Origin: an uncultured Lachnospiraceae bacterium
GTDB taxonomy: Bacteria; Bacillota; Clostridia; Lachnospirales; Lachnospiraceae
NCBI GenBank assembly: GCA_946534785.1
Contig: CAMNCY010000004.1
Span: 1 to 39,765, forward strand
DNA length: 39,765 nucleotides
Direction of reading: 5' to 3'
In this document: positions 1 through 39,765 of the stretch, piece by piece
How the letters are laid out: each line of letters opens with the position of its first letter
How positions within the stretch are numbered: the first letter of the stretch is position 1
Program-made: the position numbers and the translations under genes
Notes under the pieces: model-generated
Seen by the model: only the letters and a program-made list of their open reading frames with translations
The model's database searches: none
Told to the model about the DNA's origin: nothing

Positions 1-52
1 CCCGACCTACCGCTTAGGAGGCGGTCGCTCTATCCAACTGAGCTACGCAGAC
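1..52 (-). tRNA. tRNA-Arg (anticodon CCT), 3' part truncated by window edge
   Basis: Reverse complement reads GTCTGCG-TA-GCTCAGTTGGATAGAGC-G-ACCGC-CTCCTAA-GCGGT: acceptor 5' strand, D-arm, and 5-bp anticodon stem with 7-nt loop and CCT anticodon. T-arm and 3' acceptor lie outside the window. Confidence 0.93.
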
Positions 53-147
53 ACTTTATTATTACACGGTCTTTTCGGCTGTGCAGGGTTGATTATACTA
101 CGAACCTTCCGTTTTTGAAAGATACCGGAAAGAAATTTCCCCGAAAC

Positions 148-156
148 TGTTATAAT
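148..156 (+). promoter_or_regulatory. extended -10 promoter element (TGTTATAAT) upstream of rhodanese gene
   Basis: TG-T-TATAAT at 148-156, about 78 bp upstream of the likely start at 234; no good -35 needed for the extended -10 class. Confidence 0.45.
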
Positions 157-233
157 GTAGGTGCCGGTCCCCGCTAAGCAGAAGAATGCAGGCAGACGGC
201 GGTGTCTGTAAATCGTATAACAGGGAGGTCAGG

Positions 234-554
234 ATGGGTCTTTTCGGTTTTCCCAAAAGAGAAGATGTAAACGAGGGCGTAAAGAAGTTCCATGATACGC
301 CTGGCGCGGTACTGCTGGATGTACGCACGCAGAAGGAGTATGCGCGCGGCCATATTCCGGGAAGCATCAATGTGGATGTATACCTGATCGGCAGGGTAAA
401 GGAGGCTGTCCCGGATAAGGACACGCCGGTCTTTGTATACTGCCAGAGCGGCGTTCGAAGCGCCGAGGCGGTAAAAGCCATGAAGGAGATGGGATACACG
501 AATGCCGTCAGTATCGGCGGGATCGGCAGCTACAGGGGAAGTATTGAGAAGTAG
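234..554 (+). CDS. rhodanese-like domain protein
   Basis: LLDVRTQKEYARGHIPGSINV ... VYCQSGVRSAEAV matches the rhodanese active-site loop (CQSGVRS). ORF track starts at 186, but AGGGAGG SD precedes ATG at 234. Confidence 0.88.
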   Translation: MGLFGFPKREDVNEGVKKFHDTPGAVLLDVRTQKEYARGHIPGSINVDVYLIGRVKEAVPDKDTPVFVYCQSGVRSAEAVKAMKEMGYTNAVSIGGIGSYRGSIEK

Positions 555-563
555 GACATCCGG

Positions 564-1112
564 ATGAATATTACGGTATATCTCGGGTCCGGTTTCGGAC
601 GGGGAGACATTTATATAAACGCGGCAAAGGAACTGGGCAGCTGGATCGGTTTGAACGGGCACCGGCTCATATACGGCGGCAGCAATGTCGGCCTGATGGG
701 AATTCTTGCGGAGGCGGTACTTAAGGCCGGCGGAGAAGTCATCGGGATCGAACCGGAGTTTTTGATCAAGCGCTGTGTCCAGCACGAGGGACTGACCCGG
801 CTGATCAGCGTGCCGACAATGCAGGAGAGGAAGAAACTGATGCTGGAGATGGGAGAGGTGTATGTGGCATTTCCCGGCGGCATTGGTACACTCGAGGAGT
901 TTTCGGAAGCGATCTGCAGGGAGAAACTCGGGATCAGCGACCGCAAGTGTATCCTTTATAACCTGCATGGGTACTATGAGCCAATGAAAGCAGTCTTTGA
1001 CCGTATGCTGGAGGAAGGCTTTATAACGCCGGAGGACAGGGAAAGGCTGCATTTTGCGGATACGCTGAAGGAGCTGGAAAGCTTTATCGCCTCGGAGAAC
1101 AGTATCGGATGA
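564..1112 (+). CDS. LOG family protein (TIGR00730-type Rossmann fold; cytokinin riboside 5'-monophosphate phosphoribohydrolase-like)
   Basis: Motif AFPGGIGTLEEFSEA and N-terminal YLGSGFG / IYGGSNVGLMG typical of LOG/lysine decarboxylase-like fold. Confidence 0.9.
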   Translation: MNITVYLGSGFGRGDIYINAAKELGSWIGLNGHRLIYGGSNVGLMGILAEAVLKAGGEVIGIEPEFLIKRCVQHEGLTRLISVPTMQERKKLMLEMGEVYVAFPGGIGTLEEFSEAICREKLGISDRKCILYNLHGYYEPMKAVFDRMLEEGFITPEDRERLHFADTLKELESFIASENSIG

Positions 1113-2848
1113 TCAGTGTCATTCTTATCTGGGCGGGGATCTTCCTGACGGTATTCCCTGCCGGAACGGCTATCCTGGTGCTCACGGAGCGCCTTAGCGG
1201 CCGCACATCAGAGATATCATCGGTCTATACGCTGCGCGGCAGTATTGCGGCGGGGCTTTGTTTTGCTGCGGTCTATGCGCAGACGTTCAGTCTGTTCCAC
1301 GGTGTGGGAGCCGGAGCCTTCGTTCTTCTGCTGGTCCTGAACGGAGCGGCCTTCTGCTTCTTTTTCAAAGAGTGCAGGTCTCTGTTATTCCGTTCTCTGC
1401 AAGGCAGTGTGCAGGGCAGTGCGCAGGGAAAGGGCGGCCGCCTTCACATCTGTATCCGGATCGTTTCCGTATGCCTTCTGATCCTTCTTGCCGCCCTTCT
1501 GACTTCCACGGGATATATGCATTATGACAGTGACCTTTACCATGCCCAGACGATCCGCTGGATCGAAGAATACGGCGCAGTGAAGGGGCTTGCCAATCTT
1601 CACAGCCGTCTTGGCTACAACAGCGCGGCGCTTGTCCTGTCGGCACTGTATTCCTTTTTCTATATAGGCGGGCAGTCTTATCATGCAGTCAACGGGTTTC
1701 TGGCGCTGGTGCTCCTTCTGGAGAGCCTGGAGATCCGAACCCTTTTTACGGAGAGACGAAACGCTGAAGCGGCAGACTTCGGACGCCTTTCCGCCCTCTA
1801 TTATCTTTTTACGGTCTCGGACGAGATCATGGCGCCTGCGACCGACTATACGATGGCGCTGGTGACGTTCTATCTGGTCATACGGTACCTTGTCTATGCG
1901 GGGGAACGGCAGAAAGAGCCCGAAGACAGAAATGCCTTCATCCGGTTTTCCCTTCTTGCGGTGCTTGCTGTGTTCTGCGTGAGCATGAAGCTCTCCGCAG
2001 CACTCCTCCTTCTTGTCACTGTTTATCCCGTATACCTGATGATCCGGGACGGAAAAGCATCAAAGATCCCGCTGTTTCTTGTCATGGGGATCCTTGTCCT
2101 CCTTCCGTTCCTGATAAGGAACGTGATCCTGACGGGGTATCTTGCCTATCCCTTCCCGGGTATCGATCTTTTCGACGTTCCCTGGAAGGTGCCCGCCGGC
2201 GCGGCGCTTGGAGATGCGCGGGAGATCATGGTGTGGGGAAGAGGATATTCTGACCCGCGGTTATACGATCTTTCCATCCGGGCGTGGGGGCCTGCGTGGT
2301 TTTCGGCCTTATCCGGGACGGATAAGCTCTTTGTCGCGGCGGATATCGCGGCGATCCCTGTCTGCTGCCTGTGGTTTATTGCAGAGTTTCGGAAGAAGCG
2401 GGCAAGGCTGTCCCTGTTTGTGATCTGGGCGACCCTCGGCGCCTGCGTTCTTTTCTGGCTCCTGACATCGCCCCTGATCCGCTACGGCTGCGTATTCGTC
2501 TACAGCTTTGCGCTGGTAAGCGCCGGCATGATCGCCGTTCCCCTTCTGGAAAACAGGGCATTTTGGCAAAGCGCCCTGAAAGTGCTGGTGCTCCTGTTCC
2601 TTCTGTATAAAGTCCTGGCGGTCGGCCGGCAGGAGCTGCGCTTTCCCTTTGAAAAATACCTCATCACGCAGCAGGATTACGGACACTACACCGTGCGGGA
2701 ATACGAGGTGGACGGCCATACGTTTTATTACCCGGAGGGGACAGATCAGTGCGGATATGATGCTTTTCCTTCCTCCCCGACGAATCGGAGCGGCAAGATC
2801 TCACTTCTCGGAGCGGATATCGAAGACGGATTCCGCGCCCTGGACTGA
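1109..2848 (+). CDS. large polytopic membrane protein, GT-C/glycosyltransferase-like
   Basis: 579 aa, many hydrophobic segments; early extracytoplasmic HYDSDLYHAQTIRWIEEYG motif resembling GT-C acidic loop; overlaps upstream stop by 4 nt. Confidence 0.6.
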   Translation: MISVILIWAGIFLTVFPAGTAILVLTERLSGRTSEISSVYTLRGSIAAGLCFAAVYAQTFSLFHGVGAGAFVLLLVLNGAAFCFFFKECRSLLFRSLQGSVQGSAQGKGGRLHICIRIVSVCLLILLAALLTSTGYMHYDSDLYHAQTIRWIEEYGAVKGLANLHSRLGYNSAALVLSALYSFFYIGGQSYHAVNGFLALVLLLESLEIRTLFTERRNAEAADFGRLSALYYLFTVSDEIMAPATDYTMALVTFYLVIRYLVYAGERQKEPEDRNAFIRFSLLAVLAVFCVSMKLSAALLLLVTVYPVYLMIRDGKASKIPLFLVMGILVLLPFLIRNVILTGYLAYPFPGIDLFDVPWKVPAGAALGDAREIMVWGRGYSDPRLYDLSIRAWGPAWFSALSGTDKLFVAADIAAIPVCCLWFIAEFRKKRARLSLFVIWATLGACVLFWLLTSPLIRYGCVFVYSFALVSAGMIAVPLLENRAFWQSALKVLVLLFLLYKVLAVGRQELRFPFEKYLITQQDYGHYTVREYEVDGHTFYYPEGTDQCGYDAFPSSPTNRSGKISLLGADIEDGFRALD

Positions 2849-2859
2849 CTGGACAGAAG

Positions 2860-4707
2860 ATGAATATTTTAAATCTGGAACATGTAAGCAAAAAATATGT
2901 ATCAAAGGAGATCCTTACCGACGTGACGATCGGGATCGAGGATACCGACAGGATCGGTGTTGTCGGCATCAACGGCACGGGAAAATCAACGCTCCTTTCC
3001 GTCATCGCGGGCCGCGAGGAGCCGGATGAGGGCAAGGTCGTGACCAGGACCGGGCTCAGGATCTCGAGTCTTCTGCAGGAGCCTTCCTTTGACGATGAAA
3101 AAACAGTGCTGGAAAACATCGCCGACGCCGTCCGCGGCCGCGATGCGTACTGGAATACGGAAGGGGAAGTGAGCCTGATGCTGCAGCGCTTCGGGATCGA
3201 GGATACCGGCGTCTCCCCGAAGGTGCTCTCCGGCGGACAGAAGAAGCGTGCGGCGCTTGTGGCAGCTGTTCTGACGCCCTGTGACCTTTTGGTCCTGGAT
3301 GAGCCGACGAACCATCTGGACCTGGACATGATCCTCTGGCTCCAGGAATATCTCCGGAACTTCAAAGGCGCGCTGGTTCTGGTGACCCATGACCGGTATT
3401 TTCTCGACAGCGTTACGACGCAGACGATCGAGCTGGACCGGGGCAGGGCCTACCGGTATGATGGCGGATACAGTGAGTACCTTGCCATGAAGCAGGAGCG
3501 GCTGGACTATGCCCTTGCCGCGGAGCGCAAGATGGCGGCGCTTTACCGCCAGGACCTGGAATGGATGATGCGGGGCGCAAGGGCCCGTTCCACCAAGCAG
3601 AAGGCGCACATCCAGCGCTTCGAAGCCCTGCGGGACCGGGAGAAGATCATAGAAGAGCGGCAGGTGGAGCTTTCTTCCCTGCCTTCCCGTCTCGGGAACC
3701 GGGTCATTGAACTGGAGCACCTGGGGGCCGGCTACGGGGATACGCTTTTATTCCATGACTTCAGTTATCTTTTCGGAAAAACAGACAGGATCGGGATCAT
3801 CGGAAAGAATGGCTGCGGAAAGTCCACGCTCCTAAAGTGCATTGCCGGCATGATCCCGCCCTCCGAGGGGAGCGTATCGATCGGGCAGACGGTGCAGATC
3901 GGGTTCTTCAGGCAGGAGAACGAGATCCCGGACATGTCGCAGCGGGTGATCGATTACATCCGGGAGACGGCGGAATATATCCGGACTTCGGAGGGACTTG
4001 TCAGTGCGGCATCCATGTGCGAGCGGTTCCTGTTCAGCCCGGAGATGCAGTATGCTCCCGTGGGAAAGCTTTCCGGCGGCGAAAGGCGGCGCCTGTGCCT
4101 TCTGAAGGTCCTGATGGAGAATCCCAATGTCCTCATCCTGGATGAGCCGACCAATGACCTGGATATCCAGACGCTGCAGATCCTGGAGGATTACCTGGAT
4201 CATTTCGTGGGCGTCGTGATCACGGTCAGCCATGACCGGTATTTCCTGGACCGTGTCGTAACGAGGATCTTTTATTTTGAAGAAGGCGGCAGTATCGGAA
4301 GGAGCGAAGGCGGCTACAGCGATTACGCGGCGCGCTCCCAAAATGCGCCGGATGCCGGCAGGGCCGTCGAGAGCGCCCGAAAGGTAAAGGAGAGCGCAAG
4401 GGGGCAGGAGGCGCCGGATGCCGGGACGAAGGGCGATTCTTCGAAAAAGGACCGGGGCGGCTCATCCGCGCGGGTGAAAAAACGCCTTTCCTATAAGGAA
4501 CAGAAAGAGTACGATACCATCGAGGGAGAGATCGAAAAGATGGAGGAGAGGATCCGCGCGATCGATCTTGAGATGGCGGAGGTTTCTTCGGATTATACAA
4601 AGCTGCAGGCTCTTTCGGAAGAAAGAGACCTGCTGGTACGAACGGTGGACGAGAGGACGGAACGGTTCCTCGAGCTTCAGGACCTTCTGGATTCTTTTTC
4701 CGGATAA
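2860..4707 (+). CDS. ABC-F family ATP-binding protein (Uup/YdiF-like, duplicated ABC domains plus C-terminal coiled coil)
   Basis: Two Walker A (GINGTGKST, GKNGCGKST), two signature motifs (LSGGQKKR, LSGGERRR), two Walker B (LLVLDEPTNHLD, VLILDEPTNDLD), no TM segments, C-terminal charged coiled coil. Confidence 0.95.
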   Translation: MNILNLEHVSKKYVSKEILTDVTIGIEDTDRIGVVGINGTGKSTLLSVIAGREEPDEGKVVTRTGLRISSLLQEPSFDDEKTVLENIADAVRGRDAYWNTEGEVSLMLQRFGIEDTGVSPKVLSGGQKKRAALVAAVLTPCDLLVLDEPTNHLDLDMILWLQEYLRNFKGALVLVTHDRYFLDSVTTQTIELDRGRAYRYDGGYSEYLAMKQERLDYALAAERKMAALYRQDLEWMMRGARARSTKQKAHIQRFEALRDREKIIEERQVELSSLPSRLGNRVIELEHLGAGYGDTLLFHDFSYLFGKTDRIGIIGKNGCGKSTLLKCIAGMIPPSEGSVSIGQTVQIGFFRQENEIPDMSQRVIDYIRETAEYIRTSEGLVSAASMCERFLFSPEMQYAPVGKLSGGERRRLCLLKVLMENPNVLILDEPTNDLDIQTLQILEDYLDHFVGVVITVSHDRYFLDRVVTRIFYFEEGGSIGRSEGGYSDYAARSQNAPDAGRAVESARKVKESARGQEAPDAGTKGDSSKKDRGGSSARVKKRLSYKEQKEYDTIEGEIEKMEERIRAIDLEMAEVSSDYTKLQALSEERDLLVRTVDERTERFLELQDLLDSFSG

Positions 4708-4731
4708 TCAGTAAGAGCAAGGAAGAGAATT

Positions 4732-5598
4732 ATGACAATTGGAGACAGGATAGCATCAAGACGGACGGAGCTGGGAATTTCACAGCAGGAACTTGCCGCA
4801 AAACTTCATGTGCCGAAGAAGACCCTGATCCGCTGGGAAAAGAACGCCGAAGAGCCGGGGCTGAGCATCCTCCGCATCATCTGCGCGCAGCTTCAGATGA
4901 GCATCACCGAATTCCTGGAGGAGGATGCGGTGCAGGCTGCCTGGCAGCTGAAGGACCAGCTGTTTTCCGAAGAGCATATGTATAAGCGGATCGAGACCTT
5001 TGCACGGGAGGAGGGGCTTGTGCAGACGCAGAAGGCGCTTCCCTGCATGCGGCTGTGCCATGAAGGGCAGACCCGCAAACGCAACTGGTTCTCGGATGCG
5101 AAGGTGCCGTACATCGTGCATCCCCTGATGCTCGCCTGTCATGCACATGCACTGGGGATCGGGACGGACGAAGTCCTGGCGGCCTGTCTTCTCCATGACG
5201 TTCTGGAGGACTGCGGCGCACAGCGGGACGACCTGCCGGTCTCGGACAGGGTGAAGGATGCGGTCGAGCTTCTCACCTTCCGGGAGACGGAGGGGGAGAG
5301 CAGCGAGGAAGCGCATACGCAGTATTACCGGAGGATGCGGACGGATCCCATTGCCTGCATCGTGAAGGCACTGGACCGGTGCAATAATATCTCCACGATG
5401 GCGGCGAGTTTTTCCAGGCCGCGCCTGATCGAATACATTGATGAAACGCAGAAGTATATCCTGCCGCTTCTGGACTATATCAAGACGGAGTATCCCCTGT
5501 ATTACGACGCAATCTATGTCATCAAGTACCATATCCTGAGCATCCTGGAGACACAAAAGAATATGATCATGAAGACGGCGGACGCAGGGAAGGAATGA
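4732..5598 (+). CDS. XRE-type HTH protein fused to RelA/SpoT-like HD hydrolase domain
   Basis: N-term IGDRIASRRTELGISQQELAAKLHVPKKTLIRWE (XRE HTH); C-term VPYIVHPLMLACHAHALGIGTDEVLAACLLHDVLEDCG with HD and ED motifs and DPIACIVKALDRCNN resembling the SpoT KLADRLHN segment. Confidence 0.85.
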   Translation: MTIGDRIASRRTELGISQQELAAKLHVPKKTLIRWEKNAEEPGLSILRIICAQLQMSITEFLEEDAVQAAWQLKDQLFSEEHMYKRIETFAREEGLVQTQKALPCMRLCHEGQTRKRNWFSDAKVPYIVHPLMLACHAHALGIGTDEVLAACLLHDVLEDCGAQRDDLPVSDRVKDAVELLTFRETEGESSEEAHTQYYRRMRTDPIACIVKALDRCNNISTMAASFSRPRLIEYIDETQKYILPLLDYIKTEYPLYYDAIYVIKYHILSILETQKNMIMKTADAGKE

Positions 5599-5615
5599 TC
5601 CGCAGCAGGTGACAG

Positions 5616-6788
5616 ATGGGAAACTTTATCGATTATCTGGAATGGAGAGGCGACCTGTCTCTGGACAGGGACCCTTTTAACGAGGTAGACGGGCTGCTTA
5701 TGGCCTGTCTTTCCTATGTCCGGCTGGACGGGATCGTACCGGGCATCGGAGAAGGCGAGATCACGGTCTATGAAGCTTCGGAAGCGTTCTTCCGGCGGTA
5801 TTCTGCCGAGGAACTTGCAAAGGACCGGTCCTTTATTTCCGACATGCCCCGGATTCTGGAGAAAGCGGCCGAAACGGAGCGGTTCCGGGAGGTGAGGCTC
5901 CGGAATTATGTGAATGAGATCGACCCTGCAAAGGAGCTGCAGTTCAGTGCCCTGGAGGTGGTCCTGCCGGACGGGACCGTCTACATTTCGATCCGGGGAA
6001 CGGATGATACCATCGTGGGCTGGAAGGAAGACTTCAATATCAGTTTCAAGGAGGTCCCCGCGGAAAAAGAAGCGGTCCGCTACCTGAAGGAAGTCTGCCG
6101 GGACGGGACCTGTCCCATAAGGATCGGCGGCCATTCCAAAGGCGGGCATCTTGCCGTGTTCGCGGCAGCTCTGGCACCGCCTGCGATCCGCAGCAGGATC
6201 AGTGCCGTGTATGATTATGACGGTCCCGGGTTTGACGCACCGTTCCTGCAGAAAAAGAGCGTAAAGGCGCTGGATGGCATCATGCACCGGTTTGTCCCGG
6301 AATCGTCGGTCGTGGGGATCCTTCTGAAGCACCGTACACCCCCGGTCTACATCCGCAGCTCCGAAAAAGGCCCGCTGCAGCACAATGCCTTCTCCTGGCA
6401 GGTACTGGGGACCCGGTTCAGGACAGAGAAGGAACTCAGCCCGGGCGGAAAGGTATTCGATGATGCCATCAATACCTGGATCGATGAAATCGATGAGAAA
6501 GAGCGGCAGCTCTTTATCGATGATTTCTTCTCGGTCCTGGAAGCACCGGGAGCGGAGACTCTGACAGACCTGCAGAACGGAGGGATCCGGACGCTCCAGG
6601 CCATGACGAAAAAGCTCCGGGAACTCAGGCCCGCAACGCGGGAGAAAATGGAGAAGCTTCTGAAGATCCTGTTCCAGGAATGGGCAGGGCAGGCAGTAAC
6701 AAGGGCCGTTAACGCTGCGGCAGCCTATGAGGCCGCGCACGGAAAATTCAGCTTAAAGAGGAAAAAGGATGAAGACAAACTTCAATAA
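5616..6788 (+). CDS. DUF2974 / Mbeg1-like alpha/beta-hydrolase-fold protein
   Basis: GGHSKGGHLAVFAA nucleophile-elbow-like motif and ISIRGTDDTIVGWKEDFN lipase-like strand; N-term NFIDYLEWRGDLSLDRDPFNEVDGLL typical of the family. Confidence 0.8.
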   Translation: MGNFIDYLEWRGDLSLDRDPFNEVDGLLMACLSYVRLDGIVPGIGEGEITVYEASEAFFRRYSAEELAKDRSFISDMPRILEKAAETERFREVRLRNYVNEIDPAKELQFSALEVVLPDGTVYISIRGTDDTIVGWKEDFNISFKEVPAEKEAVRYLKEVCRDGTCPIRIGGHSKGGHLAVFAAALAPPAIRSRISAVYDYDGPGFDAPFLQKKSVKALDGIMHRFVPESSVVGILLKHRTPPVYIRSSEKGPLQHNAFSWQVLGTRFRTEKELSPGGKVFDDAINTWIDEIDEKERQLFIDDFFSVLEAPGAETLTDLQNGGIRTLQAMTKKLRELRPATREKMEKLLKILFQEWAGQAVTRAVNAAAAYEAAHGKFSLKRKKDEDKLQ

Positions 6789-7857
6789 GGAAGACACACA
6801 GCTGCATGTCGGGATCCTGGGGTGCGGACAGATCAACCAGGCGGCGCATTTCATCGGCACCTTAAAATCGAGAAATGTCCACCTGACCGCGATCTGCGAC
6901 GTGGCCGAGGACCTTCTCGGAAAAATGGCCGCCATGTTTGAGCCGGACAGGATCTATACGGATTATGATGAAATGCTGGCCGATCCGGAGGTCGAGGCGG
7001 TGATCGTCGGCATCGGAGACCAGTTCCATATCCCCATGGCGAAAAAAGCCGTACTGGCGGGAAAACATGTTTTCGTGGAAAAGCCGATGGGCGTTTCCAT
7101 TGAGGAATGCGAAGAACTCAAGCAGCTGGCCGCCGAAAAGGGTGTCGTCCTGCAGGTCGGGCACATGAAGCGCTTTGATGAGGGACTCCAGTTCGCAAAG
7201 CAGTTCATTGAGGAAAAACTGGATACGCCCACGACCTACAAGGGATGGTACTGCGACAGCATCGGCCGCTATACGCTGACGGACAACTGGCAGCCGGTGA
7301 TCTATTCCAGCGATAAGGCAAGGAAGCCTGCCGGGAATCCGAAGGCGATCCTGGATCACTATTATCTCCTGGGGCACGGAAGCCATCTGTTCGATACGGC
7401 CCTGTACCTGATGGGCCCCATCGAAAGAGTCAGCGCCCGTTACGTCCATAAGGAAAAACAGCACTCCTGGCTGATCGACTGCGATTTTGCAAACGGTGCG
7501 ATCGGGAATCTGTCCCTGATCGTGGCGATCGCCCAGGACTGGCACGAAGGGTGCGAGGTCTACGGGACCGGCGGCACGGTCTTTGCTAAGACCTTTAATC
7601 CGTGGGAATTCCGTTCCTCCGAGGTGGACTGTTTTGATGCAAAGACGCAGTGCACCGTCCGTCCGGCAGCTTTTGACGGCCAGTTCTACCGGAGGGAGCT
7701 GGAAGGCTTTGCCGATACGATCCTGCACGGCGCTCCCCAGACCGGCGCCAATGCGGATGACGGCATGATGGTCATGCGGGCACTGATCGCGACCTATGAA
7801 TCGGTCCATAAGGACGGCGCCTGGATCAGGCTGGATGAGGTACAGGGAGGACTCTGA
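6769..7857 (+). CDS. Gfo/Idh/MocA family oxidoreductase
   Basis: VGILGCGQINQAAHF nucleotide-binding start, HVFVEKPMGVSIEECEEL, MKRFDEG; overlaps upstream CDS by 20 nt. Confidence 0.93.
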   Translation: MKTNFNKEDTQLHVGILGCGQINQAAHFIGTLKSRNVHLTAICDVAEDLLGKMAAMFEPDRIYTDYDEMLADPEVEAVIVGIGDQFHIPMAKKAVLAGKHVFVEKPMGVSIEECEELKQLAAEKGVVLQVGHMKRFDEGLQFAKQFIEEKLDTPTTYKGWYCDSIGRYTLTDNWQPVIYSSDKARKPAGNPKAILDHYYLLGHGSHLFDTALYLMGPIERVSARYVHKEKQHSWLIDCDFANGAIGNLSLIVAIAQDWHEGCEVYGTGGTVFAKTFNPWEFRSSEVDCFDAKTQCTVRPAAFDGQFYRRELEGFADTILHGAPQTGANADDGMMVMRALIATYESVHKDGAWIRLDEVQGGL

Positions 7858-8681
7858 TGAAGATCGGCATTTTCAGCAGGACATATGATACGAAGACGGC
7901 GGAGGAGACCTTCCGGCAGCTTTCCCGGGACGGGATCTTCCATACCCAGTTCAATTTCCAGAGCTGCGGCCTTACGCCGACACCGGACGAGGTGCCGGAG
8001 GAGGTCCTTGCATCGATCCGCCGGGCAGCGGATACATACGGGATCACGATCGATGCCCTGACCGGGACCTTCAACATGATCGATCCCGATGAAGAAGAAA
8101 GGGAAGCCGGAATCCGCCAGTTCGAAAAACAGTGCCGGTGGGCCCATGCCCTGGGGATCCCGGTGGTGACGCTCTGCACGGGCTCGAAGAATCCCCGCAG
8201 CAAGTGGGAATGGGATGATGCGAATCTTTCCGCTTCCTCCTGGGAGGACCTTCGAAGGACCACGGACCGGCTGATCCGCTTTGCCCAGGACAGCGATGTG
8301 GTGCTGGGCGTCGAAACGGAGGCCAGCAACGTGGTCTGCACGGCGGAAAAGGCAAGGCGTTTCCTGGATGAGACCGGCGATCCGCATCTTAAGATCATCA
8401 TGGACGGCGCAAACCTGTTCCATCCGGGAGAGACGGGAAGGATGCGGCAGATCCTGGAGGAAGCCTTCTCACTTCTCGGGAAGGATATCGTGATCGCCCA
8501 TGCCAAGGACCTTGCGGATTCTTATGACCTGAAATTTGTGGCAGCGGGGGAAGGCTGTCTTGATTTCCCGTATTATATTGACCTTCTGAAACAATACGGC
8601 TACGACGGAGCCCTCATCATGCACGGCCTTTCGGCGGAGCAGGTGCACAAGAGCAAAGCATTCCTGGAAGGACTGCTGTGA
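7857..8681 (+). CDS. sugar phosphate isomerase/epimerase (AP endonuclease 2 TIM-barrel family)
   Basis: KIGIFSRTYDTKTAEETFRQLSRDGIFHTQFN ... VETEASNVV ... HAKDLADS pattern of the xylose isomerase-like TIM barrel; 1-nt overlap with upstream stop. Confidence 0.88.
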   Translation: MKIGIFSRTYDTKTAEETFRQLSRDGIFHTQFNFQSCGLTPTPDEVPEEVLASIRRAADTYGITIDALTGTFNMIDPDEEEREAGIRQFEKQCRWAHALGIPVVTLCTGSKNPRSKWEWDDANLSASSWEDLRRTTDRLIRFAQDSDVVLGVETEASNVVCTAEKARRFLDETGDPHLKIIMDGANLFHPGETGRMRQILEEAFSLLGKDIVIAHAKDLADSYDLKFVAAGEGCLDFPYYIDLLKQYGYDGALIMHGLSAEQVHKSKAFLEGLL

Positions 8682-8692
8682 GAGGAGAAGGG

Positions 8693-9499
8693 ATGGCGTA
8701 CAGCACATTTATACATAACGGACGAAAACTGGAGTACCTTACTGCCGGCGAGGGACAGCCGGTAGTCTTTCTGCACGGACTTGGCGGTTCGATCCTCCAG
8801 ATGACGTCCGCCTTCGACCTGCCGGAGGGGGTCCGCGGGATCTATCTGAACCAGCAGGGACACGGTGAGAGTGATTTTGACCCGGAGCACTTTGATTTTG
8901 ATACCATGGGAGATGACACAGCGGCGCTGCTTGCCCGTCTTGGCGTAAAAAAAGCCGTTTTCGCGGGAATCTCCATGGGCGCCGCGGTCTCTCTCAACAT
9001 TGCGGTCCGCTATCCGCAGCTTGTGGAAAAACTTTTCCTTGTCAGGAATGCCTGGACGGATCAGCCGATGTCGCAGGCTGTGCAGACGGCATACCGGGAT
9101 CTCGGGCTTGCCCTGAAGGAAAAAGACGAAGAGCTGTTCTGGAATTCCGAAGGCGGAAAGATCGTAAAGGGCCTTGGCTCCGCCTATTCCGAGGGGGCCT
9201 TTTCGGGTCCCTTTAAAGAGACGCCGCAGCTTACAAACTGGCAGAAGTTCCTGCTCCTGCCTCCCTCTGCGCCGGTACGGAGCGTCTCCGAGATCGAAGC
9301 ACTGAAGGTCCCGGCCGTTGTCATTGCCTGCCGGGGCGACTTCTGCCATCCTTTTGAGATGGGAGAGTATATGAAGGAGCACCTTGACGGAGCGGTGCTG
9401 TACGAGATCCCCGGAAAAGATGTCGACGCGGCGGAGCATAAGAGACTTTCGAACAGGTACTTCAGGGAATTTCTGGCCGGAAGTGAGAGACCGGAATGA
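8693..9499 (+). CDS. alpha/beta hydrolase
   Basis: PVVFLHGLGGS oxyanion motif, AGISMGAAVSLNIA nucleophile elbow (GISMG); AGAGGAGAAGGG SD before ATG 8693 (track start 8678 is an upstream GTG). Confidence 0.9.
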   Translation: MAYSTFIHNGRKLEYLTAGEGQPVVFLHGLGGSILQMTSAFDLPEGVRGIYLNQQGHGESDFDPEHFDFDTMGDDTAALLARLGVKKAVFAGISMGAAVSLNIAVRYPQLVEKLFLVRNAWTDQPMSQAVQTAYRDLGLALKEKDEELFWNSEGGKIVKGLGSAYSEGAFSGPFKETPQLTNWQKFLLLPPSAPVRSVSEIEALKVPAVVIACRGDFCHPFEMGEYMKEHLDGAVLYEIPGKDVDAAEHKRLSNRYFREFLAGSERPE

Positions 9500-10107
9500 A
9501 AAAGAACGGACGGCTTTTTTCAGAGCTGCAGCTCCACGTCGGAATACGGATGATCAAGACGGCCCTTGCGGTCTTTGTCTGTGCGGTCTTCGGGTGGCTC
9601 AGGGACAGTGATCCGGTCAATGCCATGATCGCGGCCCTGATCTGCATGGACAAGGATCTGCACGGCACCAGGAGCAAGGCTTCCAACAGGATCATCGCCA
9701 CGCTGATCGGAGGGTGCGTCGGGCTGATCTTCCTGGGTCTTGCCGAGCTTCTGCATATCCGGAGTATTCCGCTTCTGTATTATCTCATGATGTCCGTCAT
9801 GCTTTTCCCGATCTTTCTGCTTACGATCAACCTGAAGGTCAGGGATTCCGCGGCTCTTGGCTGTGTCATCCTGATCATTATGGCGGTCAATCATGAGCCG
9901 GGGACTGCTGCTGTCGTATATGCCCTGAACAGGCTTGTCGATACACTGTTCGGTATCATCGTTACCTTATTCATAAATCTCTTGATCGCGCCGCCCGAGG
10001 ATGTGAAGGAACTGGATGAAGAGTTTTCTTCCATAGCTTCTTCTGCCGCAGAATCGGATGAGATGAAGGATCTGGTGCAGGAAATGCTGAATGAAAAGGA
10101 AGAGTGA
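9496..10107 (+). CDS. aromatic acid exporter family / FUSC-like membrane protein
   Basis: HVGIRMIKTALAVFVCAVFGWLRDSDPVNAMIAALICMDKDLHGTRSKASNRIIATLIGGCVGLIFL resembles ArAE_1/FUSC N-terminal TM region. Confidence 0.8.
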   Translation: MKKNGRLFSELQLHVGIRMIKTALAVFVCAVFGWLRDSDPVNAMIAALICMDKDLHGTRSKASNRIIATLIGGCVGLIFLGLAELLHIRSIPLLYYLMMSVMLFPIFLLTINLKVRDSAALGCVILIIMAVNHEPGTAAVVYALNRLVDTLFGIIVTLFINLLIAPPEDVKELDEEFSSIASSAAESDEMKDLVQEMLNEKEE

Positions 10108-10129
10108 AAACAGAATACGCATACAGTGA

Positions 10130-10190
10130 GCGGGTGATCAGACGATCGCCCGCTTTGCATTCTGCGCCGCTTTGAAGCGGCGTTTTTTTT
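10130..10190 (+). terminator. tandem hairpins ending in a rho-independent terminator
   Basis: Hairpin 1 GCGGGTGATC-AGAC-GATCGCCCGC (10130-10153); hairpin 2 CGCCGCT-TTGA-AGCGGCG (10165-10182) followed by TTTTTTTT (10183-10190). Confidence 0.9.
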
Positions 10191-10246
10191 GTGAAGAATC
10201 TGTGAAGCCGGAAATTTTAGGAATTCTTTAAGGTTCATTTTAGGTT
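10191..10246. promoter_or_regulatory. phased direct repeats, candidate OmpR/PhoB-family response regulator binding region
   Basis: GTGAAG at 10191 and 10202 (11-bp period); TTTTAGG 10215, TTTAAGG 10227, TTTTAGG 10238 (12/11-bp period), upstream of the VTC operon. Confidence 0.5.
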
Positions 10247-10311
10247 GCCACCGTATCCTCTTAACTACAGTGATGCGGAAAACAGTTCCGCACACGCAAG
10301 GAGAGAGAATT

Positions 10312-10989
10312 ATGAAAGGAAGACATGAGGTCAAGCACTATATCAGCCTTGCAGACTATTACGAACTGCGGGCAAGGCTGCGGGCCGTCCTTCGTCCCGA
10401 TCCCCATGCCGGGGCCGACGGGCAGTACCTGATCCGGAGCCTGTATTTTGACAATGCGGATGACAGGGCACTGCAGGAGAAGCTGGACGGCATCAAAAAC
10501 AGGGACAAGTACCGGATCCGGTATTACAACCGCGATACGAGCTTCATCCAGCTGGAAAAGAAAAGCAAACGGGAAAACCTGTGCGTCAAGAAATCGGCAC
10601 CGGTCACCGCCGGGGAAGCGCAGGCGATCGTGGACGGAGATATCGAATGGATGGAAGAAAGCGACCATGAGCTTATCAGGGAGCTGCACCGGGCCATGAT
10701 GGAAGACGGCATGAAGCCCCGGACCATCGTGGATTACCAGAGAGACCCGTTCATCTACGATCCGGGAAATGTGAGGATCACGCTGGATCACGATATCCGG
10801 ACGGGAATATCCGGAACGGATTTCCTGGATCCGGATTGCATTACGATCCCCATCGCGGAAGATGTCATCATCCTGGAAGTCAAATGGGACAACTTCCTGC
10901 CGGACATCGTACGGGACGTGGTACAGGTACCGAACCGGAGGGCGTCTGCTTTTTCCAAATACGCGGCATGTCGTGTGTATGATTTCTGA
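10312..10989 (+). CDS. VTC-domain polyphosphate polymerase-like protein
   Basis: RHEVKHYISLADYYELRARL, YLIRSLYFDN, KYRIRYYNRD, FIQLEKKSKR, ILEVKWDNFLP are tunnel-domain strands typical of VTC. SD AAGGAGAGA before ATG 10312. Confidence 0.88.
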   Translation: MKGRHEVKHYISLADYYELRARLRAVLRPDPHAGADGQYLIRSLYFDNADDRALQEKLDGIKNRDKYRIRYYNRDTSFIQLEKKSKRENLCVKKSAPVTAGEAQAIVDGDIEWMEESDHELIRELHRAMMEDGMKPRTIVDYQRDPFIYDPGNVRITLDHDIRTGISGTDFLDPDCITIPIAEDVIILEVKWDNFLPDIVRDVVQVPNRRASAFSKYAACRVYDF

Positions 10990-11059
10990 TTAACGAATGT
11001 AAGATCCCCGGCCGGTGCGGCCGGGAGGCAATGTTTTTACGAACCATAGGAGGTCAGTT

Positions 11060-11725
11060 ATGAGCTTTAATGATATTTTCAAATCCAGTTTCCTGCAGAA
11101 TGTAACGGCAGTCAGCATGCTTGACATGGTCGTGGCGCTTCTTCTTGCGTTCTGCGTCGGCGTATTCATTTTCTTCATATATAAAAAGACGTATCAGGGC
11201 GTCATGTATTCCGCCAGCTTCGGCGTCACACTCGTTGCCCTGACCATGATCACCACACTGGTCATCCTGGCCGTCACATCCAATGTCGTTCTTTCCCTCG
11301 GTATGGTGGGTGCGCTTTCCATCGTGCGTTTCAGGACCGCGATCAAGGATCCTCTGGATATCGCCTACCTTTTCTGGTCTCTGACAGCCGGTATCGTCCT
11401 TGCGGCGGGCATGATCCCGCTGGCAGTCTTCGGCAGCATCTTCATCGGCGCCGTACTCGTCCTGTTTACGAACCGCAAGACGTACACAAGACCTTATATC
11501 GCCGTGATCAGCTGCAGCCCCGCGGCGGAAAGCGATGTTCATGGCATTCTTAAGAGCAATGCGGAAAAATGCGTCTTAAAGAGCAAGACGGTAAGAAAGA
11601 ACCTGACCGAGCTGACCTATGAGATCCGGCTCAAGAGCGATGATACTTCTTTCATCAATGACGTTTCGGACATCGTGGATGTGGAAAGCGCCGTACTTGT
11701 TACCTATAACGGCGAGTACATGTGA
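11060..11725 (+). CDS. DUF4956 domain-containing membrane protein
   Basis: SFNDIFKSSFLQN ... MVVALLLAFCVGVFIFFIYKKTYQGVMYSASFGVTLVALTMITTLVILAVTSNVVLSLGMVGALSIVRFRTAIKDPLD is characteristic; SD TAGGAGG upstream of ATG 11060. Confidence 0.9.
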   Translation: MSFNDIFKSSFLQNVTAVSMLDMVVALLLAFCVGVFIFFIYKKTYQGVMYSASFGVTLVALTMITTLVILAVTSNVVLSLGMVGALSIVRFRTAIKDPLDIAYLFWSLTAGIVLAAGMIPLAVFGSIFIGAVLVLFTNRKTYTRPYIAVISCSPAAESDVHGILKSNAEKCVLKSKTVRKNLTELTYEIRLKSDDTSFINDVSDIVDVESAVLVTYNGEYM

Positions 11726-11752
11726 GGCGCCGGATCATAAGAGGTGTAGAGC

Positions 11753-13768
11753 ATGAGCAAAAGCAGATTTACGGATGTACTCTGTATTGTGATCATCCTT
11801 TGCATGGTCCTTGGGACTGTCCTGTTCATGAACGCGGACAAGCTGGGCGTGCAGGCGGTCGAAACGGATGAATCGGCCAATCGGAATGCGACCTTTACCG
11901 ACCGTGACCTGGACGGCACCTGGGACGAGGAGACAGCGGAATATATTGATCTTTCGGACATTGAGGGCCTTGCGCTAGCCAATGCCTATGAGCTGGACGG
12001 CGACCTGTACCTGATCTCCAAGGGAACGTATGTCTTAAGCGGCAGCCTCGAAGAAGGAAAGCGGATCATTGTGGATGCGGATGCCGCCAAGATCCAGATC
12101 GTGCTGGACGGCGTTACGGTCACGACTGAAGACAGGGCCGGCATTTATGTCAAAGACGCGGATAAGGTCTTCCTGACCCTGGCGGAAGGAACACAGAACA
12201 CGATTACGGTCACGGGAGAGCTCAACGAGGAAGATACGGCAGCAGATATCGACGCGGCCCTTTTCTCCCAGGATGACCTCACCATCAACGGGAGCGGCGC
12301 GCTGACCGTCACGGCACCTTCCACCGGCGGCATCAAGAGCAAGGACGACCTTGTCATCACCGGCGGCACCATCAGCGTGACAGCGGGCGGAAACGGCATC
12401 ACCGGCAGGGACTCCGTCAGGATCGCAGACGGCATCCTCACGATCGACGCAGGTAATGACGGAATCAAGACGACCAATGACACAGATCCCGAAAATAAGG
12501 GATATATCCTGATCACCGGCGGCGAGTTCCATATCACGGCGGAGCATGACGGCATCCAGGCCCAGACAGAGCTTACTGTTGAAGGCGGAGACTTTGACAT
12601 TACGACCGGCGGCGGAAGTGAGAATGCAGAAGCCCATCAGGGTGAAATGCCCGGCGGCATGGGCGGCATGGGTGGCATGGGCGGCTTTGGAGGCGGCATG
12701 GGCCGCGGAGGAATGGGCCGTGGCAGCATGAGCGGCGAAATGCCGGAGCTTCCGGAAGGGTTTGACGGCGAAATGCCGGAGCCTCCGGAAGGGTTTGACG
12801 GCGAAATGCCAGAGCCACCAGAGACAGATGCGGCAGGTGATGCCGCTGCGGAAAACGCTTCCGGCGAAGAGGAGACAGCTTCCGACAGCAGCAAGGGCCT
12901 GAAAGCAGGTGTTTCCATTACGGTCAGCGGCGGCACCTTTACGCTGGACTGCTGTGATGATGCAATCCACAGCGACGGCTCCGTCACTATTCTGGACGGC
13001 AATATCACACTGCAGACGGGAGACGACGGCATCCATGCGGACAACACCGTTACCATCGATGGCGGTACGGTCATGATCGAAGGCAGCTATGAAGGCGTCG
13101 AAGGTTACTTCATCTATATGAATGGCGGCGATGTTTCCGTCAAGTCAGAGGACGACGGCTTTAACGCTTCAGCCAGCGGATCCGAGCTTGCGGTCCTGAA
13201 TATTACCGGCGGAACAGTCTATGTAAATGCGGACGGCGACGGTCTGGATTCCAACGGAGACCTGATCATTGACGGCGGACTGATCTATGTGGACGGCCCC
13301 ACGAACAGCGGGAACGGCGCCCTGGATTCCGGAACGGAAAGCGGCGGCGACATCGTTGTGAATGGCGGTACGATACTGGCGCTGGGAAGCTCCGGCATGG
13401 CGGAAACATTCTCCACGAATTCAACACAGTATTCCGTAAGCTTTACCTTCAGCGAGACCTTCGCAGAGGGAGATACGCTGACGATCCTGGATGAGGAAGG
13501 AAATACCGTAATGGAATACTCCGTCAACAAGAGCGGTAATTCGGTGATCTTCAGCTCTGCGGAGATTGAGGACGGAAAGACATATACCGCATCCTTCGGA
13601 GAACAGAGCCAGGAGGCGCAGGCGTCGATCGGAGAAGAGAGCAGCGGCTTCGGAATGGGCGGCCACGGCGGCGGAATGGGCGGCTTTGGCGGCGGAATGG
13701 GTCACGGCGGCATGGGCCTCGGCGGAATGAATGGCTTCGGCAGTGGAACACAGACAGAAGAAAACTGA
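11753..13768 (+). CDS. carbohydrate-binding domain-containing protein, Cthe_2159-type beta-helix, with Gly/Met-rich insertions
   Basis: Single N-terminal TM/signal, then repeating GG.I.VTAGGNGI / ADDGIHADNTVTIDGGTV rungs of a right-handed beta-helix. Confidence 0.85.
   Translation: MSKSRFTDVLCIVIILCMVLGTVLFMNADKLGVQAVETDESANRNATFTDRDLDGTWDEETAEYIDLSDIEGLALANAYELDGDLYLISKGTYVLSGSLEEGKRIIVDADAAKIQIVLDGVTVTTEDRAGIYVKDADKVFLTLAEGTQNTITVTGELNEEDTAADIDAALFSQDDLTINGSGALTVTAPSTGGIKSKDDLVITGGTISVTAGGNGITGRDSVRIADGILTIDAGNDGIKTTNDTDPENKGYILITGGEFHITAEHDGIQAQTELTVEGGDFDITTGGGSENAEAHQGEMPGGMGGMGGMGGFGGGMGRGGMGRGSMSGEMPELPEGFDGEMPEPPEGFDGEMPEPPETDAAGDAAAENASGEEETASDSSKGLKAGVSITVSGGTFTLDCCDDAIHSDGSVTILDGNITLQTGDDGIHADNTVTIDGGTVMIEGSYEGVEGYFIYMNGGDVSVKSEDDGFNASASGSELAVLNITGGTVYVNADGDGLDSNGDLIIDGGLIYVDGPTNSGNGALDSGTESGGDIVVNGGTILALGSSGMAETFSTNSTQYSVSFTFSETFAEGDTLTILDEEGNTVMEYSVNKSGNSVIFSSAEIEDGKTYTASFGEQSQEAQASIGEESSGFGMGGHGGGMGGFGGGMGHGGMGLGGMNGFGSGTQTEEN
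12649..12825 (+). repeat. coding tandem repeats: GGM/GGF-rich tract and 33-bp EMPExPEGFDG repeat (about 2.6 copies)
   Basis: GGCGGCATGGGCGGCATGGGTGGCATGGGCGGC run; GAAATGCCGGAGCTTCCGGAAGGGTTTGACGGC at 12737 and 12770, partial third copy at 12803. Confidence 0.85.
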
Positions 13769-13792
13769 TAAATACATGATCGGAAAGATCGC

Positions 13793-13830
13793 AGAAAGGA
13801 CAGATGGGCAGGAGCCTGTCTGTCCTTTCT
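13793..13830. terminator. long hairpin, possible operon-end terminator (no strong U-tract)
   Basis: 12-bp perfect stem AGAAAGGACAGA / TCTGTCCTTTCT separated by 14 nt, 25 bp after the stop of the beta-helix gene. Confidence 0.6.
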
Positions 13831-14086
13831 GTATTCTGGGAGCCGCCGGGCGGGACTCATCCGCAGTTACGGACTTCATGCCGGTAAAGCCGGTCAAACA
13901 CCGGAATACTGGACATTCCTCCGAAATGAGCGTATCATATGCAGAGTTAATTGGAACTAACCTGCGGCCGGAATCAGGACCTTCCGAATGAGGTGACATG
14001 ATATTGCCAAGAACAGACTCTCCTGAACACAGATGTTGTATTCCGAAAGGAGAAAAGCGGCAAATATAGTATTTTTTCGTAGTCAA

Positions 14087-14103
14087 ACAGCAAGTATTGC
14101 TGT
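14087..14103. promoter_or_regulatory. operator-like inverted repeat ACAGCAA-GTA-TTGCTGT
   Basis: Perfect 7-3-7 dyad about 85 bp upstream of the RND adaptor start. Confidence 0.4.
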
Positions 14104-14188
14104 ATCCTATCAAATAGCGGACAATTGAATTTCAGAATGAACATTTCTCATGGTTTTATTAAGTAAATACAGAAGAGGATATGGAAGC

Positions 14189-15994
14189 ATGAACAGAGTT
14201 TTCCGTATACAGGGAATCATATTATCGGCTGCACTGGCGGCAGCAGCGCTTACGGGCTGCGCCGACGGGGCGGAGCTGGTAAAGACTGTCGCATCTGCAG
14301 AAGACACGGCAGTTTCAAAGGATGAAACAAGCGCTTCGGAAGCCGTGAAGGTCGAGACCATGAAACCGGAGCAGAAGACGGTGTCGGTCAGCTCGACATT
14401 CGTCGGGACCGTGGCTGCAGACAGCACAGTCTATGTCGTCCCCATGGTATCCGGCCTTGTCACCGAGAAGTATTTCGAGGTCGGTGATCACGTAAATGAG
14501 GGGGATCTTCTCTTTACGATCGACGATGCCTCGGCGCAGCTGAGCCTGTCCCAGGCAAATGCCGCCCTATCCAGCGCACGGGCAGGGCTTCAGGCAACGC
14601 AGGCAAGCTACACGGCACAGCAGGCAGCCAATGCGGCGGCGCATGACTCCGCTACCGAGTCGATGGGAAAACTCGAGACGGCCAGCCAGCAGATGCAGAC
14701 GGCAACGGATGCCGCTTATGCGCAGGCGACGCAGGCCGGACTTCAGGCACAGACAGCCTCCGCGGCCTACAGCACACTTCTGGACAATATTTCCGATGCA
14801 AAGGAAAAGAGGGATGATCTCATCGACTCCCGGGATTCCGCACAGGCGGCTGCGGATGCTGCGAAAAAGGCAGCAGAGGATCTGGGGAAACAGCTGGCGG
14901 AAGCCCAGGCTGCCGAGACTCCGGATATTGCAGCCATTGCGGAGCTTTCCGAACAGCTTAAAGCAGCACAGTCCTCTGTCGTTTCCGCCCAGACGTACTA
15001 TCAGCAGATGGCTTCTGCGGTCGAATCCGCGGACAGCAGCATCAAACAGCTCGAGAGCAATCTGACCAGTGCGGCCAATGCGGTGGAAAGCGCAGGCCTG
15101 TCTTATCAGATCGCAAAGGAAAATGCCGAAGATACACAGCGCCAGCAGCAGGATTTCGAACTGTATACCAAACCGGCTTCTACTACGGCGATCGGCTCAC
15201 AGCTTGTCGGTTCCGATGCACAGCTGGCAGCGGGAGGCGCCCAGGTCAGTGTCAGCAGGGCATCCGTTACCCAGGCGTCCGTCGGCGTGGAGAGCGCGCA
15301 GATGGCGCTGGATTATTACAGTATTACCAGCCCCGTGAGCGGTGTCATCACGGCCATCAACGTTTCCGAGCACAACATGGCATCGCCTTCGCAGCCGGCC
15401 TATACGATCGAAAGCGAGAACGACCGCAAGATCACTTTCTATGTGGCGGAGAAAACGGCGATGGGCATGCGCCTTGGAAATGACGCCATCCTGCACAGGG
15501 ACGGCGTTGAGATTCCGGCAAAGATCACGCTGATCACGGATACGATCGATTCGGCAACCGGTCTTTTCAGGGTCGAAGCCAGGCCGACGGATGCGGCTTC
15601 GGCTTCTCTTGTGAACGGCTCCCAGATCAGCATCGATACGGTGACGAGGCAGGCGCAGAACGCCCTGGCCGTTCCGATCACAGCCGTCTACTATGACGGT
15701 GAACAGGCCTTTGTCTATATTAACAACAAGGGAAGAGCACACAGGATGGATGTTACGACCGGCCTGTCCGACGATGAGATGATCGAGATCTCTTCAGGAC
15801 TTACACCGGATGATGAGGTCGTTACCAGCTGGAGCTCGCAGCTGAAGGAAGGCACCAGTATCACGACCCTTGACACCGCTGCGAAGGCTCTGCCGGCAGG
15901 GGACGTGAAGAAAGAGGGAGAAGTCATTGGCTTTGAGCCGATCCCCGCGGACGATCCCATTCGCAAAGCCGGGATGGCAGGAGAGGATCACTGA
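14189..15994 (+). CDS. efflux RND transporter periplasmic-adaptor-type lipoprotein (HlyD/MFP family)
   Basis: Lipobox ALTGC; split lipoyl (VSGLVTEKYFEVGDHVNEGDLLFTIDDA ... SITSPVSGVITAINVSEHNMASP) and long Ala/Gln-rich coiled-coil hairpin. Confidence 0.92.
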   Translation: MNRVFRIQGIILSAALAAAALTGCADGAELVKTVASAEDTAVSKDETSASEAVKVETMKPEQKTVSVSSTFVGTVAADSTVYVVPMVSGLVTEKYFEVGDHVNEGDLLFTIDDASAQLSLSQANAALSSARAGLQATQASYTAQQAANAAAHDSATESMGKLETASQQMQTATDAAYAQATQAGLQAQTASAAYSTLLDNISDAKEKRDDLIDSRDSAQAAADAAKKAAEDLGKQLAEAQAAETPDIAAIAELSEQLKAAQSSVVSAQTYYQQMASAVESADSSIKQLESNLTSAANAVESAGLSYQIAKENAEDTQRQQQDFELYTKPASTTAIGSQLVGSDAQLAAGGAQVSVSRASVTQASVGVESAQMALDYYSITSPVSGVITAINVSEHNMASPSQPAYTIESENDRKITFYVAEKTAMGMRLGNDAILHRDGVEIPAKITLITDTIDSATGLFRVEARPTDAASASLVNGSQISIDTVTRQAQNALAVPITAVYYDGEQAFVYINNKGRAHRMDVTTGLSDDEMIEISSGLTPDDEVVTSWSSQLKEGTSITTLDTAAKALPAGDVKKEGEVIGFEPIPADDPIRKAGMAGEDH

Positions 15995-18900
15995 TGCATC
16001 GTCTTACTAAAGCATGCCTGAAGCGGCCGGTCGCCGTTATCGTCATACTGATCGGCCTTATACTGTTCGGCATTACGTCCATTACGCGGTTCGAACTGAA
16101 ACTGATGCCGGATATGAACATCCCCATGATGGTCGTCATGGAGACATACCCGGGCGCGTCCCCGGAAGAAGTGGACGACCTGGTCATTGAGGAGATCCGC
16201 GAGGCGTGTTCCTCAATCAGCGGTCTTTCCAAAACGGTCACCCAGTCCAATGAAAACGTCGGATACGTGATCCTTCAGTTCGAATACGGTACCGACATGG
16301 ACCAGGCCTATGATGACGTGAAGCAGGTCGTGGATGTCGTGGCCTATTCCCTGCCGGAGGATGCGGGAGATCCCGTCATCATGGAGATCGACATGAACGC
16401 GATCGCCGACATGACGCTTTCGATCTCGGCGGATTCCGACGATATCGATATCAAAAAGGAAGTTAACGAAGTCGTCGAGCCGGAATTCAAGAAGGCCGGT
16501 GCTCTTGCGGACATTTCCACGACCGGCGGCGATGAACGTTATATCAGCGTCCGGCTGATCCCCGAATATGCGGCACAGTACGGCATCAGCACGTCTTCTG
16601 TCGTTTCGGCGATCCAGGCGGTCAATTATTCCATGCCGGCAGGTTCTGTCAATTACGGCGACCTGTACCTGAACATGGAAACGGAAGTCGCCTACGAGAC
16701 CATTCCGCAGCTGGAGCAGGTCCCCATAACAACCGCCAGGGGCCAGACGATCCACCTCGGAGATGTGGCCAACATTTCCTATGCCGTTTCGGACACGACC
16801 AGTCTTTCCCGCTATAACGGGACGGACAACATCAGTATGTCCCTGACGAGGCGCCAGTCCTCATCCTCCGTTACACTTTCCCGTCAGATCAAAGGCTATA
16901 TCGAAGCACTGAAGGAAAAGGCGCCGGAGCTGACGATCCAGGTCGTCTACGACAGCGCGGATGAGATCATAGATACGCTGAAGTCCGTATTCCTCACACT
17001 GATCGAAGGCATAGCCCTGTCGATGTTCGTCATCTTCCTGTTCTTCGGAGACCTCAAGGGCTCCCTTATTGTCGGATCCACCATGCCGATCTCCCTTCTG
17101 GCAGCCCTGATCCTCATGCGTTTCATGGGATTTTCCCTGAACGTCATCACGCTGACGGCCATGGTCCTTTCGATCGGCATGATCACGGATAACGCCGTCG
17201 TCGTTATCGAGCTGTGCTTCCGGAAGAAGAAGGAAGGCTATGAATATCCGGACGCCGCCTACCTGGGGACCAGAACGGTCATCAATTCCGTTATCGGTTC
17301 CACACTGACGACGGTCGTCGTTTACCTGCCGCTTGCTCTCCTGAAGGGAATTTCCGGCCAGCTTTTCCAGCAGCTCGGTTATACCATCGTCTTTGTCCTT
17401 ATGGCATCGCTTGTTTCGGCGATCACGATCGTTCCCTTCTTCTATATGCTGTATCAGCCGAGAGAAAGGGAGAACAATCCTTTCTCCAGGGCACTTGCCG
17501 CATTTGCGGGAAAATACGCGAAATTCCTCGCAGGGGTCCTGAAGCGGAAAAAGCTCGCCACTCTTATAGCACTGATCGCCTTCGGAATAACGATCTGGAT
17601 GGCGACCTTCCTGGATTCCGAACTCCTGGCTGCCACGGACGAGGGCATCATCGCGGTCAATGTCAGCTTCCGGCCGAACCTGAATCTGGACGTTATGGAC
17701 GAAGAGATGCGTAAGATCGAGGATTACGTGGTAAGTACGGGCGTTGTCGACAGCTATTCGATGAGCGTTTCCAGGACGTCCTCCTCCGGCTCGATCAATG
17801 CCTATAAGTCCGAGGATGTCAAAGACTCCTCCCAGGCGATCGCGGATGTATGGAACCGGGACCTGAAGGGTTTTTCGCCTGTCTGTGATATTTCCGTACG
17901 GTCCGGCTCCACCATCGGTATGGATTCGCTGGTTACGGGATCTGTCTATGAAGTTGATATTTCCTCCGGCTCCCGGGAACAGCTCCTGGAAGCCTCCGAC
18001 ATGATCCTGCAGGCTATGGAAGAGACGCCGGGCGTAATTTCCGCTTCTTCCACCGTAACAGAAACGGGCTCCAAGGCCAAGGTCGTGATCGACCCTGTCA
18101 TGGCAGCGGCGAAGGGCTTTTCTGCCCAGCAGATCTCGGGCATGATCTATGCCAACATGACCGGCACCAATGCGACCGACGTAACGATCGACGGTGTCAA
18201 ATACCAGATTACGGTCGAATATCCGAAAGATCAGTTCAGGACGATCGCGGATATCCGTTCCATGACTTTCACCAATATGCAGGGCGTCAGTGTCCCGATC
18301 ACGGACATCGCGGACATCACCTTTGTGTCGGCGCCGCAGATGATCTCCCGGCAGGACGGGCGTTTTAATGCCACGGTCACGGCGACCATGACAGAAGAGA
18401 CCCGGGCCGATATTGTGGAGGTCCTGAAGCCGAAGGTGGAGAGCCTGCCTCTCGGAGACGATATCCGTTTTGAGACCAGTGCCACATCGGAAGCGATGCA
18501 GGAAGAATTCAGCGGTCTGGGAGAAGCGATCATCATCGCGCTTTATCTGGTCTTTATGGTCATGGCGATCCAGTTCGGCTCGATCGTATACGCGCTGCTG
18601 ATCATGCTCTGCATTCCTTTTGCGGGCATCGGCTCCATCCTCCTGATGCTCATCATGCGGGTCAAGGTCTCCATTACCTCCCTGATGGGCGTGCTGATGC
18701 TGGCCGGTATCGTCGTTAACAACGGTATCATTTTCATTGATACAGCCAATCAGTTCCGCGATGAAGGCGAAGAGATCGCAGAAGCGCTCGTACACGCCGG
18801 CAGAGACAGAATGCGGCCCATCTTCATGACGACCCTGACGACAGAGCTTGCCATGCTGCCCACGGCCTTCAAGCTGGCCAAGGACTCCGAAGTCATGCAG

Positions 18901-19284
18901 GGTATGGCAGTCGTTATCGTAGGCGGCCTTTTTGCTTCCACGATCCTGACCCTGATCCTGCTTCCCACGTTCTATATGATCGTGGATAAGCTTCGGAGAA
19001 ACAAGCCGAAGAAGGCGGCCATCTATGCCAGGGAGCCCGAAGCGCCGCTCTTTGCGGAGGGTGAAAAGGAAGAATATGCCGTTCCGGAAATGGCCGCACA
19101 GCCGGCGGAGGGGCCGTGCCCCGGGCCGGAAGATGACCCGGCGGAGGAGCCCGCAGAATTCCTCCCGGAGGAAGACGCTGCAGAAGAAACGGGAATCGGC
19201 CCGGCAGAAATCCCGGAGGAAGTTGCCGCAGACGATTCCGAAGAAAAGCCCGAAAGCGGGATCGAAATCGAAGATATAGACTAA
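15994..19284 (+). CDS. efflux RND transporter permease (AcrB/HAE-type), with acidic C-terminal tail
   Basis: 1096 aa; KRPVAVIVILIGLILFGITSITRFELKLMPDMNIPMMVV; TM4-like LTAMVLSIGMITDNAVVVIE; GVLMLAGIVVNNGIIFID; 1-nt stop/start overlap with adaptor. Confidence 0.95.
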   Translation: MHRLTKACLKRPVAVIVILIGLILFGITSITRFELKLMPDMNIPMMVVMETYPGASPEEVDDLVIEEIREACSSISGLSKTVTQSNENVGYVILQFEYGTDMDQAYDDVKQVVDVVAYSLPEDAGDPVIMEIDMNAIADMTLSISADSDDIDIKKEVNEVVEPEFKKAGALADISTTGGDERYISVRLIPEYAAQYGISTSSVVSAIQAVNYSMPAGSVNYGDLYLNMETEVAYETIPQLEQVPITTARGQTIHLGDVANISYAVSDTTSLSRYNGTDNISMSLTRRQSSSSVTLSRQIKGYIEALKEKAPELTIQVVYDSADEIIDTLKSVFLTLIEGIALSMFVIFLFFGDLKGSLIVGSTMPISLLAALILMRFMGFSLNVITLTAMVLSIGMITDNAVVVIELCFRKKKEGYEYPDAAYLGTRTVINSVIGSTLTTVVVYLPLALLKGISGQLFQQLGYTIVFVLMASLVSAITIVPFFYMLYQPRERENNPFSRALAAFAGKYAKFLAGVLKRKKLATLIALIAFGITIWMATFLDSELLAATDEGIIAVNVSFRPNLNLDVMDEEMRKIEDYVVSTGVVDSYSMSVSRTSSSGSINAYKSEDVKDSSQAIADVWNRDLKGFSPVCDISVRSGSTIGMDSLVTGSVYEVDISSGSREQLLEASDMILQAMEETPGVISASSTVTETGSKAKVVIDPVMAAAKGFSAQQISGMIYANMTGTNATDVTIDGVKYQITVEYPKDQFRTIADIRSMTFTNMQGVSVPITDIADITFVSAPQMISRQDGRFNATVTATMTEETRADIVEVLKPKVESLPLGDDIRFETSATSEAMQEEFSGLGEAIIIALYLVFMVMAIQFGSIVYALLIMLCIPFAGIGSILLMLIMRVKVSITSLMGVLMLAGIVVNNGIIFIDTANQFRDEGEEIAEALVHAGRDRMRPIFMTTLTTELAMLPTAFKLAKDSEVMQGMAVVIVGGLFASTILTLILLPTFYMIVDKLRRNKPKKAAIYAREPEAPLFAEGEKEEYAVPEMAAQPAEGPCPGPEDDPAEEPAEFLPEEDAAEETGIGPAEIPEEVAADDSEEKPESGIEIEDID

Positions 19285-19374
19285 AAAGCAGGTTGTAGTA
19301 TAATATCCATGTCAGATTCCGCAGAAAATTCATTAGATCCCATGGGACCGGTCCGAGGACCGGAAGGAGTCGCT

Positions 19375-20295
19375 ATGGATAAGAGAAAAAGAACGTTCAT
19401 TACAGCACTGACAGCTGCCGCGGCAGCTGTCGTGCTTGTTTTTGTTTTGCTGCATACGGGCAGTCATGATGCGGAAGCATCCGAGATCACGCCGGCAGTG
19501 CCGGTACAGGCGGCCCCCGTACAGACAGCGCCGGCGCCGGTCAGGGCTCCTTCACAGACCATGTTCGACTGGTGCCGCGGAAAGACGCTCTCCATCCTGG
19601 GTGACAGCATCTGCACCTTTGACGGATATATTCCCGCGGGATATGATACCTGGTACCCCAAAAGCTATCTGGATGATATCAATTCGACCTGGTGGATACA
19701 GTTCCTCGCCCTGACGGGCATGCAGCTGGGGACAAATGATTCCTGGTCGGGAAGCCTTGTGAGCGCGGATCCGGACGGGAAGAATAATCAGTATATCACC
19801 GACAGGAGGCTGAGCAGTCTTATGATTCAGGATCCTGCAGGCGGACCGGCGAAGGCGCCGGACGTCATCCTGGTCATGGGCGGCGGAAATGATTTCAGCG
19901 AGGACATAACGCCCGGAACCTATACAGGGACCTTGGTCAGCGGGGCTGCGCCTTCGACCTTCGCAGAAGGTTTCGAATACCTTTTAAGGAGCCTGGAAAT
20001 ACGCTATCCGCAGTCACAGCTTATCGTCTGTACCGTACCGCCCATGTTCAGCGACCGGAAGGATGACAGTACTACAACGCCCAAGCACAATGATGTCGGA
20101 CTTACGTTGGAGGATTACAACGTTGTTGTCCGTGCGGCAGCGGCGGCCCACGGGATCCCGTGCGTCGATATGGATCATGCGGGGCTCGTGGAAGCGGACC
20201 TTCCGGACGGGATCCATCATAATAAGCTGGGCGCTTCCAAAATGGCCGTATTTATCTCTGAGTATTTAAAGCTGATCCCTGCACAGAGACCGTGA
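19375..20295 (+). CDS. SGNH/GDSL hydrolase, membrane-anchored or secreted
   Basis: LSILGDSICTF (block I), MGGGNDF (block III), DGIHHNKLGASKMA (block V); N-terminal TM; SD GGAAGGAG before ATG 19375. Confidence 0.9.
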   Translation: MDKRKRTFITALTAAAAAVVLVFVLLHTGSHDAEASEITPAVPVQAAPVQTAPAPVRAPSQTMFDWCRGKTLSILGDSICTFDGYIPAGYDTWYPKSYLDDINSTWWIQFLALTGMQLGTNDSWSGSLVSADPDGKNNQYITDRRLSSLMIQDPAGGPAKAPDVILVMGGGNDFSEDITPGTYTGTLVSGAAPSTFAEGFEYLLRSLEIRYPQSQLIVCTVPPMFSDRKDDSTTTPKHNDVGLTLEDYNVVVRAAAAAHGIPCVDMDHAGLVEADLPDGIHHNKLGASKMAVFISEYLKLIPAQRP

Positions 20296-20309
20296 GGCGG
20301 TAAGACGGA

Positions 20310-21314
20310 ATGAAAGCAGCACTGACTCCGGCGGGCTCCAAAAGAATGGCCGCCATACTGATCCTGGAGATCCTGCGGCAGTATTCCGATGATGAGCATC
20401 GCCTTACCCAGCAGGACATCATCCATTACCTGAAGAAGGACTATGACCTGGAATGTGACCGCAGGACGGTCCGGAACAACCTGCAGCTTCTGCAGGATGC
20501 GGGGTATGACATTTCCATGGAGGACGGATACTGTCTGTTTTCCCGTGATTTCGACGATGCCGAGCTCAGGATGCTGATCGATTCGGTCCTGTTTTCCAAA
20601 ATCCTTTCCAAGAAGCAGGCGAAGACCCTGATCGACAAGCTGAAAAGCCAGGGCAATATCTACTTCAACGCCAAGGTTTCGCATGTCAGCGGCCTTTCCG
20701 ACATGCAGCGGTCCGACAACAAGCAGCTCCTGTACTGCCTGGATGCGATCAACGATGCGATCGACCGGAACCGGAAGATCTCTTTCATACACAACCATTA
20801 CGAAACAGACTTCAGGCTTCATCCGGGGGCAAATAATCCGTACATCGTCAGTCCTTACCAGGTCGTGGCCAACAACAGCCGCTACTACCTGATCTGCTGG
20901 GACGAGCATTATGAAGATCTGTGCTATTACCGGATCGACAGGATCACGGACGTGGAGATCCTTGCGGACCGGAGAAAGCCGATGCGTCTGGTGCCCGGAC
21001 TGGAGAAGGGGCTTGACCTTCCGAAACACATGGCGGAGCATGTCTACATGTTCCGGGGAGAGAGCGTCCCGATCCGGCTGAAGACGAAGAAGAGTATGAT
21101 GGGAGAGCTGATCGACTGGTTCGGGAAGGATTTCCGGATCATGGAAACGGACGGGGACGACATGATTGTACGGATCGTCTGCAATGAGACCTCGGCGTTC
21201 TACTGGTCCCTGCAGTACGGTATGTATGTGGAAGTGCTGGAGCCGGCCGCCCTTCGGGAAAAGATCACCGCAGCCCTGAAAGAGATCTCGGCAAGATATG
21301 ATAAGGATGTATGA
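20310..21314 (+). CDS. WYL domain-containing transcriptional regulator
   Basis: N-terminal HTH (LTQQDIIHYLKKDYDLECDRRTVRNNLQLL) and WYL-type SPYQVVANNSRYYLICWDEHYEDLCYYRIDRI. Confidence 0.9.
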   Translation: MKAALTPAGSKRMAAILILEILRQYSDDEHRLTQQDIIHYLKKDYDLECDRRTVRNNLQLLQDAGYDISMEDGYCLFSRDFDDAELRMLIDSVLFSKILSKKQAKTLIDKLKSQGNIYFNAKVSHVSGLSDMQRSDNKQLLYCLDAINDAIDRNRKISFIHNHYETDFRLHPGANNPYIVSPYQVVANNSRYYLICWDEHYEDLCYYRIDRITDVEILADRRKPMRLVPGLEKGLDLPKHMAEHVYMFRGESVPIRLKTKKSMMGELIDWFGKDFRIMETDGDDMIVRIVCNETSAFYWSLQYGMYVEVLEPAALREKITAALKEISARYDKDV

Positions 21315-21366
21315 CAGTATCAGTATTCAGCATAAATAATGTAATAAGGCAGGAGTAACAGGCAAT

Positions 21367-22524
21367 ATGAAGAGGTGGAACAAAGATTTTCTGGATAAGC
21401 CATGGGCAGCCTATACGGTGGCGGCATGTTCGGCAGTGCTGCTGTTCCAGATCCTTGAGCATCTGGGGCTTTTCGTTCACGGAGTGAGTGTCTTCTTCGG
21501 ATATCTGGCGCCGATCCTCTATGGGATCGCCCTTGCGTACCTTTTGCTTCCGGTCAGTCATTTCTTCGAAAATACGGTTTTTTCAAAGGTCCGTTCCGAC
21601 AAATGGAAGAAACGCCTCGGGATCCTGCTTACTTATGTGGTCCTGATCCTGGTCTTTGTGATCCTGACTGCAGCCATCATTCCGCAGATCGTCAGAAGTA
21701 TCGTGACCTTTGTCACAAGCCTCGGAGAATATGAGAACTCCCTGAACGAGATCCTGGAGCAGCTCAATGCCCAGGCGCTTGCCCTGAATATCGACATCAC
21801 CGAAATAACGCAGTTCGGTTCCGATATCCTGAGCAGGGTCGTCAGAGTCATCTCTTCCAATATGGGGAAGGTGATCGGCACTTCCTACAGCATCGGCCGC
21901 GGCGTCTTCAATGTTGTCGTCAGTTTCATTCTGGCCGTGTATTTCATGGCGGATGCCAGCCGGCTGATCGGCGGCGTGAAGCGTTTCATGAGCCTGTTCC
22001 TGAAGGAGAAGACCCGTAAATGGCTGGGAAGCTTTGAGAGGCGCTGTAATGCGATCCTTCTGCGTTATATAGGCGGCGACCTTCTGGACGGCCTGATCGT
22101 CGGCGTCATCAACAGCATTTTCATGCTGATCATGCGGATGCCGTATGTGATCCTGGTATCGGTCATCGTGGGCGTGACCAATCTGGCCCCGACCTTCGGT
22201 CCCATCGCAGGCGGCGCTATCGGCGCACTGATCCTTCTTTTCTCCGATCCCTGGGATGCCCTGACCTTTATTATTTTTACCGTCATCCTGCAGACAGTTG
22301 ACGGATATGTGATCAAGCCCCGGCTCTTCGGAAGCTCTCTGGGTGTATCCAGTGTCATGATCCTGATCTCGATCATCCTCGGCGGCGGGATCTTCGGCGT
22401 TGCCGGCATCCTGTTCGCCATTCCCTTCGCGGCGATCGTGCATTATATCTATCATGGCGCGGTAGATTCTCTGGAAAAAAGAAGAAGGAGCGGAAAACCG
22501 CTCCCTCCTGGTGTCAGTAATTGA
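21367..22524 (+). CDS. AI-2E family transporter (PerM/UPF0118)
   Basis: Eight-TM pattern; IGGDLLDGLIVGVINSIFMLIMRMPYVILVSVIVGVTNLAPTFGPIAGGAIGALILLFSDPWDAL and GYVIKPRLFGSSLGVSSVMILISIILGG typical of family. Confidence 0.92.
   Translation: MKRWNKDFLDKPWAAYTVAACSAVLLFQILEHLGLFVHGVSVFFGYLAPILYGIALAYLLLPVSHFFENTVFSKVRSDKWKKRLGILLTYVVLILVFVILTAAIIPQIVRSIVTFVTSLGEYENSLNEILEQLNAQALALNIDITEITQFGSDILSRVVRVISSNMGKVIGTSYSIGRGVFNVVVSFILAVYFMADASRLIGGVKRFMSLFLKEKTRKWLGSFERRCNAILLRYIGGDLLDGLIVGVINSIFMLIMRMPYVILVSVIVGVTNLAPTFGPIAGGAIGALILLFSDPWDALTFIIFTVILQTVDGYVIKPRLFGSSLGVSSVMILISIILGGGIFGVAGILFAIPFAAIVHYIYHGAVDSLEKRRRSGKPLPPGVSN
22476..22504 (-). terminator. minus-strand intrinsic terminator inside the 3' end of the AI-2E-family CDS
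   Basis: GGAGCGG-AAAA-CCGCTCC hairpin (22487-22504); read on minus strand it is followed by TTCTTCTTTTTTCC. Confidence 0.7.
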
Positions 22525-23437
22525 ATTTTCCCTCGTTCTTTTCTTCGAGGGCTTTTATGGCGTGATATGTATATTCGGCAAAGGGGACCGGGATGCCGGC
22601 CTCCTTTGCTTTTTTCATGAGAACACCCGTGAACATGTCGATCTCGGTCCTGCGTCCCGCGTCCAGGTCCTGGAGCGTGGAGAAGCGGACAGTGGGCGGC
22701 CAGGAGTCCTTTGTATTGGAGAGCGGGTGCAGATGGATGCCGTTTGCCTGTGCAACGGCAGACACCTCACGGTACAGCGCGTCTCTTATGAAGGCGACGT
22801 GCTCACTGTCAAAATAGGAGCGGAAGGGTGTTGCGAGAACGGCCTGGGGCAGGTTATAGCAGATGTTGAGCGCATATTTGTCCCACTGATCGGTCAGGAT
22901 GTCTTCCATGATATGGCCGTGCAGGCCGGCACAGGCAAGAAGGTCCCGGATCGCCAGGATCCGTTCCGACGGCTCCGAAGATCCCTTTTCTCCGTAGAAG
23001 ACGCCCGGCGTCCTGTCGGGATCGAAGACGATATTGCCGTCCTTCCTTGCGGAAACGATGCGCATAAGAGAGTATACGATATGGGAGGGATCAATGACGG
23101 ACCCGATGATCTCTTCGCTGTCGATGCCGTTCATCAGGCTCATGACGATCGTATCCGGTCCCGTGGCCTTTTGGATCGCGGGCAGTACGGAGAAAAGTCC
23201 GCTGTATTTGGTCGCGATCAGAAGAAGGTCCACGCCCCGCTCCGACGCTTCCGCAGGATCCAGCACGCAGGGGCGGTACTGCTTCCCGTTGATCCATACG
23301 CCGTCCCGTAACAGCCGCTCTTTTCTTTCCCCTTCCGCGATCAGGAAGAAGTCCGTACCTTCAAGATCCGTAAGCCCGTAAATAAAATAGCCGCCGACAG
23401 CGCCGGCGCCGATCAGTGCCGTATGCTTGATTTCCAT
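22514..23437 (-). CDS. ketopantoate reductase family (ApbA/PanE-like) protein
   Basis: TALIGAGAVGGYFIYGL Rossmann start, MSLMNGIDSEEII, LLACAGLHGHIMEDILTDQWDKYALNI. Confidence 0.87.
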   Translation of the reverse strand: MEIKHTALIGAGAVGGYFIYGLTDLEGTDFFLIAEGERKERLLRDGVWINGKQYRPCVLDPAEASERGVDLLLIATKYSGLFSVLPAIQKATGPDTIVMSLMNGIDSEEIIGSVIDPSHIVYSLMRIVSARKDGNIVFDPDRTPGVFYGEKGSSEPSERILAIRDLLACAGLHGHIMEDILTDQWDKYALNICYNLPQAVLATPFRSYFDSEHVAFIRDALYREVSAVAQANGIHLHPLSNTKDSWPPTVRFSTLQDLDAGRRTEIDMFTGVLMKKAKEAGIPVPFAEYTYHAIKALEEKNEGKFNY

Positions 23438-23557
23438 ATGATTTTACATTCCTTTATGATAATATTATCGTGATAAAAAAGGCTCAGACAGACACAGCCG
23501 TCTGTTTCATTATATCAGGATGCGCGGATGGCGCAAACAGGCGGCACAGGAGGCAGA

Positions 23558-25351
23558 ATGCATAAATTATTGGAATATCCGTTTGACAGCGGTCTGATCA
23601 GAAGAAAACAGAAGTCTATCAGAAGAGAGCTCCTTTCCGCGGAAGGACTCCTGGAGAAGAAGGTGGCGGTCCTCGGCGGTTCCACGACCCATGATATCAT
23701 TACGATGCTGGAACTGTTCCTTCTGGGGAACGGCATAAAGCCCTCTTTTTACGAATCGGAATACGGCCAGTTCTGGCAGGATGCGATGTTCGACAACGAA
23801 GAGCTGAAGGAATTCGCGCCGGACATTATTTATATCCATACCTCGAACCGCAATATCCTTTCCTGGCCCCAGCCCGCCTCCTCCGAGGAGGAGATAAACG
23901 GCATGCTGGAGGCGGAGTTCAGCCGCTTTAAGGCAATGTGGGAGAAGCTTTCTGCTGTTTACCGGTGCCCCATTATCCAGAACAATTTCGAATATCCCTT
24001 CTTCCGCCTTATGGGCAACAAGGATGCGGCGGATGTGCACGGACGGGTCAATTACGTGAGCCGCCTGAACATGAAATTCTATGAATACGCACAGAACGCA
24101 GATCAGTTCTATATCAACGACATCAATTACCAGTCGGCGGATTACGGCCTCGCCAGATGGTCGGATCCTTTCTTCTGGCATATGTATAAATATTCCCTGT
24201 GCCTGGATGCGATCCCGTATCTTTCCTTCAACGTGGCGAATATCATCAAGTCGGTCTACGGAAAGAACAAGAAGGCCCTTGCCCTGGACCTGGATAATAC
24301 CCTCTGGGGCGGCGTCGTGGGAGATGACGGGCCTGAGAACTTAGAGCTCGGCCAGGAGACCTCCATGGGACAGGTCTATACCGAGTTCCAGCAGTACCTG
24401 AAGGAGCTTTCGAAGAGGGGGATCCTTCTCAATATCATTTCCAAGAATGATGAGGAGAATGCCCTTGCCGGACTGGCGCATCCGCAGATGGTCCTGAAGA
24501 AGGATGATTTTATCAGTATCAAGGCCAACTGGGACCCCAAGAGCGTCAACCTCGTCAATATGGCAAAAGAGCTGTCGCTCCTTCCGGAGTCCTTTGTCTT
24601 CGCGGATGACAATCCGGCGGAGCGGGAGATCATCCGGCAGCAGGTCCCGCAGGCGGCCGTGCCCGAGATGGACAAGGTGGAGCATTATATTTACGCGATC
24701 GACAGGAGCGGATATTTCGAGACGACCACGGTCTCGAAGGACGATCTTCGCAGAAGCGCCATGTACAAAGAGAACATGGAACGCATGCAGCTGGAGAATT
24801 CCTTTGCCGATTACGGGGAGTATCTGAAGTCCCTGGAGATGAAGGCCGAGATCGGGAGCTTTATCCCGCTTTACATGGCAAGGATCGCGCAGCTTACGAA
24901 CAAGAGCAATCAGTTCAACCTGACGACGCGCCGGTATACCCAGGAGGAGATCGAGAAAGCGGCGGCAGATTCGAACTTTATCACATTATATGGTAAACTG
25001 ATTGACAGATTCGGTGACAACGGTGTAGTCAGCGTGGCCATCGGAGAGAAAAGAGGAGACGAGCTGGATATTATCCTGTGGCTGATGAGCTGCCGTGTCC
25101 TCAAGAGGGACATGGAGTTCGCCATGATGGACGAGCTCGCGGCAAGAGCGGAAAAAGAGGGGATCAAAAAGATCCTCGGCTACTATTATCCGACGGCCAA
25201 GAACGGCATGGTCCGCGATTTCTACGACAGACAGGGCTTTACGAAGATCTCGGAGGACGAAGCGGGAAATACCGTATGGGCGCTGGATATCAGCAAAGGG
25301 TACACTAAAAAGAATCATGTGATTGAAATCGGGGAGGTTGAAACAGAATGA
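23558..25351 (+). CDS. FkbH-like HAD-IIIC family protein (SGNH-like N-term + HAD + GNAT-like C-term)
   Basis: ALALDLDNTLWGGVVGDDG (DxDxT HAD motif), LTNKSNQFNLTTRRYT, LMSCRVLKRDMEFAMMDEL; SD CAGGAGG before ATG 23558. Confidence 0.92.
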   Translation: MHKLLEYPFDSGLIRRKQKSIRRELLSAEGLLEKKVAVLGGSTTHDIITMLELFLLGNGIKPSFYESEYGQFWQDAMFDNEELKEFAPDIIYIHTSNRNILSWPQPASSEEEINGMLEAEFSRFKAMWEKLSAVYRCPIIQNNFEYPFFRLMGNKDAADVHGRVNYVSRLNMKFYEYAQNADQFYINDINYQSADYGLARWSDPFFWHMYKYSLCLDAIPYLSFNVANIIKSVYGKNKKALALDLDNTLWGGVVGDDGPENLELGQETSMGQVYTEFQQYLKELSKRGILLNIISKNDEENALAGLAHPQMVLKKDDFISIKANWDPKSVNLVNMAKELSLLPESFVFADDNPAEREIIRQQVPQAAVPEMDKVEHYIYAIDRSGYFETTTVSKDDLRRSAMYKENMERMQLENSFADYGEYLKSLEMKAEIGSFIPLYMARIAQLTNKSNQFNLTTRRYTQEEIEKAAADSNFITLYGKLIDRFGDNGVVSVAIGEKRGDELDIILWLMSCRVLKRDMEFAMMDELAARAEKEGIKKILGYYYPTAKNGMVRDFYDRQGFTKISEDEAGNTVWALDISKGYTKKNHVIEIGEVETE

Positions 25352-25584
25352 GAGAAGAGATCTATGAGAGACTGACAGAAGTGTTTCATGATGTTTTTGA
25401 TGATGATTCGATCGAGATCGGTGATGCTACGACAGCTGCGGATATTGACGGATGGGATTCCCTTACGCATATCTCTCTCCTGTCTGCGGTAGAAGACGAA
25501 TTTGATATTACCTTTGACATGAAGGCGGTCCAGGGACTTAAGAACGTCGGTGCCATGGTGGATCTGATCGAGGATATGATATGA
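25348..25584 (+). CDS. acyl carrier protein
   Basis: 78 aa; GWDSLTHISLLSAVEDEFDI phosphopantetheine-Ser motif; 4-nt overlap with both neighbours. Confidence 0.93.
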   Translation: MREEIYERLTEVFHDVFDDDSIEIGDATTAADIDGWDSLTHISLLSAVEDEFDITFDMKAVQGLKNVGAMVDLIEDMI

Positions 25585-27107
25585 TGTCGATCACGTCGCT
25601 TCAGTTTGTGGTCCTTTTCCTGGTTTCCGTCGGGATCTACTATCTGATTCCCGGGCGGCTTCAATGGTATGCGCTGATCGCGTTCAGCGCATACTTTTTC
25701 TGTGTTTCCTCAAAACCGGTGACAGGACTGTACCTGGCAGCGTCCATCCTTATTACAACGGCGGTCAGCACCGTCATGAAGAAAAACAGGGAAGGCCGGG
25801 GCGCGAAGGCAGCACTCATCGCAGGGATCCTGGCAAATCTCGGGATCCTGGCACTTCTGAAGTACAGCGGCTTTTTCGTATCCAACCTGAATGCTGCAGG
25901 AAGGCTCCTTGGCGGACCGCAGATCCCCATGCCTTCTTTTGCATCGCCTCTTGGCGTCAGCTTTTATACCTTCAGCATCGTGGGCTACCTTCTGGACTGC
26001 TACTGGGGGATCACGGAGCCGGAAACGAACCTTCTGAAGAATGCGCTTTTTGCAGGATACTATCCCCTTCTTACCAGCGGCCCCATCGTACGGCACAAGG
26101 ACCTGAAGGACCAGCTGTATGCCGCCCACCGTTTTGACTGGGAGCGCGTTACCTTCGGCCTCCAGAGGATCTTCTGGGGAATCTTCAAGAAGCTGGTCAT
26201 TTCCGCAAGGGCCGGCGTGATCGTGGATACGGTCTATTCGGACACGGAAGCCTATCCCGGCCTCTATATCTGGGTCGCGGCGCTTCTTTTCATGGTCCAG
26301 CTGTATACGGATTTTTCCGGCTGCATGGATATCATCATCGGCGCATCGGAATGCTACGGGATCATCCTGCCGGAGAATTTCCGGACCCCCTTCTTTTCCA
26401 GGTCGGTCCAGGAATACTGGCAGAGATGGCATATCACCCTGGGCCTGTGGATGAAGGATTACCTGATGTATCCCATCCTCCGCAGCAGGGCTTTCCGGAA
26501 TATGGGAAAATCCCTGAAAAAGAGCCTTGGCAAAAAAGCTGCCCGCCAGATCCCGACCTATCTGGGCATGCTGATCCTGTGGATCGTCATCGGTCTGTGG
26601 CACGGCGGGGCCTGGAAATATATTCTGGGAGAAGGCATGTGGTTCTTTGCCTGCATCGTTCTGGGACAGCTCATGGAGCCGGTATTTAAGAAATGGATCG
26701 CCGCTCTTCATATCAATACGGAGACCTTTTCCTGGCATCTGTTCCAGTCGGCCCGGGTCTATCTTCTGGTATGTATAGGCAACCTTTTCTTCCGCCTGAA
26801 TTCCTTCCGGGAGGCACTGAAGGCAATGCGCCTTTCCGTCAGCCGCTTCAACCCGTGGATCCTTTTCGACGGTTCCCTGGACCAGCTGGGGCTTTCCGAT
26901 AAGAATGTGCGCGTTCTTTTTGCCGGGATCCTGGTCCTGCTTGTCGTATCGGCACTGCAGGAGAAGGAGTCCGTAAGGAAGATGATCGCCCGGCAGAACC
27001 TGGTTTTCCGCTGGATTCTGTATGTCGGCCTTATCTGGCTCATCGTCGTTTTCGGCATGTACGGCCCGGGATACGATGCGGCATCGTTCATCTATCAGCA
27101 GTTCTGA
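25581..27107 (+). CDS. MBOAT family membrane-bound O-acyltransferase (AlgI/DltB-like)
   Basis: VQEYWQRWHITLGLWMKDYLMYPIL and VIGLWHGGAWKYILGEGMWFF with conserved catalytic-type His. Confidence 0.95.
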   Translation: MMSITSLQFVVLFLVSVGIYYLIPGRLQWYALIAFSAYFFCVSSKPVTGLYLAASILITTAVSTVMKKNREGRGAKAALIAGILANLGILALLKYSGFFVSNLNAAGRLLGGPQIPMPSFASPLGVSFYTFSIVGYLLDCYWGITEPETNLLKNALFAGYYPLLTSGPIVRHKDLKDQLYAAHRFDWERVTFGLQRIFWGIFKKLVISARAGVIVDTVYSDTEAYPGLYIWVAALLFMVQLYTDFSGCMDIIIGASECYGIILPENFRTPFFSRSVQEYWQRWHITLGLWMKDYLMYPILRSRAFRNMGKSLKKSLGKKAARQIPTYLGMLILWIVIGLWHGGAWKYILGEGMWFFACIVLGQLMEPVFKKWIAALHINTETFSWHLFQSARVYLLVCIGNLFFRLNSFREALKAMRLSVSRFNPWILFDGSLDQLGLSDKNVRVLFAGILVLLVVSALQEKESVRKMIARQNLVFRWILYVGLIWLIVVFGMYGPGYDAASFIYQQF

Positions 27108-27116
27108 GGAGGCAGT

Positions 27117-28283
27117 ATGAGAAAAATCATTTCAGTCATTGCATTCCTTGCCGTGCTTTCGGGGACTATGGGAAAGACCTTTGATGTTCTGTGGGAGCGC
27201 GACGACGGTTTTTCCAGGGAGGTATATGAGCAGTTCTATGATCTGCCCAGGAACTCGGTGGACGCTGTCGTGATCGGACCGAGTGCCGCAAGAGAGTACT
27301 ATTTTGCAGGGGAGGCCTTCCATCATAACGGCGTAGTCTCCTATAACCTGAGCACCTCCGGACAGCCTTTTTCCGCGATCCTTCCCCTTATCAAAGAGGT
27401 GGAGAAGACACAGGATCCGTCCGTGTATCTGATCGAGTTCCGGGAACTGGAAGAGGATTCGGTCAATCTCGGGGATGTGCGGAAGATCACCGACAATATG
27501 AAGTGGTCCCGCAACAGGATCGATACGATCAATTCCATGCTGGACCAGTACGATGCCACCAGCGGAGAGGCGCCTGTCGAGAGGAAAGATTATTACACGA
27601 GTTTCGGTGTCTACCATAACCGCTGGGAGGACGTGAATGCCGCGGATTTCGGAGAATCGGAGCAGTGGATGGGATTCGGCATCTATAACAGCATCATTAC
27701 GATGACGCCCGAAGACCTGAAGCCTTTTGATGAGTACTATGATATTGATCCTTACTTACTGGGAGAACTGGACCGTCTGATCAGCTATACGGATACGCTG
27801 GATGCAAAAATCGTCTTCGTGCTGATGCCGGCCTTCTTCCACTCGGATTCGAGGGGGCTCCTGAATTGTGCCATGCAGCAACTGCAGGCGAGGGGGCAGG
27901 AGGTTCTCTTCCTGAATCCTCATATGGGGGACATCGGACTTTCGATGGACGTGGATTTTCGTGAAGAAGAGCATGTCAACACCTATGGCAGCATAAAAGT
28001 CACGAATTTCCTTGCCGATTATCTGCAGCAGCAGTACGGACTGCCCGACCGCAGGGGCGGGAACGGGCTTGAGAAATGGACGAATGCTTATGAGGGATTC
28101 CGTAAGGCGATCCTGAAGAGAACGAGCGTCCTGGCGGCCTATGAGGAACTGGGCACGCTTCTGGATACCTGCCGTTTCGAATCGACAGGGGAGCGGACCT
28201 TTGACGTATACGATGAAAACGGAGCGCTGCTGGATCATGCAGCCTTTGATGAGAACGGAAAGAGGATCGAACAGGTTCAATGA
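27117..28283 (+). CDS. membrane-anchored SGNH-like protein (DltD/AlgJ-type partner of MBOAT)
   Basis: N-terminal hydrophobic anchor; VVIGPSAAREY (block I Ser), STSGQPFSAILPLIKEV, EEEHVNTYGSIKVTNFLADYL (block V His-like); position directly after MBOAT. Confidence 0.7.
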   Translation: MRKIISVIAFLAVLSGTMGKTFDVLWERDDGFSREVYEQFYDLPRNSVDAVVIGPSAAREYYFAGEAFHHNGVVSYNLSTSGQPFSAILPLIKEVEKTQDPSVYLIEFRELEEDSVNLGDVRKITDNMKWSRNRIDTINSMLDQYDATSGEAPVERKDYYTSFGVYHNRWEDVNAADFGESEQWMGFGIYNSIITMTPEDLKPFDEYYDIDPYLLGELDRLISYTDTLDAKIVFVLMPAFFHSDSRGLLNCAMQQLQARGQEVLFLNPHMGDIGLSMDVDFREEEHVNTYGSIKVTNFLADYLQQQYGLPDRRGGNGLEKWTNAYEGFRKAILKRTSVLAAYEELGTLLDTCRFESTGERTFDVYDENGALLDHAAFDENGKRIEQVQ

Positions 28284-29884
28284 ATTTGGAAAGACCGGTA
28301 CAGTGGATCATAAAAGCATATTTTACCCTGACGATCCTTCTTGCGGTCCCGCTGGCGGTCTGCAGTTTCCTGACAAGGGTCGTTTTCCGGCAGCGAGTCG
28401 AGAACGATCTGTTTGACTTCCTTCCGGAGAATATCCCGATCCTTCTTGCCTGCAGCGTGCTCTTTCTGGCGATCGCGGCAGTGTATGTGAAGAAGACGGA
28501 AGAAGGCGCCGGTGCGTCCTCCGGCAGGGTCACGGATACGGGATACCTGAAGACGGATCTTCTGTTCCGGATCCTTATGGTCTATGCCCTGGGAGTCTCC
28601 CTGTTCATCATCTTTTCGGTCAGGGGACTTGCCACCAATGACGCCAGGATGCTGAACGATATCATCAACGCGTTCATGCAGGGAGATTACTCCTCCATGG
28701 GGCAGTACGGGTATCTGAGCATTTATCCCTTCCAGATCAGTTATGTCATGATCGGGCAGCTTTTGTATATCCTTTTCGGACCGGACAATTTCCTCGTCTA
28801 CCAGCTGATCAACGTCGTCTGCATCCTCCTTACCATGTGGCTTTTATACGAGATCACCTGGGAAATGTTCGGAAATGAGAGAATCTGCGGCATCATGAGC
28901 CTCCTCGGCTTCGGTGCCATGTTCTTCTATGTGTATTCGACCTATGTCTATAACGACATCTGGAGCTTCCTGCCCCAGACGGCCGCGTTCTGGCTGGAGA
29001 TCCGCTACCTGAAGAAGCCGAAGGCACTGACGGCCGTCCTTGCGGCGGTGTGCATCGCGCTGGCGATCCTTCTGAAATCGAACTGCTATATCGCTCTCAT
29101 CGCCATGGCGGCCATGCTGGTCTTCTCCCCGATCCGGAACAGGGAAGGGGGAAGGGCGCTTGTCCGGAACCTTGTCATAGCGCTTCTTATGTTCGTCCTT
29201 TCGTCGGCGCTTTCTGCGGGCGTCATGCAGGTATATGTGAATAAAGCCGGTCTTCCCAAGGCGCCGGACGGCGTTCCCGCCATGGCGTATTTTGCCATGG
29301 GCATGCAGGAGATGGAGGGAAAATACGGCTGGTACGACGGCTACAACGCCGGAATCTATACACAGAATGAGTGCGACGGCGCGAAGGCTTCCGAGGCCGC
29401 AAAGGAAGAGATCCGGGAAAGGATCCGGTTCTTTGGCGGGAACCGGAAATACTTTGTGAAATTCTACCTGGGAAAATATCTTTCCCAGTGGGCAGACGAT
29501 ACCTTTATCAGTCTCCGGGAGCTGGAGCTTACGGGCCGCCATGTGGAGAACCAGCCGAAGACGGCGGACTGGCTGATCTTCGGAACGGGGTATCATATCA
29601 TGGACGGGATCATGAATGTGTTCCATTTCCTGGTGCTTCTGGGGACCCTTCTCTACGGAGGCCGAAAGATCTTCCGGGATAAGCTCTCCGGTATTTCGGA
29701 TGCGGAAGCTCTGGTCATCATGTTCATCTTCGGAGGCATGCTGTTCCACCAGCTCTGGGAGGCGTCCAGCCGCTATGTGATGCGGTACTTTCTGTTCCTT
29801 CTTCCGGCTGCCGCCTTCGGTATTTATACGGCTGCCCGGAAGCTTGCGGAATACGGGAAGCATGTCCGGAGCACGGATTCATAG
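28280..29884 (+). CDS. polytopic membrane protein, GT-C (GT39/PMT-like) glycosyltransferase candidate
   Basis: Many TM segments; ATNDARMLNDIINAFMQGDYSSMGQYGYLSIYPFQ resembles first extracytoplasmic loop of GT-C enzymes. Confidence 0.68.
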   Translation: MNLERPVQWIIKAYFTLTILLAVPLAVCSFLTRVVFRQRVENDLFDFLPENIPILLACSVLFLAIAAVYVKKTEEGAGASSGRVTDTGYLKTDLLFRILMVYALGVSLFIIFSVRGLATNDARMLNDIINAFMQGDYSSMGQYGYLSIYPFQISYVMIGQLLYILFGPDNFLVYQLINVVCILLTMWLLYEITWEMFGNERICGIMSLLGFGAMFFYVYSTYVYNDIWSFLPQTAAFWLEIRYLKKPKALTAVLAAVCIALAILLKSNCYIALIAMAAMLVFSPIRNREGGRALVRNLVIALLMFVLSSALSAGVMQVYVNKAGLPKAPDGVPAMAYFAMGMQEMEGKYGWYDGYNAGIYTQNECDGAKASEAAKEEIRERIRFFGGNRKYFVKFYLGKYLSQWADDTFISLRELELTGRHVENQPKTADWLIFGTGYHIMDGIMNVFHFLVLLGTLLYGGRKIFRDKLSGISDAEALVIMFIFGGMLFHQLWEASSRYVMRYFLFLLPAAAFGIYTAARKLAEYGKHVRSTDS

Positions 29885-29895
29885 AGAGGCTTTGC

Positions 29896-31506
29896 ATGAC
29901 ATCTTTATATGACAGAATTACGGATAAGACGAAAATTAAGGCCGGAGGCGGGGCGTCCCCCGCAGCGGCCTTTTTATCCCGTCTTTTACAGAAGGTGACC
30001 GTTCGCAGGACGGCCGTCTTCCTGACGGTGTTATACATTCTCAACCTCATCCCGCTCCTTGTACTGGGACATTTCGACTATGCCTCCGCGGACGATTTCT
30101 CGGAAGGCTCTTACTGTCATGCCGTCTGGACGGCGACCCACAGTATCACGGGCGTTTTCGCAGAAGCGGTCCGGGCAGCGGTCCGCTCCTGGTTCAACTG
30201 GATGGGCTATTACGGCTATATGTTCATGGGCTCCATCACGCCGGTCGTCTTCGGGACCCGCGTGTACCGCATCACACCCTGGATCATGCTGGGCATCCTG
30301 ACCTTCTCCACGGTCTATCTTCTGCATGTGCTTTTTGTGCGCCTTGGCGGCGCAAGAAAAGAACTCGCCCTGTGCGTTTCCATGATCACGCTCCTTTTGA
30401 GTGTGGAATGCATGCCGGGCGCCAATGAGCTCATCTTCTGGTACGGCGGTGCAGTCAATTACACACTGTTCTTCGCCTTCTCCGAGATCCTGACCGGACT
30501 GGTGATCAGCCTCCATCTGGACGTCCTTTCCGCGGCCGGGGAGGGACCTCTGGCAGGCAGGGCGACCCGCAGCCGGACGGGACTTGTGATCCGCACGGTC
30601 CTGATTTCCTTCTTTGCCTTTTTTACAGCCGGCGGGAATTATCTCTCCGCCCTTTCCTGCTGTCTGGTCCTTCTTCTGATCGTATTCCTGGCAGGTATCC
30701 GGGGAGAACTTTCAAAGGACCGTCTTCTTCCGGTTCCGGTCATCGTATTCTGCGCGGGCTTTGTCCTGAGCATCGCAGCGCCCGGGAACTCCGTACGTGC
30801 TGCCATGCTGAACGGCTTTGGCCCTGTTAAGACGATCTTTATTTCTCTTCATTATTTCTTTGAGGTCTGTATCGGAGAGATGACGGGCTGGGCACTCCTG
30901 ATGGGCTTTGTCCTTCTGATTCCGATCCTGTGGAAGATGACGGGAGAAATGGATTTTGATTTTCCCTGCCCCCTCATTGTTCTTCTGTTTCTGGGAGGCC
31001 TGACTGCCGCGAATTTCGCACCGCCTCTTTATGCGGAGGGAAATGTGGAAGCGGGCAGGCTCCGTGGGACCCTTTTCCTTCAGTATGTGATCCTGGCGGT
31101 CCTTGCGCTGTTCTATGCTGTCGGCTGGGTCCGGAAATACCTGGGCCGGGAAAAAGGGAGCAAAGAGTTTTCACCGGCTGCTTCTGCGGGACTTCTGGCA
31201 GCCTTCCTCGTTACGGTCTTTGCCGCTGCCATGAGCATCAAGGCGGAGCCGTATTACTTCACCACATCCGCAGCCGCTTTCGATCTTATGAACGGGAGCG
31301 CTGCCGCATATGCGGCGGAATGGGAAGAAAGACTGAAGGTCCTGGAGGATGAGAGCATAAAAAATCCAGCCCTCCCGGCCTTTGTGAACCGTCCGTACCT
31401 TCTGTACTATTCGGACGGGACTAAGGACCCGCAGGACTGGAACAATGTTTCCATGCAGCGATTCTATAACAAGGAATCCGTCATCGTCATCCACGATAGG
31501 AATTGA
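29896..31506 (+). CDS. DUF6056-like polytopic membrane protein
   Basis: FDYASADDFSEGSYCHAVWTATHSITGVFAEAVRAAVRSWFNWMGYYGYMFM and about 10-12 hydrophobic segments. Confidence 0.7.
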   Translation: MTSLYDRITDKTKIKAGGGASPAAAFLSRLLQKVTVRRTAVFLTVLYILNLIPLLVLGHFDYASADDFSEGSYCHAVWTATHSITGVFAEAVRAAVRSWFNWMGYYGYMFMGSITPVVFGTRVYRITPWIMLGILTFSTVYLLHVLFVRLGGARKELALCVSMITLLLSVECMPGANELIFWYGGAVNYTLFFAFSEILTGLVISLHLDVLSAAGEGPLAGRATRSRTGLVIRTVLISFFAFFTAGGNYLSALSCCLVLLLIVFLAGIRGELSKDRLLPVPVIVFCAGFVLSIAAPGNSVRAAMLNGFGPVKTIFISLHYFFEVCIGEMTGWALLMGFVLLIPILWKMTGEMDFDFPCPLIVLLFLGGLTAANFAPPLYAEGNVEAGRLRGTLFLQYVILAVLALFYAVGWVRKYLGREKGSKEFSPAASAGLLAAFLVTVFAAAMSIKAEPYYFTTSAAAFDLMNGSAAAYAAEWEERLKVLEDESIKNPALPAFVNRPYLLYYSDGTKDPQDWNNVSMQRFYNKESVIVIHDRN

Positions 31507-32584
31507 CGGCGTCGATGACCATGGAGACTTCCTCATCGGTCATTTCCGGGAAGAGCGGGAGCGTTGCGCAGTGCGCGGCAAGCTCTTCCGCGTTCGGGCA
31601 GTCGCCCTTCTGATAGCCAAGATCCTTATAGGCCTCCTGCAGGTGGCAGGGGACGGGATAATGGCGGTTGCATTCGATGTCCTTTTCCTTCATGTATGCC
31701 AGGAAGTGTTCCGGATCCGGCACCTGGACCTCGTACATGTGATAGACGTGTTTGGTATTGGCGGGATGCTTCTGGAGACGGAAGAGGGGATTGGTGATCT
31801 CCCGGTCATATCTTGTTCCGATCTCGATCCTTCTTTTCGTCCACTCATCCAGGTATTTGAGGCTGACGGACATGACGGCGCCCTGAATGCCTTCCAGACG
31901 CATGTTGTAGCCCACGACCTCATGATAGTACCGGATGCGGCAGCCCTGGTTCTTGTATACATTGACCTTGTCGATATAGGCGGGGTCGTTGCTGGTAACG
32001 CTTCCGCCCTCTCCGAAGGAATACAGGTTCTTGCCGGGATAGAAGCTGAAGCAGCCGATATCGCCGAGACCTCCGACGCGAACGCCTTCATACTCCGCGG
32101 CCGCTGCCTGGGCGCAGTCTTCCACCACGTACAGTCCGTGACGGTCCGCAATCTCTTTCACAGCGCCGAAATCAAAGGGCTGGCCGTACAGATGTACGCC
32201 GATGATGGCTTTGGTACGGTCCGTGATCTTCTCTTCGATCTTTGCGGGATCGATCTCCCAGGTATCTGCCGTGCAGTCGACGAAAACGGGAGTCGCACCG
32301 CTGTAGGTGACGCCCCAGGCCGTTGCGATATAGGTGTTGGCGGGAACGATGACTTCGTCCCCTTCCCCGATCCCGAGGCAGAGCATGGCAAGGTGGAGCG
32401 CGCTGGTCCCGTTATTCACGCCGGAAGCAGCGGCAACACCCAGATACTGTGCAAATTCCTTATCGAAACGGTCCGCATAGGGCCCGCCGGAAAAAGCGGT
32501 CTCCTCACAGCACCGCGTGATGGCATCCAGGTATTCCTGTCTGTGTTTTGCAAAATCTCTTGTAAGGTCAATTCTTTTGAGCAT
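31487..32584 (-). CDS. DegT/DnrJ/EryC1/StrS family aminotransferase (nucleotide-sugar, QdtB/FdtB-like)
   Basis: NNGTSALHLAMLCLGIGEGDEVIVPANTYIATAW; VVEDCAQAAAAEYEG; CFSFYPGKNLYSFGEGGSVTSND (PLP Lys). Confidence 0.94.
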   Translation of the reverse strand: MLKRIDLTRDFAKHRQEYLDAITRCCEETAFSGGPYADRFDKEFAQYLGVAAASGVNNGTSALHLAMLCLGIGEGDEVIVPANTYIATAWGVTYSGATPVFVDCTADTWEIDPAKIEEKITDRTKAIIGVHLYGQPFDFGAVKEIADRHGLYVVEDCAQAAAAEYEGVRVGGLGDIGCFSFYPGKNLYSFGEGGSVTSNDPAYIDKVNVYKNQGCRIRYYHEVVGYNMRLEGIQGAVMSVSLKYLDEWTKRRIEIGTRYDREITNPLFRLQKHPANTKHVYHMYEVQVPDPEHFLAYMKEKDIECNRHYPVPCHLQEAYKDLGYQKGDCPNAEELAAHCATLPLFPEMTDEEVSMVIDAVNSYRG

Positions 32585-32632
32585 GATTCCTCCTGAGCGC
32601 CCGGCTGTTTTCCGCCTCTTCGGCGGTCTGCG

Positions 32633-33400
32633 TCAGGCTTTCTTTTTATCCTCTTCACGGAACGTCTTCCGAAGGGCCCGGATCCGGATGAGATAGTTGC
32701 GGATCGTTTTCCCGACGTTGACGGTCGTATCATAATTCTCCGTAAAGACCACGGGCATATCATAAATATTGACGCCTTTCCGCTCCGCGCGCAGAAGCAG
32801 TTCTATCATATAGAACCACCCGTTGTCATTTCCGGCTTCCGCCACAAGGTCCCTTGCGACATCCTTCCGCATGAAGGTAAAGCCGCAGATCCCGTCGGTC
32901 GCCTTCATGCCAAGGCTTGCTTTTAAAAGAAAAACAAGACCCGCCGAGGTGATCTTCCGGTACCATTTGCGGCCGACGGTCTTCGAGTCTTTGGAAAAGC
33001 GCGTTCCGTTCACGTATTCGAGCTCCGGTCTTTCCTCGAAAAGCTCGATGGTCCTGCCGAGGTTCGAGATATCGGTGGAAAGATCGATATCCATATATCC
33101 CACCAGCTCGGAGGTGTTTCGTTCGACGCCGGTGCGGAACGCGATGCCGACGCCCTTCTGGTCGATCCGGACATATTCCACGATCCCGGGGTACTCTTTT
33201 TCGAGAGCCCGGCCGATGTCCGGCGTATCATCCTCCGATCCGTTGTCCAGGATCGTGCAGTGATAGGAAACGGGCGCCCTGTCGGGGAAACGCTCCGTAT
33301 GGGAGGGAGCATATTCCGTCATGTAGGCGATCGTCTTCTCAATGCCGTTACGGAGGCGTTTATGTTCATTCAGTACGGGAAAAAGTAAATTGATCTCCAT
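32633..33400 (-). CDS. glycosyltransferase family 2
   Basis: INLLFPVLNEHKRLRNGIEKTI; TILDNGSEDDTPDIGRALE; GYMDIDLSTDI; start at ATG 33398-33400 preferred over track start 33442. Confidence 0.9.
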   Translation of the reverse strand: MEINLLFPVLNEHKRLRNGIEKTIAYMTEYAPSHTERFPDRAPVSYHCTILDNGSEDDTPDIGRALEKEYPGIVEYVRIDQKGVGIAFRTGVERNTSELVGYMDIDLSTDISNLGRTIELFEERPELEYVNGTRFSKDSKTVGRKWYRKITSAGLVFLLKASLGMKATDGICGFTFMRKDVARDLVAEAGNDNGWFYMIELLLRAERKGVNIYDMPVVFTENYDTTVNVGKTIRNYLIRIRALRKTFREEDKKKA

Positions 33401-33404
33401 AAAA

Positions 33405-34370
33405 TCACTGTTTTCTGGGCGTGATCTTCTCCACGCCCGCAATAAGATACCGCTGCCTGCGGTAGGACAGGTTGATCAGGACCGACAGGTACCTGAGAAT
33501 GATGGTCTGCAGCACGAAGACGCCGACAAAACCGACAGCGAGGAACCCCATCGTGGAGCGCCAGCCTTCCACGGTATGGGCGCCGCTCACTGTCTCATAG
33601 AGGATGTCTGCGCCGACGGCGACGGCGATCAGCCCGAAGAGACCGCTTAAATACATGGAGAGTTTTTCCATGATATTCGTGAAATAGATCAGGGAGTCCA
33701 TGGCCAGCATATGCCTTTCATGCCGGTCGGCAAGGGCCTTTTTCCTCTCGGCGGCTCTGTCGGAAACGTAATGCAGGGACTGGGTATTCAGGCCGCAGTT
33801 CATGTAGACCGCTTTCCGGTAGGGAATGTACTGACCGATCGTTTTGATCCGGTTGATGGCGCGGCGGGAGAGAATGCGGAAGGTCTCCGTGTTGATGCTG
33901 CCGTTCCCGTGGTTGGTCCTGTTGTACAGGGAATAGAAGAGCCTGGAACTGAAGGATGTTGCATTGGAGCAGCCGGCGGAAACGACATCGTTTCCCGCGG
34001 CGGTCTCCTGGTAGACCTCAAAGATCAGCTCCGGGTCGTAATCGATGAACATGTCGTCGAATTCATAGACGAAATCGCCGATCGCGATATCGCGGCCCGC
34101 ATTCATGGCCGTTTCCTGTCCCTGGTAATGGCTCATCTGGACGATGCTCACCATCTGCGAATCCATGTGATGCTCTTCAAAGAAGTCATGGATCGCGGCA
34201 ATGCTGTCATCGGTGGAAGCATCGTTGACAAAGATCAGTTCGTATTTCGTAAAACGCTCCCTGAGGATCTTCGTGATCATCTCCAGGAAACTGTCTATAT
34301 AGGCCGCGTCATTGTGCACATACATGACGGCGGAAACAAATTTGCTTTCAGCTTGGATATTGGCAGCCAT
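33405..34370 (-). CDS. glycosyltransferase family 2 (DPM/GtrB-like, C-terminal TM pair)
   Basis: FVSAVMYVHNDAAYIDSFLEMI; ELIFVNDASTDDSIAAI; YEFDDMFIDYDPELIFE; two C-terminal TM helices. Confidence 0.9.
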   Translation of the reverse strand: MAANIQAESKFVSAVMYVHNDAAYIDSFLEMITKILRERFTKYELIFVNDASTDDSIAAIHDFFEEHHMDSQMVSIVQMSHYQGQETAMNAGRDIAIGDFVYEFDDMFIDYDPELIFEVYQETAAGNDVVSAGCSNATSFSSRLFYSLYNRTNHGNGSINTETFRILSRRAINRIKTIGQYIPYRKAVYMNCGLNTQSLHYVSDRAAERKKALADRHERHMLAMDSLIYFTNIMEKLSMYLSGLFGLIAVAVGADILYETVSGAHTVEGWRSTMGFLAVGFVGVFVLQTIILRYLSVLINLSYRRQRYLIAGVEKITPRKQ

Positions 34371-34408
34371 ACGGGTCTCCGTTCGTAAATTCCGGGTTAA
34401 GGCCTGCT

Positions 34409-35590
34409 CTATTGCAGGAATTCATCCAGGTCATAGACCGTGTTGATCTTGCCTGAAAGGACGCTGACCATCCGGGGCCGGTCATGGTTGATGTGGATGG
34501 CAGTCGGCCTGGAGTCGTCCACTTCGGAGGACTTCAGGATGGGTTTCATGGAAAAAAGCGATTTCACGTACCGGTAATCATACCTGGGAAGCATGTATTT
34601 GCGGGCCAGGTGGTCCATGTAAGGCCATGCGCTCTCCGGACGGTACGGACATTCGCCGCAGTTGCCGAGCTGTTCGGGACAGCACAGGCGCCGGCCCTCT
34701 TTTTCGCCCAGCTCTTTTACCGCGAGCTCCTGGCAGTGGAACTTCGGGAGGGCGTCATAGCTGGCGACGTGGGGCGTGAAGGAGACCGCTGTCAGGGAGT
34801 GATAGCCTGTTTTTCCAAAGGGCATGATGGAAAAGAACGGTCCGTCCATGACGGTGAGCCCGATTCCCCTGAGGGCATCGGAGGGCTCGGTCAGAATGAT
34901 CTCGCACAGTTCGTATTTGATGTTGAAACGCTTTTGATCGATCCCCTCGGCCAGGTTCAGCACCTGGTTCGTGGAAGCATAGGTGGCGTTCAGAAGGAAC
35001 GGCGTCTCGAATTCCGAGCCGTCCTCCAGAAGGATCCGGAAGACACCTTCTTCGTCCATGGTCCGGATCTTCGTGATCCGGGCATTGAATAGAAGCGTCA
35101 CATTGGGATATGCCCGGATGGACTCCAGGAAATAATCGCGGAGCATTCTCGCATCATAGGTATATTCCTCTGTCAGGAAAGCACCGTCGCACATCTCCGG
35201 ATTAAAATACCGGGAGACGGGCTGCTCCTCGCAGCGGATCCCGGCGGCCTGGCAGAAGCCCGTGAACTGTTCGGCATCGGTCCACGAAAAGCGGGAGCTT
35301 GTCGCATAGATCTGCTGGAAGCCCCTCTCGATACAGAAATCATAATCCTCGCAGAAGCGCCGGAAATAGCCTGCCGACTTCATTGCCGTCGTCAGGCTCC
35401 GCGGATAATGATATCCCATATGCACCCTGGCCTGGTTGATATACGTTGCCCGTCCGAAGGCTTCGGGATCTCTTTCCAGGACCAGGACCTTCTCGTTTTT
35501 CCCGCCGCAGAGTTTTGCGGCATAAAGACCATAAAGGCCCGCACCGATTATGATCCTGTCGTAAGTTCTGTCTGTCATCATTGATTTCAC
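34409..35590 (-). CDS. FAD-dependent oxidoreductase (DAO superfamily)
   Basis: YDRIIIGAGLYGLYAAKLCGGKNEKVLVLERD FAD-binding Rossmann motif; ARVHMGYHYPRS. Confidence 0.88.
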   Translation of the reverse strand: MKSMMTDRTYDRIIIGAGLYGLYAAKLCGGKNEKVLVLERDPEAFGRATYINQARVHMGYHYPRSLTTAMKSAGYFRRFCEDYDFCIERGFQQIYATSSRFSWTDAEQFTGFCQAAGIRCEEQPVSRYFNPEMCDGAFLTEEYTYDARMLRDYFLESIRAYPNVTLLFNARITKIRTMDEEGVFRILLEDGSEFETPFLLNATYASTNQVLNLAEGIDQKRFNIKYELCEIILTEPSDALRGIGLTVMDGPFFSIMPFGKTGYHSLTAVSFTPHVASYDALPKFHCQELAVKELGEKEGRRLCCPEQLGNCGECPYRPESAWPYMDHLARKYMLPRYDYRYVKSLFSMKPILKSSEVDDSRPTAIHINHDRPRMVSVLSGKINTVYDLDEFLQ

Positions 35591-35645
35591 ATTCTGCCGG
35601 TGCCCCGGCCTGCATCATATATACAGGTTCGACAGGGTAACTGGC

Positions 35646-35689
35646 ATTATATTAGTATACTGGAAACGGGCCAAAAGTGAAAGTATAAT
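35646..35689. promoter_or_regulatory. divergent promoter pair between FAD oxidoreductase and ATP-grasp genes
   Basis: Minus: TTGGCC (35674-35669)-17 nt-TATAAT (35651-35646). Plus: TATAAT at 35684-35689, 25 bp before ATG 35714. Confidence 0.5.
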
Positions 35690-35713
35690 ATAAAGGATCG
35701 AACGGAGGGGCTT

Positions 35714-36610
35714 ATGAAAGGCTGGCTTACGGTAAACGAATTTGTGAGGACGCCGAAGTTCCGGGACCTTTTCGGTCTTTTGGAAAAGGCGGCGGAGGAT
35801 AAGGGGATTGCCCTTACCCGGATGACGAATGCAGGGATCTTCCGGATCCTGGGAGAGACAGGGTATGACCTGGAGAGGCTTCCCGCCGGGGAGCGGCCGG
35901 ATTTTGTCCTGTTCTGGGATAAGGATATCCGGCTTGCCCGTGCGCTGGAAGCGCAGAGGCTTCGGCTCTTCAACAGGGCCGGCGCCATCGAAGTGTGCGA
36001 TGATAAGTCGCTGACTTTCCTTGCCCTTACGGGAAAAGGCATACGGATGCCGAAGACCTGGCTTTCTCCCAAGAAGTTCCATGCGGACGGTCTTTTCAGC
36101 GAAGAACTGATCGCCGCAGCGGAAGAGGACCTTGGCTATCCCCTGGTGGTCAAGGAGTGTCTGGGGTCCTTCGGCGCACAGGTGTATCTTGTGCATGACA
36201 GGGAGGAGCTCCTTGACAGGGTCCGGATGATCGGGGACAGGCCGTATCTTCTTCAGGAATACATCGCTTCCTCTGCGGGAAGGGATATCCGGATCCAGGT
36301 GGTGGGAGAGAAGATCGCCGCCGCCATGCTACGGAGGAACCCTTCCGACTTCAGGGCAAACCTGACGAACGGCGGCTATGCACAGCCGTATACACCGGGC
36401 GATGCAGAGGCGCAGATGGCGCTGCAGGCGGTAAAACTCCTCGGCCTGGACTTTGCGGGCGTCGACATCCTCTTCGGGGATGAAGGAGAGCCCATCCTTT
36501 GCGAAGTGAATTCCAATGCCCATTTCAGGAACCTGTACGACTGCACGGGCATCAATACGGCGGACTTCATAATGGAGCACATCTATGACGAAATGGTGGC
36601 TGGTATATAA
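35714..36610 (+). CDS. RimK-like ATP-grasp family protein
   Basis: YPLVVKECLGSFGAQVYLV; YLLQEYIASSAGRDIRIQVVGEKIAAAMLRR; GVDILFGDEGEPILCEVNSNAHF. Confidence 0.9.
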   Translation: MKGWLTVNEFVRTPKFRDLFGLLEKAAEDKGIALTRMTNAGIFRILGETGYDLERLPAGERPDFVLFWDKDIRLARALEAQRLRLFNRAGAIEVCDDKSLTFLALTGKGIRMPKTWLSPKKFHADGLFSEELIAAAEEDLGYPLVVKECLGSFGAQVYLVHDREELLDRVRMIGDRPYLLQEYIASSAGRDIRIQVVGEKIAAAMLRRNPSDFRANLTNGGYAQPYTPGDAEAQMALQAVKLLGLDFAGVDILFGDEGEPILCEVNSNAHFRNLYDCTGINTADFIMEHIYDEMVAGI

Positions 36611-37394
36611 ACGGGAGGACGCGGAAAGGAACCGCGAAGCGATCCGGATGTACGGGGAAGCCTGCAGCCGGCGCGGCATAGAACCGGTGCTCCTTCTGTA
36701 CGAGGATCTGCAGGGTGCGTTACCGGAAGGCCCGCTCCCTCCTGTCTGTATCAACAGGACAAGAGAAGCCGGTTTTGCCGGGGCCCTGGAAGAGAAGGGG
36801 GTCCGGGTATTCAACGGCGCGGAGCTGACAAGGCTCGGGAACGACAAGGCGCTTGCCCTTTCGTATGCGCAGAAGAAAGGGATCCCCGTCATGCCGTTCT
36901 CCGAAGATCCGGAGAAGATCCCTCTTCCCTGCGTGGTGAAATCCCTTGCGGGGCACGGCGGAACAGAGGTGTATCTTACAATGACAGAGCAGGACCGGGA
37001 GTCTGCAGAAACTGCCCTTTTGGCAAAAGGTGCATCCTTTATTTACCAGAAGCCCGCATCGGATCTTGGGAAGGACCTTCGGGTCTATATTCTGGGGAAC
37101 CGCATTACGGCGGCTGTCCTCCGGACTTCGGAAACAGACTTCCGGAGCAACTTCTGTCTCGGAGGAGCGGCGCAGCTCCATACGCTGACGCAGGAAGAGG
37201 AAGAGCTCACCCTGCGGCTCCTGGAAGGACTTCAGGCGGATTATTGCGGGATCGACTTTATTTACGATCACGGACATCCCGTTTTCAATGAGATCGAGGA
37301 TGTCGTCGGCGCGCGGATGCTGTACCGGCTGACGGACAGGAACATCATCGCGGAATACGTGGACTATATGGCAGACATGGCAGGTGAAACATGA
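36585..37394 (+). CDS. second, divergent RimK-like ATP-grasp family protein
   Basis: IPLPCVVKSLAGHGGTEVYL; FIYQKPASDLGKDLRVYILGNRITAAVLR; GIDFIYDHGHPVFNEIEDVVGARML; overlaps upstream ATP-grasp by 26 nt. Confidence 0.87.
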   Translation: MTKWWLVYKREDAERNREAIRMYGEACSRRGIEPVLLLYEDLQGALPEGPLPPVCINRTREAGFAGALEEKGVRVFNGAELTRLGNDKALALSYAQKKGIPVMPFSEDPEKIPLPCVVKSLAGHGGTEVYLTMTEQDRESAETALLAKGASFIYQKPASDLGKDLRVYILGNRITAAVLRTSETDFRSNFCLGGAAQLHTLTQEEEELTLRLLEGLQADYCGIDFIYDHGHPVFNEIEDVVGARMLYRLTDRNIIAEYVDYMADMAGET

Positions 37395-38143
37395 AACGAA
37401 ATTTCAAGATGGTCGTCAGTTATGATGGGACCCGGTATTACGGCTGGGAGCACCAGACCGAGCTGGACATGACCATCCAGGGAAAGCTGGAGGCGGTGCT
37501 TACGAAGATGACGGACGCTTCCCCGGAGGATCCCGTGAAGGTGATCGGGGCGGGCAGGACAGATGCCGGCGTCCATGCAAGGGCCATGACCTGCAACGTC
37601 CTTCTGGATACGCAGATGTCCGAGGATGCCATCCGGCAGTATATGAACCGCTATCTTCCGGACGATATCAGCGTGAATGAGGTAAAACAGGCGGCGGACC
37701 GGTTCCACGCAAGGTACAATGCCCTGGGAAAGACCTACCGCTACACCCTCTGGTACGGACTGTCCAAGCCGGTCTTTGACCGCAGATATGTATACGTCCT
37801 GAATGAAAAGCCGGATGTGGAGAAGATGCGGGAAGCCGCCGCATACCTTACGGGGGAGCATGATTTTAAGAGCTTCTGCGGGAATTCGCATATGAAGAAA
37901 TCCACCGTCCGGGACGTTGACACCATCCGGATCGAGACTTCCGGCAGCTATATACGGATCTATTTTCACGGAAGCGGCTTCCTCCAGAACATGGTCCGGA
38001 TCCTGACGGGGACCCTTCTGGAAGCAGGGTACGGCAGAAAGAAGCCGGAGGACATGCTTTCCATCCTGGAAGCCCGGGACCGGAGAGCGGCAGGGCCCAC
38101 GGCACCCCCGCAGGGGCTGTGCCTTATGAAGGTCGACTACTGA
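37391..38143 (+). CDS. truA: tRNA pseudouridine synthase A
   Basis: VSYDGTRYYGWEHQ; GAGRTDAGVHARA (catalytic Asp); KTYRYTLWYG; GSGFLQNMVRILTGTLLEAGYG. Confidence 0.95.
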   Translation: MKRNFKMVVSYDGTRYYGWEHQTELDMTIQGKLEAVLTKMTDASPEDPVKVIGAGRTDAGVHARAMTCNVLLDTQMSEDAIRQYMNRYLPDDISVNEVKQAADRFHARYNALGKTYRYTLWYGLSKPVFDRRYVYVLNEKPDVEKMREAAAYLTGEHDFKSFCGNSHMKKSTVRDVDTIRIETSGSYIRIYFHGSGFLQNMVRILTGTLLEAGYGRKKPEDMLSILEARDRRAAGPTAPPQGLCLMKVDY

Positions 38144-38240
38144 TGCAGCCATATGCCGGTATGATCCGGCAGGCTTCAGATGCAGGAATCAGTAGGATTC
38201 ATACTTTGTTTTCTGTATAATATTCATTGGGAGAAAAATA

Positions 38241-38801
38241 TTGAAAATCAGCGACATTGCCGACAGAAATGAAAAACAGACGGGGCTTGGTCTTTCCCTG
38301 AACGATTATCTTGACCTGGTGGAATCAGACCTTGCACCGGCCATCTCGGAGATCACGTCCCTGACGGGCTGCAAGACGCTTTCCTTTACGACCATGCGGC
38401 CGAAGGAAGGAGAATACAGTCCGGAGGATGAGGTGGAGCAGAGGCTCGTCCTGGAAGCGGACGGAAACGCGGCGCTTCGGTGTTTTACCTACAATAAAGG
38501 AGAAGGACACCACGGCATCGGCCGGGTTACCGAAGGAAAGGTCCGTCCCAATGCCATGAAAGAGATCCTGCACATGATGGATACCTGGCTCTACTCCCGC
38601 AGGAAGAAGGCGGCGGATATATGGAACAGCGGGGACGGCTCCGGCAGATGGATCCTCCATGTGAGATTCGCCGACGGACGGGTCCAGGTGCAGACCGGGA
38701 AGACCGAAGGGGCCTTCTATGCGGGGATCGATATTTCCCAGTTCATAAGGGAGAGACTTCCTTTTGACGGACTCCTTCTTTTTGACGACAGACTCTGGTA
38801 G
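38241..38801 (+). CDS. conserved hypothetical protein
   Basis: 186 aa ORF in a clean intergenic context with TATAAT at 38216-38221; family not confidently recognised. Confidence 0.7.
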   Translation: MKISDIADRNEKQTGLGLSLNDYLDLVESDLAPAISEITSLTGCKTLSFTTMRPKEGEYSPEDEVEQRLVLEADGNAALRCFTYNKGEGHHGIGRVTEGKVRPNAMKEILHMMDTWLYSRRKKAADIWNSGDGSGRWILHVRFADGRVQVQTGKTEGAFYAGIDISQFIRERLPFDGLLLFDDRLW

Positions 38802-38870
38802 GAAAGACAAAGACACGCGGGCCGGATTTCGGCAGGCGTTGTCTGCAGGGAACATGCGGAGGAAACGGTT

Positions 38871-39440
38871 GTGAAGGGTGATGAAAACAGCAAGGAACGG
38901 CTGCCGATCCTGAATCTGATGGTCCTGGAGATCCTGGCCCGGCATTCCGATGAGGAACACCAGCTGCGGCAGGCGGATATCCTGCGGATCCTGAAAGAAG
39001 ACTACGGAATGATCTGCGACAGGCGGCATGTGCCGGACAGGCTCCGCCAGCTCATGATGTTTGGTTTCGATATCCGCAGGGTGCAGCACGGCGGCGCTTA
39101 TACATCTTACTACATGGGCCCCGACGGGATCGGAAGCTTCGCGAAAAAGGGCGGTGCAGCAGCAGCGTCCGGAAAGTCTGCGGCCGCAGGGCTTCCCTCT
39201 GCAAAACGCCCTTCTGCGGAACTTCCTGCCGCGGAGGAAAAGACGGCGGTATTCTCCGATGATGGCATAGAGGAGAAGTTAGCCGGCAGGACCGGGAAGA
39301 AGAAAGAGAAGAATGACAGCGCCGGAAGCCTGAAGGAACTAAAGGAAGAGAAAGAGCGCAAAAAGAAGAAAAAGGGCAAAAAAGACAAGGACAAAAAGAA
39401 AAAGGACAAGGGAAAGAAGAGGAAGGACGACCGGAAATGA
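38871..39440 (+). CDS. winged-HTH protein with lysine-rich C-terminal tail (WYL-less paralog of the regulator at 20310)
   Basis: LMVLEILARHSDEEHQLRQADILRILKEDYGMICDRRHV aligns by eye with ILILEILRQYSDDEHRLTQQDIIHYLKKDYDLECDRRTV; tail KERKKKKKGKKDKDKKKKDKGKKRKDDRK; SD CGGAGGA before GTG. Confidence 0.8.
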   Translation: MKGDENSKERLPILNLMVLEILARHSDEEHQLRQADILRILKEDYGMICDRRHVPDRLRQLMMFGFDIRRVQHGGAYTSYYMGPDGIGSFAKKGGAAAASGKSAAAGLPSAKRPSAELPAAEEKTAVFSDDGIEEKLAGRTGKKKEKNDSAGSLKELKEEKERKKKKKGKKDKDKKKKDKGKKRKDDRK

Positions 39441-39718
39441 CAGTGGATGAAGCGCTTTCGGGACTTAAGAAACTCGCGATGGAACGGGAAGATATCCGAC
39501 AGGCACTGCTGGAAACAAGAAACGCCGCTTCCCCCGTATCCGCCTTCTGCAGACTGGCCGGAGAGCTCGGCTTTCCGATCTATGAAATGGACCTTGTGAT
39601 GGCCGGGGAAGAATATTATGCCGCCATGCGAAGAAGTACGAACGGCGGCGGAGAGAACTCCCCCCTCCTGGAAGGAGAGGATGATTACTACGAGATCTTC
39701 ATGGCACAGATCTCGTGA
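39437..39718 (+). CDS. Nif11-like small protein (possible RiPP-precursor-like)
   Basis: EALSGLKKLAMEREDIRQALLETRNAASPVSAFCRLAGELGFPIYEMDLVMAGEEYYA followed by GGG and an acidic 20-aa tail; ATGA start/stop coupling with upstream gene. Confidence 0.65.
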   Translation: MTVDEALSGLKKLAMEREDIRQALLETRNAASPVSAFCRLAGELGFPIYEMDLVMAGEEYYAAMRRSTNGGGENSPLLEGEDDYYEIFMAQIS

Positions 39719-39736
39719 GAGTCGGGGGGAGGTGAG

Positions 39737-39765
39737 TGAGTCAGGGGGACAGGTACGCTGACTCA
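39737..39765. repeat. perfect inverted repeat TGAGTCAG-N13-CTGACTCA, REP/RAYT-like candidate
   Basis: TGAGTCAG (39737-39744) GGGGACAGGTACG CTGACTCA (39758-39765) at the window edge. Confidence 0.5.

Follow-up and report, generated by a model that had tools for sequence, protein, structure and literature searches.

Organization of the Locus

The window analyzed here is a 39,765-nucleotide stretch of DNA from an uncultured Lachnospiraceae bacterium, and its source genome is a fragmented metagenome-assembled genome (MAG) of 230 contigs that is 88% complete. Four genes on one strand, encoding an FkbH protein, an acyl carrier protein (ACP), an MBOAT and an SGNH protein, follow each other with spacings of -4, -4, and +9 nt by inspection of the open reading frames (Table 1). 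The tight coupling described in an initial annotation of the same DNA was thus found in place, and its assignments (FkbH-like, Ser-containing ACP, MBOAT with YWQRWH and LWHGG motifs, SGNH-like) agree with the families and intact residues given below. The open reading frame of the FkbH gene spans 23528–25351, however homologs start at the motif MxxLEYPFD, which makes 23558 a likelier start than 23528.

Table 1. Positions of the four-gene cassette, its sub-gene features and the coupled downstream genes.
Feature	Position	Strand	Basis
Predicted FkbH-type HAD-IIIC glyceryl transferase/phosphatase (loader)	23558..25351	+	TIGR01686, FkbH_N, PDB 3slr homolog
Stand-alone acyl carrier protein	25348..25584	+	PF00550; phosphopantetheine serine S38
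MBOAT O-acyltransferase, DltB-like	25581..27107	+	PF03062; H284, H341; fold model
55-residue Lys/Arg-rich segment between both MBOAT catalytic motifs	26433..26597	+	Corresponds to DltB helix HC region
C-terminal FIYQQF (F503–F508) of MBOAT, FxYxxF acyl-shuttle motif	27087..27104	+	Putative acyl-accepting Y505 at 27093–27095
Membrane-anchored SGNH acyltransferase (predicted)	27117..28283	+	Conserved residues; SGNH fold of model
GT-C membrane glycosyltransferase (PMT_2)	28280..29884	+	PF13231 35.8 bits; 4-nt overlap with SGNH stop
DUF6056 multi-spanning membrane protein	29896..31506	+	PF19528 30.3 bits; 11 nt downstream of GT-C gene

Gene coupling extends past the SGNH gene into two membrane genes, for a GT-C glycosyltransferase and a DUF6056 protein. 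The former is probably the glycan-side partner of the cassette, and DUF6056 also flanks the FkbH-ACP-MBOAT genes of locus L058 and of Eisenbergiella tayi (L110). This onward coupling went unmentioned in the initial annotation, as did the shuttle motif, the loader exchange and the tailoring-enzyme variants described in the following sections. Further along the window, two open reading frames were called at 31445–32596, where the minus-strand frame is the real one and encodes a DegT aminotransferase.

FkbH and its Carrier Protein

The Cys of the SCRxL motif in FkbH proteins holds the glyceryl group, and glyceryl loading reportedly has its basis in the FkbH biochemistry worked out with OzmB. The FkbH of the window, the only one in the assembled genome, scores 281.6 bits against TIGR01686 (cut-off 146.65) and 51.5 bits against FkbH_N in profile searches, and has PDB 3slr as a homolog (E 3.5e-50). 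Numbered from the ATG at 23528, D254 and D256 lie in the DLDNTLWGG motif (about 24287–24295) and the conserved C522 in MSCRVLKR (25091–25093); none of the three varies among 14 aligned relatives. The SCR motif is present, under the pattern used, in 108 of 111 FkbH proteins, a set that also covers PKS-type members. The ACP, one of three carrier proteins in the genome, matches PF00550 with 28.1 bits (cut-off 20.8) and carries its phosphopantetheine serine S38 in a WDSL motif (25459–25461), with DS38 unchanged in 13 aligned relatives. Catalytic residues missing on alignment had been named beforehand as a reason to abandon the proposed role; those of FkbH and ACP are intact. Because of the biochemistry known for the FkbH family (PMC7489565), the acyl group placed on the ACP is most likely glyceryl.

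The MBOAT, its Shuttle Motif, and the SGNH Partner

The third gene product matches PF03062 with 41.9 bits (cut-off 27), and its closest PDB relatives by sequence are the DltB structures 6bug and 8jem (E about 1e-18). Structure prediction, one of the checks suggested in the initial annotation, gave an MBOAT model of pLDDT 91.6 whose top fold matches are again DltB 6bug (E 4.9e-12) and 8jem, with both catalytic histidines present, H284 in YWQRWH and H341 in LWHGG. At the C-terminus, F503, Y505, and F508 are identical across 12 aligned MBOATs and form an FxYxxF motif. In the peptidoglycan system, PatA auto-acetylates the Tyr of its own C-terminal FxYxxF and PatB accepts the group from an acetylated peptide (Anderson et al., 2025, PMC12148441); in the Dlt system the motif is located on DltX, and fused-shuttle MBOATs are stated to work without carrier proteins (PMC12148441). 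The window combines a fused shuttle with a carrier protein, and no gene for a separate DltX microprotein lies between the coupled genes. We considered the motif as proof of carrier use and rejected it: an FxYxxF-like ending is found on every full-length MBOAT of the genome, except for a contig-edge copy on contig C54, so that the motif alone cannot tell carrier from CoA donors. The argument for a carrier is instead drawn from neighborhood, clade and segment length.

The fourth protein gave no sequence-family match at cut-off in the profile search. Its AlphaFold model (pLDDT 85) matches SGNH folds with probability 1.00 but low TM scores, including DltD 6pfx (E 1.1e-4) and PatB 7tjb (E 3.4e-4). 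An N-terminal helix (residues 2–25) precedes the nucleophile S56 of a GPS motif (27282–27284) and H286 of an HVN motif (27972–27974), and G54, S56, H286, and N288 (GxS56, H286xN288) are unvarying in an alignment of 26 relatives; the acidic residue of the triad is Glu in the window and often Asp in relatives.

Apparent Exchange of Loaders within an MBOAT Clade

MBOATs from 40 genomes of the family were listed by PF03062 score, and 20 low-scoring proteins, the kind to which the MBOAT of the window belongs, and 20 others were taken blind to their neighbors, leaving out low-scoring MBOATs already known as FkbH-linked. A DltA-like ligase and/or a DltC-like carrier lay within about 5 kb of 15 of the 20 low-scoring MBOATs vs. 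1 of the 20 high-scoring ones (Fisher p 1e-5, from counts read off the neighborhood map). A tree of 106 MBOATs, built by quick search with SH-aLRT support and no bootstrap, places the MBOAT of the window in a clade (SH-aLRT 99) made up of 30 FkbH-linked, 16 ligase/DltC-linked and four loader-less sequences, with true DltB as a separate clade and AlgX-linked MBOATs mostly elsewhere.

The segment between the RWH and WHG motifs points in the same direction. It measures 55 residues in the window and 45 in all nine true DltB proteins, exceeds 50 in 16/17 ligase/DltC-linked and 47/68 FkbH-linked MBOATs, and stays at or below 42 in 15/15 AlgX-linked ones (about 38 residues), where the 42/50 cut is post hoc, set after the lengths had been seen, a first cut (≥60 aa) having given no separation. 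Motifs were readable in these 68 FkbH-linked MBOATs, of which the remaining 21 belong to the short type resembling AlgI/AlgX. DltC docks on helix HC of DltB (PMC11035591), and it is the region of this helix that is enlarged in the window, as in carrier-linked MBOATs. Neighborhoods, clade and segment length together suggest that FkbH and ACP form an alternative means of loading an MBOAT that works with a carrier; with either FkbH plus ACP or a DltA-like ligase plus a DltC-like carrier serving one clade, FkbH would replace DltA, judging from these sequence comparisons.

An ordinary Dlt operon was considered and rejected. In the assembled genome (88% complete), the best match to the DltA model TIGR01734 reaches 249 of the required 560 bits and lies on contig C54, none of the six scored matches to the canonical DltB model TIGR04091 passes its cut-off, and the MBOAT of the window, at 139.5 bits under the 375-bit cut-off, stands outside both the DltB equivalog and the DltB clade. 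The one further candidate loader in the genome that comes with its own carrier lies on C54.

Comparison with Known Systems

The Dlt pathway is the route of teichoic acid D-alanylation. The cassette resembles it (DltA, DltB, DltC, DltD, DltX) in its cytoplasmic loader, stand-alone carrier, MBOAT, SGNH protein and FxYxxF acyl-Tyr shuttle, as well as in the solved structure closest to its MBOAT, however the Dlt loader is an AMP-forming ligase whereas FkbH would use 1,3-bisphosphoglycerate, and the shuttle of Dlt sits on separate DltX whereas that of the window is fused to the MBOAT. The fused arrangement with a separate SGNH protein is that of PatA/PatB of peptidoglycan and AlgI/AlgJ/AlgX of alginate, which O-acetylate from acetyl-CoA and, unlike the window, have no dedicated carrier or loader. 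In the tetronate, methoxymalonyl and aeruginosin/suomilide branches of FkbH, glyceryl enters a polyketide/NRPS product, whereas the putative acceptor next to the FkbH of the window is a membrane acyltransferase; the suomilide cluster does hold both FkbH and an MBOAT, in unrelated steps (PMC13122637). Also close are systems of DltA-like ligase, DltC-like carrier, MBOAT (FxYxxF) and SGNH protein in relatives (L199–L202, L204–L212, L214, L216) and on contig C54 of the source genome, which share the MBOAT clade, the kind of SGNH protein and the enlarged segment, and differ in their loader, an adenylating enzyme sometimes accompanied by a PLP decarboxylase-like protein. Descriptions of these DltA-like ligase systems, or of the FkbH-ACP-MBOAT-SGNH module, were not found in the open-access literature searched.

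Distribution

Among FkbH loci with enough flank, a same-strand MBOAT lies within 6 kb at 57/76, far above the chance expectation of about 1.4 loci (from the family average of 1.29 MBOAT per Mb) to 5.8 loci (from the MBOAT density of the source genome), although the loci are related, so that they are not independent trials and binomial p values overrate the association. The co-occurrence analysis proposed in the initial annotation thus came out in its favor. Of the named loci, 39/53 have an MBOAT within 6 kb of FkbH and 50/53 have the ACP; for the relative loci with enough flank the figures are 18/23 and 20/23. The 19 of 76 loci without MBOAT within 6 kb, together with the short-type MBOATs described above, indicate that the association, though strong, has exceptions. 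Examples of FkbH-ACP pairs without a nearby MBOAT are L093, beside phosphofructokinase- and dnaX-like genes, and L238, with a WcbI-type acetyltransferase.

Most named hosts come from gut and rumen and belong to the Lachnospiraceae, the Oscillospiraceae or other Clostridia; further hosts are MAGs labeled Lentisphaerae, Kiritimatiellae, Treponema and others, labels that can be wrong. Cultured examples include Butyrivibrio sp. XPD2002 (L157), which has the exact four-gene order, E. tayi and Lachnospiraceae 28-4 (L086). The minimal four-gene set FkbH-ACP-MBOAT-SGNH is found repeatedly (e.g., L157, L119, and L162), and some relatives hold MaoC plus SDR, two transketolase halves or a Glyoxalase_4 (VOC) protein inside the cassette. 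The FkbH is also conserved on pSymB of the plant symbiont Sinorhizobium meliloti, as seen in 39 plasmid records of Sinorhizobium, those of 1021, 2011, and Rm41 among them. On pSymB of strain BL225C the order is VOC, MBOAT (ending in FLYQGF), SGNH-like, ACP and FkbH, near Capsule_synth and ABC export genes, and the annotation of strain RCAM1750 lists the same MBOAT, ACP, and HAD-IIIC genes. A plasmid of Rhodobacteraceae SC52 carries the order ACP-FkbH-MBOAT(FIYFNF)-SGNH-like-VOC, and the inter-motif segment of the MBOAT is 51 residues long in both S. meliloti and Rhodobacteraceae.

Proposed Mechanism and Alternative Explanations

We interpret the cassette as an MBOAT-SGNH module for surface acylation that depends on a carrier protein and has FkbH in place of DltA, and give this reading a probability of roughly 70%. 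FkbH had already been placed in DltA's position by the initial annotation, a view now backed by the shuttle, the clade, the segment, the distant recurrence and an assembled genome in which PKS and canonical DltA and DltB were not detected. By analogy with the family, FkbH would take 1,3-bisphosphoglycerate from glycolysis, hold the acyl group on its conserved Cys, strip the remaining phosphate and charge the phosphopantetheine arm of the ACP with glyceryl, steps for which the residues are present. Following DltB/DltC, the enlarged inter-motif segment may be where glyceryl-ACP docks on the cytoplasmic face of the MBOAT, and by the example of DltB/DltC and PatA the MBOAT would move the glyceryl to the extracellular side, onto Tyr505 in its C-terminal FIYQQF. 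From the shuttle peptide the acyl group could then pass to Ser56 of the SGNH protein, as with PatB/DltD, and this anchored protein would esterify an extracellular glycan, perhaps built with the co-transcribed GT-C/DUF6056 proteins.

Enzymes encoded elsewhere might instead tailor the glyceryl, in which case the same machinery would deliver another hydroxyacyl, such as lactyl, a longer group or the opposite enantiomer of glyceryl. Relatives do encode MaoC with SDR, transketolase halves or VOC in their cassettes, and dehydration and reduction of glyceryl would yield lactyl, however the cassette of the window has none of these genes and four-gene versions recur without them, so for the window we consider this unlikely. 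For the relatives themselves, the extra acyl-ACP enzymes imply that plain glyceryl may not be what is delivered in every case, other acyl groups being possible where MaoC, SDR, transketolase or VOC genes are present.

A second alternative regards the MBOAT/SGNH pair as an ordinary acetyl-CoA O-acetyltransferase, with FkbH-ACP next door by chance and serving a small polyketide/NRPS product or intracellular acyl transfer. Acyl-CoA is the donor in most described MBOAT-SGNH pairs (PMC12148441), and some FkbH-ACP pairs do stand away from any MBOAT; nevertheless the tight gene overlaps, the recurrence far above chance, the carrier-linked clade with its enlarged docking segment and the failure to find a PKS (one weak ketoacyl-synthase fragment of 25.9 bits in the assembled genome, 88% complete) speak against it, and we judge it distinctly improbable. 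Supply of polyketide extenders, methoxymalonyl-type or other, is a role often described for FkbH (PMC7489565); for the FkbH-ACP pair of the window it was rejected and is largely refuted by the missing partners: as the initial annotation had seen for dehydrogenases and PKS, no FkbD/FkbK/FkbG-like genes, adjacent dehydrogenases or methyltransferase accompany the cassette, and the single 3-hydroxyacyl-CoA dehydrogenase of the genome is on another contig, leaving only a very small chance within the 12% of the genome that is missing.

Beyond this locus, the surface acylation reading can be extended to the whole shuttle-fused MBOAT clade as an export platform for carrier-bound acyls whose loaders swap: ligase plus DltC for aminoacyl, FkbH plus ACP for glyceryl, and FkbH plus ACP with MaoC/SDR, transketolase or VOC for further hydroxyacyls, with the window as the simplest glyceryl version. 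We regard this generalization as evenly balanced between right and wrong.

Significance

Acyl decoration of envelope glycans governs charge, enzyme access and immune recognition, and native gellan is known to carry glyceryl. If our reading is true, the cassette offers a first candidate route by which enzymes place glyceryl esters on bacterial glycans, and it breaks the rule that fused-shuttle MBOATs work without a carrier protein (PMC12148441). The 1,3-bisphosphoglycerate route would couple glycolysis to the chemistry of the envelope with no need for ATP-dependent activation, a glycolytic intermediate being written directly on the cell surface. Glyceryl surface chemistry would then also be present in Sinorhizobium, near capsule genes, and the acyl donors of the envelope would be widened beyond acetyl-CoA and D-alanine.

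MBOAT genes and a second carrier system in the window's genome

The 2.17-Mb metagenome-assembled genome that holds the window carries 12 MBOAT genes at 12 places, a density per Mb about four times the family average, and a motif resembling the FxYxxF acyl-shuttle motif ends all of those whose C terminus was read. A second carrier system besides the window cassette lies on another contig, C54, of the same genome. Its DltA-like ligase scores under the DltA cut-off, and its MBOAT, which belongs to the same clade as the window MBOAT, is divergently oriented from the genes for the ligase, the PLP protein and the DltC-like carrier.

Variation among FkbH cassettes

Enlarged loci in the window's genus combine one FkbH and one ACP with two to three MBOAT/SGNH pairs of differing lineages. 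At ten further loci an AlgI/AlgX-like MBOAT-SGNH pair lies immediately upstream of FkbH-ACP, which was apparently recruited separately there. One locus (L093) has FkbH-ACP without an MBOAT nearby, followed by genes that, judged by eye, are phosphofructokinase-, dnaX- and recR-like. In Sinorhizobium meliloti RCAM1750, the SGNH-like gene located between MBOAT and ACP is annotated as a TonB-dependent receptor, probably a misannotation. The ketopantoate-reductase family gene beside the window FkbH did not recur as a cassette neighbour in gene maps of relatives' FkbH loci.

Locations of the carrier system, neighbouring gene and variant cassettes
Feature	Location	Remarks
Second carrier system	C54 (L042:7620-12313)	DltA-like ligase, diaminopimelate-decarboxylase-like PLP protein, DltC-like carrier
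Ketopantoate-reductase family gene	window 22514-23437	minus strand, divergent from FkbH
SGNH-like gene, S. meliloti	L241:2386-3615	
Enlarged multi-MBOAT/SGNH loci	L066, L069-L075, L080	window's genus
AlgI/AlgX-like pair with FkbH-ACP	L124, L125, L130, L131, L135, L142, L146, L148, L149, L156	
FkbH-ACP, no MBOAT nearby	L093:10010-15687	
Transketolase/MaoC-type cassettes	L057:3868-7037, L083, L096, L099, L116, L132, L141	
Glyoxalase_4 (VOC) genes	L060:7138-7515, L086:12073-12483, L237:4561-5028, L239:11909-12337	

Other FkbH cassettes contain two transketolase halves and MaoC, in some cases with an SDR, adjoining ACP and MBOAT, which suggests that the acyl group is elaborated while on the carrier. 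A Glyoxalase_4 (VOC) gene, on the opposite strand in some loci, is a repeated cassette member in Clostridia and Alphaproteobacteria, and its product may perhaps epimerise the acyl-ACP.
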